Below are positions 1 to 51,663 of a stretch of 51,663 nt of DNA, in pieces. Within the stretch, counting starts at the first letter, position 1. Every line of letters starts with the position of its first letter. Below the pieces are notes generated by a model. It made no database searches, was not told where the DNA came from, and saw only the letters and a program-made list of their open reading frames with translations. Position numbers and translations under genes: made by a program. This DNA is from a virus, in the IMG/VR virus record IMGVR_UViG_3300050821_016825, positions 1 through 51,663 of that record; one strand, 5' to 3'.

Positions 1-367
1 GCTGGAAGCCCACGCCCGTGATAGCGTGCCCCGAGGAGCCGTTGCCCGTGTAGGTGCCGTAATGGAAGTCCCCCGATCCATCGTCCTTGATGGCGACGTA
101 GGCGTAGACGTCGCTGTTACTGTTGGCCCGGCCCGTGGTCCCGAGCGTGAAGCCGTCGGCGTCCAGCGTCTTGATCCCGTCCGTGAAGAAGCCCCCGTCC
201 TCGCGCCAGGACAGGCAGTTGTTTCCCGACATGGACTTCGACTTCCAGATGAAGTTGTTGCCGTTGTTCTTGTCCTTCACCATGACCACGTCCGGTGCGA
301 AGCCCACGCCCGTGATGGCATGTCCGTCGGATCCGTTGCCCGTGTAGGTGCCGTAGGTGATGAGCAT
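1..367 (-). CDS. Tail protein with repeated GNGS/GVGF domain, 3' end outside window
   Basis: Partial gene, open to the left edge of the window (122 residues visible). It starts at the ATG 30 bases after a terminator T-run. Two copies of a motif are visible, GTYTGNGSDGHAITGVGF at about residues 6-23 and GTYTGNGSSGHAITGVGF near the cut end, separated by a segment with DVVMVKDKNNGNNF and W residues. This pattern resembles the DUF7483-type domains common in phage tail and fibre proteins (recalled family). Position after the GH8 fibre suggests another fibre or receptor-contact protein. The coding frame is certain; the exact role is inferred. Confidence 0.75.
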   Translation of the reverse strand, partial: MLITYGTYTGNGSDGHAITGVGFAPDVVMVKDKNNGNNFIWKSKSMSGNNCLSWREDGGFFTDGIKTLDADGFTLGTTGRANSNSDVYAYVAIKDDGSGDFHYGTYTGNGSSGHAITGVGFQ

Positions 368-398
368 GTCTCAGGCCAGGGCCTGGAAAAAGTGGATT

Positions 399-423
399 AA
401 AAAAGCCCGCCAGTCAGGCGGGC
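399..423 (-). terminator. Intrinsic terminator overlapping a leader ORF stop
   Basis: Perfect 7-bp stem GCCCGCC/GGCGGGC (417-423 with 405-411) with a five-base loop TGACT, followed on the minus strand by TTTTTT. The loop contains the TGA stop of the 36-codon frame that ends at 414. It separates the GH8 fibre gene from the next tail gene. Confidence 0.85.
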
Positions 424-524
424 AGAAAGCACGTCAAAGAAGACCGAGCGGGGCCGCGCGCGAACAGGTCCACCCCCTCGAAGGGGGTCTGCGGGCAGCC
501 GGGCGGCAAAACGAACGCTGTCAT
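414..524 (-). CDS. 36-aa putative leader peptide before tail gene
   Basis: Small frame beginning 3 bases after the GH8 fibre stop. Its C-terminal 24 residues (FEGVDLFARGPARSS then LTCFLPA) are clearly related to the end of the 70-residue protein at 4786-4998 (FEGVQLFARGPASAF then STCLLTA). Both frames end with L-x-A-stop, and both stops lie in the loop of an intrinsic terminator. The upstream bases ACTCTCCTGACCC are pyrimidine-rich like other starts here. Conservation of the peptide and of the stop/terminator geometry argues for a real coding unit, perhaps a leader peptide controlling read-through into the next tail gene. Function is inferred only. Confidence 0.5.
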   Translation of the reverse strand: MTAFVLPPGCPQTPFEGVDLFARGPARSSLTCFLPA

Positions 525-527
525 GGG

Positions 528-3500
528 TCAGGAGAGTTGAATCCCGCGATCGAGAAGGTCGCGGTGCGAGTCGAAGACGAGCGTGGGGCCAATGCTTTCT
601 GCCGCCGTGACGGAGTCAAAGAGAGAGAGGAACAGCGCCCGCTCCATTGCAACATTTTCCGAAGCGGCGACGGAGTCAGAGAGGGGGAGGAAAAGGGCCC
701 GCTCCAGCGCAACGGGCCCCGCCGCCGTGACGGTCTCGAAGACGGTCTGCTCGATGATCCTGAGGACCGCCACGGCCTCCCCTGCCGTCACGTTGTCCGA
801 AACGGACGTCGTGAGAACGAGCTGCGGGCTGATGAGCTCGCTGGTCGTCGCCGAATCGAAGACCGAGACGGAGAGGTCCGTGACAATGACGATCAGGTTC
901 ATCTGGACGTTCTCCGCGGCCGTCACGCCGTCGGAGACGGAAATGCCCGGGAGCTGCGCGATGGTTGGGGTGAACTCTCCGGAGAGAAGCAGGAGGTTCA
1001 GGAGCCCCTGCGACAGGCCAAAGTAACTATTTTCACTGACCTGCGAATGGAGGTAGGTGGCGACGGACCCGGCAAATGCGGCAGTGGAAGCATCCACGGT
1101 AGCCGCGGAACCGTAGCTGCCCGCAAACGCCTGACTGGTCCCGCCGCTCGGCCCTGAAGTAACCGACCCGGACGTGCCCAGGTTGTTGACGTTGTTTCCG
1201 GAGCGGGTGATGGCGGACGTCGCCATCTTGTGCTGGTTGTTGTAGGCCTCGGTCCGTCCGTTCCAGAGGTAGTCGAGGGTGTAGCCGAAGCCCATGCGAA
1301 TGGCGTTGTAGCCGTAGTTCGCGTCACCCCAGCCCAGGGCGTCGCCCAGAGTGCCGTCGCGCTTGCACGAATCCGACACAAGGCCCGTCGAATAGACGTT
1401 GGTGAAATTGGTGGCAATGAACGTCCACAGGGCGTCGCGAACGTCATTCCAGCGGGAATGCTGCGTGTGATCGGCGAAGACCGGGAAATAGGCAAACCGA
1501 ATGTAGTCGGGGGCGACGACGTTGTCGTTGTAGTTCCAGCCGTCTCCCGCCATGATCATGTTCGGATACACCGCGAAGGCCGCGGGCGTGAACTCAAAGG
1601 CCAGGACCTGCGACGCGAGAGCGTTGCCGATGCCCAGATAATCCACGTTTCCGCTGCCGCGAAGGCGGTGCATCATGAACAGCGCCATCGTCGCGTCCAG
1701 ATCGGCGTCCGTCGCTCCGTACTGGGACGTTCCCTGCGTCCCGTCATTGTTGATGATCCAGTTCATCAGCCCTTTGGAGCCGGTCCACGAGGTGTCTCCC
1801 CAATACTGGTAGTAGGCCAGGAGGCCGTGAAAGTAGCTCAGGGCCTTGACGTCGTACACCGGGTTTGCCGGATTGGACATGTAGACCGCCGCGAGCATGC
1901 CGTAGCCGATGCCTTCGGAGACGGTCCCGTTCGGGGCGTTCGCCGCTCCGAATTGCTGGTCCGGCGCGGAAATGCGATAGGCGCCCCAGGCAATGTTGGA
2001 AATGCCGCCGCCCTGGTTCGTCAGACAGTAGGAGACGTACTTGTCCCAGTGGGCCCGCAGATAGCCGCGAATCGTCGCCTGAGACACCCCCGTCGGTGCC
2101 GCCCCATACGCGTACCAACCGTCGGCGTGCGGCGTCGGGGCCGCCACGGCGGCCCTCACTTCCGCACTGTTGCCGCTGGTCCCCCCCGCCGAGGTCGCCG
2201 TGACGACGTAGTAATAGGTCGTGCCGTTGACGACCGTGGTGTCGTCGTAAAAGGCATCGGTGATGCCGGAGGCGAGCGGAGTGTACGGCCCGCCGGGGGC
2301 CGTGCCGCGCTTCACCGTGAAGCCCGTGATGCTGGTCGGGACGGTGAAACCTCCCAGGAGCTTCGTCCGCGGGGCCGACCAGGAGACGTACGCTCGATTG
2401 GAATCGACCGGGGCCGTCACCCAGATCGGCGCATCCGGAGCGGGGGTGGTGAAGGAGCTGGTGGCGGCCTTGATGGCCACGATGAGGCCGATGCCGTTGG
2501 TATAGGCGGAACTGGAGAACGAGGCGGTCTGTGTTCCCGTGGAGAACACGACCTTGTCGGAATACGTCAGGTTCAAGTAGCCACCGACGTTCGGCTGGGT
2601 GATGGGCGTCGAATAGGGGGCCGCAATGGTATACGACGCGGCAGGGTTCGGGTCGGCATGCGCGGCAATCACCAGGTCGTATGCCTGAGCGGTGACGCCG
2701 GTCGTCCCGGTCGAGTGCGCGATGACGTAATTGCCGTCCAGGCTGCTCGCCGTGACGTCAATCTGAGCGGAATGGGCAACGTTCGAGTATTCCGCGGCGA
2801 TGGCGGAGACGTTGTCGTATTCCGCATCGACAAGCGTGATCGTGATGGTCGGGGCCGTCCCGCCGAGGCAATTGGCACAATCGAAATAGTACAAACCGAC
2901 ATTGACAGATTGAGACGAGCCGTCGATGACTTTCCGCTGCACCCAGGTGTTGCCACTGGAGTCCGTCACCGACAGCACCGACGTGGAACTGGGAGCGGAC
3001 GTCGAGATCGCGAGACTGAGATAGTCTCCGGCCGTGACGCTTTGCCCCCACACGACGGCCAGCGTATTCACGTAGGCGGCAACGCTTGTCGCGGTCGTGG
3101 TCTGAACCCGGGAAATCGTATTGCTGTCAGCCCGCAGGGAAGCGGATGGCACGTCCGCAGCAGTCAGGTTGTCCGTCACGGAGACGTCGCCCAGCTGCGT
3201 CCTTGTGAGGGCCGCCACGTCCGCGGCCGTCACGTTGTCCGCCACGAAGACGTCCCCGGGCTGCGTCCTCGTGACCGTCAGCGCTTCCGCGGCCGTCACG
3301 TTGTCCGCAACCGCTATTCCCGACAGTTGCGTGTTGGTGACGGTCGCGACGTCCGCAACGGTCAGATTGTCCGCAATGGACACGGAGTAGGACGACACGG
3401 CGGGGGTGAACCTAAACGTCGCCAGCGCCTGCGACGCCTCGAGCGCGGAGCTGTTGGTCAGCGTCCAGCCGTAGGCACCCGTCGAAGACACAATGCGGTA

Positions 3501-4772
3501 TTGAGTGGCGGCACTGGTGTAGACGTCGGACCCGGCCTGCGTCAGGAGGTTCGTCCACAAGGCGTCCCCTGTGAAGGCGGGGCTGTTCGTGGGGGCACCG
3601 ATGCCGCCGATCAGCAATTCCGTTGCCTGAGTCGTCGTCGGCGCATTGCCGGAGGCATAGGTGGTCCCTGCGATCGTGTTCGCTCCCACAACCTGGTCCA
3701 GCGAGTCGGTCGTCGGCATTCCGCCCCACTCCTGAATGATGCACGCCGAGTCGGGGAACTGCCCGCCGTTGGCCCGGAACGTGATCGTCGTGGCCGAGCC
3801 CGCGACGTTGAAGGCGTACCAGATTTGCACCTGACGTTGTGACTCCAGAATTTGCGTCTTGGCGAGGTGCCAGGTGTTGTGATCGTCGGTGACGGTGATG
3901 ACGTCATTCGCTCCGCAGACGAGAACGATGGTGAGGAAGTTGCCGACGCTCGGCGTGATGGATTTGGTGTAACTGTTGACGTACCCTCCACCGTTTCCCT
4001 GCACGGTTTGCACCAGCGTCGCCACGGGCGCCGCGGAGAGAGCCTCCCCGGCCGTCACACCGTCCGAGAGGGACACCGCCCCGAGCTGCACGGACCTGGA
4101 GACGTTCTCCGCCGCCGTGACGTTGTCTGCCACGGAGATGGTAAGTGTTGCGGATTTGAAGGTGGCAACCGCCTGGGACGCCTGGCGGGCCGAGCCGTTG
4201 GTGAGGGTCCAGTTGTACGCTCCCGTCGAGGAGACCAGTTCGTACTGCGTGGCCACGCTCGTGTAGAGATCAAATCCGTCCTGCGTGAGGAGGTTGGTGA
4301 AATTGGCATCTCCCGTGTACCCCGGACTGTTCGCGTCCGCCGCGATGCAGCCGAGGACGAGCTCGCTCGCCTGCGTCGTCGTTGCGGTGCTCCCTGAAGC
4401 GTAGGTCGTTCCGGAACTGGTGTTCGCCCCGACCGTCTTATCCAGGGGATCGGTCGTCAGGGCCCCGCTCCATTCCTGAATGATGACGGCGGAATCGGGG
4501 AACTGACCGCCATTGGCCTGGAAAGTGATCGTCGTGGACGATCCAGCCACGTTATAGGCGTACCAGATCTGCGCCTGTCGCTGCGACGTGAGGATCTGGG
4601 TCTTGGCGAGGTGCCAGGTATTGTGGTTGTCCGTGACGGTGATCGTATCCGGCGCTCCGTCGGCCAGGCAGATCGTGAGGAGGTTCCCCGCCGTCGGCGT
4701 GATCGATTTGGTGTAGCTATTGGTGTAGCCGCCGCCGTTTCCCTGCACGGTCTGGACGAGTGAGATGGACAT
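528..4772 (-). CDS. Tail fibre/depolymerase with glycoside hydrolase family 8 domain (1414 aa)
   Basis: Modular structural protein. Residues about 5-210 and 253-455 are two close copies of one module (both begin LVQTVQGNGGGY). About 458-548 holds tandem repeats of the form VADNVTAAE. A third, divergent module covers roughly 552-770, and a fibronectin type III-like domain about 778-875 (VSWSAP, TYYYVVTATSAGG). From about 880 to 1262 lies a glycoside hydrolase family 8 domain: SEGIGYGM with Glu953 (the family's proton donor), TDADLD at 1021-1026, and YNAIRMGFGYTLDYLWNG with Asp1167, where the family carries its R-x-PWR-x-DY segment. The C-terminus (1265-1414) returns to VSDNVTAAE-like repeats. 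Family 8 enzymes cleave beta-1,4 glycans (cellulose, chitosan, xylan, mixed glucans), so the likely job is capsule or biofilm-glycan degradation by the virion. The start codon lies directly after a terminator T-run. Confidence 0.9.
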   Translation of the reverse strand: MSISLVQTVQGNGGGYTNSYTKSITPTAGNLLTICLADGAPDTITVTDNHNTWHLAKTQILTSQRQAQIWYAYNVAGSSTTITFQANGGQFPDSAVIIQEWSGALTTDPLDKTVGANTSSGTTYASGSTATTTQASELVLGCIAADANSPGYTGDANFTNLLTQDGFDLYTSVATQYELVSSTGAYNWTLTNGSARQASQAVATFKSATLTISVADNVTAAENVSRSVQLGAVSLSDGVTAGEALSAAPVATLVQTVQGNGGGYVNSYTKSITPSVGNFLTIVLVCGANDVITVTDDHNTWHLAKTQILESQRQVQIWYAFNVAGSATTITFRANGGQFPDSACIIQEWGGMPTTDSLDQVVGANTIAGTTYASGNAPTTTQATELLIGGIGAPTNSPAFTGDALWTNLLTQAGSDVYTSAATQYRIVSSTGAYGWTLTNSSALEASQALATFRFTPAVSSYSVSIADNLTVADVATVTNTQLSGIAVADNVTAAEALTVTRTQPGDVFVADNVTAADVAALTRTQLGDVSVTDNLTAADVPSASLRADSNTISRVQTTTATSVAAYVNTLAVVWGQSVTAGDYLSLAISTSAPSSTSVLSVTDSSGNTWVQRKVIDGSSQSVNVGLYYFDCANCLGGTAPTITITLVDAEYDNVSAIAAEYSNVAHSAQIDVTASSLDGNYVIAHSTGTTGVTAQAYDLVIAAHADPNPAASYTIAAPYSTPITQPNVGGYLNLTYSDKVVFSTGTQTASFSSSAYTNGIGLIVAIKAATSSFTTPAPDAPIWVTAPVDSNRAYVSWSAPRTKLLGGFTVPTSITGFTVKRGTAPGGPYTPLASGITDAFYDDTTVVNGTTYYYVVTATSAGGTSGNSAEVRAAVAAPTPHADGWYAYGAAPTGVSQATIRGYLRAHWDKYVSYCLTNQGGGISNIAWGAYRISAPDQQFGAANAPNGTVSEGIGYGMLAAVYMSNPANPVYDVKALSYFHGLLAYYQYWGDTSWTGSKGLMNWIINNDGTQGTSQYGATDADLDATMALFMMHRLRGSGNVDYLGIGNALASQVLAFEFTPAAFAVYPNMIMAGDGWNYNDNVVAPDYIRFAYFPVFADHTQHSRWNDVRDALWTFIATNFTNVYSTGLVSDSCKRDGTLGDALGWGDANYGYNAIRMGFGYTLDYLWNGRTEAYNNQHKMATSAITRSGNNVNNLGTSGSVTSGPSGGTSQAFAGSYGSAATVDASTAAFAGSVATYLHSQVSENSYFGLSQGLLNLLLLSGEFTPTIAQLPGISVSDGVTAAENVQMNLIVIVTDLSVSVFDSATTSELISPQLVLTTSVSDNVTAGEAVAVLRIIEQTVFETVTAAGPVALERALFLPLSDSVAASENVAMERALFLSLFDSVTAAESIGPTLVFDSHRDLLDRGIQLS
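3130..3400 (-). repeat. Tandem VADNVTAA-coding repeat, about 70-bp period
   Basis: Four neighbouring units inside the GH8 fibre gene share GCGGCCGTCACGTTGTCCG-like DNA (plus-strand reading) at intervals of about 69-72 bases. They code for residues of the form DV-x-VADNVTAA-[ED]-x-x-ALTRTQLG. Single degenerate copies recur near 4080-4140 and 900-950 and at the C-terminal end (560-840). The repeats look like linkers or spacers between modules. Confidence 0.75.
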
Positions 4773-4794
4773 AAAAAAACCGCCGTCAGGCGGT
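4773..4794 (-). terminator. Intrinsic terminator immediately before the GH8 fibre start
   Basis: Stem ACCGCC/GGCGGT (4789-4794 with 4779-4784) with loop TGAC, followed by TTTTTT, ends one base before the fibre ATG at 4772. The loop contains the TGA stop of the 70-residue frame. Transcription of the fibre from the upstream promoter must pass this terminator. Confidence 0.85.
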
Positions 4795-4998
4795 CAGAAG
4801 GCACGTTGAAAAAGCGCTGGCAGGGCCGCGCGCGAAGAGCTGCACCCCCTCGAACAGGCGTGCGGTGAACTTGCTGGCCAGGTCGTCGTCCTTGGCCTCG
4901 GGGACGGGGCCTTTGGGCTCGTCCTTCTTTGGCGGCGGGCCGCCGGGGCCGACGCTCTTGGCCGCGATGCCGTCCGAGACGCAGACGTTCAAATCCAT
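4786..4998 (-). CDS. 70-aa small protein, candidate leader of the GH8 fibre
   Basis: Begins MDLNVCVSDGIAAKS, which resembles the VSDNVTAAE repeat of the downstream fibre. It continues with a Pro/Lys/Asp-rich stretch (GPGGPPPKKDEPKG) and ends in FEGVQLFARGPASAF plus STCLLTA, shared with the 36-residue frame at 414-524. A TAAGAT box lies exactly six bases before its ATG, so it is probably the first, leaderless, gene of the fibre transcript. Its TGA stop is in the loop of the terminator at 4773-4794. Candidate attenuator peptide or tiny structural protein; no known family recognised. Confidence 0.55.
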   Translation of the reverse strand: MDLNVCVSDGIAAKSVGPGGPPPKKDEPKGPVPEAKDDDLASKFTARLFEGVQLFARGPASAFSTCLLTA

Positions 4999-5004
4999 GC
5001 CCCC

Positions 5005-5010
5005 ATCTTA
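5005..5010 (-). promoter_or_regulatory. -10 box TAAGAT, leaderless spacing
   Basis: TGTGATAAGATGGGGGC followed by ATG. TAAGAT is six bases before the start at 4998. The TGTG(A/G)TA...ATGGG context matches the other late promoters of this genome. Confidence 0.55.
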
Positions 5011-5412
5011 TCACACCAGCCGTTTCAGCAGGTCGTAGTCGCCCACCGCCTCGATGAGGCCTGGCGGGATGGTCGTCATGACGATGAAGGCTGGCTCGGC
5101 CTCGTGGTACAGCCAGTTGCCGATCTTGCCCCGATGCACGACCTTGACGGTCATGCCATCCAGGGACAGGACCGAGGCAACAGGGAAGCGGCACTTCAAC
5201 TTGACGATGCGCGTGCTGGCCTTGGAGCTGGCCTGATAGAGGACCGTGCCGAGGTGCGACCAGCCGCGCAAATTCCTCCTCCACATCCAGGTGCCGTTCA
5301 CGCCACCGGGGAAATAGCCACTCAGTTTCTCCTCCTCAATGTGATAGGGCCGCAGGCCCGTCTCCCGGATCGTCAGCCAGTTCTCCCAGGAGGTGTAGTG
5401 ATAACCAATCAT
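5011..5412 (-). CDS. Putative ADP-ribosyltransferase-fold protein (133 aa)
   Basis: The N-terminus reads MIGYHYTSWENWLTIRETGL. An H-Y/F-T followed by W/L-x-x-I-x-x-x-GL pattern is typical of small ADP-ribosyltransferase-like and RNA 2'-phosphotransferase-like proteins, with the first His as NAD contact (recalled, not proven here). No membrane segment. The ATG overlaps the stop of the phosphatase-like gene (ATGA), so the two are translationally coupled. It may modify host proteins or nucleic acid. Assignment rests mainly on the N-terminal motif. Confidence 0.45.
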   Translation of the reverse strand: MIGYHYTSWENWLTIRETGLRPYHIEEEKLSGYFPGGVNGTWMWRRNLRGWSHLGTVLYQASSKASTRIVKLKCRFPVASVLSLDGMTVKVVHRGKIGNWLYHEAEPAFIVMTTIPPGLIEAVGDYDLLKRLV

Positions 5413-5726
5413 GGAGAGTGGGCAGAAAGAAACGCCTTCACTTGCTGGATCAGGTCCGGGTGCCAGTAAACCCCGTAGCGATCCTCGCCGACGTCGCAGA
5501 GCAGCGTTTTCTTTGCATGTCCCCTCGGCATTTTGGAAAGGAGGGCCTTGTCCATCACGATGATCGCATCCGCCCAGGAGAACAGCAGGTTCTGCACCTC
5601 CCTCCCGTTTCTGCCCAGCCCGACTGCGATCGCGTCACAGTTCGCAAATTCCTTGAGGTGGAAAGCCATGCAGACGCTGCGGTTGTTCCCGCCGAAGCAG
5701 ACGCAGATGACTTTTTGCTTGCTCAT
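5409..5726 (-). CDS. Low-molecular-weight tyrosine phosphatase-like protein (105 aa)
   Basis: Residues 6-20 (VICVCFGGNNRSVCM) contain a Cys-x5-Arg-Ser loop like the phosphate-binding loop of low-molecular-weight protein tyrosine phosphatases, placed after the first strand as in that family. A later WADAIIVMD supplies the acidic region expected for the general acid. The protein is shorter than the classical enzymes (about 150 residues) and resembles the small COG4551-type predicted phosphatases. It sits between a glycosyltransferase and an ADP-ribosyltransferase-like gene, which suggests a host-modifying role. Activity is not proven. Confidence 0.6.
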   Translation of the reverse strand: MSKQKVICVCFGGNNRSVCMAFHLKEFANCDAIAVGLGRNGREVQNLLFSWADAIIVMDKALLSKMPRGHAKKTLLCDVGEDRYGVYWHPDLIQQVKAFLSAHSP

Positions 5727-5729
5727 GGG

Positions 5730-6626
5730 CTAGAGGACCTCCTTTCCCTGGTAGTTCTTCATGTTCTTCTCGATCGTCTGCCAGTAGTGCGGGAACTGCT
5801 GGCCCGCCTCGTTGACGTGTTTCCCAAAGATCGACGTGTCCATCAGGAACGGGTATTTTGGGTGCTTCTTCGCATGCTTCTCCCACCCGGCCTTCTCCAG
5901 CCAGCCCTCCTGAATCACGCGGCTGCACCAGGCCAGGTCCTCCGTGCCGCATTTCAGTTGCATGTTGCCGGTCTCCGGGTCTTTCCAGATGTCGTTGGGC
6001 GTCTCGAAGACCTTGCGGACCAGGTCGGAGCCGACGTAATACTCCTCGCTGACCTCGTACATCTTCTTGAGGATCGAGCAATGGATCAACGTGCAGCCCA
6101 TGTGGATGCCATCCACCCAGACCTTGTCCCCGTGCCGCCAGTCGGTGAAGTAGGAGTTTCCGCGCCCACGGTAGATGAGCGGCTCGGGAGGATCGGATTT
6201 CGTGTAGTAGATGCCGGAGACTACCGGATACTCCTTCTTGAGCATGTACTGGTTCATCTTCACAAAGCAGTCCGGGGGCAGGATGACGTCGTGGTCGATA
6301 AACAGGATCCACTCGAAGTTGCCCTCGACCGCCTTCTTCGTGCAGCAGTTGCGGGCGTCCGCGACCATGTACCTGAGAGGAGAGTAGGTGTTGATCCACT
6401 GCATCACGTCCACCTGGGACCAGTTGGTCGGGATGATCTGGCCGAATCGGGCCAGCACCCACTCGGCGCGCAGCAGGCCCGTCATGGGGATGCAGACGAT
6501 GAGCCGGTTCTGGTAGCCGACCGTGTTCTCCTGGAAGAGGGAGAGGTATTCGTGCTTCGGCGCGTCCTTCGAGTGGTGAATGCCGATGTCGGAAGGATTG
6601 CGGGCGGGGCCTTTAGCTTTTGGCAT
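5730..6626 (-). CDS. GT-A type glycosyltransferase (298 aa)
   Basis: The fold can be followed: first strand RLIVCIPMTGLLRAEW (41-56), NWSQVDV and ARNCCTKKA where GT2 enzymes bind the nucleotide, and ILFIDHDVILPP with the metal-binding DHD at 111-113. A late GTEDLAWCSRV supplies the E/D-D motif usually near the catalytic base. It would transfer a sugar to phage DNA, virion protein or a host surface glycan. It overlaps the zinc-ribbon gene upstream by 14 bases and is followed after 3 bases by the phosphatase-like gene. Substrate unknown. Confidence 0.8.
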   Translation of the reverse strand: MPKAKGPARNPSDIGIHHSKDAPKHEYLSLFQENTVGYQNRLIVCIPMTGLLRAEWVLARFGQIIPTNWSQVDVMQWINTYSPLRYMVADARNCCTKKAVEGNFEWILFIDHDVILPPDCFVKMNQYMLKKEYPVVSGIYYTKSDPPEPLIYRGRGNSYFTDWRHGDKVWVDGIHMGCTLIHCSILKKMYEVSEEYYVGSDLVRKVFETPNDIWKDPETGNMQLKCGTEDLAWCSRVIQEGWLEKAGWEKHAKKHPKYPFLMDTSIFGKHVNEAGQQFPHYWQTIEKNMKNYQGKEVL

Positions 6627-6948
6627 GTAGATTTGGGGAAACCTTGATTAGGCATGTGGGACAAAAGATGAATCTCTCATTCGCATTTCTTCCCTTTCTA
6701 CATAGATCGCCGCACTGCTCACAAACGATTTCGCCAGAAATGTATTTCAACCTTTTCTCATCAACATATCCAGTAGTTAGGTATTGATGATACTCGTAAT
6801 GACGTATGCCCGTGTCCCCCAAATCTTCCCAGCCATCTGGTACGTTTGTAATCTTCTTTTCTATCCATGGCTTCCTGAAAAAGAAGCGAGCATGACGAAC
6901 CTCCTCGACTTCAACCCGATAAAATGGGAACCCTCTAGGATTAGGCAT
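6613..6948 (-). CDS. Small zinc-ribbon protein (111 aa)
   Basis: Start ATG lies inside the last codons of the methyltransferase gene (TATGCCTAA). The C-terminal third has CEQCGDLC and FCPTCLIK, two Cys pairs that could bind one zinc. The N-terminal half is Arg/aromatic-rich (FPFYRVEVEEVRHARFFF). Base composition is clearly more AT-rich than both neighbours, so the gene was probably acquired separately. Function unknown. Confidence 0.7.
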   Translation of the reverse strand: MPNPRGFPFYRVEVEEVRHARFFFRKPWIEKKITNVPDGWEDLGDTGIRHYEYHQYLTTGYVDEKRLKYISGEIVCEQCGDLCRKGRNANERFIFCPTCLIKVSPNLHAKS

Positions 6949-7612
6949 ACTTCGGAACGGAGTTGTCTGGATAGAGGTATTGCTTCTGGATCGGCCGCTT
7001 GCGCAGCACCACCTCCATGTTGGAGTTGCCGTGCCAGGTGTTGATCTCGATCTTCCACGGCTTCGGCTCGTAGATGTTCCACAGGCCCCCCAGGGACGGC
7101 TGCGCCCTGTCCAGAGGGACCATGGGATCAAAATACGCCCATGTGGCCTCGTTATATCCCTTTATGTGCGTCGGGTCCTGCCACCAGCCGAAGGAGCCAC
7201 CGTAGGGCGTCGTGATCATGAACTGTCCGTCCGGCTTCATGATGCGCCACACCTCGTCCATGAACCGCAGGAACATCGGTTTGCCCGTGTTCTCGCCGAT
7301 CGTGTCCAGCACCTCCGCCGGCGACAGCAGCTTCTTCTTGACGAGCAGGTCGATCAGCCGCGTGAGCTTCGGGTCCGCCGACATGGGGTTGAGGTGCTCC
7401 ACCAGGTGCGAGCACATGACGATGGAGGCGCACTCGTCGGGCAGCGGCCAGGGGAACAACGTCAAATCGTGGACGATGTCCACCTGTTTCAGGTCGCGGT
7501 TGTCCAGGTTCAGAAAGCCCGGCTGCGGGTACTGGCCGCCACCCAGGTCAACGTGAATGCCCTGCTGGCGGGCCTCGATCAGAGCGGCGATTTCCTTTTG
7601 GGACTTGGGCAT
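6941..7612 (-). CDS. Class I SAM-dependent methyltransferase (223 aa)
   Basis: From MPKSQKEIAALIEAR. Motif I is IHVDLGGGQYPQPGFLNLD, with the Gly-rich SAM loop and the acidic end of strand 2. VMCSHLVEHL follows as the motif typical of methyltransferase type 11, then WRIMKPDGQFMITTPYGG. Lineages of this kind often sit with glycosyltransferases and modify sugars or lipids, which fits the next genes. The longer upstream frame is rejected because it overlaps the preceding gene. Confidence 0.8.
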   Translation of the reverse strand: MPKSQKEIAALIEARQQGIHVDLGGGQYPQPGFLNLDNRDLKQVDIVHDLTLFPWPLPDECASIVMCSHLVEHLNPMSADPKLTRLIDLLVKKKLLSPAEVLDTIGENTGKPMFLRFMDEVWRIMKPDGQFMITTPYGGSFGWWQDPTHIKGYNEATWAYFDPMVPLDRAQPSLGGLWNIYEPKPWKIEINTWHGNSNMEVVLRKRPIQKQYLYPDNSVPKYA

Positions 7613-7623
7613 TGCTTCGCAGC

Positions 7624-7848
7624 CTAGACTTTGCCCTCGGCGATGGCAAGGGCTTTTTGCAGGCGCGCGACTTCGAGCAGCAGCGGTCCCTGCTGAAGAT
7701 GGTAGGTATCGACGACGTGGCGCAGGGCATGGTTGTCCCGCTCGACCTCTGCGAGGCACCTCACGGTGTCGCAGTGGGCCCTGTAGCGGGCCTTGAGGTT
7801 CGACAGAGCGCCTCGAAGCCATCGCAATGTGGACCTGGAAGGAGACAT
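7624..7848 (-). CDS. Small coiled-coil protein (74 aa)
   Basis: Basic N-terminus (MSPSRSTLRWLRGALSNLKA) followed by a heptad-like segment rich in L, E, R and H. No family recognised. The ATG at 7848 is preferred over the in-frame GTG at 7857 because a TACAGT box lies seven bases upstream of it. Confidence 0.55.
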   Translation of the reverse strand: MSPSRSTLRWLRGALSNLKARYRAHCDTVRCLAEVERDNHALRHVVDTYHLQQGPLLLEVARLQKALAIAEGKV

Positions 7849-7855
7849 GGCGTTC

Positions 7856-7861
7856 ACTGTA
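7856..7861 (-). promoter_or_regulatory. -10 box TACAGT, leaderless spacing
   Basis: TACAGT, seven bases (GAACGCC), ATG at 7848. Same geometry as the other leaderless candidates. Confidence 0.4.
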
Positions 7862-7914
7862 CCGGAGGGACCGGGGCTGGAGAAGCGCCAATGGGAATGC
7901 CGTGCTGGCGGGAC

Positions 7915-8205
7915 TCAGGTGTCGAGCATGTCCCAGTCCTCACCCATGACCCAGCGAATGGCGGAGAGCTTGCCGTTGAGCATGCCCCATTCAAAGTCCG
8001 TCCATTGAAGGGACTCATCCTTGTACTTCTCTTCAATTCGCTTCGCCGCTGCTTTCGCTTGTTCCCAGATTTTCGGGTCGCATTTTGGCTCGATTCCGTC
8101 CAGCATCTTCTGCTTATAGCACTGGTGGCGGTTGTACCAGACCTTGTCCGTCAATTCCTGCTCTGCTTCCAGGATTATTTTCTTGAGGCGAAGTCTCATG
8201 TTCAT
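7915..8205 (-). CDS. Conserved-looking phage protein, unknown function (96 aa)
   Basis: Helical and charged, with ELTDKVWYNRHQ near residue 18 and a C-terminal FEWGMLNGKLSAIRWVMGED; I recall similar tails in environmental phage proteins but no function. The ATG overlaps the stop of the HNH gene by four bases (ATGA), so it is coupled to it. Confidence 0.6.
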   Translation of the reverse strand: MNMRLRLKKIILEAEQELTDKVWYNRHQCYKQKMLDGIEPKCDPKIWEQAKAAAKRIEEKYKDESLQWTDFEWGMLNGKLSAIRWVMGEDWDMLDT

Positions 8206-8921
8206 ACAGGATTGGGGGAAATGCCGTGTTGAAGGAGGAGCGATCTCAGATGTTCGTTTTCATTTTTCAGTGCCATGACCCGCTTGCGATCATCGAAGTG
8301 TTTTCTGGAGTGCTCTTTGCGTGTCAGGACCTCAAGGTTCTCGGGCCGATTGTCCGATTTGTCTGTATTTTCATGGTCTACATCTTCATCTTTCCTAAGA
8401 TACCTCCCCAGCTTTTTCTCCATTTCAAGGCGATGTTCCATGACGTAACCATCCTTTGTTGCGTGGGGATGATCGGGCTTGTAGCGGTACACATATCCCG
8501 ATTTGAGGAGTCTCCTCCCTCCCCTCCAATTGGAAGCCTGTGCCCCAAACCTTCCTTCAGGATATTTTACATCGAGAGCAACTTTGATCCCCCGAGTCTC
8601 TATTCCCATTGCTTCCAGGGTTTGCTTGATTGTCGTGGCGGCTGCCCCGATTTCTAAAGCGATGCTGCGAAGAGATCGCTTCTTCACCACATATTGCTCT
8701 CGCAACCATTCGCGGTCTCGGATAAATGGGTTTGAGGAAACCCGGGGCCGAAGACACCGCGCATGTGGCTTGGCTTCTATGCCATGCTTTTTCAGAAGCC
8801 TGCCGATCGTCGCACGGTTGACCCCATATTGCTCCGCGATGGTTCGTTCGCTGGAATTGGGATCGTTGGTATAGAGCTCGATGAGTTTCTCTTTGGAAAG
8901 GAAGAAAGGTGGGCGAGGCAT
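8202..8921 (-). CDS. HNH homing endonuclease with N-terminal helix-turn-helix (239 aa)
   Basis: Two helix-turn-helix-like segments are visible (SERTIAEQYGVNRATIGRLL about 24-41, and SLRSIALEIGAAATTIKQTL about 82-101). They are followed by the HNH core: MEHRLEMEKKLGRYL, DVDHENTDKSDNRPENLEVL, with the conserved D-H and N-x-x-DNRPxNL. The pattern is that of freestanding homing enzymes with a DNA-binding module. Lower GC than neighbours and its own consensus-like promoter (8945-8973) indicate a mobile insertion among the fibre genes. Confidence 0.9.
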   Translation of the reverse strand: MPRPPFFLSKEKLIELYTNDPNSSERTIAEQYGVNRATIGRLLKKHGIEAKPHARCLRPRVSSNPFIRDREWLREQYVVKKRSLRSIALEIGAAATTIKQTLEAMGIETRGIKVALDVKYPEGRFGAQASNWRGGRRLLKSGYVYRYKPDHPHATKDGYVMEHRLEMEKKLGRYLRKDEDVDHENTDKSDNRPENLEVLTRKEHSRKHFDDRKRVMALKNENEHLRSLLLQHGISPNPV

Positions 8922-8944
8922 GGGTGAGTTGGGAATGTGCCTGC

Positions 8945-8973
8945 ATCGTAGTGCTGGCGAATGGTAAAGTCAA
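8945..8973 (-). promoter_or_regulatory. Sigma70-like promoter of the HNH/modification operon
   Basis: TTGACT (8968-8973), 17-base spacer, TACGAT (8945-8950), about 20 bases before the HNH ATG. It would drive 8921 down to 5011. One of the few promoters here with a good -35 box. Confidence 0.7.
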
Positions 8974-9032
8974 CACAATCAACACTGTGCAACCAATAAA
9001 CATGCCAACGTTTCACAATGATAATCAGCATC

Positions 9033-9062
9033 AAAAAACCGCCCAACGATTTGGGCGGTTTT
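9033..9062 (-). terminator. Intrinsic terminator, probably bidirectional
   Basis: Stem AAACCGCCCAA/TTGGGCGGTTT with a four-base loop, flanked by A-run and T-run, so it works on either strand. On the minus strand it ends the tail transcript after the gene at 9119. Confidence 0.85.
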
Positions 9063-9118
9063 GTAATGCTATTGAATGGCCTGTGTAAGTCCTCTTTGCA
9101 ACACTTGACAGAAGTCGA

Positions 9119-9643
9119 TTAAGCTGTGGCGAAGCGAATTTGGTAAGAGACGTTGACATTATTGTTGGTCGCGCAGAGGCTGCTCGCATAGGTGTTCCCT
9201 GCGAACAGAGTGCCTGCGCTCGTCGTGGAGACGTTGAACAGGCCGACGTTGGAGATGCTTCGGCCGCCCGCGTTGGTGATGAAGGAGTCCGAGGAGTTGA
9301 ACGCAGCGGTGAACTGGACGGTCTTCGATGCGATCGTGGAGGGGGACACCGTCTTGCGCGAGTTGGAGGTGTCGGTGAGCTCGGAGGCGAGAGAGGTGTC
9401 CGTGGCGACGGGGGCGCCGCCCGTACCCAGGGCCATGTAGGCCACCGTCTTGGACCCGCCCATTCCCGCAAGCGTCTGACAGAGGAACTGGTCGAAGCCG
9501 AGGTTCGTCACCAGGTTCTTGTTCCAGCCGGAGTCTCCCACGACGACGGTTTCGCCGTCGATGTCCTGGGTGAGGTGGACACGGAACATGCCGCGGACCT
9601 TGATTTCCTGATCAACGGGGCTGGCTTTCCTGCGGGGGGACAT
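9119..9643 (-). CDS. Putative tail fibre or minor tail protein (174 aa)
   Basis: After a short basic N-terminus it contains VHLTQDIDGETVVVGDSGWNK-like sequence, then Gly/Ser/Thr-rich beta structure (YMALGTGGAPVATDTSL, NAGGRSISNVGLFNVSTTS). This is typical of the small phage structural proteins that carry a 'GTGGAP...T.L..E' segment (recalled). The start MSPRRKASP is preceded by CCCCCCCTTCCCCT and a strong extended -10, TGGTATACT. Exact place in the virion unknown. Confidence 0.65.
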   Translation of the reverse strand: MSPRRKASPVDQEIKVRGMFRVHLTQDIDGETVVVGDSGWNKNLVTNLGFDQFLCQTLAGMGGSKTVAYMALGTGGAPVATDTSLASELTDTSNSRKTVSPSTIASKTVQFTAAFNSSDSFITNAGGRSISNVGLFNVSTTSAGTLFAGNTYASSLCATNNNVNVSYQIRFATA

Positions 9644-9663
9644 AGGGGAAGGGGGGGATTCCC

Positions 9664-9686
9664 GCCCAGTATACCACAGGTTGTGG
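9664..9686 (-). promoter_or_regulatory. Late promoter copy 1: CCACAACCTGTGGTATACTGGG core
   Basis: Inverted repeat CCACA-ACC-TGTGG (9674-9686) joined to extended -10 TGGTATACT. The core ACAACCTGTGGTA is shared exactly with 17721-17743 and 25450-25473. No -35 box at 17 bases. Confidence 0.7.
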
Positions 9687-9705
9687 CTGCCCCTTCCGCC
9701 ATACA

Positions 9706-10857
9706 CTAGCCATTGACGAACTGGTCGAGCGCCGTGCCCAGGTTGGCGTTCAGTTGCTCCAGTTCGAGCACCACCGTGTCCCCCTTGTAGTCCACGGAGA
9801 CGATCAGCAGGTTGTTGCTGCCGAAGAAGGTGTTGCCCGTGCGCGTGGAGAGGACCTCGCAGGTGTCTCCGACGTGGATGGTGTCGATGGGGTAGTTGGT
9901 ATTTACCGTCACCTGGGCGGAAATCTTGGCGTCCTTCTTGTCGGCCAGCTCCTTGTTGCCGAACTGGTCCGCCGTGGTCCCGTTGGGGACGCTGGAGTCG
10001 CTGATGATCTCGCTGATCTTGCCCGTGGCCGGAGAGCCCGTGCCGTAGGTGGACTTGGAGGTGGCGTCCGCGTAGGTCGTGACGGTGCCGCCCGAGCGCT
10101 TCAGGATGATGTCGTTGATGACCTTCTCGGCGTCCTTCAACGCCTTGATCGAGGCGATGTCTCTTCCCATGGTCAGGCGGTGCGTGGCGCTGCTGGGCTT
10201 GGCCTTGAAGTACAGGTTGCCGTCTTCGCGAATGGCCCACCACCAGCCCGTGCCGGCCATGCCGATGGTCGTGTTCAGGGCATCGAACCACTTCTGCTCG
10301 GTGAAGGTGTAGGTGACGTTGGTCCCGACCGTGGACGTGGTCCCCGCATAGCCGATCAGGGAGCCGGAGTAGACGGCATTGAACTTGTCGATGACGTCCT
10401 TGGCGATCGCCTCCGGATCGACTGTCGTCTGCGTCACGCTGAACGTGTTGGGCGAGCCGTAGTAGGACCGGGTGAGCAGGGAGACCAGGCCCAGGCAGGT
10501 GACGTGGACGCCCTCGTTGCCGTTCTGATCGACGTACGGCTCGTAACGGGAGACGTAGCCCGTGTAGATCAGGGTTGAGGTTTGCGTGGGCGGGCTGACA
10601 GAGGTGTTGATGGTCACGCAGTAGATCCGCACGACGTTCATGAAATTGATGACCGTGCCCTCGGAGAAGTTGTCGAAGGGGGCGCTGACGTCGAGCACGC
10701 ACTCGCCCTGGCCACCGTTGATGATCGTCTTGAAGTTGGGGTCGTTCTTGACGTACATCATCGTGGCGTCGTCGGGGCGCTCGGTCGTCAGGGACTTCTG
10801 GAGCGTCACGCCGTCGGGTGAGTACACTTTTATGTTGTAGGCGCGCTGGAGGGGCAT
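9706..10857 (-). CDS. Tail hub-like minor tail protein (383 aa)
   Basis: Resembles the siphovirus Gp37-like/tail hub proteins: an N-terminal beta domain (NIKVYSPDGVTLQKSL), a middle part with IYTGYVSRYEPYVDQNG and VHVTCLGLVSLLTRSYY, and a C-terminal domain (IHVGDTCEVLS). Those proteins handle tail tip assembly or receptor contact. Its position directly below distal tail and fibre genes fits. A TAAACT box is six bases before the ATG, indicating a leaderless transcript. Confidence 0.7.
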   Translation of the reverse strand: MPLQRAYNIKVYSPDGVTLQKSLTTERPDDATMMYVKNDPNFKTIINGGQGECVLDVSAPFDNFSEGTVINFMNVVRIYCVTINTSVSPPTQTSTLIYTGYVSRYEPYVDQNGNEGVHVTCLGLVSLLTRSYYGSPNTFSVTQTTVDPEAIAKDVIDKFNAVYSGSLIGYAGTTSTVGTNVTYTFTEQKWFDALNTTIGMAGTGWWWAIREDGNLYFKAKPSSATHRLTMGRDIASIKALKDAEKVINDIILKRSGGTVTTYADATSKSTYGTGSPATGKISEIISDSSVPNGTTADQFGNKELADKKDAKISAQVTVNTNYPIDTIHVGDTCEVLSTRTGNTFFGSNNLLIVSVDYKGDTVVLELEQLNANLGTALDQFVNG

Positions 10858-10863
10858 GCGAAC

Positions 10864-10869
10864 AGTTTA
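10864..10869 (-). promoter_or_regulatory. -10 box TAAACT, leaderless spacing
   Basis: TAAACT, six bases (GTTCGC), ATG at 10857. The same GTTCGC/ATTCGC spacer type precedes the gene at 13178. Confidence 0.5.
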
Positions 10870-10871
10870 CC

Positions 10872-12287
10872 TCAGGTGGTCATCTTGGTGATGGCCACGT
10901 TGCGGGCCAGGAAGCTGCCCGCGCCGCTCGTCCCCTGGTAACTGATCTTGTAGGTCTGGCTCGCGGTGGTGTCGACCGTGACGGTGGTGTTGGTGCAAGC
11001 ATTGGTGACGTTGGGGTTGGTGCCGTCGTAGCCGGAGATGATGGCGGAGGCCGCAACGCTCCCGCTGCCGCCCGTACTGCGGCAAGTGACCATGCAGTCG
11101 AGCTTCGAGATGCGCGTGGCGCTGTTGCCGTTCTCGGTAACGGTCAGGGTCAGGAGCAGCGTGCTCCCCAGATAGACGCGCAAGGTGCCGTTGATGTTCT
11201 TCGGCAAGAGGAACGCCTCGAAGCGGTAGACCGAGCCGGCGGCCATGTCGTTGCCCGCGATGGCGACGTTGGTGTTTATGTCCGTCTCGCTCGTGCCTGA
11301 GACGGAGTTGGAGTCCGCACTGGAGCTATACAGCATCGACACCTTGACGGCCGGGACGTTGGCCACTGGCGAGAGCATCTGAAAGTTGGTACCGTCGTAG
11401 CGCACCACCACCACCTGGCCCGAGACGATGTCCCCCGAGACCAGGTTCGTGGCCCCGTCGAGCTTCTTGATGGTCTTGGCCCCCAGCGAGTTGAGGTTCA
11501 GGGTGGCGCTGCCCGTGTTGGTGAAGTTGGCGTTGAAGACGACGAGGTTGCCCGCCGCGTAGGCCCCCAGGGCGGGCGTGGCCGCGACGTAGGCGTTGGC
11601 GCTGCCCGACGTCGTGACGTAGTGGTACGTTCCCGTCTGCAAGTTGGTGACGTTCGTCGTGTTGGTGGCGATGTTGGTCACGTTGGTGTCCACCTGCTGG
11701 GCCACCACGCTCAGGACCGCCTTCAGGCCCTCGCCGAAGGGAGCGGTGACGAAGAGATAGACGTAGTCGTTGGTGCTGAAGGTGTTGGCGGTGGTGCCAT
11801 TGTAGCCGCGGCCTCCGCTGGCCACGGTGAGGGTGTCGGTACTGCGGCCGACGATCAGGGCCTCCTCGTACTGCGTGATGGTCTGCACACCATAGGTGGA
11901 CGTGCTGACCACGGCGAAGGTGGCAACAAAGGCATCGATGCACCAGGTGTCGCCGTTGTTCCAGGTCCCGGCGCTGCCGTCGCCCTTGATGAGGCGCGTG
12001 GTGGTGAGGGCGTTGGTCCCCACGGCCGTGATCATGGCAATGCTGTTGTCGGTCTTGTTCCAGATGATCTTGCCCGCTTGACCGGAGCCGCCGATCGTGG
12101 CGGAGATGCCCGTGCAGTTGAGCGTGGTGCCCGTGCCGCCCGAGGTGGCGGTGCCCGAATAGGGCTGCGGAAAGTTGGCCCCGTTTCCACTCAGGAGCGG
12201 AACGGAGGTCACCGAGTTGTTGATCCCGGCGGAGAGCTGGCCCGAGGCGTTGTCCTTGTTCGAGAGAACGGCGTGCGTGAGCGACAT
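10872..12287 (-). CDS. Tail fibre/appendage protein (471 aa)
   Basis: Almost entirely beta-structured and Asn/Thr/Ser/Gly-rich. A middle segment of NT repeats (TNVTNIATNTTNVTNL) looks like a short trimeric coil. VFNANFTNTGSATLNLNSLG and VVVRYDGTNFQMLSPV follow, a module I know from many phage tail fibres. The C-terminal 130 residues form a second beta domain. No catalytic motif seen. Likely a baseplate appendage or receptor-binding protein. Confidence 0.7.
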   Translation of the reverse strand: MSLTHAVLSNKDNASGQLSAGINNSVTSVPLLSGNGANFPQPYSGTATSGGTGTTLNCTGISATIGGSGQAGKIIWNKTDNSIAMITAVGTNALTTTRLIKGDGSAGTWNNGDTWCIDAFVATFAVVSTSTYGVQTITQYEEALIVGRSTDTLTVASGGRGYNGTTANTFSTNDYVYLFVTAPFGEGLKAVLSVVAQQVDTNVTNIATNTTNVTNLQTGTYHYVTTSGSANAYVAATPALGAYAAGNLVVFNANFTNTGSATLNLNSLGAKTIKKLDGATNLVSGDIVSGQVVVVRYDGTNFQMLSPVANVPAVKVSMLYSSSADSNSVSGTSETDINTNVAIAGNDMAAGSVYRFEAFLLPKNINGTLRVYLGSTLLLTLTVTENGNSATRISKLDCMVTCRSTGGSGSVAASAIISGYDGTNPNVTNACTNTTVTVDTTASQTYKISYQGTSGAGSFLARNVAITKMTT

Positions 12288-12309
12288 GCGAAACGGGGGT
12301 TACCTACCC

Positions 12310-12315
12310 ATTGTA
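12310..12315 (-). promoter_or_regulatory. Extended -10 TGGTACAAT
   Basis: TGGTACAATGGGTAGG, 22 bases before the ATG at 12287, with CCCCC in the leader. Same -10/GGG arrangement as the other late promoters. Confidence 0.5.
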
Positions 12316-12335
12316 CCATTCGCTTGCTCCTGCCC

Positions 12336-13178
12336 CTACAGGTAGGTGGTGCGGAACTTCCCGGTCAAATTGACGCTGAAGGTGCCGTTGATCGTGAAGG
12401 TGCAGACGTTCCCGCCCAGGTCGAGGTTGGGGAAGGACCCCGTGAAATCGACCGCCGTGCCGTTTTTCGTGACCTGCTTGTTCTCGCCGTCGAAGACGAA
12501 GACGTCGTTGGCGCTGGCCGTGCCCGTGTAGGTGATCTCCTCTCCCGTCAGCGTATTGGTGACGTCAATGGAGGTGACACTGGAGGCGCTGCTGAAGATC
12601 AGGGTAAAGACCGCGGGGGCCTTGTAGGTGCCCGCGTTGACAAAGCTCTGGGACGTGGGGCTGCTGGAGAAGGTCAGGGAGGTGGCGGTGTAGCTCCTGG
12701 CCCTGCCGAATGGTGTTTTACATTTGAAGCTCGCCTTCCAGGGGCAGACCGTGATGTTCCAGCCCTGACGATTGGCGAACAGGTCCTCGTAGGCGTCCAG
12801 GGTGGCCACAAAGCGCTTGACGGTGCCATTCTTGTCGGTGTAGTCGAGGTTGCCCTCGCGCTTTCGCAGCGACTTTCTTACGGTGTCCAGGTAAGCGTCG
12901 AGAGCGGCGGCGCTGGACTGCACCGCGATCCCCGAGGCCTCGATGGTGTACTCCCGGAAGTAGTCGCTCGTCAGGTACATCCCGTCCGCCCGTGGGATGT
13001 TGCCCCCGACCAGGTCGCGCGTGGGGCCCTTGAAGACGAGAGACTGGAGCACCATGTTGGTGCCGTCGGAGAGGCTGAAGTTCTCGAAGACGAGCGTATC
13101 GGTCGAGGGCACCGTGTTGAGTGAGCCCATGCCCCCGAAGACCATCGTGTCGAACGCAAACGTGTTGAGCTGGGGCAT
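12336..13178 (-). CDS. Distal tail (Dit)-like protein (280 aa)
   Basis: N-terminal half has the siphovirus 'phage tail component' pattern (LDAYLDTVRKSLRKREGNLD, LDAYEDLFANRQGWNITVCP). The C-terminal half ends with ITVDNTLTGE-like sequence (TNTLTGEEITYTGTASANDV, FVFDGENKQVTKNGT), characteristic of distal tail proteins that connect tail tube and tip. Lies right after the tape measure as expected. TAAGCT is six bases before the ATG. Confidence 0.8.
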   Translation of the reverse strand: MPQLNTFAFDTMVFGGMGSLNTVPSTDTLVFENFSLSDGTNMVLQSLVFKGPTRDLVGGNIPRADGMYLTSDYFREYTIEASGIAVQSSAAALDAYLDTVRKSLRKREGNLDYTDKNGTVKRFVATLDAYEDLFANRQGWNITVCPWKASFKCKTPFGRARSYTATSLTFSSSPTSQSFVNAGTYKAPAVFTLIFSSASSVTSIDVTNTLTGEEITYTGTASANDVFVFDGENKQVTKNGTAVDFTGSFPNLDLGGNVCTFTINGTFSVNLTGKFRTTYL

Positions 13179-13184
13179 GCGAAT

Positions 13185-13190
13185 AGCTTA
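13185..13190 (-). promoter_or_regulatory. -10 box TAAGCT (TGGTAAGCT), leaderless spacing
   Basis: Extended -10 TGGTAAGCT, six bases (ATTCGC), ATG at 13178. It overlaps the end of the tape measure gene. Confidence 0.5.
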
Positions 13191-13197
13191 CCAGAGA

Positions 13198-15270
13198 TCA
13201 CTGCGAGCCCTGTTGCTGAAGTTGGATGATCCGAGTGACGCCGCTGGCCGCGCCGTTCTGGACCATGCTTTTCGCCTGCATCTGGAAGGTGGCCGAGTTG
13301 GTCGCCGTGGCCAGGCGCTTGAGGTCCGCGATCATGTCGTCCACGTTCTTCTTGGTCACCTTCGCCATGTCGGCGAGGGCGGTCGTCATGGTGTCGTGCA
13401 GGCCGAGGAGGGCCGTCTGCGTCTCGATCAGTTGCGTCCGCTCCAGCCCGTAGGCCGCCTGTTCCAGCACCATCTTGCCCTGGAGCATTTTCTGCTCGTC
13501 CTGCACCTGCTTCACCTTCTTGGCGTGGTTCGCGTCGAGGTCGGTCTCCTGATCGGTGAGCTTGCCCGTGTCCTTGTTGTATTTCGTGGTCGCCTTGCTC
13601 TTCTCCGCGTTGATGCTGTCGATCTGCCGCTGGAAGTCCGTCTTGCCCGCGTAGGCGTCGGCCGCCGACAACTGGTCCGGGGTGAGCGCGCCGCTGGCCT
13701 TGTAAGCGTCGAGGGCCTGTTTCTCCTGATCGTACTCCTTCTGCGTCTTCTCGATCTCGTCGTTGGTCTGCACGCTGACCGAGCCGCGGCGGTCCTCCTG
13801 CTGCTTGCGCAGGGCCAGCTGGTCCAGTTTGTCCTTGAGCGTTTGCAGTTTGTTCTCCTGCTTGCCGACCGCGTCCTCCTCCTTCGCAGTGATGTCGTCC
13901 ATCGTCTGGGCAAAGGAGTCTTTCAGGTTCTGGAGGGACTCCTTGATGTTGCCCACCTGCTCGGCGTAGGTGTCGTTGAGGCTTTGAAGCGACTCCTTGT
14001 CTCGCTCCATGCTGGCTTCCATCGACTGCATCCTGTTCTGATGGGCATTGTCCAGCTCGGCGAGCTTGTTGGTGATGTTGCGGGAGGAGTCGTCGTATCT
14101 GGTGTTGAGGGCGTCGACCTCCGTCTTCAGCTTCTCGACCGCCTTGCCCGCGCCGCCCGCGACGTCGGGCAGGGTCTTGAGCGATGCTGTCCAGGCTTCC
14201 TGCGATTTGAGCGCCGCCATTTGTGAATCGCCAAGGAACGGGCCTTCGACCTGCGGCTTCATGTCCTTGGGATTTACGCCCATGATTTGACCGAATTCCG
14301 CGTTGTTGGCCGAGTTGCTCTTGCCGAGGAAGTCGTTCCAGACCTCGGTGGCCCCAAGGGTGAGGATCTCGAAGCCCTTGACTGCCTCGGAAAGTTGTTC
14401 GATGGCGAACGTGGCAGGCCCGACGCTGACGCGCCCGAGAGTGGTTTCCAGGTCCTGCCAGGCCGCGCCCAGTCGCTTGGTCTGTTCCGCGTAGCCACCC
14501 TGGTTCTTGGCCGCCATCGCATCGATCGTCCCTTCCTGGGTGAGCAGGTAGTGATAGGCGACCAGGGCCTTGGAGGCGTCGTCGAGGGCCGTGTACTTCT
14601 CGTGGATGCCCTGTGCATCCATGTACTCCTGCAGGCGGTGGGCGTTGAGGTCGATGCCCACGTCCACCAGCGCCCGGCCGTAGCCGCGCAGGCCCCGTTC
14701 GAGCTGGGCGAACCCCTGTTGCTCGTCGGTCCCCGTGGCCTGGCCGATCTTCACGGCGAGGTCCGCCATGCCCAGGCTCAGTTGCTCGGCCTGGTCCTTG
14801 CCCATGCCCATGCTGGTGGCAAACATGTCGGCACTGGTCACGAAGCCACCGATCTCGAGCGTCGAGCGGTGCAGTTCCGTCGCCATGTCCGAGATTGCCG
14901 TGGACATGCCTGGCAGGTCCGAGCCAAAGAGGACCTCCGCTTTGGTCTGGATGATTTGCATCTGCGATCCCGCATCGAGCGCAGCCACGGCGAAGTCCTT
15001 CAGTCCGCTGACGACCGACGCCAGCGTGGTCGCCAGGCCCATGCCAGCGGCAATCGACCCGACCATCCCCAGGTTGAAACCGCCCACAGCCGATGTGGCC
15101 TCGGGGACCACGTTCCCCAGCGCATCGAAATTCTTGTACGTCCCGTCCATGTAGGGCCCGATGTCCACCAGCGTGCCGCGCAGGTTCTGGAAGTTCTGCG
15201 CCGCCTGCTGGATGACAGGGGAGGCATTGTCCTGCGCCGACAGTGTGATCTTTGCCTCGGTGTCGGCCAT
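13198..15270 (-). CDS. Tape measure protein (690 aa)
   Basis: Begins MADTEAKITLSAQDNASPVI, the usual opening of tape measure proteins. A hydrophobic segment lies about 68-95 (GMVGSIAAGMGLATTLASVV), then helical domains. A long charged coiled coil follows at about 380-600 (repeated E/Q/K/L heptads with MDDITAKEEDAVGKQENKLQ). By the rule of thumb of about 1.5 A per residue, the tail would be near 100 nm. Follows the chaperone genes as in other siphoviruses. No lysozyme-like domain seen. Confidence 0.9.
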   Translation of the reverse strand: MADTEAKITLSAQDNASPVIQQAAQNFQNLRGTLVDIGPYMDGTYKNFDALGNVVPEATSAVGGFNLGMVGSIAAGMGLATTLASVVSGLKDFAVAALDAGSQMQIIQTKAEVLFGSDLPGMSTAISDMATELHRSTLEIGGFVTSADMFATSMGMGKDQAEQLSLGMADLAVKIGQATGTDEQQGFAQLERGLRGYGRALVDVGIDLNAHRLQEYMDAQGIHEKYTALDDASKALVAYHYLLTQEGTIDAMAAKNQGGYAEQTKRLGAAWQDLETTLGRVSVGPATFAIEQLSEAVKGFEILTLGATEVWNDFLGKSNSANNAEFGQIMGVNPKDMKPQVEGPFLGDSQMAALKSQEAWTASLKTLPDVAGGAGKAVEKLKTEVDALNTRYDDSSRNITNKLAELDNAHQNRMQSMEASMERDKESLQSLNDTYAEQVGNIKESLQNLKDSFAQTMDDITAKEEDAVGKQENKLQTLKDKLDQLALRKQQEDRRGSVSVQTNDEIEKTQKEYDQEKQALDAYKASGALTPDQLSAADAYAGKTDFQRQIDSINAEKSKATTKYNKDTGKLTDQETDLDANHAKKVKQVQDEQKMLQGKMVLEQAAYGLERTQLIETQTALLGLHDTMTTALADMAKVTKKNVDDMIADLKRLATATNSATFQMQAKSMVQNGAASGVTRIIQLQQQGSQ

Positions 15271-15294
15271 CAGGGCGGGGGAATTGCCTTGCCC

Positions 15295-15300
15295 AGTCTA
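15295..15300 (-). promoter_or_regulatory. Extended -10 TGCTAGACT
   Basis: TGCTAGACTGGGC, 24 bases before the tape measure ATG, with ATTCCCCCGCCC in the leader. Confidence 0.45.
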
Positions 15301-15311
15301 GCAGAAAGGGC

Positions 15312-15533
15312 TTATCCGCCCCGCAGGAACTCCTGCCTGCGGCGCTCGTCCTCGCGGACGTTGCCCTCCGTGCGCAGGAAGCCGAGCCAGAGCCGGTAGG
15401 TCGCCTCGTCCATGTCCTCGAGGTCCCGGGGGGTCAGGTGCAGCTCGCGACACAGTTGGAAATCGACGTAGGCCCTGGGCACCTGGGCCTCGCCGATGGT
15501 CGCACGGAGCGCCGCGTCCACTTCCTCAAGCAT
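15312..15533 (-). CDS. Tail assembly chaperone, second frame (73 aa)
   Basis: Contains LCRELHLTPRDLEDMDEATY and WLGFLRTEGN, a short acidic helical protein in the position of the downstream frame of tail assembly chaperones (the T part of G/GT). Its ATG overlaps the A8 run at the end of the upstream frame. Relative to that frame it is +1 (equal to -2), so it is made either by its own start or by an unusual frameshift. Confidence 0.75.
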   Translation of the reverse strand: MLEEVDAALRATIGEAQVPRAYVDFQLCRELHLTPRDLEDMDEATYRLWLGFLRTEGNVREDERRRQEFLRGG

Positions 15534-15888
15534 TTTTTTTCCCCGCCTCGTCCCTGGCGGTCAGCTCGTCGCGCAGGGCCACGAATGCCTCCGAGAGCAG
15601 GTCGTAGTCCTTGGGATGAAGCCCGTCGAGCCAGGACTTCGTGTAGGGCACGTCCTGACCATTCTGGACGATGCGTTCGATGAGGAGCGGCAGCGTGCCC
15701 TCGCAGGCAGCCAGGTAGACGAACGTGGGGATGCCCTTGCCTTCCTTGACCATGCCCGCTTCTTCGGCCTTCTTCATCTCCTCGCGAATGAATCGGTAGA
15801 ACTCGAAATCGGCCCCGTGGTTGAAGTAGGGCTTGAAGGTGACAATTTCGCCGCTGGAAAGCGTGACGACCTTAGGAGTGGAGGACAT
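15526..15888 (-). CDS. Tail assembly chaperone, first frame (120 aa)
   Basis: Acidic, helical protein (FKPYFNHGADFEFYRFIREE, MKKAEEAGMVKEGKG, LLIERIVQNGQDVPYT) located between the major tail protein and the tape measure, the standard place of the G-type chaperone. Ends in DEAGKKNA with the run GGGGAAAAAAAA at the overlap with the next frame. Start MSSTPKVV chosen because it lies at the stop of the small membrane-protein gene upstream, with a 17-base overlap. Confidence 0.8.
   Translation of the reverse strand: MSSTPKVVTLSSGEIVTFKPYFNHGADFEFYRFIREEMKKAEEAGMVKEGKGIPTFVYLAACEGTLPLLIERIVQNGQDVPYTKSWLDGLHPKDYDLLSEAFVALRDELTARDEAGKKNA
15533..15544 (-). promoter_or_regulatory. Candidate frameshift site GGGGAAAAAAAA
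   Basis: Four G then eight A on the minus strand, in the last codons of the first chaperone frame (GGG AAA AAA AAT GCT TGA). A slippery run is expected here by analogy with other phages. The frame needed is +1/-2, not the usual -1. Confidence 0.6.
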
Positions 15889-16045
15889 GGAGCGCGACGA
15901 GGATAGCGCCGATGCCCAGCAGGGGCAAGGCGATGATCTGAGAGAGCGGCAGCGCGGCCCGGCACTCCCAGGCGGCAACCAGGATCGTCAGGGCGCTGAG
16001 CCCCAGGAAGGCATCGATCAGCAGCAGGGCGGGGTGGCGCTTCAT
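15872..16045 (-). CDS. Small two-helix membrane protein (57 aa)
   Basis: MKRHPALLLIDAFLG... contains two hydrophobic helices, about residues 6-25 (LLLIDAFLGLSALTILVAA) and 36-55 (SQIIALPLLGIGAILVALHV), with a short charged turn (WECRA) between. The ATG overlaps the TGA of the major tail protein (TGATG), and its stop overlaps the start of the tail chaperone by 17 bases, so it is tightly coupled on both sides. A membrane protein at this place is unusual; I recognise no family. Confidence 0.6.
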   Translation of the reverse strand: MKRHPALLLIDAFLGLSALTILVAAWECRAALPLSQIIALPLLGIGAILVALHVLHS

Positions 16046-17484
16046 CAATAGTTTGAAACGCTGGTGTTCGTGAGCAGACAGGCGCAGGTCATGGAAGTGG
16101 TGATGTCGTAGGTCGCCTTGAACAGCACCGTTTGCTCGATGATGTCATTGTTGTTCGTCGTCCGCTTCCAGTCCTTGAAGGTCACCACCGGGAAATCGAA
16201 CTGAATGGTCGGGTTGCTGCCCGAGCCGATGGTCACGTCCGTGTTGGCCAGTTTCACCCGGAAGCTGCGCGTCTGGTTGCTGGTCGTGACGTAGTCGCGG
16301 AAGGTGGTGGCGTTGTAGAGCAGCACGATCTCGCCCGATACCTCGAACTGGCGGTTGAAGAAGTTGCTGACGTCGGTGGCCCCCCAGCCCTGGAAGTCCA
16401 CCAGGTTCTTCTTGAAGTTGAGCTTCATGCTCTTGATCGTCGTGGCGGCGGCGGCGTCCAGGCTGTTGTAGTTGGCCGCGTCGTAGAAGTTGGCGTACTT
16501 CGCCAGGAAGGCGTTCTGGGCCGTGTAGGACGGTGTCTGGGCGCTGGCCGACTGCACCTTCTTGCCCATGTACTTGACCTTGGCCAGCGCGAAGCCTCCG
16601 GAGGTCATGTCCAGATCGAGCGTGTCGAGCATGCAGTAGACCGCCTTGGAGTCCCCCACGGGGTCCGAGCCGTAGATCGTGTAGCTCGGGTGCGTGTTGG
16701 AGTTGAGCAGGGGGAAGACGTGGCTGCGGACGGATGCGGGGGCCTCGATCGTGCCGCCCGTGGCCGTGGCCCCCGAGGACCCGCCCGTGAGCGTGTTGCC
16801 GCCGGCGAAGTAACCGCGGTAGGCGGTGTGCGTCCCCGATTGCGACCCCGACGTGTTGATGGCGGAGCCGCCGCTCGTCGCCGACACCTCGAACGCATTC
16901 GCGGTCAGACCGGCGGCGATGACGAAATAGTTCGTGTTGGGAGACAGGCCCGTGGGCAGCGCGCCCGTCGTCGTGAAGGAGACCCCGTCTCCCGCGGAGA
17001 AGCCGTGGGCCGTGAGAGAAAACACTCCCGGGGTGGCAATCGTGACCGTGAACGTCCCGACAGCCGGGCTGTCAACGAACAGGACCTTCGACGTGCCGCC
17101 CACGTCCGCACGACGCAGCGTGCCCTTGGCACTGGTGACGCTTTCCGTGATGGTCTCGCCGACCGTGAAGGCCCCCGTGATGGAGCCGGGGATCGGAAAG
17201 CGGATGCAGGAATACTCGCTGCCGAAGAGGCCCATGAACAGGTCGCCCGCGTACAGGTCGCGCAGGTCGCAGGAGAAATCTACCGTCGTGATCGTCTTCA
17301 CCAGTTGCTGGTCGCGCAGGGCGTCGATCACGCCGTACGCTCCGGTGTCGTCTGCCGTCGTGTTCGTCGGCGTGAACTGGCCGTCGATCTTCGGTATCCA
17401 GCGGCCTGCCGCGACGGACGTACCGCTGGCGGACTCCTTGCCCAGTCCTATGCTTTGCTTTCTGCCAACATGTTCATTTGCCAT
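16045..17484 (-). CDS. Major tail tube protein with inserted beta domain (479 aa)
   Basis: Starts MANEHVGRKQSIGLGKESAS GTS-like, as in tail tube proteins of this family. An inserted module at about 155-215 (FSLTAHGFSAGDGVSFTTTG, then ALPTGLSPNTNYFVIAAGL) is common in phage structural proteins. The C-terminal half returns to tube-like beta strands (MKLNFKKNLVDFQGWGATDV, FEVSGEIVLLYN). At 479 residues it is longer than the usual 150-300, consistent with surface insertions. CCTTCCCCCC precedes the start. Confidence 0.8.
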   Translation of the reverse strand: MANEHVGRKQSIGLGKESASGTSVAAGRWIPKIDGQFTPTNTTADDTGAYGVIDALRDQQLVKTITTVDFSCDLRDLYAGDLFMGLFGSEYSCIRFPIPGSITGAFTVGETITESVTSAKGTLRRADVGGTSKVLFVDSPAVGTFTVTIATPGVFSLTAHGFSAGDGVSFTTTGALPTGLSPNTNYFVIAAGLTANAFEVSATSGGSAINTSGSQSGTHTAYRGYFAGGNTLTGGSSGATATGGTIEAPASVRSHVFPLLNSNTHPSYTIYGSDPVGDSKAVYCMLDTLDLDMTSGGFALAKVKYMGKKVQSASAQTPSYTAQNAFLAKYANFYDAANYNSLDAAAATTIKSMKLNFKKNLVDFQGWGATDVSNFFNRQFEVSGEIVLLYNATTFRDYVTTSNQTRSFRVKLANTDVTIGSGSNPTIQFDFPVVTFKDWKRTTNNNDIIEQTVLFKATYDITTSMTCACLLTNTSVSNY

Positions 17485-17504
17485 CTATTCGGGGGGAAGG
17501 TCAA

Positions 17505-17705
17505 CTAAGCGTTCTTCGGATTCAGGGGGTGAACCGCAGCCTGTGCATCGGCATCGGCCTGGTCCTTCGCGAAAATCGTCACCCCGAGAGTGGGGTAGGT
17601 GAAGGCCGTGAGAACAGGCGCCTGAACGGGCACCTCGGCAGGGGCCTCGGTCTGTTCAGATTGGTCGGGCTGCGCGCTGGTGTCCTGGTCGTCGAGGTCC
17701 GACAT
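17505..17705 (-). CDS. Small acidic Pro/Gln-rich protein (66 aa)
   Basis: MSDLDDQDTSAQPDQSEQTE followed by a Pro/Val-rich linker and a short C-terminal segment (FTYPTLGVTIFAKDQADA). Similar low-complexity linkers occur in the protein at 21403-21720. First gene after the late promoter at 17721-17743. Unknown function, possibly virion associated. Confidence 0.55.
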   Translation of the reverse strand: MSDLDDQDTSAQPDQSEQTEAPAEVPVQAPVLTAFTYPTLGVTIFAKDQADADAQAAVHPLNPKNA

Positions 17706-17720
17706 GTTGTGGTGGGAACG

Positions 17721-17743
17721 CGCCCATCATACCACAGGTTGTG
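17721..17743 (-). promoter_or_regulatory. Late promoter copy 2: ACAACCTGTGGTATGATGGGCG
   Basis: CACAACCTGTG inverted repeat joined to extended -10 TGGTATGAT and GGGCG, about 20 bases before the ATG at 17705. It starts right at the stop of the tail terminator gene. Same core as 9664-9686 and 25450-25473. Confidence 0.7.
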
Positions 17744-18154
17744 TCAGAAGAACTGGAGCATGAAGGCGCTGACGAAGATTGGCAGGACCAGGGACACCCC
17801 GTAGGGGGCCTCCACCTCGCGGATGCGCTCGGCGTTGATCTCGGTGTTGTCCGCATGGCCCCCGAAGGTGAAGTCGGCGTCCAGGGCATTGAGGACCGCC
17901 TCCATCGCGTCCTCCAGGGTCGATTCGGCCACGCTCTTGTCTTCCCCGGCGAGCTTGTAGATCAAATCGATCTGGAAGTTGTAACTGCGCCACTTGTTGC
18001 GGTTGTCCTCGAGGACCTCCTTGGCGCTCAGGTAGTAGAAGCGGCAGGCGGGGTAGCCCGCGAAGGTGACCGCGTGCCCCTGCTGCACGTCGGCCAAACG
18101 ATTACTGCCTGCGGGCAACAGCGTCGAAAGCTGCGTCGAAAGATAGGACCTCAC
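17744..18154 (-). CDS. Putative tail terminator/completion protein (136 aa from GTG)
   Basis: Alpha/beta protein with RSYLSTQLSTLLPAG, YLSAKEVLEDNRNKWRSYNF, and APYGVSLVLPIFVSAFMLQF. Position between the gp10-like protein and the major tail protein is that of the tail terminator. The usual start would be GTG at 18154, but a TAGAAT box ends six bases before an in-frame ATC at 18176-18178. From there the protein would read (M)SNKTISGVRSYLSTQ, adding eight residues. Confidence 0.6.
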   Translation of the reverse strand: MRSYLSTQLSTLLPAGSNRLADVQQGHAVTFAGYPACRFYYLSAKEVLEDNRNKWRSYNFQIDLIYKLAGEDKSVAESTLEDAMEAVLNALDADFTFGGHADNTEINAERIREVEAPYGVSLVLPIFVSAFMLQFF

Positions 18155-18182
18155 GCCGCTGATCGTCTTGTTCGAGATGGGA

Positions 18183-18725
18183 CTATTCTATCACGTTCGG
18201 ACGCGCGAAATCACCGAAGTACATCAGTGCCGCACGGTTATAGAGAATCGCGCACTCTCGCTGGTCATCCGAGCATCCGAGATAAATCTCTTTGCCATTG
18301 AAGCAGATGAATGCCCCCCATTTTTTGTTTGTATGCATCCACCGAACGCCCTTGTATTTCTTCCCTTTGTTTGGACGTGTGTTCGCCTTGCTCTGAGAGG
18401 GAGTACAGGACCGCAGTTCGGAGCGGCGATGATCCAGTTTCACCCCGAGCCGATGATCTACCCACTTGCCCGGAGGAGGCTGCATGATGAATCGATGGAG
18501 CAAGATGTCCTTGCCAGTGGCTGGGTTATACCCGTGGACGTACCCGTTCTTCCCAAGGTTCCATTTGATCGTGGAAACCCGGGGATAATCAATGGCATCA
18601 ACGATGGCGTATTGTCCCTCACCTACATCCACATGCCAAACACTGCCTTCGCGATAGTCGGTCCTCACTCGTTTTTCTACGATCAAGTCGTAATGCCCAT
18701 TTCGTTTGAATCGTTTGATATGCAT
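18183..18725 (-). CDS. HNH homing endonuclease with AP2 domain (180 aa)
   Basis: Contains AIVDAIDYPRVSTIKW, LLHRFIMQPPPGKWVDHRLG and LDHRRSELRSCT, the HNH-3 type core. KYKGVRWMHTNKKWGAFICF follows, an AP2 DNA-binding domain, and the protein ends RAALMYFGDFARPN. In most relatives the core reads VDH-x-N-G-x-x-LDNRRSNLR; here the Asn positions are changed (LG, DHRRSE), so activity may be reduced. It is AT-richer than neighbours. Its stop codon lies within the TAGAAT box that serves the next gene. Confidence 0.9.
   Translation of the reverse strand: MHIKRFKRNGHYDLIVEKRVRTDYREGSVWHVDVGEGQYAIVDAIDYPRVSTIKWNLGKNGYVHGYNPATGKDILLHRFIMQPPPGKWVDHRLGVKLDHRRSELRSCTPSQSKANTRPNKGKKYKGVRWMHTNKKWGAFICFNGKEIYLGCSDDQRECAILYNRAALMYFGDFARPNVIE
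18185..18190 (-). promoter_or_regulatory. -10 box TGATAGAAT, leaderless spacing to an ATC codon
   Basis: TGATAGAAT then AGTCCC then ATC, in frame with the tail terminator gene. It overlaps the last codons of the HNH-AP2 gene. Confidence 0.5.
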
Positions 18726-18856
18726 CAAGCAAATGCCGTGACCGTGTGGTTCTCTATCACATCCCTCGACACTTCACCGCCGTTGGTTTACAGTCTTCCT
18801 GTTTGCCAAGCACAAACAGCTTACGCCCGTCTTGCCAACAGGCAAGCGGGTTCGAG

Positions 18857-19270
18857 CTACAGATTGACTAGATTTTCAACTGTCCGTTGCATGATTTCCT
18901 CAATGGCCTGGGTGCCCCCGAAGTTCTCAAGTGCCCATTGCAGGAATGGCCTCGCTGGCATCTTGGAAGTGCCGAAATACACGAAGTCGGCGTAGTCCGT
19001 ATCGGGGCCGACCTCCACGGTGAGGTTCCCCGTCTGAGTGGCGTGGACGCTCTGCCGGAGCGTGCCGCCGTATTTTGGAGCGACAGGAATGCCCAGGGTT
19101 CCATAGCCTCCCAGCGAGTTGACGGGAGGCATCTGCTGGATGATCGTTGTAAGTGTGTTCCCCGCCTCAAGAAGAGCGGAACTCAGTTCTCGTGTTGCAT
19201 TCGCCGGGAACTGGTCCAGTTGCATCTGGATCGCGTCGAAGCCACTGGCTTGGATACTAAGCGTGATCAC
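18857..19270 (-). CDS. HK97 gp10-like tail completion protein (137 aa)
   Basis: N-terminal half is a helix region with ANATRELSSALLEAGNTL. The C-terminus has VEVGPDTDYADFVYFGTSKM then PARPFLQWAL, the diagnostic end of the HK97 gp10 family of head-tail joining proteins. Start is GTG; TAGACT lies six bases before it, partly formed by the stop of the previous gene. Between this gene and the HNH gene, 18726-18856 shows no coding frame. Confidence 0.8.
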   Translation of the reverse strand: MITLSIQASGFDAIQMQLDQFPANATRELSSALLEAGNTLTTIIQQMPPVNSLGGYGTLGIPVAPKYGGTLRQSVHATQTGNLTVEVGPDTDYADFVYFGTSKMPARPFLQWALENFGGTQAIEEIMQRTVENLVNL

Positions 19271-19279
19271 GCAGTCAGT

Positions 19280-19624
19280 CTACGCCGCCGTGGAGATGTA
19301 GGCGACGATGAAGGGCGTCGTGCCCATGCTCTGGTTGATGAGCGTACGGACGTAGAAGGTCTTGCCGTTGACGCTGGTGTCGGTGCTGCTGGAGATGACC
19401 AGCTCGTCGCTGCGGCGGACGTCCATGGGAGCGACGAAGTACAGCTCATATTCGATGACGAACATTCCTCCCTCCACCGAGTGCGGCCCGCCGCGGCGGT
19501 AGTAGGGCAGCAAGTTGGCCTCGACCGTCGCGTTCGGCACCGCCGGGTACTTCTCCACACCTCCCGTCACTGGGGAGCGGAAGATTTGCACCGTGACGGT
19601 GGAGTTGCGGGGAAAGTTGCGCAT
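19280..19624 (-). CDS. Head closure-like protein (114 aa)
   Basis: Small beta protein (TVTVQIFRSPVTGGVEKYPA, VIEYELYFVAPMDVRRSDEL, KTFYVRTLINQSM) in the place of the head closure or stopper protein, between the gp6-like connector and the gp10-like protein. ATG follows directly after the connector's stop. Confidence 0.6.
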   Translation of the reverse strand: MRNFPRNSTVTVQIFRSPVTGGVEKYPAVPNATVEANLLPYYRRGGPHSVEGGMFVIEYELYFVAPMDVRRSDELVISSSTDTSVNGKTFYVRTLINQSMGTTPFIVAYISTAA

Positions 19625-20332
19625 TCAGACGATGATGAAGCGTTGATAGGCCCCGAGCGTGCCCGAAATGAACGGGTCGTCTTTATCCAAATCCCACTGT
19701 CTGCTCCAGACCCCCACGGTCTCCTGGGTGAGTTGGCGCTTGTCGCGATAGATCTGGTTGGCCATGTCGATCGTCAGTTGCTGGAGATCTCTCGGCACCC
19801 ACGGGGCCTGCCCGCCCAGGGCGTAGCCAGCGGCAAAGGTGACGCGGTAGTTCTTCAGGCCCGTCTGGAAAGGCCCGCCAAGCAGGCGCAGGGTGCCTGT
19901 GGCGCGGTCCACCAGGTAGTCTCTGCTCTCAAGGAGGGACGTGGTGTCCCAGGTGTCGCCCGTCTGGTCCCGGCTTGTGAGCACGGCCAGGGCGAAGGGA
20001 AGGACCGTGTTCTGCTGCACCGGATACTGCGGCAAGTAGTACAGGCCCCGGCCGAAGGACCACGACTGATTGTCCCTGTCCACCAGGGAGGGGCTACCGT
20101 CGATGTACAGATAATCCTCGTCCGTCACCTTGGTGGTGGCGTGCGTCTTCGTCTGATCGGCAGTTGAGTTGCCGTTGTACTGTCGGGCCACGAACTTTCG
20201 GTTGGTCTGGTTCTCGATCCAGGCGGTCGCGCGGGTGATGAGCTGCTGAATCCAGGCGTCGTCGGCCGTCGTCTGCACGTTCTGGGCGCTCTTGAAGTCC
20301 GCGACGGTGGTCAAATCGGTGGGGAGGGCCAT
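19625..20332 (-). CDS. Head-tail connector, gp6-like (235 aa)
   Basis: Opens LTTVADFKSAQNVQTTADDA WIQQLITRAT-like and has a C-terminal helix region PRDLQQLTIDMANQIYRDK, the pattern of gp6/gp15-type adaptor proteins that form the ring below the portal. Longer than the usual 100-200 residues because of a beta insertion in the middle (YLYIDGSPSLVDRDN). Overlaps no gene; the start follows the stop of the 51-residue gene directly. Confidence 0.75.
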   Translation of the reverse strand: MALPTDLTTVADFKSAQNVQTTADDAWIQQLITRATAWIENQTNRKFVARQYNGNSTADQTKTHATTKVTDEDYLYIDGSPSLVDRDNQSWSFGRGLYYLPQYPVQQNTVLPFALAVLTSRDQTGDTWDTTSLLESRDYLVDRATGTLRLLGGPFQTGLKNYRVTFAAGYALGGQAPWVPRDLQQLTIDMANQIYRDKRQLTQETVGVWSRQWDLDKDDPFISGTLGAYQRFIIV

Positions 20333-20488
20333 TCAGGAGCGGGAAAGTTTCACCCTGCGCTGGGTGGTACGTCGCAGATGGCCCTTGTGGGCCTTGGTTT
20401 CCTCGTCAGAGAGGGTGACGGTTTCGCCTTCCTCCAGCTCGCGTTTCTTCTCGCGGGAGTAGAAGGACTTGGTGACGATTTGCGGCAT
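20333..20488 (-). CDS. Small basic protein (51 aa)
   Basis: MPQIVTKSFYSREKKRELEE followed by GETVTLSDEETKAHKG and a basic tail (LRRTTQRRVKLSRS). A TATCCT box is six bases before the ATG (TGCTATCCTCTTCTC), and the gene abuts the connector gene. Too short to classify; the GETVTLSDEE segment may be a mini beta domain. Confidence 0.55.
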   Translation of the reverse strand: MPQIVTKSFYSREKKRELEEGETVTLSDEETKAHKGHLRRTTQRRVKLSRS

Positions 20489-20494
20489 GAGAAG

Positions 20495-20500
20495 AGGATA
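20495..20500 (-). promoter_or_regulatory. -10 box TGCTATCCT, leaderless spacing
   Basis: TATCCT, six bases (CTTCTC), ATG at 20488. It follows the terminator at 20505-20531, so it restarts transcription for the connector genes. Confidence 0.55.
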
Positions 20501-20504
20501 GCAC

Positions 20505-20531
20505 AAAAGAAAAGCCCCTGGTTTGGGGGGC
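20505..20531 (-). terminator. Intrinsic terminator after decoration gene
   Basis: Stem GCCCC/GGGGC with TTTTCTTTT following on the minus strand, 24 bases after the stop of the 269-residue gene. Confidence 0.7.
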
Positions 20532-20554
20532 CTTTCCGCCTTACTTCTTCAGGT

Positions 20555-21364
20555 TCAGTTGCAGGAGACGTAGATCATGCCCGTGGCCGTCTGGTGGTGG
20601 TAGCCGTACGATCCATCATTCTTGAAGCAGGGGACGTCGCCGTAGGAAGCAGCCGAGGGCTTCGAGTTGTGGATCGTGGATCCGGACAGGTCCTGGGTCA
20701 CGACGTTGCGGTTGATCGTGGTGATGCCGCCGCCGCCCTTGACCGTATAACCGGAGGCGGTGTTGCGTATGTTCGTGGCACCGGAGGGAGCGGCGTAGAA
20801 CTTGCCCGTGTCGTAGCGGCCAGTGAGGTCCGCCAGGCCCGTCGCCAAAGCGCCGGACGCGCCCGTCTTGAAGGAGCCGGAGCCGTCCACCTTGGAGAGG
20901 ATCGTGATGCTGCCGCCGGAGCCGTTCTCGAACCGTACTACGTCCGGGGAGGCTGGGCCCGTGTGGCCGCCGTTGCCGTTGCTTGCGAGGAGCGTCAGCG
21001 CGAGCACGCCAGCCCCGATGAGCGATCCGAGCGCCGCAGACTGCACGCGCGAGGGCAGTTTGCTCGAGCCGCCGCTCGTGTCGCGGAAGTTGGTGCCGTC
21101 GTAGGTGAAGGTGTAGACCGCCACCGCGCTGGCGTTCGTGTTGCGGTTGGGGGCCGACCCCGCCTGCCAGAGGACGTTGGATGGGAACGTCTGGGTGTAG
21201 TTGCTGCCCGAGGCGTCTTCCTTCACGACGACCGTGAGCAGATCGCCCGGGTCGAAGTTGACGAACTTGAGCGCTCCGTTGCTGGACGTGAGCGTGATCT
21301 GCCAGACCTTGGAGAGGGCACCATTGATGATGCCGTCTGACGAGTTGAGGAAGTCCTGGGCCAT
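20555..21364 (-). CDS. Head decoration or fibre protein (269 aa)
   Basis: N-terminal 100 residues form a beta domain (ALKFVNFDPGDLLTVVVKED, WQAGSAPNRNTNASAV, TFTYDGTNFRDT) that is related to the protein at 22208-22537. A hydrophobic stretch about 110-130 (AALGSLIGAGVLALTLLAS) and a Gly/Ser/Thr-rich C-terminal beta region follow (YTVKGGGGITTINRNVVTQD). Lies between capsid and connector genes, so probably on the capsid surface. The start follows CCCCCTTCCCCCC and a perfect TATAAT. Confidence 0.65.
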   Translation of the reverse strand: MAQDFLNSSDGIINGALSKVWQITLTSSNGALKFVNFDPGDLLTVVVKEDASGSNYTQTFPSNVLWQAGSAPNRNTNASAVAVYTFTYDGTNFRDTSGGSSKLPSRVQSAALGSLIGAGVLALTLLASNGNGGHTGPASPDVVRFENGSGGSITILSKVDGSGSFKTGASGALATGLADLTGRYDTGKFYAAPSGATNIRNTASGYTVKGGGGITTINRNVVTQDLSGSTIHNSKPSAASYGDVPCFKNDGSYGYHHQTATGMIYVSCN

Positions 21365-21390
21365 GTGGGGGGAAGGGGGAAACGAAAGGA

Positions 21391-21396
21391 ATTATA
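21391..21396 (-). promoter_or_regulatory. Extended -10 TGGTATAAT
   Basis: Consensus TATAAT with TGG before it, 26 bases before the ATG at 21364; the leader is almost pure C/T. No -35 match. Confidence 0.65.
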
Positions 21397-21402
21397 CCAG
21401 AC

Positions 21403-21720
21403 TCATTCGGGGGCCTGTTCAGTATCAGTGGGTGCCTCGACCGCGGGCGCGGCCGGAGCTGTCGCTGGCTCGTCAACCTTCTCCTCCTCCTTCACCTCGG
21501 GGGCTGGCGTGCTTACGGGAGTGGTGACGAACCCGGGGGCTGGCTCGGGATTGGGGACCGGCGCGGGCGTGTGCTTCTCGGGGTCGTACTCCTCGACAAG
21601 ACCGGGGCAGGCCACGTTGTAGGCAGCCGCCGTCTCGGGCGTCAGTTCGACGATGTCGCCAGCCTTCAGTTTGACGTTGAAGCTCGCGAGGTTCTGGGGA
21701 GCGGTGACGAAGTATTTCAT
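21403..21720 (-). CDS. Small protein with acidic Pro/Ala-rich tail (105 aa)
   Basis: MKYFVTAPQNLASFNVKLKA and GDIVELTPETAAAYN form a compact N-terminal domain, followed by a disordered Pro/Ala/Glu tail (PAPEVKEEEKVDEPATAPAA). Such short proteins next to capsid genes often attach to the head, but no family is certain. Start preceded by a C/T tract and the TATTCT box at 21752. Confidence 0.55.
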   Translation of the reverse strand: MKYFVTAPQNLASFNVKLKAGDIVELTPETAAAYNVACPGLVEEYDPEKHTPAPVPNPEPAPGFVTTPVSTPAPEVKEEEKVDEPATAPAAPAVEAPTDTEQAPE

Positions 21721-21751
21721 GAGCGGGAGTGTGGAAGGGAATAATGCGACC

Positions 21752-21757
21752 AGAATA
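21752..21757 (-). promoter_or_regulatory. Extended -10 TGCTATTCT
   Basis: TGCTATTCTGG, about 31 bases before the ATG at 21720; leader contains CCCTTCC. Confidence 0.45.
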
Positions 21758-21786
21758 GCAGAGAACCAGCGGACGGCCGTAATAGT

Positions 21787-22152
21787 TCAGGTGGGGCGGA
21801 CCGCCAGGGTGATGACCGTGCTGGTCGAGGTCTGGGTGCTGCCCGCCACCAGTTTGATGAACTCCAGACCGGCCGGGATGGCCAGGTTGCTGAGCGGGAC
21901 GTACTGGGAGGCGGTCGTGGTGATCGTGTAGGCGCTGGCGCTGGTGTGGTCCACCTGGACGGGAACATAGGTGCCGCCGAGCGTCGGGCTGGCGGTGATC
22001 GTCAGCGTCGTGCCGTCGAACGTCGCGGGGATGAACAGGCCCACCAGAGTACAGCCGGACAGGTCCACGGCACCGCTGGTGGTGCCGCTAACGGCGATGG
22101 TCGCCGTCAGGTCGTAGCAGACTTTGGGGGAGAAATCGGTGGAGGTGGGCAT
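21787..22152 (-). CDS. Beta-sandwich capsid decoration-like protein (121 aa)
   Basis: Thr/Ser-rich beta protein (TIAVSGTTSGAVDLSGCTLV, GLFIPATFDGTTLTITASPT, YVPLSNLAIPAGLEFIKLVA). I recall this pattern from small phage head proteins with a Gly-Leu-Phe-x-Pro segment. Its leader contains a hairpin (22176-22196) and then TTTCCCAGCCCCTC. Confidence 0.6.
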   Translation of the reverse strand: MPTSTDFSPKVCYDLTATIAVSGTTSGAVDLSGCTLVGLFIPATFDGTTLTITASPTLGGTYVPVQVDHTSASAYTITTTASQYVPLSNLAIPAGLEFIKLVAGSTQTSTSTVITLAVRPT

Positions 22153-22175
22153 GAGGGGCTGGGAAAGCGCTCAGC

Positions 22176-22196
22176 CCTCGCCTCGGGGGAGGCGAG
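22176..22196 (-). other. Hairpin in leader between head genes
   Basis: CTCGCCT/AGGCGAG 7-bp stem with a six-base C-rich loop and no T-run after it. Probably an RNA stability or processing element rather than a terminator. Confidence 0.45.
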
Positions 22197-22207
22197 AGGG
22201 AGAGCTC

Positions 22208-22537
22208 TCAGGAAGCGTAGTTCTTGACGATGGCGACGTCGCGGTATTTCGAGCCGTCGTACATGAAGTATAACATATCGTTATATGCGGCCGTAGTTGT
22301 CAATGTAGGCGCTGAACCACCAGCCCAGACCACAGTCGATGGCCAGGTGGCCAGCCGGCTCCCCGTGCTGTCCTGGATGAGTTTCAGGCAGTAGATGACG
22401 CCAACTTGTGGGTTGGCGAAGGTGAACGTCCGGTTGCCGCCGAGCGTCACCTGGTTGTTCTCCGCGACGCTGAAGTCCACCGCGATGGTTGCGCCATCGG
22501 TGAGTGTCTTGAACGCGCAGACAGATTGAGTAGACAT
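22208..22537 (-). CDS. Beta-domain head/tail decoration protein (109 aa)
   Basis: Core reads NNQVTLGGNRTFTFANPQVG, YCLKLIQDSTGSRLATWPST, VVWAGGSAPTLTTTAAYNDM. This 'LGGNRT...QD.TGS...WP..V.W.GGSAPTLT' domain is widespread in phage fibres and decoration proteins. The same domain, diverged, forms the N-terminus of the protein at 20555-21364. As a free 109-residue protein next to the major capsid gene it is likely a head decoration protein. Confidence 0.65.
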   Translation of the reverse strand: MSTQSVCAFKTLTDGATIAVDFSVAENNQVTLGGNRTFTFANPQVGVIYCLKLIQDSTGSRLATWPSTVVWAGGSAPTLTTTAAYNDMLYFMYDGSKYRDVAIVKNYAS

Positions 22538-22574
22538 GAATGCGGGGTGAAAGGGATGAAAGCCTCCCGTCCGT

Positions 22575-22593
22575 CCCCGTCGTTCTGACGGGG
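22575..22593 (-). other. Hairpin downstream of major capsid gene
   Basis: CCCCGTC-AGAAC-GACGGGG, a perfect 7-bp stem between the capsid stop and the next start, without a T-run. Could protect the abundant capsid mRNA from 3' degradation. Confidence 0.45.
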
Positions 22594-22612
22594 GCGGCAG
22601 GAGAAAGGTTCT

Positions 22613-24013
22613 TCAGGAAGCGGACGTTGACAATCTCGCAAATGCGTTGTCATCTATGGTCTGCACATCGAGTAGCTGGTTTATCCTCAATGCGTAGGCG
22701 CTCGTCTGGGCCAGGTTGACTCCATTGACCATGCCCTCGCGGAGCAGGTCGATGATGAACCCGGGCCGGTAGGCGACCCAGCGGTAGGCGAGGTTGCCGA
22801 AGACGGCGAACTGCGTGTTGGCGCTGGCGCTGGAGGGCAGGGACAGGACGCGATGGACGTCGTAGCCGAAGATGTTGCGTCCCGGCGTCGGGGCCTGCAC
22901 GTCGCCCCAGATGTAGTTGTTGATGCCGCCCTTGAGCTTCAGGAGGTTGCTGATCAGCGATTTGTTGCACCAGAGCTTGGCAGTGCCCGCGATCAGGCCG
23001 GAGCCCGACACGTCGCTGTCCGGAGCGTACTGTTCAGCAAGCGTGTAGATGAGTCCGTTGATGTCGTCGAAAGTAACGGTCGTGTCCGCGGTCTTGCCGG
23101 ACGTCGAGGAGCCGCCCAGGTAGTAGCGGTTCACCGTGGTGTCGAGCAGATCGGTCCACTGCGTGTCGGCCGTGTTGAAGCAGATCTCGTCCATCTTGCG
23201 GTCCATTTCCACGGTGGAAATGTGCATGAGCAGGGCCACCAGCTCGGGGCGGGCGTGCTCCAGCTCCTCGATGGAGAAGGGGTTTGTCAGGACGGTGAGC
23301 TTCTTCATGTTCCACGTCACCTGGGCAAGCGTCGGCTGGGTCCCAGTTCCGGCGGCCAGTTCGTTCGTGGTCGTGGCCGTGACGTTGGCGGTGATCTTCG
23401 GCAAGCGCATGATCTGGTTGTCGAGCGGGAACCAGGTGGCGTACTTGCGCAGGAGGTTCACTCGCGCGATGTTCTCGTAGAGGTAGGTGTTCCACAGCTC
23501 AGGGGCCAGGTAGCCGCCCTCGGAGCCCGTGGTCACGTCGATGTTGCGGACCTCGCGGCCCGTGCGGAGCATGTGTTCCTTTTCCTTGCTGTAGGCGTCG
23601 TGCAGCGTGGACGCCATTGCCCGGCCCGTGGAGACGTGGGCCATGGCGCGGAAGACGTTGGCGATCTGCTGGAAGTCCTGCTTCTTGCGCTCGTCGCGGG
23701 CGACCGCCGTGGACACGCCGTCCTCGGCCATCGCTTTCGCCTCGCCGTGCGGGACGTGGTACTTGCGCTCCAGTTTCGAGGCCTCGGCCTCGACCGTGCG
23801 CTTGGCGGCCTCGGCGCCGCCCTGGAAGATCATCTTGACCTGGTCATCGGTGAGCAGAACCGCCGGGGCCTCCGGGGCGCGCTCCTCGGAGACGCCCTGC
23901 GTCTTCAGGAAGGACTTGAGTATGTCGGACTGTTCGGCTGGTGTTTTTCCAGCCATTCGTTGCTGAACGCCTGCGAGGACTTCCTCGGGCTTCTCAGCGG
24001 TTGCGGTAGGCAT
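22613..24013 (-). CDS. HK97-fold major capsid protein (466 aa)
   Basis: N-terminal ~140 residues are charged and helical, like a scaffolding delta domain. Capsid core signatures follow: GSEGGYLAPELWNTYLYENI, VNLLRKYATWFPLDNQIMRL, LTNPFSIEELEHARPELVAL, DEICFNTADTQWTDLLDT, KLWCNKSLISNLLKLKGG, and RWVAYRPGFIIDLLREGMVN near the end. This matches the phage major capsid protein family; size suits cleavage of the N-terminus by the protease encoded just upstream. Start MPTATAEKPEE directly follows the protease stop. Confidence 0.9.
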   Translation of the reverse strand: MPTATAEKPEEVLAGVQQRMAGKTPAEQSDILKSFLKTQGVSEERAPEAPAVLLTDDQVKMIFQGGAEAAKRTVEAEASKLERKYHVPHGEAKAMAEDGVSTAVARDERKKQDFQQIANVFRAMAHVSTGRAMASTLHDAYSKEKEHMLRTGREVRNIDVTTGSEGGYLAPELWNTYLYENIARVNLLRKYATWFPLDNQIMRLPKITANVTATTTNELAAGTGTQPTLAQVTWNMKKLTVLTNPFSIEELEHARPELVALLMHISTVEMDRKMDEICFNTADTQWTDLLDTTVNRYYLGGSSTSGKTADTTVTFDDINGLIYTLAEQYAPDSDVSGSGLIAGTAKLWCNKSLISNLLKLKGGINNYIWGDVQAPTPGRNIFGYDVHRVLSLPSSASANTQFAVFGNLAYRWVAYRPGFIIDLLREGMVNGVNLAQTSAYALRINQLLDVQTIDDNAFARLSTSAS

Positions 24014-24014
24014 G

Positions 24015-25427
24015 TTAGGAATGAGAAGGGGATAGGCCGGCCAGGATCTGGTCCTGAAGACCGGCAAAGACCTCATCCAGTTTCTCCCGGGGGTGACCGT
24101 TGCGCAGGGCCTCTGCGGCTGCCTCCTCGTAGGCGCTTTGTATCCCTCTTGCGAAGGACGCCAGCGAGGCGGCCGGTATCTGCACGCAGGCCTTGCGTGC
24201 GCGCTCCGGGGCCTCCGGAGCGGTTGGGGCGGGTGGGGTGGATGCAATTTCGGGGGCCGCGGCAGGCGCCTCCTCCGCGATCGGTGCGGGAACTGGCGCT
24301 TCCGGCGTGGGTTGTTCGACGGGTGTTTCGGGGGCGGCAGGGGCCTCAGGGGCAGCGGGCGCTTCGATTGTCTTCTCCTCGGCCTTCACCTCCGCTGCCT
24401 CGACGGGCCCTGCGGGTGCCTCGGTCGCTTCGACAGGCTTGTCTTTAGCAGGCACCTCCACCTTCGCCTCGACTTTCTGTTCCTCCACCTTGACGGTCGC
24501 GAGGGCCTCTTCGAGTTTCTGCTCGACTCCCTGCCAGGCCTGCACCTCGTTGGCGGGCGGGTCCTCTCCGCGCATCTGGTAGAACTTCTTGAGCACGCGC
24601 GTGGAGGCCTTGTTGGCAGGCTGCTTGCGCTCGAAGTAGGTGATGCACTTCTGGACGTACTCCGCCGTCATCTTCTCGGCCATGCCCCGGATCGCTTCGG
24701 GGAGGGGCACCTCGGCCGACTTCTCCTCTTTCGCCCCGTGGCAGCGGCAGTCGCACTGGCGGCCCATGGCGCACTCGTCCATCTTGTCCGGGCCAGCACA
24801 GCTCGACCGATCGCAGGTGCTGCTCGTCGGGGGCGCTTCCTTGTCTGCACTGGCGCGGGCCATCTCCTCCACCTCGCTGGCCATCTTCTTGAGGCGCTCG
24901 GCCTGGTCCTCGCGGTTCAAGTGTCGGAGGTGGCGCTGGATCAGGGCGTCGTCGTTACTGGGGATCGTCACCACGGCCGTCTCGAGCAATTTGGCGCTGC
25001 GGTAGATCTGGACCTGGTTGCCGTCGCCGTCGGTCATGGTGTCCACGTTGTCCATGTCGGGGTCAAATCCCACGGAGACGCCGTGGATGAACCCTTCCGC
25101 GATCATGCGAAAGACCTTGTAGCCGAAGGGGTTGACGTCCTCCGGGGTGAACCGCAGGCGCATCTTCAACTGGCCGTTCTCCACCCGCACCGTGTCGGGC
25201 ATGGCGTTGGCGATGGGCAAACCGTCAGACCCGGTGAAGCCGCGGTCGTCGTGGGCCCAGGTGATGACGGGGTTTCTCTTGAACTGTTCTAGGTCCCAAC
25301 CCTTCGGGTCGATGATCGTGCCGTAACTGTCCACGGAAGGCGTGGAGGCGACGATGTCAACCGTCAGTGTCTTTCTGTCAATGTTGCGCGTGGCTACCGG
25401 AAAGTGCAGTCGCTGGACGATGGACAT
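24015..25427 (-). CDS. Prohead protease with scaffold-like C-terminus (470 aa)
   Basis: Residues 1-165 are a caudoviral prohead protease: VDSYGTIIDPKGWDLEQF, NPVITWAHD with His59, EGFIHGVSVGFDP with Ser118, and KLLETAVVTIPSNDDA with Glu149. The family is usually 170-250 residues. Here a Cys/His-rich patch follows (about 203-230, CDRSSC, CAMGRQCDCRCHG), then a helical part and a long Ala/Pro/Glu-rich tail. This suggests a fused scaffolding domain, consistent with no separate scaffold gene between protease and capsid. Drives from late promoter copy 3. Confidence 0.9.
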   Translation of the reverse strand: MSIVQRLHFPVATRNIDRKTLTVDIVASTPSVDSYGTIIDPKGWDLEQFKRNPVITWAHDDRGFTGSDGLPIANAMPDTVRVENGQLKMRLRFTPEDVNPFGYKVFRMIAEGFIHGVSVGFDPDMDNVDTMTDGDGNQVQIYRSAKLLETAVVTIPSNDDALIQRHLRHLNREDQAERLKKMASEVEEMARASADKEAPPTSSTCDRSSCAGPDKMDECAMGRQCDCRCHGAKEEKSAEVPLPEAIRGMAEKMTAEYVQKCITYFERKQPANKASTRVLKKFYQMRGEDPPANEVQAWQGVEQKLEEALATVKVEEQKVEAKVEVPAKDKPVEATEAPAGPVEAAEVKAEEKTIEAPAAPEAPAAPETPVEQPTPEAPVPAPIAEEAPAAAPEIASTPPAPTAPEAPERARKACVQIPAASLASFARGIQSAYEEAAAEALRNGHPREKLDEVFAGLQDQILAGLSPSHS

Positions 25428-25449
25428 GAGGTATTTGGGGGGACTTTCC

Positions 25450-25473
25450 CGCCCATTCTACCACAGGTTGTGG
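25450..25473 (-). promoter_or_regulatory. Late promoter copy 3: CCACAACCTGTGGTAGAATGGGCG
   Basis: Inverted repeat CCACA-ACC-TGTGG plus extended -10 TGGTAGAAT and GGGCG, 27 bases before the protease ATG. Same core as copies 1 and 2. Confidence 0.7.
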
Positions 25474-25492
25474 TCTGGTATTTTTTGGGCCA

Positions 25493-27622
25493 CTACAGGT
25501 TGGGCGGTACGAGCCTGTGCAGGATGCTGTCGCGCTGGCGCTTGAAGTCGGCGACGAGCGCCGTCTGGAACTTGGCCTCGACGTCGGCGTGGTACCTGAG
25601 GAACATCTCGTTGCGCTTGTGCTGGCGGTCCTCAGGATCGCCGATCTCGCCGGACGGCTGCAAGACACACCTGCAGTTCACCAGTTCCTCGGGCGGCAAG
25701 CTCGGGTCGCCGGGATACATGCCGTCACCTCCTGCCAGATGGAAAGGCTCGTCGATGGGGACGGTCTGGCCGTCTGCTTCCCCGTGAGAGTCGCGCTCCT
25801 TGCCGTCCATCGTGGTGGACCACATTTTCTCCTCGTAGCCCTGGGCCTGATAGGTGCGCAGGGCCCCGTCGTTGATGGACCCGGTCATCTCCGTGCGGGC
25901 GATCCGCAGCGAGCGGTAGCCCATTGACTCGCCGTAGAGGGCGTTGATGCGGCGGGCCAGCTCGCGCACGCCCACGCCGTCCTCGTAGGCCTGGGACAGG
26001 ACCTGACGCAACTGGTCCTCGGTGGTCTGCGTCGCCTGGGCGGACATGGTCAGAGACTTCTCCTCGATCGCTTGCTTCACGTTGGCCCGGAACACGTCCT
26101 CGTAGGGGACGGGCGTCGCCGCGCCCTGATTGGCCAGCTCGTTGCCCCTCCGGAAGGCCTCGATCAGGTAGAACAGCGAGAGGGCAGACAGTTTCTTCGC
26201 TTCCTTCTTCTTGTCGAAGAACTCACTGACGTCGTCGGGCAGATCGTCTGACTGATCATCGGCCCTTTTCAGTCTTTTTTTTTTGGCCTTGCGGCCTGTC
26301 TCGTCGGTGCTGTCTCCTTCGAGGTCCTGCTCGACGTCGTCGTCGATGGGGGCGTAAACCGTTTCCAGCGGCGTGATGTTGAAAGGAACGTAGGTCGCGT
26401 TCGCTGCGTCGGTCTCCAGAGGCTCTAACTCGAAAGCGGCTCGCCCTTCATCCGGGCGTAGTGCCCCCATGCCAAAGAGCATCTGCGTCGTCTTGCGCTT
26501 GTCGTCGAGGTCCTGGGGCACGAACTCCTCGAAGCTGAAGTAGAGATCGTCGGTCTTCGGGAAGGCAGGAAGATAATCGTTGGTGAGCGTGTCCACGAAC
26601 GACTCGACCAGCGGCAGCACGGTGAAGCGCTGGAAGACGTAGTTGCTTGCTTCGGCGTTCGCTCTCGTCTGGGACTCGGTGTGGCCAAGCATCTCGATGG
26701 GGATGCGGTAGTTGGCCAGGATCTCGTCCTTGGAGAGGTTCTTCAGTTCCGCGTACTGCATGTCGGCATTACTTTCCTGCGTCTTGTCGAACTTGAGGCC
26801 GTTGGGCATCACGGCGATCTTGCCGGAGTTCTTCGATCCGCCGTAGTTCTGCATCCAGGCATCGCGCAGGCGCTTGCGTTCCTCCTGGCCGATGGACTGG
26901 TCGCTGGAGAGGACGCCCGAGGGAACCGCCCCGTTCTGGAACCGATTGAAGTTGAGCACGTCCGCTTCCTTGTGGGAGTCGAGCGCGTAGCGGGCCGACT
27001 GGACGGGGGAATGTCCCCGATACCAGTTCTTCGGGTCCGGGTCCTTGAAGTGGATGACGTCAAGAGGGTCCAGTTCCATCTGACTTCCGGCGGCGCGGTA
27101 GATGTAACTTTCGATCTCGAAGTTTTCGTCCAGTTTCTCGAAGACGAAGGCGGGCATGAGCGGATGGAGCCGGGACGGCCCGCCGCCGAACTTGCCCGGG
27201 AGGCGGCCGTCGAGGAGCATGAACCCTTCCCCGTTGAGCAGGACGTACTTGAACAGCAGTTGCTTGAACTGCATCTGCGTCAGGATCGATCTCCCTCCCT
27301 TGATGGGCATGGGCATCTTGAGCGTCGAGAGGGCCTGGTGGTCCTCGATCAGTTCGTCCTCGCCGTTCTTCTTCTTGCGGTAGAGGCGCAGTTTCACGCG
27401 CGAGGCCTCCACAGACACGAGCGAGATGGCGGCGTAGAGCCAGGGGTTGTCGCCGTAGTAACTGAGGGACTCGTAGGCCTTGAAGGGCGCGGGCATCCCG
27501 GCCAGGCCACCAAAGGCGGCCAGGAAGGGGGCCGGGACCTGTCCGGATCGCTCCTCATGACCAAGGATTAACCGCCCTGCGTTCTGGAGCCGGTCGAGGA
27601 AGGAGCCTGGGCGCAGGGGCAT
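25493..27622 (-). CDS. Portal protein fused to MuF-like head morphogenesis domain (709 aa)
   Basis: N-terminal about 420 residues are an HK97-type portal: YGDNPWLYAAISLVSVEASR, LLFKYVLLNGEGFMLL, PLDVIHFKDPDPKNWYRGHS, and EILANYRIPIEMLGHTES with FVPQDLDDKRKTTQML. An acidic/lysine linker (TGRKAKKKRLKRADDQSDD) follows. Residues about 480-660 carry the MuF-type domain, with RIARTEMTGSINDGAL from 573 and VNCRCVL near 649, its conserved end. MuF is normally a separate minor head protein, so this is a natural fusion. It lies upstream of the protease as expected. Confidence 0.9.
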   Translation of the reverse strand: MPLRPGSFLDRLQNAGRLILGHEERSGQVPAPFLAAFGGLAGMPAPFKAYESLSYYGDNPWLYAAISLVSVEASRVKLRLYRKKKNGEDELIEDHQALSTLKMPMPIKGGRSILTQMQFKQLLFKYVLLNGEGFMLLDGRLPGKFGGGPSRLHPLMPAFVFEKLDENFEIESYIYRAAGSQMELDPLDVIHFKDPDPKNWYRGHSPVQSARYALDSHKEADVLNFNRFQNGAVPSGVLSSDQSIGQEERKRLRDAWMQNYGGSKNSGKIAVMPNGLKFDKTQESNADMQYAELKNLSKDEILANYRIPIEMLGHTESQTRANAEASNYVFQRFTVLPLVESFVDTLTNDYLPAFPKTDDLYFSFEEFVPQDLDDKRKTTQMLFGMGALRPDEGRAAFELEPLETDAANATYVPFNITPLETVYAPIDDDVEQDLEGDSTDETGRKAKKKRLKRADDQSDDLPDDVSEFFDKKKEAKKLSALSLFYLIEAFRRGNELANQGAATPVPYEDVFRANVKQAIEEKSLTMSAQATQTTEDQLRQVLSQAYEDGVGVRELARRINALYGESMGYRSLRIARTEMTGSINDGALRTYQAQGYEEKMWSTTMDGKERDSHGEADGQTVPIDEPFHLAGGDGMYPGDPSLPPEELVNCRCVLQPSGEIGDPEDRQHKRNEMFLRYHADVEAKFQTALVADFKRQRDSILHRLVPPNL

Positions 27623-27628
27623 TTCGCC

Positions 27629-27778
27629 TCATAGCATATCATTGCTCCGCTCTGCTGTCGCCCGCGCCGTTTCCAGGCGCTCGAGGTAGTGGTCCACAAG
27701 GTGAGCGAGGGACGGACTGGCCACCAGCTCGTCGAGGCGCTGCATCAGGGCCGAGCGCTCGCGGGCTTGCAGGGTCAC
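27629..27778 (-). CDS. Small helical protein (49 aa, GTG start)
   Basis: (M)TLQARERSALMQRLDELVAS PSLAHLV-like charged helix, ending ATAERSNDML. The GTG overlaps the stop of the preceding gene (GTGA), and the stop is 6 bases before the portal ATG, so it is translationally coupled. No family recognised. Confidence 0.5.
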   Translation of the reverse strand: MTLQARERSALMQRLDELVASPSLAHLVDHYLERLETARATAERSNDML

Positions 27779-28212
27779 GGCAGAAAGCGGGAGCGGAGGC
27801 TTTCTGCAAGGCCGACTAACTTGGCAGAATCGAGAGAGGGATTACGATGAAAGATTTCACTGATGTAATCCAGCAAGGCCCTCATCCGCTCGTCGATCTC
27901 CTCTCGGGAGTAGGTGTCGGGCGTGCCCTCGTACAGTTCCCACGTTCTGCCGCACTTCGGGCAGTGAATAGAAGTCGGCTCTTCGCAGTAGTCGTGCTCG
28001 CACGTCTCCTCGCCCTTGTCGGGCAAAGGATCAGCCTCCTGGCACCGAGGACAGGGAACCTTCACGATTGTCCCCCGCCTGGTGAAGCCTTCCCCGCCGA
28101 AATTAGCGGAGCCTTGCACGTCGGAGTAGCGGGTGTAGAAACATTTGTCGTAGCAGTATTTGCACTTTGGCTTCGGAGCGTTTTTCCTTTGGATGGATGA
28201 TCGGGACCTCAT
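27775..28212 (-). CDS. Multi-zinc-finger protein (145 aa)
   Basis: Three Cys-pair clusters: CKYCYDKC, VPCPRCQEADPLPDKG with a following CEHDYC, and IHCPKCGRTW. This suggests two zinc ribbons, followed by an acidic helix (SREEIDERMRALLDYISEIF). The ATG overlaps the stop of the DUF6166-like gene (ATGA). Probably nucleic-acid binding; role unknown. Confidence 0.65.
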   Translation of the reverse strand: MRSRSSIQRKNAPKPKCKYCYDKCFYTRYSDVQGSANFGGEGFTRRGTIVKVPCPRCQEADPLPDKGEETCEHDYCEEPTSIHCPKCGRTWELYEGTPDTYSREEIDERMRALLDYISEIFHRNPSLDSAKLVGLAESLRSRFLP

Positions 28213-28532
28213 TGATCGTCAGGGGAAGAAAGCACCTTGTGCAGCCAGGAGCGGACCTCGGCCTGGGTGATGATCCAGGTGTCGTCCTCGATCGCGGCGA
28301 TGATCTCGCGCTTGAAGTCCTGGTAGTGGCGCTGGGCCAGCTCGCCGCCCAGGGCGTCGGCCAGAATGGCGAGGGCCAGTTGGGCTGGCCCGGAACCGCC
28401 GTAGCCGACTTCAAATCCCGTCGGTGAGTGATTACGAATATCCAGTCTTGGATCGAGTGGCTGCCCATCGACAGTCACTTCCATACGACCATCGATTGAT
28501 CGTGCCCCTTGATAAAGTTTCGGACCGAACAT
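28209..28532 (-). CDS. DUF6166-like phage protein (107 aa)
   Basis: Contains VTVDGQPLDPRLDIRNHSPT and GFEVGYGGSGPAQLALAILA, the signature I associate with DUF6166, then DFKREIIAAIEDDTWIITQA. Function unknown. ATG at 28532 is preferred over the GTG at 28568 because a TTGACC/TACACT promoter lies between them and the leader before 28532 is C/T-rich. Confidence 0.7.
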   Translation of the reverse strand: MFGPKLYQGARSIDGRMEVTVDGQPLDPRLDIRNHSPTGFEVGYGGSGPAQLALAILADALGGELAQRHYQDFKREIIAAIEDDTWIITQAEVRSWLHKVLSSPDDQ

Positions 28533-28559
28533 GCAAGGATTGGAATTGAGGACGTAAAG

Positions 28560-28587
28560 AGTGTACACTGGTCCGGTATAGGGTCAA
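28560..28587 (-). promoter_or_regulatory. Overlapping divergent promoters around AGTGTACACT
   Basis: On the minus strand TTGACC (28582-28587), 16 bases, TACACT. The -10 is part of the 10-bp palindrome AGTGTACACT, so it also reads TACACT on the plus strand (28564-28569), 18 bases after TTGGAA. The minus promoter serves the DUF6166-like gene, the plus one the HNH gene. Confidence 0.55.
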
Positions 28588-28613
28588 TAAGAATATCTCG
28601 CACCGGCCAAGTC

Positions 28614-29039
28614 ATGAAGACGTGCGAAAGATGCGGACGGCTTCTCGGCCCCAAGACACACATTTGCGTGTCTGTTGACCTTCAAGGAGATCGATTTTGC
28701 AAAGACTGTAGCAAGCCCCTGTCAAACATTGGCTATGAGCGTTGGAGACGACTATGTCCCCAATGCGAGAAGCGTCGCTTTCGCGACAAAGAGCGAGCCG
28801 AGCGACAGAGGCTTCGCATGGAATACGGCGACGCCTGCCAACAATGCGGATACAACCGCTGCACCGCAGCTCTCCATTTCCATCACACCGACTCTTCAGA
28901 GAAATACGAATGGAATACCAAGGGACACGGCAATGCGTCAATCCGTGAGATTCGTGCTCATCCAGATCGGTTTATGCTGGTTTGTGCAAACTGCCATATT
29001 GAAATTCATCATCCTGCAAAATGTCGCGATGGTCCGTGA
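28614..29039 (+). CDS. HNH endonuclease with zinc ribbon (141 aa)
   Basis: N-terminal zinc pairs (CERCGRLL, then CKDCSKPL, CPQCEKRR) precede an HNH domain: CQQCGYNRCTAALHFHHTDS, a run to RFMLVCANCHIEIHH. Rightward gene in a leftward block and with lower GC than its surroundings, so an insertion. The last 68 bases overlap, antisense, a possible gene remnant at 28972-29103. Confidence 0.85.
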   Translation: MKTCERCGRLLGPKTHICVSVDLQGDRFCKDCSKPLSNIGYERWRRLCPQCEKRRFRDKERAERQRLRMEYGDACQQCGYNRCTAALHFHHTDSSEKYEWNTKGHGNASIREIRAHPDRFMLVCANCHIEIHHPAKCRDGP

Positions 29040-29103
29040 CCTTGCATTTCAGATCGGTGCGCTTGCCTTCGTAGACTTTGTTCATGGGACGATCCTGGCG
29101 CAT
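28972..29103 (-). pseudogene. Possible 5' remnant of a gene split by the HNH insertion
   Basis: A leftward frame starts MRQDRPMNKVYEGKRTDLKC and soon runs into the antisense of the HNH gene. Its K-V-Y-E-G-K-R-T start resembles the K-L-Y-Q-G-A-R-S start of the DUF6166-like protein on the other side of the HNH gene. It may be what is left of a related N-terminus after HNH insertion or recombination. Confidence 0.35.
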
Positions 29104-29159
29104 TTCGCTCTCGGGATCAAGTCAGGGGGCACCGGGAACTGCGCTGCGTCAAGCCGTTC

Positions 29160-29384
29160 TCAGAAGAACACCCGAGCGCGCAGATCGACCAGGGCCAGGG
29201 CGCGGCGGCCCTCGATCTCATTGAGGATGACGAGCCAGTCGGGGCACTCTTCGAGAAGGACCGCGTCGGCGTGAGCGCGGAGGTAGATGTTCTTGGCGTC
29301 GGTCACTTGCTGGTTGAAAGCGATGTCGAGAACGGCAACGGCGTGGATGTGTTCGGGGGAGTTCTGCAACAGGACGTCCGGCAT
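29160..29384 (-). CDS. Hypothetical protein (74 aa)
   Basis: MPDVLLQNSPEHIHAVAVLD, with balanced alpha/beta composition and ending RRALALVDLRARVFF. The start follows TAACCCCCGCCCCCCGCTCC, the pyrimidine-rich leader typical here, and a TACGCT box 26 bases upstream. No family recognised. Confidence 0.5.
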   Translation of the reverse strand: MPDVLLQNSPEHIHAVAVLDIAFNQQVTDAKNIYLRAHADAVLLEECPDWLVILNEIEGRRALALVDLRARVFF

Positions 29385-29465
29385 GGAGCGGGGGGCGGGG
29401 GTTACGGCACAGCGTATTCCTTTTCAAGCGTTGCACAAGAGATTAGCCCTGAAGAAAGCGACTTC

Positions 29466-29493
29466 TTGAGCGTGCGAACAAAAAGTGTATCGT
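29466..29493 (+). promoter_or_regulatory. Promoter TTGAGC-16-TATCGT
   Basis: TTGAGC (29466-29471), 16 bases, TATCGT (29488-29493). Six bases further comes an in-frame ATT, so this may drive a leaderless mRNA with a non-ATG start. Confidence 0.5.
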
Positions 29494-29775
29494 GTGAGCA
29501 TTTCCCCCCGGCGCTCCGCCACCGTCACGGAAGCTCAGGTATGCAGATACCTGGGAAACAATCTGGAGGCCGTGAAGGACCAGGCCAAGCAGTACCTGTG
29601 TCGCCAGATCGACGACCTCACGGCGGAGGAGCTGTTCGACCGGTTCTGGGACGGGCGCAGGAAGTACGGCGGGACGTTCGACGTGGAGTCGATCGCCTGC
29701 TTGCAGGAACTGCGCTGGGAAGCGCAGGACAGCGTTCTCTACTTTCTGCTGATGAAGTTCCAGCGCGAGCAGTAG
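29485..29775 (+). CDS. Conserved-looking phage protein, start uncertain (up to 96 aa)
   Basis: Well-behaved helical sequence: VTEAQVCRYLGNNLEAVKDQ, AKQYLCRQIDDLTAEELFDR, LQELRWEAQDSVLYFLLMKF. No ATG exists near the 5' end. The GTG codons at 29485 and 29494 lie inside or at the -10 box of the promoter, so they should not be on the transcript. ATT at 29500 is six bases after TATCGT and in frame, giving 91 residues. Function unknown. Confidence 0.6.
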   Translation: MYRVSISPRRSATVTEAQVCRYLGNNLEAVKDQAKQYLCRQIDDLTAEELFDRFWDGRRKYGGTFDVESIACLQELRWEAQDSVLYFLLMKFQREQ

Positions 29776-30022
29776 GTTGACAGAAGGAGGAAGATCGGGC
29801 ACTCTGTCCACGGCGAGGAAGCCTCGAGCCACCCCTCGCGTTTTTACATGACCACAAATATGCCGCCTCCATCGCGGCCCGCAGCGTCCGGGCCACAAGG
29901 ACGGGCTCGCTAGATCGGGCCAACTTGTCGAACTCCTCCTCGTCCCAGGAAGCAGAGCAGTCGTAGCCCCGGTATTTGCCGTCTGGGTCTTTGAAGATGG
30001 CGATGTAGTTGTCTGATGACAT
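29618..30022 (-). CDS. Small phage protein with overrun C-terminus (134 aa)
   Basis: First 60 residues (MSSDNYIAIFKDPDGKYRGY, EEEFDKLARSSEPVLVART, LRAAMEAAYLWSCK) look like a family of 60-90 residue phage proteins starting SDNY. After about residue 80 the frame runs antisense to the gene at 29485-29775 and becomes Arg/Ser-rich, so the natural stop was probably lost or the true end is earlier. Located just upstream in sequence of, and coupled to, the RtcB stop (TGATG). Confidence 0.45.
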   Translation of the reverse strand: MSSDNYIAIFKDPDGKYRGYDCSASWDEEEFDKLARSSEPVLVARTLRAAMEAAYLWSCKNARGGSRLPRRGQSARSSSFCQPTARAGTSSAESRERCPALPSAVPASRRSTPRRTSRRTSCARPRTGRTAPPP

Positions 30023-31194
30023 CAGTCTTTGTAGGGATCGAAGATGTCTTTCCCAGACATTGCCACGCCGATTGGTCGCAGCACGTGCAAAATCTTGATC
30101 GTGCCCTCATGCTCCTTGAGGACCTCAGGCAGGCGGCGGTAAGCCTGTGGGGCCTCGTCGAGATCGGACCCACGCAGGCAGACGCCCTTGTCGTGGACCC
30201 ATTTCATCATCTCGTCGTGGCGCACCAGACCGGGCTGGCGCTGCTTCTTGCTGTTCTCGTCGCGCACGAATCGGCCGCGTGCGGCGGTTCTGGACATGAT
30301 CCTTCCGGCCCCGTGGACCGTCGAGTAGAGGGACTCTTTCGATTTCTCCGACTCGACGCCCTCGATGATGACCGCGTCGTCGCCCATCGAGCCGCCGACG
30401 AACCCTCTCTGTCCGGGGAAAGCGGGCGTGGCGCCCTTGCGGACCACCCACAGGTCTTCCCCGAGGTGGTTCTCGCGCCAGGCGAAGTTGTGGTGGTTGT
30501 GGACCTCGTCGGTGATGTTGGCCTTCAGGATGTTGCGTGCAACGTGTCTGGCAACGTACTCGCGGCCCGCGTAGGCGTATCGGCCTGCGAGGTTCATGGC
30601 GCGGACGTAGGACTCTCCCAGCTCGCTCGTCTCGTCAATCAGGGTCGGGGGCACGTCCATGCCGTCCTTGCCGCCGGCGAGATGAAGGAACGCGGTAGCG
30701 GTGCCGTGGCCGAGGCCTCGGGAGCCGAAGTGAACGCCGACCCAGATCATGTCCGTCTCGTCGGCGAAGACGTCAACGTAGTGGTTGCCCGACCCGACCG
30801 TGCCGAGCTGGGCGGCCGCCTTCTGCTTGAGCGGGGCCACCACGTCAATCTTCCAGGCCTCGTCATCAAACAGTTCATGGTCGATGGGCGTGTTGTTGAC
30901 GCGGCCGACGCCGAAGGAGATCTGGGAGACGACGTCGTCCATGACGCTGTCGATCAGGGGCAGGACGTCTTTGAGCTTCGCGTCGGTCTTGCAGGCCATG
31001 TTGCCGCAGGCGATGTCGAAGCCGACCCCGGAAGGGGAGACAACGCCCTTGTAGGCCACGACGCCGCCGATGGGCATGCTGTAGCCCTTGTGACCGTCCG
31101 CGCACAGGACGGCGTGTCTGCCTTCAGGGGTGAGGCAGGTCTTGATCTGCGCGATGGTGGCGTCGTCGTGGGGACCGAAGATTTTGAGCGACAT
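30022..31194 (-). CDS. rtcB: RNA ligase RtcB (390 aa)
   Basis: RtcB joins RNA 2',3'-cyclic phosphate (3'-P) ends to 5'-OH ends with GTP and Mn2+. All family landmarks are present: DGHKGYSMPIGGV (33-45), GVGFDIACGN with Cys63, LGTVGSGNHYVDVF with His138, VHFGSRGLGH with His155, HNHHN (232-236), GATPA, and STVHGAGR with His294, the guanylylated His. In phages it would repair host-cleaved tRNAs or process RNA. It is followed on the genome by a SpoU methyltransferase gene 5 bases upstream. Length is typical of bacterial short forms. Confidence 0.92.
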   Translation of the reverse strand: MSLKIFGPHDDATIAQIKTCLTPEGRHAVLCADGHKGYSMPIGGVVAYKGVVSPSGVGFDIACGNMACKTDAKLKDVLPLIDSVMDDVVSQISFGVGRVNNTPIDHELFDDEAWKIDVVAPLKQKAAAQLGTVGSGNHYVDVFADETDMIWVGVHFGSRGLGHGTATAFLHLAGGKDGMDVPPTLIDETSELGESYVRAMNLAGRYAYAGREYVARHVARNILKANITDEVHNHHNFAWRENHLGEDLWVVRKGATPAFPGQRGFVGGSMGDDAVIIEGVESEKSKESLYSTVHGAGRIMSRTAARGRFVRDENSKKQRQPGLVRHDEMMKWVHDKGVCLRGSDLDEAPQAYRRLPEVLKEHEGTIKILHVLRPIGVAMSGKDIFDPYKD

Positions 31195-31199
31195 GGGGA

Positions 31200-31646
31200 T
31201 CAGGAAGTGATCTTGGAATGGCGGTCGAACAGGACGATGCTCCCAGCCACGGCGACGTTCATGGACCGCTCTCCGGGGAGGACGACCAGGTGGTGGCAGT
31301 GCGTGAGGGCCTTCTCGGTCAGGCCGTGGTCCTCCGCACCGAGCAGGTAGATTGCCCTGGCGGGGTGCTTGTACTCCTTGATCGTCTTGGAGCGCTCGTC
31401 CATCTCGACGCCCACCAGCACGCAGTCGTAGGGAATGGTCTTGTAGAAGTCCTCGAAGGTGTCGTGGTGGTAGAGGGGGATGTGCCGCCAGGACTCGAGG
31501 GTGTCGCTCGACTGCCGCTTGTAGCGCCTGCCGATCGTGAAGATGAACGAGGCCCCGAGGATGTTGGCCGTGCGCCACAGGGTGCCGACGTTTGTCTCCG
31601 TCTTGGTGTGTTCGATACCGATGCCGAAGAAACCGCGCGAACTCAT
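31200..31646 (-). CDS. SpoU/TrmH-type RNA 2'-O-methyltransferase (148 aa)
   Basis: SPOUT motifs in order: TETNVGTLWRTANILGA (motif 1, with N, R), IYLLGAEDHGL (motif 2), LPGERSMNVAVAGSIVLFDR (motif 3, S-x-N-V-A). The size suits the small TrmL-like type that methylates the tRNA wobble position, but the target cannot be read from sequence. Its ATG overlaps the stop of the DUF7448-like gene, and RtcB starts right after its stop, suggesting a tRNA repair/modification unit. Confidence 0.85.
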   Translation of the reverse strand: MSSRGFFGIGIEHTKTETNVGTLWRTANILGASFIFTIGRRYKRQSSDTLESWRHIPLYHHDTFEDFYKTIPYDCVLVGVEMDERSKTIKEYKHPARAIYLLGAEDHGLTEKALTHCHHLVVLPGERSMNVAVAGSIVLFDRHSKITS

Positions 31647-32089
31647 TTGGACGGGACTGGGACAGTCTCCAGGACGTCATCTGTGACTTCCGGGAACACC
31701 TCGCGATCACTTGCTGCTTCCATCCAGCCGCCGTAATAGCCGTTGGAGTAGTTGCGAAACGAGAAGACCGATGTCTGTTCGCCAAATTCGGGGTGCTCGG
31801 TAGTGATGGCGTAGCCGTACAAGGAGATGGCGCTGTCGTGGTAGTCCTTTTTCCTGTCGTCTTTCTCCTCTCCATCTCCCAGTTCCAGTTCCTTCACCGC
31901 AAGCACGGGGCCGTTCTCCAGGAGCTTCTTCGTCCCGATGAGGTCATAGAACACAGACCGAGAGCAGCAGTCGCCTTCGACCCTGAAGACGAACGGGCCG
32001 CCGTCAGTCTCGAACTTCAGGTAGTCCTCGTTTATGAAGATCCGGATGATCTTCTTGCCAACGAGCTTGTACAGATTTTCGGAAGTCAT
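31643..32089 (-). CDS. DUF7448-like phage protein (148 aa)
   Basis: Contains LVGKKIIRIFINEDYLKFET, VEGDCCSRSVFYDLIGT, SLYGYAITT, and FRNYSNGYYGGWM. The G-D-C-C-S and SNGYYGG pairs are what I recall of DUF7448. Function unknown. Start at 32089 (MTSENLYK) preferred to 32110 because TACAGT lies exactly six bases before it. Confidence 0.7.
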   Translation of the reverse strand: MTSENLYKLVGKKIIRIFINEDYLKFETDGGPFVFRVEGDCCSRSVFYDLIGTKKLLENGPVLAVKELELGDGEEKDDRKKDYHDSAISLYGYAITTEHPEFGEQTSVFSFRNYSNGYYGGWMEAASDREVFPEVTDDVLETVPVPSK

Positions 32090-32095
32090 GACGCG

Positions 32096-32101
32096 ACTGT
32101 A
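32096..32101 (-). promoter_or_regulatory. -10 box TACAGT, leaderless spacing, rtcB operon
   Basis: TTGCGA, 18 bases, TACAGT, six bases (CGCGTC), ATG at 32089. Would drive DUF7448-like, SpoU, RtcB and the small gene after it. Confidence 0.5.
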
Positions 32102-32148
32102 GTTGCGCATCTACTCCGCTCGCAAGTTCTTCGACTTGACACGACCGA

Positions 32149-32463
32149 TCAGGCCGCAGCGGCCCACGTCTGGTTCAGGCAGTTCTTGGCCACTCTCTCA
32201 TGGATGGAGACGTACTCGGCAACCGACAGGCCCGTGGGAGACAGGATGTTCCTCAGTTTCTGGAACTGGCGGATGGACAGGCGCTGCCCGCAGAGCGCCT
32301 TGCTGTGAGAGTCAACGCAGCGCTGATAATGCTGGGCCAGGTTGGCGGCGGACATCGACCTGCCGCAGGACGGGCATGGAACCTTCTTGTTGAAGCCGCC
32401 TCTCTTTCGAGCGCTGGGGGCCGTCAGAGCGTCCTCGGGCAGGATCGGGACGTGGTAAGTCAT
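32149..32463 (-). CDS. Zinc-finger protein (104 aa)
   Basis: KKVPCPSCGRSMSAANLAQH YQRC-type finger (C-x2-C-x12-H-x4-C), flanked by basic residues, then a helical part LSIRQFQKLRNILSPTGLSV. DNA or RNA binding is likely. Coupled by ATGA to the coiled-coil gene's stop. Confidence 0.6.
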   Translation of the reverse strand: MTYHVPILPEDALTAPSARKRGGFNKKVPCPSCGRSMSAANLAQHYQRCVDSHSKALCGQRLSIRQFQKLRNILSPTGLSVAEYVSIHERVAKNCLNQTWAAAA

Positions 32464-32684
32464 GCGGCAGGAGCGGGATCGGGGGAGCGCAGTTGCTGCA
32501 TCAGGTCCATCTCTTCCTTTTGCTTCGCCTCGAACAGTGCCTTGAGCTCTTCATTGCGCTCCGCGCGCAGGTGTTTGGGCGTGTACGCCAGCCCGGCGGC
32601 GCGCTGGTTCAGTTCCTCCATGTCATTGCGCAGGGCCTGGATCTTCTGGACGATCTCTTGCCGCTGGTCGAGGGTGAGGGTCAT
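32460..32684 (-). CDS. Small coiled-coil protein (74 aa)
   Basis: Entirely heptad-like: LDQRQEIVQKIQALRNDMEE, LKALFEAKQKEEMDLMQQL. Overlaps neighbours by four bases on both sides. Unknown function. Confidence 0.55.
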   Translation of the reverse strand: MTLTLDQRQEIVQKIQALRNDMEELNQRAAGLAYTPKHLRAERNEELKALFEAKQKEEMDLMQQLRSPDPAPAA

Positions 32685-32944
32685 GCGTTTCTGAGGGCGG
32701 TGTCGTTGGTGCGGAGGATGCGAGCGCTACCTCCGGTCTGCTGTCGGCACCTGTCACAGTCGCGGGTGACGAGACTGAGGCCGTGAGTGCAGAGCGCGAC
32801 GTCGTTCATCTGCTCGGGGGTGAGGACGTCGCAGGGCTGGTGACAGTAGAGGCAGCGGTACTTCCGCTCGACCGCTTCTTTCTTGCCCCAGGCCCAGCGG
32901 GCGTAGACGTTCTTGACGGGGGAGCGGCAGCAGGTGGAGAGCAT
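32681..32944 (-). CDS. Cys-rich zinc-binding protein (87 aa)
   Basis: STCCRSPVK, RCLYCHQPCDVLTPEQ and TRDCDRCRQQ give three Cys groups. First gene of a four-gene set going left; TATCCT lies eight bases before the ATG with a CCTTCCC spacer. The 83 bases upstream (32945-33027) show no gene. Confidence 0.55.
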   Translation of the reverse strand: MLSTCCRSPVKNVYARWAWGKKEAVERKYRCLYCHQPCDVLTPEQMNDVALCTHGLSLVTRDCDRCRQQTGGSARILRTNDTALRNA

Positions 32945-33027
32945 CCAAGGGAAGGATAGGCTTTGGGTCTGGAGGCCCGCAAGGGATCAGGATTGAGGAA
33001 GAATGCAACGAACCTTGTCACACGTGG

Positions 33028-33198
33028 TCAGACTTTCTGTGGAAAGAGGTGCGGGTTCATCGACTGGATCTCTCGCATGCGGGCGCGCAGTTTCTCGGCG
33101 TCCCCGGTCTTGGGGACACGGAAGTTGACCTGACGGCCCTGGAGGGCGGCCTTGTACCAGTCCCGGATGAACCGCTGATGGGAGATGGGGGAGTTCAT
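33028..33198 (-). CDS. Small basic protein (56 aa)
   Basis: MNSPISHQRFIRDWYKAALQ followed by VNFRVPKTGDAEKLRARMRE. The start overlaps the upstream stop (ATGA) and is preceded by ATCTCACCC. Unknown function. Confidence 0.55.
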   Translation of the reverse strand: MNSPISHQRFIRDWYKAALQGRQVNFRVPKTGDAEKLRARMREIQSMNPHLFPQKV

Positions 33199-33416
33199 GG
33201 GTGAGATTGTGCAAAGGCGGCCGCGGCCTCTTGCAGGCCGGGGCGCAGATACCACGTTCCCGTCTTCACCAGCTCAGCACCGGACGGGTCGTAGCCTTGC
33301 AGGTCCTCGGGCTTGCGCACACAGCGCGCGGCGCGGTTCTTCGGGTGCGTGCCGTTCTCGAAGCACCAGGAGATGAACTGGTCGAAGGAGCCGGAGAGGA
33401 CGAGCTTGGTCTTCAT
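33195..33416 (-). CDS. Hypothetical protein (73 aa)
   Basis: MKTKLVLSGSFDQFISWCFE, then HPKNRAARCVRKPEDLQGYD. The QFISWCFEN / R-A-x-V-x-x-PEDLQGY arrangement looks like a compact fold that I have seen in phage proteins, without a function. ATGA overlaps on both sides. Confidence 0.55.
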   Translation of the reverse strand: MKTKLVLSGSFDQFISWCFENGTHPKNRAARCVRKPEDLQGYDPSGAELVKTGTWYLRPGLQEAAAAFAQSHP

Positions 33417-33730
33417 CGCTTGCGGGTGGAGGGCCTTTCTCGTTCTACGCTCAGCGCAATCGTCGTTCGCTCAAATCTCGGCTCAATTATGGTGAGATGA
33501 TCTAACTTTGGATAGAAGTCCTCCGTCAGTCGAAGGATTAGCTCCCTTTTTTCTTCTGCAATGCTCCACGAACCTAAATTGCGCAGTTGGTTAGTCTGTT
33601 GATTCGGAAACAGACTCGTCAGTTTCTGGTCGAGCCTCTTGGCCTCGGCGGTTTGAAGCTGAGTACCGAACCAGGTCCCAAATACAAAGAATAAAGAAGC
33701 AACAGTGATCTCAACGAGAAGAGTTAGCAT
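33413..33730 (-). CDS. Membrane-anchored small protein (105 aa)
   Basis: One N-terminal membrane helix (LTLLVEITVASLFFVFGTWF, residues 2-21), then a soluble helical part (LDQKLTSLFPNQQTNQL, IAEEKRELILRLTEDF). AT-richer than neighbours. No cleavable signal; probably faces the periplasm or cytoplasm with the C-terminus. Unknown role. Confidence 0.55.
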   Translation of the reverse strand: MLTLLVEITVASLFFVFGTWFGTQLQTAEAKRLDQKLTSLFPNQQTNQLRNLGSWSIAEEKRELILRLTEDFYPKLDHLTIIEPRFERTTIALSVERERPSTRKR

Positions 33731-33754
33731 GTGCAGGGGAAAAACAGATATTGG

Positions 33755-34000
33755 TCAGCAGTGTTGCCAGGAACCGTCCTTGCGGTGGAAGTCGTTGCCG
33801 TACCAGTTGCCACCGTGGCCCTTGCGGGCGACCTCGGCCTTCTCCTGTGTTTTCCCCAGCGACAGCACCTTCCAGACCAGAGTGGTGTCCTCGGCGTCCT
33901 TGAGCGTAACGCCAACTCCGGGCCGAAGCCGAGGATCGGTGTCGAGCCAGCAGACCTGGCTTTGCTTGCCGCTTTCGATGACGCACTGGGTGACTTGCAT
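33755..34000 (-). CDS. Small beta protein (81 aa)
   Basis: MQVTQCVIESGKQSQVCWLD, RPGVGVTLKDAEDTTLVWKV, then a basic end with GNDFHRKDGSW. Similar short 'VTQC.IE.G...QV.W...' proteins occur in many phages, function unknown. TAATCT is six bases before the ATG. Confidence 0.6.
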   Translation of the reverse strand: MQVTQCVIESGKQSQVCWLDTDPRLRPGVGVTLKDAEDTTLVWKVLSLGKTQEKAEVARKGHGGNWYGNDFHRKDGSWQHC

Positions 34001-34006
34001 GGTCTG

Positions 34007-34012
34007 AGATTA
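34007..34012 (-). promoter_or_regulatory. -10 box TAATCT, leaderless spacing
   Basis: TAATCT, six bases (CAGACC), ATG at 34000. On the other strand, TGCTACCCT ends nine bases before the GP88-like ATG at 34100, so this is a divergent start region. Confidence 0.5.
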
Positions 34013-34099
34013 CCGCCGAGCTGGAGGACCTCCAAGGCAATCTGGCCCAGGTCGGGTTGACTCCTGCGCCGCTCCCTTTCGTGCTACCCTGCCCGGCGC

Positions 34100-34801
34100 A
34101 TGGCGCGCTCCCGGGGTGTTTCCCTGCCCATCGCCGGCGAGGAAATACCGCTCTTCACGGGCGACATTGAGGAGGAAGCCAGCAGGATGAACAAGCACTT
34201 GGCCGAGGACCTGGGTGGCAGGCTCTCGTTCCCGAGCAAGATGGACTGCCCGGCCTGGGGCATCCCGGCAAGGCGTTGCAAGATCGGTTCGGTCCTGGCG
34301 CAGCAGGAAGGAACGACCTGTTCCGACTGCTACGCCCTCAAGGGGACGTTTCGGTTTAAGACCGTGGACGACGTGATGGAGGCCAACTACCAGAAGATGT
34401 TCAATGTGCTCTGGGCACCCGCGCTCCTGGCGAGCATTCGCTGGGAGTGCCGCGACCGCTTCCGCTGGCTCCTTTCAGGTGACTTGCAGAACGAGAACAT
34501 GGCAAGGAACATCTTCCAGATCTGCAACGCGACCCGCCATCTCCTGCACTGGCTACCAACTCGCGAAGGGGCATTGATCCGCAAACTGCGCAAGGAAATA
34601 CCTGACAACCTGACCATCCGCGAGTCCGCGACCCTGGTGGGCGGACCGCCGCCCAGGTCGTGGCCCTGGACCTCAACCGTCGTGACCGAGGCGACGGCCG
34701 ACACCTGCCCATCGTCAAGAGAGGGCGGAAACTGCACGGACCACGGGTGTAACGCCTGCTGGGACAGGAACGTCAAGAACGTCCCCTACCTGAAACATTA
34801 G
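34100..34801 (+). CDS. GP88-like phage protein (233 aa)
   Basis: KMDCPAWGIPARRCKIG followed by TTCSDCYALKG (Cys cluster) and LTIRESATLVGG; this matches the 'gene product 88' family known from mycobacteriophages and others, whose Cys cluster probably holds a metal. The C-terminus has another set, TCPSSREGGNCTDHGCNACW. Function unknown. One of few rightward genes in this part; extended -10 TGCTACCCT just upstream. Confidence 0.75.
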   Translation: MARSRGVSLPIAGEEIPLFTGDIEEEASRMNKHLAEDLGGRLSFPSKMDCPAWGIPARRCKIGSVLAQQEGTTCSDCYALKGTFRFKTVDDVMEANYQKMFNVLWAPALLASIRWECRDRFRWLLSGDLQNENMARNIFQICNATRHLLHWLPTREGALIRKLRKEIPDNLTIRESATLVGGPPPRSWPWTSTVVTEATADTCPSSREGGNCTDHGCNACWDRNVKNVPYLKH

Positions 34802-34807
34802 CCTTGA

Positions 34808-35062
34808 TCACTCCTCCTGCTGATACAGCCTCAGCGGCCGCGGCACCACCTCCCCCTCGTCCAGTTCCTGATGCAAGTGGGAAATGATCGTCTCGGCGAA
34901 CGCGCGCGCGGCCTCGTCGATGATCCTGTTCAGATCGCTCAGTGGCAGAGGCAGGATGATCGGGCCATCGTCGGGCTGCTCAAGGGGCACATCAGGGAAG
35001 TCTACCGAGGCCGTGCTCGAAACACAAGTTGGAGCGGGGGACAGGATTTCGCCCGCCCCCAC
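34808..35062 (-). CDS. Hypothetical protein (84 aa, GTG start)
   Basis: Pro/Asp-rich first half (VPLEQPDDGPIILPLPLSDL), then an amphipathic helix (IIDEAARAFAETIISHLHQE). A TAAGCT box is ten bases before the GTG. Tail to tail with the GP88-like gene, with only 6 bases between. Unknown function. Confidence 0.5.
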   Translation of the reverse strand: MGAGEILSPAPTCVSSTASVDFPDVPLEQPDDGPIILPLPLSDLNRIIDEAARAFAETIISHLHQELDEGEVVPRPLRLYQQEE

Positions 35063-35075
35063 GCGTCCGCATAGC

Positions 35076-35324
35076 TTAGCAGAACCTGCCCGTTTTCAGC
35101 AGCTCGCCATCGACCGCAAGGACGTGAACCTCTTCTCCGCATTCGTTCTTGTAGGGCAGGCATTCGTCCAGGACCAGTTCGATGCCGCCGGCGGAGAGCC
35201 GGGGGCGTTTGTCCTTCGTGCCCACATCCACGCCCTTCCGGATCGTCTCGAGGAACTCAAGGGAGACGAACAGGATCGGGCGCTTCGACTTGGTGAGGAC
35301 CGCAGCGGTGTCCAGGGGGAGCAT
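35076..35324 (-). CDS. Hypothetical protein (82 aa)
   Basis: MLPLDTAAVLTKSKRPILFV, LEFLETIRKGVDVGTKDKRP, then DECLPYKNECGEEVHVLAVD. Has the look of a small folded beta protein. TACGCT is seven bases before its ATG, supporting this start over the longer frame upstream. Confidence 0.6.
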   Translation of the reverse strand: MLPLDTAAVLTKSKRPILFVSLEFLETIRKGVDVGTKDKRPRLSAGGIELVLDECLPYKNECGEEVHVLAVDGELLKTGRFC

Positions 35325-35331
35325 GGGGACA

Positions 35332-35337
35332 AGCGTA
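35332..35337 (-). promoter_or_regulatory. -10 box TGCTACGCT, leaderless spacing
   Basis: TACGCT, seven bases (TGTCCCC), ATG at 35324. Confidence 0.45.
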
Positions 35338-35371
35338 GCAGGGGCGGAGCGCCCGTGGTAGCATCTGCCTC

Positions 35372-35424
35372 GATCAGTCCTCCTCGGAGGCTCACTGATC
35401 AGGAGGGCAACTTCGGTTGCTCTC
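35372..35424. other. Paired hairpins between small genes
   Basis: First hairpin: GATCAGT...ACTGATC (35372-35378 with 35394-35400) with an inner CCTC/GAGG. Second: GAGGGCAAC-TTCG-GTTGCTCTC with a UUCG tetraloop in the plus-strand RNA and TTT after it, so it could act as a rightward terminator. The GATCAGTCCT sequence occurs again at 35430. Confidence 0.5.
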
Positions 35425-35431
35425 TTTGCGA

Positions 35432-35647
35432 TCAGTCCTTCCCTCTCATCTCCTGCTCGACCTGGTGCAGGTACTCCCGTGCCATGCTGCCCACCCACCT
35501 GGATACTCGGTCGTTCTCCTCCAGTTGCGGAAGAAACTGGCAGACGATGCAGACGGCAATGCACACGTCGATCAGGTCCCCCTCCTGGCGGTAGACGAAG
35601 GCGTGCAGGACGCGGAACTGTCTGAAGATCCGAGTGCAGACGTCCAT
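35432..35647 (-). CDS. Hypothetical protein (71 aa)
   Basis: MDVCTRIFRQFRVLHAFVYR, hydrophobic centre LIDVCIAVCIVCQFLPQL, and a charged C-terminus. It is an exception here, with a Shine-Dalgarno-like stretch (GGAGGTGAAAGGAGATGG) before the ATG. It follows TerL. Unknown function. Confidence 0.45.
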   Translation of the reverse strand: MDVCTRIFRQFRVLHAFVYRQEGDLIDVCIAVCIVCQFLPQLEENDRVSRWVGSMAREYLHQVEQEMRGKD

Positions 35648-35677
35648 GATCCATCTCCTTTCACCTCCAGCATACCG

Positions 35678-37138
35678 CTACCCGAACAGGATTTCACCGA
35701 CAAATCCCGTCGAGGCCGCCATGATTGCGAGCGCAATCGCCGTCGGGGCGTCATCGTGCGCCCCCGGGACCTCGGGCGCATGAGGGGACAGGAACTCGCC
35801 CTCGGACTTGTACTCGCGGATGAGTTGCGTCATCTGCTCTTCCACCTCGGACGCGAGCGGGTGCCAGGCGGGGTAACTGAAGCGCAGCGGGTCGCCCGGG
35901 TCGCGGAACAGGGCCCCCTCGAAGGTCGTGTAGAGGTCGTTCTTCGACTTCTGCGTGAAGGCGTACAGGGACTCCTCGCCCATCGGCAGGAAGCCCTTCT
36001 GCATCAGGTATTCCGACTGCATGTTGGCGCTGGTGGCGTCCACCCGGACGGAGACGATCCCCGATTGGTAGGGTTTCAGGTCTTCGAGAATCAGCCCGAT
36101 CTGTTCCTCGTAGGGGACGTGGGGGTACTTCCAGACGTTGACCAAGTCGTTCTCGGCGTTCACCAGAGCGGCCCAGGTCCAGTCGCTGGTGCGCGCCCAG
36201 TCGATGCCAAGATAGAACTGATCGGCGCAGCACGGTTTGGCTCGCGCGAGGGAGAGAAAGCGCTCGCGCGAGATGAAGTTGCCCTCCTCGATCATGTCTT
36301 CGAGGTAGTAGTTGCGCTTGATCTCGGGGTTGTTTCTGCCCTTGGCCCGCAGCTCGGCCTGGAAGGCGTGCTCGTAGGCGAGGTGGCTGGGGTCGCCCGT
36401 CTGCTGGAACACAATCCTGCGGTCGCGGCAGACTTCTTCCGCATCCACCACGATCGCGATGCTGTCGGGCAGGTCCCCGTCGCAGCCGCGCTTGTAGTCG
36501 GAGAGGACCGTGCAGCCGACGCCGAAGTGCCAGGTCACGCCGTTCGTGCTGGCGAGCATCGGGTCCAGCTCGTCACTGCGCTTCTGGTGGTCCGCCTTGT
36601 GCGACTCCTCGATCGCCAGGACGTTGAGGGTCTTCGACTCGTTGTGCGTCGTCGGGGCCAGGCTGAACTTGAACATCTCCGACATCAGCAGGCCCTGGCG
36701 GTAGGCCCGGATCGTGGACTGGTTGTTCTCCCGGTCCTCCACCTGCCACCGTTCCCGCAGTTTCTGCAGGGACTGCTTCAGGCGGTCGATGTCCGTCTTC
36801 GCCTGTTCCCCGTGCGGGGACGCTATCGCCGCCATCAGGGGCTGGTTGAGGAAGTGACGGTAGTACAGGACCAGGAACCGTAGCAGCAGCGTCAGGACTT
36901 CCGTCTTGCCCGCCTGCCGGGCGATCTTCACGAACACCGTCTTGCGCTCCACCAGGACCGAGGACAGGAGCGCTCGGGCCACCTTCAACTGGTACGGATA
37001 CAGGTGCGTCTGAAACTCCTGGAGGCAGAACAGCCGGAACAGTTCCAGCACCTTCTCTAGGAGGGACTGGCGCTGGGGAAGTGTCAGTTGATGCAGGTGC
37101 ATTGGGCGTAGTTTCGCCCTGTTTGGCCGCATCCGCAA
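35678..37138 (-). CDS. terL: Terminase large subunit (486 aa)
   Basis: ATP-driven DNA packaging motor. Walker A-like KIARQAGKTEVL (71-82), then NVLAIEESHKAD as Walker B with catalytic Glu, and a nuclease domain with acidic residues in YLGIDWARTSDW, VSVRVDATSAN and GAHDDAPTAIAL. The length is typical. The first 12 residues (MRMRPNRAKLRP) precede a second possible start, MHLHQL at 37102. Its first 530 bases lie within the open frame of the small subunit gene. Confidence 0.9.
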   Translation of the reverse strand: MRMRPNRAKLRPMHLHQLTLPQRQSLLEKVLELFRLFCLQEFQTHLYPYQLKVARALLSSVLVERKTVFVKIARQAGKTEVLTLLLRFLVLYYRHFLNQPLMAAIASPHGEQAKTDIDRLKQSLQKLRERWQVEDRENNQSTIRAYRQGLLMSEMFKFSLAPTTHNESKTLNVLAIEESHKADHQKRSDELDPMLASTNGVTWHFGVGCTVLSDYKRGCDGDLPDSIAIVVDAEEVCRDRRIVFQQTGDPSHLAYEHAFQAELRAKGRNNPEIKRNYYLEDMIEEGNFISRERFLSLARAKPCCADQFYLGIDWARTSDWTWAALVNAENDLVNVWKYPHVPYEEQIGLILEDLKPYQSGIVSVRVDATSANMQSEYLMQKGFLPMGEESLYAFTQKSKNDLYTTFEGALFRDPGDPLRFSYPAWHPLASEVEEQMTQLIREYKSEGEFLSPHAPEVPGAHDDAPTAIALAIMAASTGFVGEILFG

Positions 37139-37637
37139 TCATGCGGTCGGCCAGCTCCTCGGCGGCGTCCTTCTGGACGTTGACCTTGGTCTCGCTCTTT
37201 TCTGCCCAGCCGTCGCTGTTGTTGGACAGAGAGAACTTCACGCCATTGGTCGGAACCTTCGGGTCGAACAGGCACTCTTCCGCGTAGTTCTCCACCCGCT
37301 GCTTGGCCCGCTTCACCGAGTCAAAGAATTCGGGACGAACCTCGTAGTTGTTGAGCGTCTGTCGGGAGGTGTCCAGCCACACGGCCAGGCCCGTGACCGT
37401 GTAGGGGCGCTTCTTCTTGACTTCCCCGGAAACGAGGATGCAGCCCTTGGAGCGGGCGCGACCGAAGCAGTTGGAACAGTATTTCTTGCCGTCCTCCTCG
37501 TACAGTTCGTCGTGCGCCCATCTGCGCGTATCGTACTCCTTGTCACAGTCGTCGAAGTACGTGTTGATCCGTACTTCGAGGTCCTCGACGCTCTGGAACT
37601 TGAGCGGTCGGCCGACGGGCCGTGTCTCGGCTGTCAT
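36573..37637 (-). CDS. terS: Terminase small subunit with long overlapping C-terminal extension (354 aa)
   Basis: The first 180 residues are a small terminase: VGRPLKFQSVEDLEVRINTY, YTVTGLAVWLDTSRQTLNNY (helix-turn-helix), FFDSVKRAKQRVENYAEECL, and VKFSLSNNSDGWAEKSETKV. A zinc-like insert CSNCFGRARSKGC is present. Relatives end about here. In this sequence the frame continues for 177 Pro/Gly-rich codons out of frame over the TerL ATPase region. Either the tail is real overprinting or the stop was lost. TACCCT lies six bases before the ATG. Confidence 0.75.
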   Translation of the reverse strand: MTAETRPVGRPLKFQSVEDLEVRINTYFDDCDKEYDTRRWAHDELYEEDGKKYCSNCFGRARSKGCILVSGEVKKKRPYTVTGLAVWLDTSRQTLNNYEVRPEFFDSVKRAKQRVENYAEECLFDPKVPTNGVKFSLSNNSDGWAEKSETKVNVQKDAAEELADRMIADAAKQGETTPNAPASTDTSPAPVPPREGAGTVPAVLPPGVSDAPVSVPVEGGPSAPVLGPGGAQDGVREDRPAGGQDGSPDAAATVPGPVLPSLPQPAPDGGDSVPARGTGEDGHRPPEAVPAETAGTVAGGGPGEQPVHDPGLPPGPADVGDVQVQPGPDDAQRVEDPQRPGDRGVAQGGPPEAQ

Positions 37638-37643
37638 GCCGAC

Positions 37644-37649
37644 AGGGTA
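37644..37649 (-). promoter_or_regulatory. -10 box TGCTACCCT, leaderless spacing
   Basis: TACCCT, six bases (GTCGGC), ATG at 37637. The same TGCTACCCT also precedes the GP88-like gene. Confidence 0.5.
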
Positions 37650-37655
37650 GCATGA

Positions 37656-37934
37656 TCAGCCAGTGTAGGTGACGGGGAAACTGCTGGCCTCGTCGATCAG
37701 GTCATGAGCCTTCTTGTACCAGGAGTAATAGGCTTGGGGGCTGTCAACGATTAGTCCTGGCAACGGGGCCGTGTTGAGCAATTGCAGGAGCGCCAGGCGG
37801 TCGTCGAGTGCTCGTTGCGTCCAGGCCTCAGGGGCCTGGCGAAAGGTGTCGCAGGAGGGGCTGTCCTTGGTCCATTGAGCACCTGCGAGGACGCATCCGA
37901 GGTTACGGGCTTCGACGAAGGTCATCAGGGACAT
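37656..37934 (-). CDS. Hypothetical protein (92 aa)
   Basis: Helical protein (WTQRALDDRLALLQLLNTAP, YYSWYKKAHDLIDEAS) with two Cys. TAGACT is seven bases before the ATG at 37934. The next 160 bases upstream (37935-38096) show no convincing gene or tRNA. Confidence 0.5.
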   Translation of the reverse strand: MSLMTFVEARNLGCVLAGAQWTKDSPSCDTFRQAPEAWTQRALDDRLALLQLLNTAPLPGLIVDSPQAYYSWYKKAHDLIDEASSFPVTYTG

Positions 37935-37941
37935 CGGGAGA

Positions 37942-37947
37942 AGTCTA
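37942..37947 (-). promoter_or_regulatory. -10 box TAGACT, leaderless spacing
   Basis: TAGACT, seven bases (TCTCCCG), ATG at 37934. Confidence 0.45.
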
Positions 37948-38096
37948 ACCTCTCGGGTCGCGAAGGCAATACGAAGTGATCGTTCCTGGTCCTTGCAAAA
38001 CGGGCCGTAGGCGCGTCGGAAAATCCGGGGACCGAATCCCTCACCGGAGACGCCCGCGCTCGTCCTGAGCGATTTGTGAGCGATCCTGGGGCATCC

Positions 38097-38285
38097 CTAT
38101 CGTCGCCTCGACCGGAAGTTGAAGCGGCGGACCTTCCGCAAGTGTGCCTTCGTCGGCCTGCCCCTTCGTCTCACTCCCGACCCCTTGCAATCCGGACACA
38201 TCACGCAGCCGGGAGGCGGCAGCGTGAAGTCGGTCAGCGTCCCGGAGCCGGTGCAGCGGTCGCACGTCTCAATCTGGTAGGGCAC
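38097..38285 (-). CDS. DnaJ-like mini zinc finger with basic tail (62 aa, GTG start)
   Basis: CDRCTGSG and CPDCKGSG, two C-x2-C-x-G-x-G half-sites joined by LTDFTLPPPG, like a single DnaJ Cys-rich module, then a very basic C-terminus (RRRGRPTKAHLRKVRRFNFR). Paralogue of the protein at 38583-38717. The GTG is preceded by GTTCCCCCTCTCTCC. Confidence 0.6.
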   Translation of the reverse strand: MPYQIETCDRCTGSGTLTDFTLPPPGCVMCPDCKGSGVRRRGRPTKAHLRKVRRFNFRSRRR

Positions 38286-38586
38286 GGAGAGAGGGGGAAC
38301 GGTTCGCCTCCCGGTCCATCTGGCGGCAGACGCTGGATAGACGGTGGCGCAGCAAGTGCTTGAGGTTCGGCCGCTTGCGGAACGCCCACCGGACGGGCCT
38401 CTTGCACGGGCCGTAGTTGATCCAGAACCACCAGTCATCGCTCGTCCACTCCCAGATGCGCCAGTTGGGGTGATAGCCACCGCAGCGCCCGCAGCGAAAG
38501 GACCGACGGGAATCGTAGGCCGCCCACTGGGCCATGCCGTTGAATCCTGCAAACTCGCGCCGATGGAGGCCAAATGAACAGTTCAT
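38269..38586 (-). CDS. Trp-rich protein with zinc pair (105 aa)
   Basis: SFRCGRCGGYHPNWRIWEWT followed by DDWWFWINYGPCKRP and a basic C-terminal region. The start overlaps the stop of the 44-residue zinc finger (ATGA), and its end overlaps the start of the 62-residue one, so these three form one coupled set. Function unknown. Confidence 0.6.
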   Translation of the reverse strand: MNCSFGLHRREFAGFNGMAQWAAYDSRRSFRCGRCGGYHPNWRIWEWTSDDWWFWINYGPCKRPVRWAFRKRPNLKHLLRHRLSSVCRQMDREANRSPSLRALPD

Positions 38587-38717
38587 GCGGTGGTGAGGAA
38601 GCCCTTTCCGCCACAGTCGGGGCAGGGGATCTCTTCAGGCGGCTGGAGAGTCAGGTCGAGGACCGTTCCCGATCCAGCGCAGGAGTCACAGGCGGTGGCG
38701 GTGGGGTGGCGGCCCAT
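38583..38717 (-). CDS. DnaJ-like mini zinc finger (44 aa)
   Basis: CDSCAGSG and CPDCGGKG separated by TVLDLTLQPPEEIP; closely parallel to the 62-residue protein at 38097-38285 but without the basic tail. TATTCT is six bases before the ATG, with TCCCCC between. Confidence 0.6.
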   Translation of the reverse strand: MGRHPTATACDSCAGSGTVLDLTLQPPEEIPCPDCGGKGFLTTA

Positions 38718-38723
38718 GGGGGA

Positions 38724-38729
38724 AGAATA
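38724..38729 (-). promoter_or_regulatory. -10 box GCTATTCT, leaderless spacing
   Basis: TATTCT, six bases (TCCCCC), ATG at 38717. Confidence 0.5.
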
Positions 38730-38736
38730 GCGGAAG

Positions 38737-38883
38737 TCAGCGGCGTTTACAGCGAGGGCAATCACAGGCATTGCTCTGGTAACAGCGGTTCTGGATCTTG
38801 CGCCGCAGCTCGGCCCGGCGCCTCCTGGCGATCTCGGCCACCAGGTCGTAGCCCGTGAGCCGGGAAAGCGAGTAGGGCTTCAT
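38737..38883 (-). CDS. Small basic Cys-containing protein (48 aa)
   Basis: MKPYSLSRLTGYDLVAEIAR then Arg-rich helix and CYQSNACDCPRCKRR. The ATG overlaps the helicase stop (ATGA). Probably nucleic-acid binding; not classifiable. Confidence 0.5.
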   Translation of the reverse strand: MKPYSLSRLTGYDLVAEIARRRRAELRRKIQNRCYQSNACDCPRCKRR

Positions 38884-40097
38884 AGATCGGGGAATTGGGA
38901 GGCGAAGCGCATCCGCTCCGCCTCGAACTGGAGGGGGAGCCGACCGAGCGGGCCGCTGCGGTTCTTGCGCAGTATCCACCAGTAGCGGGGTGGCCCCTTG
39001 GGAGCGCGCGCTTGCATGGTCTGGCCGGGCTTCGCTGCGGGGGGCTTGGCGTTCTCGTCCCACAGGAACGTGACGGCGTGGGCGTCCTGCTCGAGGGCGC
39101 CGCAGCCGCGCAGGTCGGACAGTTCCGGCTCGCGGTTCCGGGAGTCGGACTCGATGTTGCGGTTGAGCTGGGCCAGCAGGATGAGGGGCTTGCGGGCCTC
39201 CGAGGCGAAGCGCTTGAGTTCGTTGCTGACGATCTCCAGTTGCTGGGTCAGGTTGTCGCCCGTGCTCTCGGCGATGAGCTGGAAGTAGTCCACAATCAGC
39301 AGGTCGTGGTGCAGGTTCGCCTGGAGGCAGGCCAGGACCTTCGGCAGCCGGGGAGCTGGTTTGGCGACGGTGAAGCCGCGGGCCAGGGCCATCTCGGCGG
39401 CATGCTTGCGGACCTGGTCGCGCGTCTCGTTCCAGAACCGCTGGAGGAATCGCTCGTAGATCCGCTCCTCGGCCATCTCCAGCGTCAGGAAGAAGGCGCT
39501 GCGTTCCTGCTCGACGGCGCGGGCGGCGATGTTGATCGCCATGGCCGTTTTTCCGACTCCTGTCCGAGCCGCGATCACGAAGACGGCCCCCTGTTCGATC
39601 CCACCGCCCAGCATGCGGTCGATGTCGGCAAACCCGGTGGGGACCACGGGAACGCCCTTGCTGATCCGCTCGGCGATGCCGCGCATCGGGTCTTGCTCCT
39701 CGGCGAGGATGTCCTGCAGCTCGCGGCCCGTACCGATGAACTGGTCGGGCAGGTCCTTGCGCTCGTCCACTCGGAAGCCCATGGCCTTGCGCCGGGCCAG
39801 GCAGGAACTGAGCTTTCGAGCAACCTGGTGCGGTGCGCCCAGATACGGAGCGGAGGCGACGGACTGGAGCCAGGCGTAGCCAGCACTGGGAGATTTGCGG
39901 CGGGCCAGCTCGTCATCGACGGCGGCAGGGGAGAGATCGTCGCGCGAGTGACAGGCCTGCATCGCCTCGAAGACGGCACGATTGTCCGGCACGGTGAAGT
40001 GCTTGGGGCTGAGCATGTTGAGCAGGACGGGGTCGCTCGCGTGCAGGTGCCAGAGGGCGCACAGTTCGGCCTGAGGGTCGGAGAGGAGCCTGTTCAT
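38880..40097 (-). CDS. dnaB: Replicative DNA helicase, DnaB-type (405 aa)
   Basis: N-terminal helical domain (LLSDPQAELCALWHLHASDP) and RecA-like C-terminal domain. Walker A is ARTGVGKT at 177-184, followed by FFLTLEMAEERIYERFL, DLLIVDYFQLI (Walker B), LILLAQLNR and LRGCGALEQDAHAVTFLW. It unwinds DNA at the phage replication fork. Start overlaps the stop of the initiator gene (ATGA), so loader and helicase are translated together. Confidence 0.9.
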   Translation of the reverse strand: MNRLLSDPQAELCALWHLHASDPVLLNMLSPKHFTVPDNRAVFEAMQACHSRDDLSPAAVDDELARRKSPSAGYAWLQSVASAPYLGAPHQVARKLSSCLARRKAMGFRVDERKDLPDQFIGTGRELQDILAEEQDPMRGIAERISKGVPVVPTGFADIDRMLGGGIEQGAVFVIAARTGVGKTAMAINIAARAVEQERSAFFLTLEMAEERIYERFLQRFWNETRDQVRKHAAEMALARGFTVAKPAPRLPKVLACLQANLHHDLLIVDYFQLIAESTGDNLTQQLEIVSNELKRFASEARKPLILLAQLNRNIESDSRNREPELSDLRGCGALEQDAHAVTFLWDENAKPPAAKPGQTMQARAPKGPPRYWWILRKNRSGPLGRLPLQFEAERMRFASQFPDL

Positions 40098-40867
40098 CCG
40101 GGGAGCGGGAACTGGAGCACGAGCTTGTTGGCGTTGTCCTCGACGTACTTCATGCCCGTCATGCGCGTGGAGTGCCATTTGTCGCCGGCGGCGGAGCGGA
40201 TGGCATGTTCGAGGAGCTGGGCGGCCCGCTCCCGGCTGCCCGCTGTCTGGGCGATCTTCTTGATCGCGCCATTGGCGGCGAACCGGTTCTTGTCCACGGT
40301 GCCGTCCAGAGCGGCCAGGCCCATCGCGTCTTTGAGTGCGGCGATGAGCAGGTTGACCTCGGGGTTGCCGTACTGTTTCGCGGGTGGTTTTTCTTCCGGA
40401 GGCGACGGAACTTCGTTTCCTTTCTCTTTACTTCTCTTCTCTTCTCTTAGGCGGGAAGTGTTCGTGGGCTCATTCGCGGAACCGTTCTCGGAATGGTTCC
40501 TGGAATCGACGATCCTGGCATCTGGATCAGTCAATTTGGGTAGTTTACTTTTCTGCGGTTTGTCGATTCGTTGCCATTTGAGGAAGTTCTTTATCTGTGC
40601 ATAGGTTTGCTGAGTCTGTCCAGCGGTGAAGGCCGCGACGATGCCCGACCGGACCAGCTCGTCCATGAACCGGGCGACGTCGTCCACCGTTACCGGGTTG
40701 TCGTACATGAACAGCGTGGACTTGAGGTAGGCGGGGTTGAACCGGAGCAGGCCCTCGTCATCCGCCAGGTTCCAGGAGCCGATGAACAGCAGCCGGGCAC
40801 CGAGCGACAGGGCGCCGATCGTTTCGTCTTCCCAAAATTCCGGCGAAATAATGCGTTTTCTAGACAT
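40094..40867 (-). CDS. Replication initiator/replisome organiser-like protein (257 aa)
   Basis: The N-terminal 120 residues are a winged-helix domain of the phage replisome organiser type: ISPEFWEDETIGALSLGARL, LFIGSWNLADDEGLLRFNPA. An acidic/Ser linker follows, then a C-terminal helical domain (LLEHAIRSAAGDKWHSTRMT) like the helicase-loading part of DnaD-type proteins. It heads the replication operon and starts next to the repeat-rich region at 40868-41113. CCTCCCCCACTC precedes the ATG. Confidence 0.75.
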   Translation of the reverse strand: MSRKRIISPEFWEDETIGALSLGARLLFIGSWNLADDEGLLRFNPAYLKSTLFMYDNPVTVDDVARFMDELVRSGIVAAFTAGQTQQTYAQIKNFLKWQRIDKPQKSKLPKLTDPDARIVDSRNHSENGSANEPTNTSRLREEKRSKEKGNEVPSPPEEKPPAKQYGNPEVNLLIAALKDAMGLAALDGTVDKNRFAANGAIKKIAQTAGSRERAAQLLEHAIRSAAGDKWHSTRMTGMKYVEDNANKLVLQFPLPG

Positions 40868-41113
40868 GAGTGGGGGAGGTCACTTCGTCCAGCACGCACG
40901 GTGAAAGTGTGCAACCGTCACGGCTGTACGTGCTGGAAGAAATGGCCTTCGGAATGTCCCGTGACATGGGTTGCACGGTCGTCAACGATACTCTTTTCCG
41001 GATGAGCGCCAAGAGCGCCACGTCATTTCCGGCCACGGCGTCAAGAGGATATTCGTAAGAGCAGTGGCACCTTGCCGTCTCGAAATGTGCTTACTTTCTT
41101 CCCTCTTCAACGT
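40868..41113. other. Divergent non-coding region with inverted repeats
   Basis: CCAGCACG (40889-40896) is repeated inverted as CGTGCTGG (40929-40936), and the bases between contain further short arms (GCAC...GTGC, CCGT...ACGG). The region lies between the leftward replication genes and the rightward arm. No convincing gene is seen. Candidate operator or replication origin; no AT-rich stretch is obvious, so the origin idea is weak. Confidence 0.4.
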
Positions 41114-41212
41114 ATGTGGCAACCGCTTGCTGAGGTGACCATCTCGGAATTCGATAATCTGGAACAATCTTTTGCACAGCCGTGGCTGGAGGAGGGCGCA
41201 GAAGAAGAATAG
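41114..41212 (+). CDS. 32-aa acidic microprotein before a strong terminator
   Basis: MWQPLAEVTISEFDNLEQSF followed by AQPWLEEGAEEE. The ATG follows CTTTCTTCCCTCTTCAACGT, matching the usual C/T-rich leader, and the stop is 13 bases before the terminator at 41225. Strongly acidic; could be an inhibitor or mimic, but this is only inference. Confidence 0.5.
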   Translation: MWQPLAEVTISEFDNLEQSFAQPWLEEGAEEE

Positions 41213-41224
41213 TGGGGGCACAAC

Positions 41225-41254
41225 AAAGGGCCGCTCGGGGGAACGGCCCTTTTT
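41225..41254 (+). terminator. Strong intrinsic terminator
   Basis: AAAGGGCCG/CGGCCCTTT 9-bp stem with a ten-base loop, then TT. A-run on the left makes it bidirectional. Separates the microprotein from the gene at 41329. Confidence 0.85.
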
Positions 41255-41328
41255 CACGTTGTTGACGCACGGGCCGTCCTGGCTCATTCTCCGGCCCGCC
41301 CGAACCTTCACAACACCGGAGAACGCAG

Positions 41329-41874
41329 ATGTCTCTCGACAAGACCGCCTGCGACCAGATCCACCGCCTCGTCCTGTCCTCCCTGCACGGCCCTGTCGGG
41401 CGGTGCCTGGAGATTGCCTGGCAGGGTTACTGTGTCCTCAAGCAGTGGCCCGGAGCGCCGCGCGCCCTCATCCAGGCGGGGAGCGCTCAGTGGCCCCGCG
41501 TCCCGCCCGAACTGGACGACGGCGTGATGGCCACGCACTTCGCCTACGAGTGGCAGCCCGACAGCGAGATCAACCGCCTCATCAGGAGTGGCATCCTGTC
41601 GATCGTGCGCCGCCGCGACGGTCTGGTGGGCTTCAGCCTGCCGGAGATGCACGTCTGGCTTGGCTGTCCCGACACAGGGGAGATCATCGACTTCAGTACG
41701 GGCCTGTGGCCCGCGGCCTGCAAGGCGACGCTGGGCCTCGACTGGCTGGCCCCGCTGCCGCCGGACTATCTCTGGGCCGACGAGGTCCCCGAGGGCGTTC
41801 GCTACGTCGCCGACCGCGGCGCCATCGACACCGCCCTCTACGTCCTGCACCAGCAGGGCAGACATTGTTTCTGA
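41329..41874 (+). CDS. Conserved-looking phage protein, unknown function (181 aa)
   Basis: Soluble alpha/beta protein with distinctive blocks: ALIQAGSAQWPRVPPELDDG, THFAYEWQPDSEINRLI, LPEMHVWLGCPDTGEIIDFS, and PLPPDYLWADEVPEGVRYVA. The M-H-V-W ... D-F-S pattern after an early Cys resembles papain-like/transglutaminase-like folds (Cys, His, Asp), but the catalytic set is not certain. It has a GGAG sequence before its ATG and an inverted repeat TTCTCCGG/CCGGAGAA (41286-41293, 41315-41322) in its leader. Confidence 0.6.
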   Translation: MSLDKTACDQIHRLVLSSLHGPVGRCLEIAWQGYCVLKQWPGAPRALIQAGSAQWPRVPPELDDGVMATHFAYEWQPDSEINRLIRSGILSIVRRRDGLVGFSLPEMHVWLGCPDTGEIIDFSTGLWPAACKATLGLDWLAPLPPDYLWADEVPEGVRYVADRGAIDTALYVLHQQGRHCF

Positions 41875-41886
41875 GCGCTCGGGCCC

Positions 41887-41912
41887 GCCCCTGCTTCTGC
41901 GGGGGCCTTTCG
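41887..41912 (+). terminator. Probable intrinsic terminator
   Basis: GCCCCTGC-TTCT-GCGGGGGC 8-bp stem followed by CTTTCGTGTT; the T-run is weak. It is followed at once by the -10 box for the RusA-like gene. Confidence 0.55.
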
Positions 41913-41915
41913 TGT

Positions 41916-41921
41916 TATCGT
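41916..41921 (+). promoter_or_regulatory. -10 box TATCGT, leaderless spacing to GTG
   Basis: TATCGT, six bases (CGCGGC), GTG at 41928. Confidence 0.5.
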
Positions 41922-41927
41922 CGCGGC

Positions 41928-42329
41928 GTGCGCACCTCCTTCACCGTCGAGTCGCTCCCCGTGCCCAAACCCAGGATGACCAGAAGGGACAAGTGGCAGA
42001 AGCGGCCGTGCGTCGAGGCGTACCGAACTTGGTGCGACGAGTGCCGACTGGCGGCGACAGGAAGCCCCGTGGGCCGCATCCAGGCGGAGACGATCGTGGG
42101 GATCATTGCCTTCTTTCACCTGCCCGTCCCGGAGAGCTGGTCCGAGGCGAAGAAGCAGAAGCATTACGGCAAACTGCACCGGGCCGCCGGCGACGCCGAC
42201 AACCTGGGCAAAGGCCTTGTGGACGCTTTGCTGGAAGAGGACCGTGGGGTGCCCCTGATGCAGTTCTACAAGCTCTGGTGCGAGGAGAGCGCGGCCCCCC
42301 ATGCCGACGTCTTTTTGCTTGTTAGCTGA
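41928..42329 (+). CDS. RusA-like Holliday junction resolvase (133 aa, GTG start)
   Basis: VPKPRMTRRDKWQKRPCVEA at the start is the RusA-type substrate loop, and HRAAGDADNLGKGLVDALLE contains the D-x-D-N motif (metal-binding Asp residues) with a later D in EEDRGVP. RusA cuts four-way junctions during recombination and replication. Slight 8-base tail overlap with the convergent HNH-like gene. Size is typical. Confidence 0.8.
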   Translation: MRTSFTVESLPVPKPRMTRRDKWQKRPCVEAYRTWCDECRLAATGSPVGRIQAETIVGIIAFFHLPVPESWSEAKKQKHYGKLHRAAGDADNLGKGLVDALLEEDRGVPLMQFYKLWCEESAAPHADVFLLVS

Positions 42330-42732
42330 CGCAGTGGATGCACCTGTCCCCGTAGACGGCCAGGAGGCGGTGACAGGATGAGCACAGGGCACCGCTCGCC
42401 TTCGCTTCCTTCGTGCTCTTGCGGTTCTTGTTGCCGGACGTGTTGCACCCGGCACAGCTCGGCTTTCCTGCGGTCACGTCGTAGCGGAGCCGAGGGGCGG
42501 CGGCCTTGGTGCTCGGCCAATGATCACCCGTGATCTTCTCGCGCACAAACCAGTGGCCGCAATGGAAGCACTTGTACTTCCCCGTCCTCGGGTCGTAGGC
42601 GGGAGCGACCACCAGGTCGTGCCAGGTTCGGGTGGCCCGGTCCTTCTGGCTGCCGGTCATGTCCTTTCTGCAGAGCTGGCAGACGACCAGGGTGCCGGAG
42701 TCTCTGCCACAAATTTGGCAGGAGAGGTTCAT
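42322..42732 (-). CDS. HNH/NinG-like zinc protein (136 aa)
   Basis: Many Cys pairs: CQICGRD, VCQLCRKD, then CFHCGHWFVREKITGDHWPS with KPSCAGCNTSGNKNRK, and CSSCHRLL ... CIHC. The central C-x2-C ... GDHW ... C-x2-CN-x-S order is that of HNH nucleases related to the NinG/Rap recombination proteins. Opposite RusA, so it may act on recombination intermediates. Last gene of the leftward small-gene operon starting at 45031. Confidence 0.65.
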   Translation of the reverse strand: MNLSCQICGRDSGTLVVCQLCRKDMTGSQKDRATRTWHDLVVAPAYDPRTGKYKCFHCGHWFVREKITGDHWPSTKAAAPRLRYDVTAGKPSCAGCNTSGNKNRKSTKEAKASGALCSSCHRLLAVYGDRCIHCVS

Positions 42733-42920
42733 ACTTGAGCTTGGAGGGAAGATGGATTGTCGGTGCTCTCATGGTAGGGGTTGGCAACACTGGCTCGGCA
42801 GTTCGGGCAGATGACGGTGGGACTGTCCTTGCGTGCCTCGCACCAGCCGAGGATCTTTGGATGAGGGCAATCATCAGGATCACGTCGGAGGCTGCGATAG
42901 AGGGCGGAGATGGAAGTCAT
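42729..42920 (-). CDS. Small zinc-pair protein (63 aa)
   Basis: MTSISALYRSLRRDPDDCPH, LGWCEARKDSPTVICPNCRA. Start MTSIS chosen because CATCTCCCCCCAACGAGCA lies before it. Stop overlaps the next ATG (ATGA). Unknown function. Confidence 0.55.
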   Translation of the reverse strand: MTSISALYRSLRRDPDDCPHPKILGWCEARKDSPTVICPNCRASVANPYHESTDNPSSLQAQV

Positions 42921-43105
42921 TGCTCGTTGGGGGGAGATGCATGCCACCAGGTTTCTTGATCGTTGATGCTCCAGCCAAATCCGTCATTTGGTGTTCTGAC
43001 CCAGCATGTTGACGATTTGAAACCATGGAGTGTCGTTGTCCACATTGTCGATTGCCTCCAGGGGCCCATTTTCCTATGCGATTGGACAGTGGCAGTGGGT
43101 TTCAT
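42917..43105 (-). CDS. Small Trp/Thr-rich protein (62 aa)
   Basis: MKPTATVQSHRKMGPWRQST, then WVRTPNDGFGWSINDQETWW. Probably a compact beta domain. Preceded by ATTACCCCCCCCAAACGATC. Unknown function. Confidence 0.5.
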   Translation of the reverse strand: MKPTATVQSHRKMGPWRQSTMWTTTLHGFKSSTCWVRTPNDGFGWSINDQETWWHASPPNEQ

Positions 43106-43125
43106 GATCGTTTGGGGGGGGTAAT

Positions 43126-43542
43126 TCATTGGCAGGCAGCGAGGGCCGCGAGCAGGCGATCCTTGTCGGCCTGGTAGAACGCGATCAGTTTCAGCAGGTC
43201 CTCCTGCTTGATGGGCGACTGTGCCTGTTCGATCTGGGCGAGCCAGGTAGCACTTTTGTGTGCTCGGTCGGCGGCGTCCTCCAGGGAGCAGTTCTTCGCT
43301 TTCCGGATCTCCCGCAGCATCAGGCCCAGGGCCTCGCGGGGCGTGCGCTGCACTTCCGGCTTCGGCATTCTGGTGCCGTGTTCTCGGAGGTAGAGGACAC
43401 GCCGAACGTACTCCTCGGCGATACCCATGAGGTCGTAGAGAGAATCTCGGACGGCATCGGCCATCGGGCCCTTGAGCATGTCCTGCACATCGGCGCAGCG
43501 GTTCCGCGAGAGGTTGTCCAGATGTTCGGGGGAGTCGGTCAT
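43126..43542 (-). CDS. XRE-family helix-turn-helix regulator (138 aa)
   Basis: Residues about 68-125 form a Cro/CI-type domain: ALGLMLREIRKAKNCSLEDA, DRAHKSATWLAQIEQAQSPI, KQEDLLKLIAFYQ. The N-terminal half is an extra helical region (DAVRDSLYDLMGIAEEYVRR). Likely a repressor or activator of the small-gene operon or of the replication region. It sits in the middle of a leftward operon, not beside a divergent promoter. Confidence 0.75.
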   Translation of the reverse strand: MTDSPEHLDNLSRNRCADVQDMLKGPMADAVRDSLYDLMGIAEEYVRRVLYLREHGTRMPKPEVQRTPREALGLMLREIRKAKNCSLEDAADRAHKSATWLAQIEQAQSPIKQEDLLKLIAFYQADKDRLLAALAACQ

Positions 43543-43730
43543 GGTTCAGGGGGATAGCGCTTCTCTTCCTGCATCAAGCGGTGCAGTTCCTTGCGCCTCT
43601 CGGTCATGAACCTGCGGACAGAATCCATGACGGAGTGGAAGTTCTCAACGGAGAGGAGGGAGTCGAGGAGGCGGTAGGCGGCCTCGAGGCGGGTCTCGGT
43701 GCCTTCAGGGGCTTCTTGATGGTCTGTCAT
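43539..43730 (-). CDS. Small helical protein (63 aa)
   Basis: MTDHQEAPEGTETRLEAAYR then SLLSVENFHSVMDSVRRFMT; ends in EEKRYPPEP, whose codons create the C-rich tract before the next start. Unknown function. Confidence 0.5.
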   Translation of the reverse strand: MTDHQEAPEGTETRLEAAYRLLDSLLSVENFHSVMDSVRRFMTERRKELHRLMQEEKRYPPEP

Positions 43731-44074
43731 GGGTGGAGGGATTGATGGGCGGAAAGGAGAGAGAAGACGCGAATGTGGAGGTCAGCTTTCATCATCATGT
43801 CGGTCATTTGTGCGTTGTTTCCCATCGTCTTTTCCATTTCCAACATCACTGCATATTTGTAGCGATAGAGCAATGTGCCACCGATCTCCATCACCTTCTC
43901 CTCCACCTGACGCCAGACGTTCCAGTCTTCGTCAGGGTTCCACCAATTCACCAGATAGTGTCCTCCATTTGCATCTTTCCATTCCATCGCACCAGGTTCC
44001 AACTTCCACTCCATCACCTTCGTAGCGAGGTAGTCGATCTTTTCTCGGTCCGTCATTGTGGAGGTGTCAGTCAT
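43727..44074 (-). CDS. Phage ABA-sandwich-like protein (115 aa)
   Basis: MTDREKIDYLATKVMEWKLE, WNPDEDWNVWRQVEEKVMEI. The order 'W-N-P-x-x-D-W-x-x-x-W-x-V-x-E-K' is that of the phage ABA sandwich (BC1872-like) family as I recall it; function unknown. Codons are AT-richer than the surrounding genes. Confidence 0.6.
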   Translation of the reverse strand: MTDTSTMTDREKIDYLATKVMEWKLEPGAMEWKDANGGHYLVNWWNPDEDWNVWRQVEEKVMEIGGTLLYRYKYAVMLEMEKTMGNNAQMTDMMMKADLHIRVFSLLSAHQSLHP

Positions 44075-44345
44075 GGGAGGGGAGAGAACGGATGCGGGAG
44101 AGGGCGTTGGCGGCAATCTTGGCGCTTGGGGTTTGCTTTCGGAATCCGTCGTCATCCATTAAGTCAGAGCATTCAATCTTGTGAAGCTCATTCACTGCAA
44201 TCAAGAGGGCTTGGGCGATGGCGGGGAAGTTTCTGAAGAGCTTTCGATACACTTCATAGTTGCTATAACCTCCATTGTTCAGCTCTTCTTGACACTCGAT
44301 CTGCAACTCCTTCACGATGCCGATGATGTCGGGTTGAGAAGCCAT
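44067..44345 (-). CDS. Small helical protein (92 aa)
   Basis: MASQPDIIGIVKELQIECQE, NNGGYSNYEVYRKLFRNFPA, IAQALLIAVNELHKIECSDL. All-helical, acidic. Its end overlaps the ABA-sandwich-like start by 8 bases. Unknown function. Confidence 0.55.
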   Translation of the reverse strand: MASQPDIIGIVKELQIECQEELNNGGYSNYEVYRKLFRNFPAIAQALLIAVNELHKIECSDLMDDDGFRKQTPSAKIAANALSRIRSLPSHD

Positions 44346-44524
44346 TAGTAGGGCTTGGGTAACTGAATGTCGCCGGGGTGGGGATCGATCTCGATGGGAT
44401 GTCTGGCCTCCTCGCGCCTCTTCCAGTCATCAAGCATCGCCTGATGCTCTCTGATGCGACGCTCGCGCTCGCGATATTTCCATTTCGGATCATGTGTGCC
44501 GATGATGTCTTGGGGGGCGGTCAT
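44345..44524 (-). CDS. Small charged protein (59 aa)
   Basis: MTAPQDIIGTHDPKWKYRER followed by a basic helix and ending HPGDIQLPKPY. Shares 'DIIG' near its N-terminus with its neighbour. The start is preceded by GTTCTCTCCCCAAC. Unknown function. Confidence 0.5.
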   Translation of the reverse strand: MTAPQDIIGTHDPKWKYRERERRIREHQAMLDDWKRREEARHPIEIDPHPGDIQLPKPY

Positions 44525-44682
44525 GTTGGGGAGAGAACCAGGATCACGATGCCTTCGGCCTCGGGATGCTTGCAGAGGGGGCTTTCGCATTTGCCCTGCG
44601 CCAGCGGCACGCCCTCGGGAATGTCGTCCGGCCCTTCGGCCTTGTAGTGAGTCTTCGCACAGGAGTAGCAGTAGAGAGTCAT
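44521..44682 (-). CDS. Small zinc-ribbon protein (53 aa)
   Basis: MTLYCYSCAKTHYKAEGPDD, KCESPLCKHPEAEGIVILVL: one C-x2-C and one C-x5-C pair. Start preceded by CTCATTTCTCCTTCTC. Unknown function. Confidence 0.55.
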   Translation of the reverse strand: MTLYCYSCAKTHYKAEGPDDIPEGVPLAQGKCESPLCKHPEAEGIVILVLSPT

Positions 44683-44873
44683 GAGAAGGAGAAATGAGCG
44701 AAGCAGGCCATGAGTGCGAGGGCGAGGAGGGCGGCAAGCAGGTTGACGAGCTCTTCGGGGTGGCTGCCCCGGGCCTCGCGGACCGCGTGGGCCAGGACGA
44801 GGGGGAAAGACAGGCCGAACAGCACCGCGATCAGGATAGCGAGGAAGAGGCTGGTGTTCTGGAAGAGGATCAT
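44679..44873 (-). CDS. Two-helix membrane protein (64 aa)
   Basis: Helices about 6-28 (NTSLFLAILIAVLFGLSFPL) and 42-62 (LVNLLAALLALALMACFAHF), with a charged loop (HAVREARGSHPEE). A holin or a regulatory membrane peptide is possible, but it lies in the early-type operon far from lysis genes. Unknown role. Confidence 0.55.
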   Translation of the reverse strand: MILFQNTSLFLAILIAVLFGLSFPLVLAHAVREARGSHPEELVNLLAALLALALMACFAHFSFS

Positions 44874-45031
44874 TTTCTGGGGGGAGTGGCGCGGAGGCGG
44901 GCAAGGCGCTGATACAGTGCTACAAGCTCCTGCGAAGGGGTCTTCCTTCGGGCCTTCGCAATGCGCTTCACCTCCTTCTTGAAGGCCTCATCAGGGAGGC
45001 TGATGTTCAGGGAGACTCGTTTGGTAGACAT
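44870..45031 (-). CDS. Ribbon-helix-helix regulator (53 aa)
   Basis: KRVSLNISLPDEAFKKEVKR IAKARRKTPSQELVAL-type sequence is a CopG/Arc ribbon-helix-helix: a beta strand with alternating residues and two helices. First gene of the leftward operon ending at 42322. A palindrome GTGCTT-N7-AAGCAC overlaps its promoter, so autoregulation is likely. Confidence 0.7.
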   Translation of the reverse strand: MSTKRVSLNISLPDEAFKKEVKRIAKARRKTPSQELVALYQRLARLRATPPRK

Positions 45032-45037
45032 GGAAGG

Positions 45038-45069
45038 ATGATACTCGCAAGTGCTTACAATGCAAGCAC
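45038..45069 (-). promoter_or_regulatory. Promoter with palindromic operator of the RHH operon
   Basis: TTGCAT (45060-45065), 16 bases, TATCAT (45038-45043), six bases (CCTTCC), ATG. The palindrome GTGCTTGCATTGTAAGCAC (45051-45069) covers the -35 box and the spacer next to it, a typical repressor site. Confidence 0.6.
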
Positions 45070-45309
45070 GAAGTCAAGCCCATGTTCTTGCGCCCTGTGC
45101 GTACACGGGTATCCTGCCCGCAGTTCATTCGATTATCGAGAGAGGGCGTGGCGAGAGCCAGTTCTGAGTTCGTTTGCGCTACTAACGACTGTCCAGAGCG
45201 TTTGATCACCTCCTGGACGAGTTCCAGCAGACGGGTCGCTCCCGCGTTTTCTAATCTGCTGCACAAGACATGCCGCCCTCTCCCGGTGATCCTTCCCTTC
45301 CTTTCCAGC

Positions 45310-45486
45310 ATGACCACCGAATCTCTCCTCCAGCAGTGGACTGCCCGTCGCCTCGAGCGCCTCAAGAGTGAAGGCAAGGTGTGTCGTCACTGCGGCTCGG
45401 AGGACGGCAGCCGCGTGCGCGTGGTCAACGGCACCTGCACAATGTGCAGGACACACGTTCGTCCTTCCTCCGGTCCCCTTCTCTAG
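45310..45486 (+). CDS. Small zinc-binding protein (58 aa)
   Basis: MTTESLLQQWTARRLERLKS then VCRHCGSEDGSRVRVVNGTC with TMCR: two Cys pairs for one zinc. Start preceded by CCTTCCCTTCCTTTCCAGC. The 278 bases before it (45032-45309) hold the divergent promoter of the RHH gene and no clear gene. Unknown function. Confidence 0.6.
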   Translation: MTTESLLQQWTARRLERLKSEGKVCRHCGSEDGSRVRVVNGTCTMCRTHVRPSSGPLL

Positions 45487-45532
45487 TCCCCAGGTTCTTC
45501 TCTATACTTCTCATTCTTTCCCCCACATCTCC

Positions 45533-46306
45533 ATGAAGTCCTCTCATCTCTTCGTCGCCTGCTCGCTCGCTGTCTTGCTCGCGTACCCCCTCCTCTCCTC
45601 GGCAAGCCCGGTCAACGATCACGGCAACGACTGTGACCCGTCGCATCAGCATTTGCCCGCGCACTGTCTCACCAGCTCGTCCTCTTCCCCACAGTCCTCA
45701 TCGGAAAGCTCTGCACCATCATCGGCCTCCTCCTCATCTGCTTCGAGTTTTTCCTCGGAAGAATCCAGTTCAACCGTGACATCCGATTCATCATCCTCGT
45801 CATCGGAGCAATCTTCTTCTTCGTCGGACAGTTCAGTTAGTTCTTCCCAATCCTCCTCATCGGAAACCTCTTCCACATCATCGGCATCATCGGAGTTGTC
45901 TTCATCGTCAGTGGCTACGTCCAGTTCTACATCTTCGGAGTCCAGTCAGCAGTCACCTTCATCGGAGACTTCCTCTGCCTCGTCTATCTCATCGGAGACA
46001 TCTTCCTCTTCTACCGCAAGCAGCGAGCCCGCGCCACCCTCTAGCAACAACGGAGTCGGTGCGGGAGCAGAAGGCGGAGTCGAGAACAATCGCGGCAATG
46101 GTCAGGGGTCCGGCGGCTGCCGACACGGTCAGCCCGGCTGCGACAACAAGGGCCAGGGGCGCGTGAACAACCCGCACGTCGCGTCCGGATCGCTCGTCAC
46201 GCCTGCGAAGCCGTCAGACACGCACTATTGCTCCTTCGTTGAGTTGCTGCACTTCATCAAGAGCTCCTGCTGGAAGCACGTAACTTCACACGGCCTCCTT
46301 CCCTGA
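45533..46306 (+). CDS. Secreted serine-rich protein (257 aa)
   Basis: Signal peptide: MKSSHLFVACSLAVLLAYPL, cleavage likely after the Ala-Ser near residue 25. About residues 50-170 are low-complexity Ser with spaced Glu, Thr, Ala and Val (SSSSEQSSSSSDSSVSSSQ). The mature ends carry Cys pairs (NDCDPSHQHLPAHC; GGCRHGQPGCDNKGQG; YCSFVELLHFIKSSCW) that could form disulphides. TATACT stands 25 bases before the ATG. Could be a host-surface or superinfection factor; no family recognised. Confidence 0.7.
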   Translation: MKSSHLFVACSLAVLLAYPLLSSASPVNDHGNDCDPSHQHLPAHCLTSSSSSPQSSSESSAPSSASSSSASSFSSEESSSTVTSDSSSSSSEQSSSSSDSSVSSSQSSSSETSSTSSASSELSSSSVATSSSTSSESSQQSPSSETSSASSISSETSSSSTASSEPAPPSSNNGVGAGAEGGVENNRGNGQGSGGCRHGQPGCDNKGQGRVNNPHVASGSLVTPAKPSDTHYCSFVELLHFIKSSCWKHVTSHGLLP

Positions 46307-46325
46307 TTTGCTCTCCTTCCCTTTC

Positions 46326-46775
46326 ATGACCATGACCAAGAAACGCAAAGCAAAGGCCGAGCCAGGATTCACGATCGGGACGGGAACGAAAATGCAAGGG
46401 CGAGATCATCATGGCTCATTAAAGATTGTGCAGGAAGTTTATCATGGCTCCGTGAAGCGCCCGAGCAAGAAACGAGGACAGCAAACAGGATTCACGCCTG
46501 AATTCGTGTGGGTGAAGGGGAAGAACGATCCCCCGCCTTTTGCGGAGTCCCCTGCGGGAGAATGGCGCAGCCTGAATCCTGAGCACTTCAGTCGGATCGT
46601 CATCTTCCTCACAGAAGCACAGCGCCGAAATAAGAAATTGGTGAAGAAACGCATCAAAGAAATGCAGCAGTACATGACCTGCTATTACGGCTATCCGAAA
46701 GACGCAGAGGTGGAAATCGGTGATCCTAAGAGAGGAGTCAAAATCTATTCCCCTTCAAACCATGACAACCAATAA
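46326..46775 (+). CDS. Basic hypothetical protein (149 aa)
   Basis: MTMTKKRKAKAEPGFTIGTG, VKRPSKKRGQQTGFTPEFVW, FLTEAQRRNKKLVKKRIKEM. Lysine-rich with a mid part that could be a small domain. No family recognised. Its last codons form a C/T-rich tract before the overlapping start at 46762. Confidence 0.6.
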   Translation: MTMTKKRKAKAEPGFTIGTGTKMQGRDHHGSLKIVQEVYHGSVKRPSKKRGQQTGFTPEFVWVKGKNDPPPFAESPAGEWRSLNPEHFSRIVIFLTEAQRRNKKLVKKRIKEMQQYMTCYYGYPKDAEVEIGDPKRGVKIYSPSNHDNQ

Positions 46776-46971
46776 GGTCCTCCTCAGGCTCCTCCACTGG
46801 CTGGACCGGGACGGTGCCCGCAACCAGGAGCAGTTCCATCAGAGGCTGCGCGCAGACCCGCAGAGAGAATATCAGGTGCAGAAGGTGCGACGGTTCATCA
46901 TGGACCACGAAGGCGACGAGGAACGGGCGGCACTGGAGATCGTGGAGCATTTATTTCCTTCAAAACCATGA
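46762..46971 (+). CDS. Small helical protein (69 aa)
   Basis: MTTNKVLLRLLHWLDRDGAR then REYQVQKVRRFIMDHEGDEE. Start at 46762 is preceded by TATTCCCCTTCAAACC and overlaps the previous gene by 14 bases. Unknown function. Confidence 0.55.
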   Translation: MTTNKVLLRLLHWLDRDGARNQEQFHQRLRADPQREYQVQKVRRFIMDHEGDEERAALEIVEHLFPSKP

Positions 46972-47114
46972 ACACCTCTTCTGTTCCCACTGGCCCCCAC
47001 GATCTGAGTAATGATCCCTTGATTTATGCTGCCATTGAGTTTTGCCACAGCAGAGAGCAGGAGCTACAGGAGGAGATCGACCGTGCCCTCTCCGCTCTCC
47101 GCTCCCGCCTATGA
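46968..47114 (+). CDS. Small acidic helical protein (48 aa)
   Basis: MNTSSVPTGPHDLSNDPLIY followed by EFCHSREQELQEEIDRALSA. ATGA overlaps on both sides (46968 and 47111) and pyrimidine-rich codons before the next ATG. Unknown function. Confidence 0.5.
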   Translation: MNTSSVPTGPHDLSNDPLIYAAIEFCHSREQELQEEIDRALSALRSRL

Positions 47115-47551
47115 CGCCCGACGCCGCCCTCATCCTCAAGGCCCTGAAACTCTGCGTGGAAGCCCACGACGGGCAAACAGACCGGGACGGCTTGCCTCAC
47201 GCACTCCACTCGATCCGCGTGGCGGAGAAGCAGACGACCTCCCTGCGCGTGGTCATCGCGATGCTCCACGACGTCCTGGAGGACACCGACGTGCCCCCGG
47301 AACGCATCCTGACCGAATTTGGAGAGACAGTCGCCGTTGCTGTCGCCGTCCTCACCCGCGGGAAGGACGAGCCCTGGAACGCCTACGTCCAGCGCGTGTG
47401 CCGGAACGAGGACGCCATGTGGGTGAAGAAGGCCGACATTGAGGACAACACCCGCGTCGAGCGCATGGACCTGAAAGCGGCTGCCAGGATGCCGATGTAC
47501 AAGGAGGCCCACGCCCTGATCGTCAAGTCCCTTGCTGGCCTCCACCCGTGA
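47111..47551 (+). CDS. HD-domain hydrolase, (p)ppGpp hydrolase-like (146 aa)
   Basis: The order VEAHDGQTDRDGLPHALHSI, VVIAMLHDVLEDTDVPPERI and KKADIEDNTRVERM follows the RelA/SpoT hydrolase (MESH1-type) core: His19, His33, His53-Asp54 and the D-x-x-DN block. Such enzymes remove 3'-pyrophosphate from (p)ppGpp, so the phage may blunt the host stringent response. Residues look complete, but substrate is inferred. Confidence 0.75.
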   Translation: MTPDAALILKALKLCVEAHDGQTDRDGLPHALHSIRVAEKQTTSLRVVIAMLHDVLEDTDVPPERILTEFGETVAVAVAVLTRGKDEPWNAYVQRVCRNEDAMWVKKADIEDNTRVERMDLKAAARMPMYKEAHALIVKSLAGLHP

Positions 47552-47603
47552 GGCGATTCTGATTAGGTAGGTCCTTCACAGCATCGCACCGAATATCAAG
47601 ATG

Positions 47604-47723
47604 CCCGGCGTGGCAGAGTGGTCTAATGCAGCCGGGGAGAAGATAGCCCAGCAACACGGCGAGATTGGCCAACCAGATTGTTGCCTCCTACGACCTCCGC
47701 AAGTTCAAATCTTGCCGCCGGGC
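47604..47723 (+). tRNA. tRNA-like gene, anticodon not resolvable (120 nt)
   Basis: Acceptor stem CCCGGCG/CGCCGGG (47604-47610 with 47716-47722, plus an extra G-C pair outside), T8, a 3-bp D-stem GCA/TGC with loop GAGTGGTCTAA, and a perfect T-arm GCAAG-TTCAAAT-CTTGC (47699-47715). Between D-arm and T-arm are 68 bases, about twice what even a long-variable-arm tRNA needs. GCCG/CGGC (47631-47634, 47657-47660) could be an anticodon stem with 22 bases inside, and GCAACA/TGTTGC (47651-47656, 47679-47684) is a competing hairpin. No CCA is encoded. Either a tRNA with an intron-like insert or a degenerate tRNA. Confidence 0.55.
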
Positions 47724-47874
47724 ATCCTGGTCTTTGGAACAAAAAGGACGCGCCTCTCCCGTAAAGCCCTCTCCGATCAGGAGGGCAGGGGAGGTAGGTG
47801 ACAGACTTGCCCGCTCCCAGCCCCGAGGGCCCCAAAACAAGGCCCCATCGCTCTTCCTGCGCACTCCTTGCTAC

Positions 47875-47903
47875 TTGCGCTCGAAGCCAATTTCCCCTAT
47901 AAT
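47875..47903 (+). promoter_or_regulatory. Promoter TTGCGC-17-TATAAT
   Basis: TTGCGC (47875-47880), 17 bases, TATAAT (47898-47903), 36 bases before the ATG at 47940. The interval 47724-47874 holds a short hairpin GCCCTC...GAGGGC near 47769-47787 and no gene. Confidence 0.75.
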
Positions 47904-47939
47904 GTAGGCACAAATCCAAATTCATTCCCCACTTCTTAT

Positions 47940-48071
47940 ATGTTTAACTCTCGCTACCTCCATCCCCGCATGGAGAAAGTCATTCTCTCTGTCGGCCCCG
48001 TGGCCCTGCTGTTCCTCGTCGGCTGGCTCTTCGGCATCGCTGGTGTCCTGGTGTACGGCGTTTCCAGATAG
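47940..48071 (+). CDS. Small membrane protein (43 aa)
   Basis: MFNSRYLHPRMEKVILSVGP then VALLFLVGWLFGIAGVLVYG: short basic N-terminus and one strong membrane helix. Directly behind a good promoter with a C/T-rich leader (CATTCCCCACTTCTTAT). Possible lysis or membrane-modulating peptide. Confidence 0.55.
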   Translation: MFNSRYLHPRMEKVILSVGPVALLFLVGWLFGIAGVLVYGVSR

Positions 48072-48090
48072 TATCCTTCCCCTTCCCTCC

Positions 48091-48585
48091 ATGAAGTTGA
48101 TACCACTCACGCGAGGAAAAACCGCTATGATCGATGACGTTGATTTCCCCTTGGTAAGCCCATACACCTGGCATGCCCACCCCGGCCGAAAGCATTGGTA
48201 TGCTGCCACTACCGTGAAATATCCAGATGGTCGATATGCTCTTTTGCTCATGCATCGTTTGATACTTGGAGCGAGATCCGGGCAAATCGTCGATCATGCG
48301 AATTACAATGGACTGGATAACCAGCGATCGAACCTCCGATTCTGTACCGAAAGTCAGAATCGCTATAACTGCACATATCGAAAGAGAGGCAGGCCTGATT
48401 CCTCACGATACAAAGGCGTGTATTGGGACAAACAGAAGAAAAAATGGCGTGCAGAGATCTGTGCCAAAGGCAAGAAAATTAGGATCGGAGCTTTTTCTAC
48501 CGAGAAGGATGCTGCCCTCGCCTACGATAACGCTCTTTATAGAATCGCTGGTCCTTTCGCTCGTCCCAATTTTCCCAAAAATTAA
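48091..48585 (+). CDS. HNH homing endonuclease with AP2 domain (164 aa)
   Basis: IPLTRGKTAMIDDVDFPLVS, LLMHRLILGARSGQIVDHAN with LDNQRSNLRFCTESQN as the HNH core, then SSRYKGVYWDKQKKKWRAEI as the AP2 DNA-binding part, ending AGPFARPNFPKN. Core residues (V-D-H-x-N, D-N-x-R-S-N-L-R) are intact, unlike the relative at 18183. Clearly AT-richer than the neighbouring genes, indicating a recent arrival. Start at 48091 follows CCTTCCCCTTCCCTCC. Confidence 0.9.
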   Translation: MKLIPLTRGKTAMIDDVDFPLVSPYTWHAHPGRKHWYAATTVKYPDGRYALLLMHRLILGARSGQIVDHANYNGLDNQRSNLRFCTESQNRYNCTYRKRGRPDSSRYKGVYWDKQKKKWRAEICAKGKKIRIGAFSTEKDAALAYDNALYRIAGPFARPNFPKN

Positions 48586-48609
48586 CATACTTCCCCTTCT
48601 CTCTTCCTT

Positions 48610-48696
48610 ATGAAACGCCTGCTTCTTGTCGTCATCTTCCTTGGTTGGCTCTGTTGCGGCGCTCTCATCCTCCTGGCCCTCAAATACGGTCTCTGA
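48610..48696 (+). CDS. 28-aa single-helix membrane peptide
   Basis: MKRLLLVVIFLGWLCCGALI then LLALKYGL. Two N-terminal basic residues, one membrane helix. Preceded by ACTTCCCCTTCTCTCTTCCTT. The first three residues MKR equal those of the lipoprotein gene that follows. Too small for family assignment. Confidence 0.45.
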   Translation: MKRLLLVVIFLGWLCCGALILLALKYGL

Positions 48697-48714
48697 TTTC
48701 CTTCCCCCCTCCTC

Positions 48715-49134
48715 ATGAAACGCCTATCCCTCATCATCGGTCTCCTGCTGCTCACGGGCTGCACGGCCCACGCCCAGGTCAGTTCCTGGGGCACGCACTA
48801 CGTCACCAACAACGCCAAGGTCACCCAGATCGAAACTACTCTTCGCGACTGCGCCCAGAAGGCAATCGACACGAACTACTACGGCCTCGACCGCACCCGG
48901 GTCGAGATTCAGGGCTGCTATGAGGCGTACACAGGGTCCAGCACGGTCCACGGGACGGACACCTACTACTTCTGGACTGGCCAGGAGAAGGACGGCGACA
49001 GCCCCTATCAGGATTTCTCCGTTTGCATCTTCCAGCGATCCATGGGCCCCTGGGAGTTCGGCCCCGACGACACGACGTACACCTACCGGGCGCAGATCAG
49101 GCAGTGTCTGGCCCTCTTCCCCGCGAAGTACTGA
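48715..49134 (+). CDS. Putative lipoprotein (139 aa)
   Basis: Signal MKRLSLIIGLLLLTGCTAHA with the lipobox L-T-G-C, giving a lipidated Cys16. The mature part has four more Cys (RDCAQKA, QGCYEAY, SVCIFQ, RQCLALF), likely disulphides, and a Tyr-rich centre. Exported phage lipoproteins often prevent superinfection; this is inference. Start preceded by CCTTCCCCCCTCCTC. Confidence 0.65.
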   Translation: MKRLSLIIGLLLLTGCTAHAQVSSWGTHYVTNNAKVTQIETTLRDCAQKAIDTNYYGLDRTRVEIQGCYEAYTGSSTVHGTDTYYFWTGQEKDGDSPYQDFSVCIFQRSMGPWEFGPDDTTYTYRAQIRQCLALFPAKY

Positions 49135-49207
49135 AACTCAGCCCCTGGCAAGTGCCTCCGGCCACTCGCTCCTTCATACTGACACCCACATCCTTCCCCC
49201 ATCCCCC

Positions 49208-49939
49208 ATGCGTACCTTGCTCAATAAGGTCCTGTGGTCCATCCTGCGCTCCAAGCCCTTTCACTACGCTGTCGTTATTGCATGCTTCCTGGTCGTCCTG
49301 CGCATGCGCGTTCTCATTGTCCAGGCCAAGTCCTTTCACGTTGGCCAGCTCCCCCAGCGGGAGATCAGCCTCTCGAAGCAGATCGCAGCGAGGCGTAAGG
49401 CGGAGGCCCTGGCCGCCTCCAAGGGCTACTGGCAGCTCCCCGGCGGCAACCCCCACCAGAACAAGGTCTTGAAGCTCTATCAGGACGCCCTGAAAGCAAA
49501 GGGCGTCACGGACCAGGAGGCCCTTCACTACGGGGCCGCCGTCCTCATCTCGGAGAACGAGCCGTTGACCCTCGACCGGCTCGGCGACTCCGGGCACGCC
49601 TTCGGCATCTGCCAGAAGTCCGTGCGGCCGCAGTACGCCAAGGACTTCCTCAAGAAGCACCCCGAGTGGAAGACCGTCGAGAAACAGATCGACTTCTGCA
49701 CTCAGCGGTTCGCGGACGCCTGGGCACGGTTCAAGTCTCTTACGGCCCCGCACCGCATCGTCACCCCCAAGAAGGAGGTGGTGCTCGTGCCCGAGGGCGT
49801 GTTCCGCGCCGCCGTGGAGAACAACTGCCCGGCCTGCTCGCGGGCTGGGGTGGACTCCACCAGAGCAAATCACAAGCCGCTCGTCCCCAGTTACTTCAAC
49901 CGGGTCCACATCGCCGCCGCCAAACTTTTTCCTCTCTGA
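49208..49939 (+). CDS. Lysozyme/transglycosylase-like protein with N-terminal membrane helix (243 aa)
   Basis: One membrane helix at about 17-38 (FHYAVVIACFLVVLRMRVLI), as in signal-anchor endolysins. The soluble domain has ALHYGAAVLISENEPLTLDR and LGDSGHAFGICQKS, comparable to the E-x..G..S-x-G-x-x-Q core of lytic transglycosylases and lysozymes, with a Glu in SENEP as candidate catalytic residue. A Cys pair (NNCPACSRAG) near the C-terminus. Located with small membrane proteins, as in a lysis cassette. Assignment moderate. Confidence 0.55.
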   Translation: MRTLLNKVLWSILRSKPFHYAVVIACFLVVLRMRVLIVQAKSFHVGQLPQREISLSKQIAARRKAEALAASKGYWQLPGGNPHQNKVLKLYQDALKAKGVTDQEALHYGAAVLISENEPLTLDRLGDSGHAFGICQKSVRPQYAKDFLKKHPEWKTVEKQIDFCTQRFADAWARFKSLTAPHRIVTPKKEVVLVPEGVFRAAVENNCPACSRAGVDSTRANHKPLVPSYFNRVHIAAAKLFPL

Positions 49940-49942
49940 CCC

Positions 49943-50152
49943 ATGCCTTACCGATCCTTCGCCCTCATCGCCATCCTCACTGCCCTCTTCCTGTCCCTCA
50001 TCTTCCTCTTCCCGCCCCGATATGAGACAATTGAGAAGATGCACAGAACGAACCAGGCCATCGAGAAACTCGTGGAACAATACAAGGCGAGCCACCCCGC
50101 CAGTGACCACAATTCCTCGAAAGCGCAAGCCATCCTCACCTCGCCCACTTGA
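49943..50152 (+). CDS. Membrane-anchored protein, spanin- or holin-like position (69 aa)
   Basis: N-terminal helix SFALIAILTALFLSLIFLF (5-23), then a periplasmic helical part (YETIEKMHRTNQAIEKLVEQ). The type II anchor with a coiled part resembles Rz-type inner-membrane spanins, only shorter. It follows the lysozyme-like gene by 3 bases, so it belongs to the same cassette. Role inferred. Confidence 0.5.
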   Translation: MPYRSFALIAILTALFLSLIFLFPPRYETIEKMHRTNQAIEKLVEQYKASHPASDHNSSKAQAILTSPT

Positions 50153-50206
50153 CTTCCTTACGCCGCTGGCATTACTATCGCCTCATCTTCTTCCCCCCCT
50201 ACCCGT

Positions 50207-50569
50207 ATGAACAAGATCATCACCTCCTCGATCGTCGCCCTGTCCCTGGGCATGATCGCCCCGGCCCAGGCGGCCTCGTTCCACTCGGTCGATTACTTCG
50301 ACCAGGTGCGCGCCTCGTTCAACGTCAACCACGAGACGATCACGGCGTCGGTCCTGAACAAAGACATCGTCCCCGACGTCTCGCGCGTGCAGACCGTCGT
50401 CGATCACGGTATCAGGAAGATCCCGGTCGAGAGCTTCCAGGCCAACATGACGGCCGTGTCCCGTCACTGTCAAATTGCTCAGACGCTCAGCGGCCTGGAG
50501 GTGTCGGGCTGCATCTACAAGGCAGTGCCAGTCGTGTACCCGTCGCCCTCGACGTCCAACGCACTCTGA
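50207..50569 (+). CDS. Secreted protein (120 aa)
   Basis: Sec signal MNKIITSSIVALSLGMIAPA followed by QAA; mature protein is 97 residues with two Cys (RHCQIAQ and SGCIYKA) that may form one disulphide. No family recognised. Last gene before the terminator at 50589. Confidence 0.6.
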   Translation: MNKIITSSIVALSLGMIAPAQAASFHSVDYFDQVRASFNVNHETITASVLNKDIVPDVSRVQTVVDHGIRKIPVESFQANMTAVSRHCQIAQTLSGLEVSGCIYKAVPVVYPSPSTSNAL

Positions 50570-50588
50570 ATCATCCACATCAGCGGCA

Positions 50589-50619
50589 AGCCCTCCCTAC
50601 AAGGCGGAGGGCTTTTTTT
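50589..50619 (+). terminator. Intrinsic terminator
   Basis: AGCCCTCC/GGAGGGCT 8-bp stem with a nine-base loop, then TTTTTTT. Ends the rightward 48-50.6 kb transcript. Confidence 0.9.
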
Positions 50620-50632
50620 GATCTCAGATTGC

Positions 50633-50779
50633 TCATCGTTTCGCTGGCCTCAACTGCTTCACGGCGAACCGGATGAAGGGGGAGAGTTGATCGTAGCCAT
50701 AGGACTGCATCTTGGCCTCGAACTCGGCTCGGTCTTGTTCGGAGAGACGGATGGTCGTGTTGTGCTTGGGTGACTTCAT
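50633..50779 (-). CDS. Ribbon-helix-helix regulator (48 aa)
   Basis: MKSPKHNTTIRLSEQDRAEF then EAKMQSYGYDQLSPFIRFAV: the T-T-I-R-L strand followed by two helices is a typical CopG/Arc/MetJ-type ribbon-helix-helix. Alone and leftward, between two rightward blocks, with its own promoter next to that of the divergent small membrane gene. It probably regulates both. Confidence 0.7.
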   Translation of the reverse strand: MKSPKHNTTIRLSEQDRAEFEAKMQSYGYDQLSPFIRFAVKQLRPAKR

Positions 50780-50786
50780 GGGCGTC

Positions 50787-50815
50787 AATCTACACCTCGG
50801 CCGCGCACGCCGCAA
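50787..50815 (-). promoter_or_regulatory. Promoter TTGCGG-17-TAGATT, leaderless spacing
   Basis: TTGCGG (50810-50815), 17 bases, TAGATT (50787-50792), seven bases (GACGCCC), ATG at 50779. Confidence 0.55.
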
Positions 50816-50852
50816 GTCGTTGAATCGGCTTGACAGAAAGTGCTATTTCCTC

Positions 50853-50881
50853 TTGCGCGTTCACGCCGCTGGTAATACACT
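50853..50881 (+). promoter_or_regulatory. Promoter TTGCGC-17-TACACT
   Basis: TTGCGC (50853-50858), 17 bases, TACACT (50876-50881), 25 bases before the ATG at 50907 with a C/T-rich leader. The same TTGCGC -35 occurs at 47875. Confidence 0.6.
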
Positions 50882-50906
50882 TCGCCCAGTCACTTACCTC
50901 CTCTTT

Positions 50907-50996
50907 ATGCACCGCCCCAACCGCCTCCTCCGCGTTCTCTACACCGCCCTCTGCCTCTTCGGGTTTGCTCTGGCAGGGTTGATCATCTTCCGCTGA
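50907..50996 (+). CDS. 29-aa single-helix membrane peptide
   Basis: MHRPNRLLRVLYTALCLFGF then ALAGLIIFR. Basic N-terminus, one membrane helix. Own promoter and CACTTACCTCCTCTTT leader. Unknown role. Confidence 0.45.
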   Translation: MHRPNRLLRVLYTALCLFGFALAGLIIFR

Positions 50997-51015
50997 TTCT
51001 TTCCCCCTTCCTCCC

Positions 51016-51303
51016 ATGTCGAACACAGCCGTCGTCGTCCCCGCTCAGAACGTCCAGGGCAACATCTCCACCTGTCAGATACTCAATCAGCAGGTCCGGA
51101 TGGACATCGCTCATTGGTACTCCTTCACGGAACTCGATCACTACGAGTCCTTCAACACCTGCACGGGCCAGATCGTGGCCGAGTATGACGTCCCCAGCCT
51201 GACTCTCCTCTGGGGCATTCCTCTTCTCCTGTTCGTCGTGATTCTGACTGCCTTTGTTGCCATCGCGCTATCCGGCAAACTGGCCAGTTGGCTCGATTCC
51301 TGA
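51016..51303 (+). CDS. C-terminally anchored membrane protein (95 aa)
   Basis: Soluble N-terminal 65 residues (VQGNISTCQILNQQVRMDIA, WYSFTELDHYESFNTCTGQI), then one membrane helix (SLTLLWGIPLLLFVVILTAF, about 62-85). Two Cys may pair. No signal peptide at the N-terminus. Start preceded by CTTTCCCCCTTCCTCCC. Unknown function. Confidence 0.55.
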   Translation: MSNTAVVVPAQNVQGNISTCQILNQQVRMDIAHWYSFTELDHYESFNTCTGQIVAEYDVPSLTLLWGIPLLLFVVILTAFVAIALSGKLASWLDS

Positions 51304-51321
51304 TCTCTTACCCTCTTCACC

Positions 51322-51663
51322 ATGTCCACCACTCAAAGGTCCCTCGTCAAGAAGCTCGCTGCCGTGATGGCCGAGGTTGGCCGCATCCCCAAGAACGGCC
51401 ACAATGACTTCCACCACTACGACTTCGTCCGCGAGTCGGACCTCGTCGAGAAGTTGAGCGAGCTGCTGTCCTCCCGCCACGTCTTCATCACGTCCAGCAT
51501 CAAGAGCATCGAGGTGATCGACCACCAGAAGGTCTCGAAGCAACAGGTCATCCCCGTCAAGACGGCGATCCTGCGCATCGAGTACACCTTCCACGACGGT
51601 GAGTCCGGCGAGACGCTGACCGTCGAGAGCGCTGGCGAGATCGACCAGGACGGTGGCAAGGGC
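51322..51663 (+). CDS. erf: ERF single-strand annealing protein, 3' end outside window
   Basis: 114 residues visible. KLAAVMAEVGRIPKNGHNDF followed by HHYDFVRESDLVEKLSELLS is the conserved start of the Essential Recombination Function family. The end of the window reads SAGEIDQDGGKG where relatives have G-x-x-x-D-x-x-DKG. ERF anneals complementary single strands in phage recombination and replication. The start follows CTCTTACCCTCTTCACC. Confidence 0.85.
   Translation, partial: MSTTQRSLVKKLAAVMAEVGRIPKNGHNDFHHYDFVRESDLVEKLSELLSSRHVFITSSIKSIEVIDHQKVSKQQVIPVKTAILRIEYTFHDGESGETLTVESAGEIDQDGGKG

Follow-up and report, generated by a model that had tools for sequence, protein, structure and literature searches.

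The pyrBI attenuator of Escherichia coli senses UTP, and in the left operon of phage lambda transcription is carried through by N antitermination. The influence of translation on an intrinsic terminator was demonstrated for E. coli tR2, whose efficiency fell from about 90% to less than 10% when it was placed a few bp downstream of a stop codon and was restored by uncoupling translation (Li et al., PMC4824070). The same paper reports that some terminators overlap upstream genes and, citing earlier work, that pyrBI attenuation depends on transcription pausing. According to another paper, working terminators a few nucleotides past stop codons are ordinary gene ends in Bacillus-type hosts with runaway transcription (PMC7858274, citing Johnson 2020). 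The phage locus analysed here holds two terminators that enclose the stop codons of two small frames, and it is probably best explained as a plain intrinsic terminator that overlaps the end of a gene and was duplicated so as to flank a GH8-type tail gene, not as a new peptide-controlled switch.

Gene order, promoter-like sites and translation starts

The window was the whole virus record, a linear DNA of 51,663 bases, with a siphovirus-type late region on its minus strand (portal, S78 protease, capsid, tape measure and SPP1-type Dit). Read along that strand, a 133-aa gene is followed by TGA-TAA-GATGGGGGC-ATG, the 70-aa frame with its terminator, a T tract abutting ATG 4772, the 1414-aa tail gene, TGA-CCC-ATG, the 36-codon frame, a second terminator and the DUF7483 gene (Table 1). 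The two 205-aa repeats of the 1414-aa protein were 74% identical to each other. TGA was the commonest stop codon in the window (44 of 60). Other terminator-like sites were observed between late genes at 20536-20509 and 9060-9037, and the hairpin at 9037-9060 was strong and near-perfect, with T/A tracts on either side, and possibly bidirectional. The phage also carried an RtcB-type RNA ligase gene (30022-31875, minus strand).

Table 1. Features of the locus, with positions in the window
Feature	Position	Strand	Evidence or remark
DUF7483 tail-type gene, cut by contig end	2..367	-	Pfam PF24299, E 6e-10
Copy 1 of the duplicated segment	398..482	-	DNA alignment with copy 2
Intrinsic terminator GCCCGCC-TGACT-GGCGGGC-T6 (copy 1)	405..423	-	7 bp, loop 5, -16.7 kcal/mol, z -5.3
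36-codon frame (414-524) / trailer of the 1414-aa gene	414..527	-	In frame behind that gene's TGA
Tail gene, 1414 aa: tandem 205-aa domains, DxVTAxE repeats, Fn3-like and GH8-like domains	528..4772	-	
GH8-like (endoglucanase/chitosanase) domain within the 1414-aa tail protein	960..2114	-	phmmer 1kwf_A, E 2e-18; 1v5c_A, E 2e-11
Copy 2 of the duplicated segment: shared C-terminal frame and terminator	4772..4854	-	DNA alignment with copy 1
Intrinsic terminator GACCGCC-TGAC-GGCGGTT-T5 (copy 2), ending at the tail-gene ATG	4778..4795	-	7 bp, loop 4, -11.7 kcal/mol, z -4.7
70-aa ORF	4786..4998	-	TGA 4788-4786 in terminator loop; atypical start context
Promoter-like TAAGATGGG, candidate transcript start just before the 70-aa ORF	5002..5010	-	TAnnHTGGG match; weak

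The motif TAnnHTGGG was found at six minus-strand sites, all upstream of gene starts and three of them inside 36-nt repeats. These CACAACCTGTGGTAnnATGGGCG-type repeats, at 9651-9686, 17709-17744 and 25438-25473 on the minus strand, each precede a gene start and are probably phage promoters; the TAnnHTGGG sites at 12315, 15300 and 5010 are related to them. The 70-aa frame is possibly read from a leaderless transcript begun at TAAGATGGG. Between the copy 2 terminator and ATG 4772 the gap is too small for a promoter, so that the 1414-aa tail gene must be reached by read-through.

A Shine-Dalgarno signal was absent window-wide, SD-type 5-mers being found before 3 of 52 starts versus 124 of 1309 other ATGs. 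CCCC was observed upstream of 21 of the 52 starts versus 88 of the 1309 other ATGs, and a TTCCCCC-like tract lay at about -15 to -6 of starts, where G was depleted. The base composition around these starts suggests an unusual C-rich initiation signal in this phage. The ATG of the 36-codon frame has a C-rich context typical of this genome, ranking at the 54th percentile among true starts and at the 96th among other ATGs; the starts of the 70-aa and 1414-aa frames are without the usual C-rich signal, the latter being placed at the 15th percentile of true starts.

A duplicated frame end with its terminator

Local DNA alignment revealed that an 84-nt segment is present twice, with a score of 86 against 30 for the best of 300 shuffles and 81% identity over 70 nt. 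The homology begins at the FEGV codons and extends across the stop, the hairpin and the T tract, terminators included; since the repeat covers frame and terminator together, it represents one duplicated unit and not two independent occurrences. The initial annotation had described two minus-strand frames with a common C-terminus, each ending by a TGA in the loop of an intrinsic terminator directly before a tail-gene start (367 and 4772), and this description was confirmed, with 15 of 22 C-terminal residues shared. Both structures are stable GC-rich hairpins followed by a U tract; that of copy 2 lies at the end of a coding frame, the 70-aa ORF being coding-like and ending in the loop. A T7 tract directly adjoins ATG 4772, 13 nt from the stop codon of copy 2, and ATG 367 lies 37 nt downstream of the copy 1 stem and 46 nt from its stop. 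Between the copies, one C-G pair of the stem changed to A-U, which swaps P for T in the peptide, and a G-C pair changed to G-U, both hairpins remaining strong. The wider leader showed no unusual folding (z -0.4 and -0.05), and an Rfam search gave no match.

The coding potential of the frames was assessed with a codon model built from the late genes, and scores were ranked against true-frame and wrong-frame windows. The 70-aa frame scored 0.50 bit per codon, at the 14.5th percentile of true-frame windows and higher than any wrong-frame window, and is probably a gene. The 36-codon frame scored -0.08 bit per codon (0.8th percentile of true-frame windows) and shares its reading frame with the 1414-aa gene, from which only TGA-CCC separates it; its status as a gene is doubtful. 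A likeness of the 70-aa N-terminus (VCVSDGIAAKSVGP) to the tail repeats was suggestive only, some shuffles scoring higher, and was not used as evidence.

The copies differ at 13 of 66 coding positions, and 13 randomly placed changes left a mean of 13.6 identical residues, with at least 15 retained in 1342 of 5000 trials. The observed identity therefore falls within the range of random change, and DNA duplication alone explains the conserved peptide. Among the first 12 shared codons, one change was non-synonymous and three were synonymous, a weak hint of peptide constraint; the limited evidence of two sequences suggests that the peptide is not under selection. Relatives were sought with peptide patterns, as the initial annotation had proposed, and these gave 0 matches in viral_contigs and 13 in genome_contigs, all unrelated and due to chance. 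Searches by tblastn with the 70-aa and 1414-aa proteins against phages found none, nor did a search for related loci that used the portal, the duplicated tail domain or the 1414-aa protein as query; the 133-aa neighbour matched at a single remote locus (L003), where no adjacent tail gene was recognised.

Possible roles of the stop-in-loop terminators

As a duplicated gene end, the terminator would extend over the 3′ terminus of the 70-aa ORF, a small late gene whose stop codon falls within the hairpin loop. Duplication of the last 23 codons together with the terminator, as the alignment showed, has set direct repeats on both sides of the 1414-aa GH8-type tail gene, and the coding part of copy 1, judging from its codon usage and frame, would be a relic or a trailer behind the 1414-aa stop. 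The terminators may close or damp transcription between tail genes, those downstream being reached via partial read-through or phage antitermination. By analogy with the E. coli work, a ribosome that terminates at the TGA would mask the ascending arm and increase read-through, and the same ribosome would open the hairpin over the 1414-aa ribosome-binding region, coupling the 70-aa and 1414-aa genes as a by-product of the layout and not as a dedicated sensor. Both effects, ribosome-assisted read-through and translational coupling, are likely side effects of the terminators. Depending on the host, terminators beside the stop codon may be either suppressed by ribosomes or working. By reasoning, GC-rich stems hold stop codons poorly, which leaves the loop as the likeliest place for a frame that enters such a hairpin to end. 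The position of the stop codon can thus be a simple geometric result, and the duplication of gene ends can leave tail genes flanked by substrates for recombination.

The initial annotation had read the two frames as leaders that act on the terminators. In such a dedicated attenuator, ribosomes translating the small frame as far as its stop would block the terminator so that RNA polymerase enters the tail gene, and an untranslated or stalled leader would keep the gene off. The blocking itself is physically sound, an E. coli terminator (tR2, PMC4824070) being suppressed by a ribosome at a nearby stop codon, and read-through is required here; we regard the dedicated attenuator as unlikely. It would account for the stop in the loop of both copies and for the lack of promoter space before ATG 4772, and the start context of the 36-codon ATG is one that could be translated; the promoter-like site before the 70-aa frame fits a leader and a separate gene equally. 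However, the claim of two selected peptides did not hold, as the peptide is no more conserved than under random change and the copy 1 frame, whose codon usage is poor and non-coding-like, trails an upstream gene. A single duplication event, the lack of relatives in the searches, the unremarkable folding of the wider leader and the occurrence of the layout in lambda also speak against it. Relative to pyrBI, a leader frame overlapping a terminator upstream of the controlled gene was found at copy 2, copy 1 being a trailer, and selection on leader peptide or regulatory codons was not found in the 15/22 identity; a dedicated attenuator is conceivable at copy 2 only. Such leader control, if true, would tie phage fibre expression to translation, an arrangement not found described in the literature searched. 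It is also improbable that the hairpin serves as a translational coupler, hiding the 1414-aa ribosome-binding region until it is opened by ribosomes that stop at the TGA and then start again at ATG 4772. The hairpin does occupy the region just upstream of this ATG, whose context is atypical, and stop and start are close together; but a coupler leaves unexplained both the U7 tract and copy 1, where the next ATG is distant.

The shared peptide has also been considered as a nascent-peptide signal, FEGVxLFARGPA, in which a ribosome pausing on RGP, some 26 nt upstream of the hairpin, would leave the terminator free and one reaching the TGA would block it, the repeats also letting recombination delete or multiply the tail cassette. 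This proposal is very unlikely; if true, tail-fibre transcription would report the state of translation. An extremely improbable alternative is UGA read-through of the 1414-aa gene, which would extend a small share of the tail proteins by a 37-residue trailer. The trailer is in frame and has a C-terminus in common with the 70-aa ORF, but its codon usage is non-coding-like; stop-codon recoding was rejected, the window being without a tRNA gene and TGA being the normal stop.

Comparison with described systems

The locus resembles the E. coli pyrBI attenuator in that a leader frame enters an intrinsic terminator and a nearby ribosome would lead to read-through; unlike pyrBI, which relies on pausing, no sensor or pause signal was shown here. 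With gene-end terminators that follow or overlap stop codons (Li 2015; Johnson 2020) it shares the overlap of stop and terminator, and differs in the duplication and in the next start codon abutting the T tract. A base-rate scan applying one terminator definition to six annotated phage genomes gave 68 terminator-like sites in all, the window included. In these six phage genomes, two annotated genes ended inside a hairpin loop, lambda lambdap35 and gene 24 of P12026; the scan used ORFs of at least 60 residues, and lambdap35 (55 aa) was assigned manually with the help of the annotation. In the same scan, lambda rexB ended at a hairpin base, and terminator-like sites also separated structural or tail genes of lambda (D from E, J from lom, lom from orf-401). 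Lambda lambdap35 (29285-29118, minus strand) is present in a single copy and is followed by xis, not by a tail gene. Like the frames described here, it is a small ORF with its TGA in the loop of AAGCCGCC-TGAT-GGCGGTTTTTT (GCCGCC-TGAT-GGCGG-T6), and this terminator, which precedes xis by about 30 nt, is almost identical to those of the present locus in sequence and layout.
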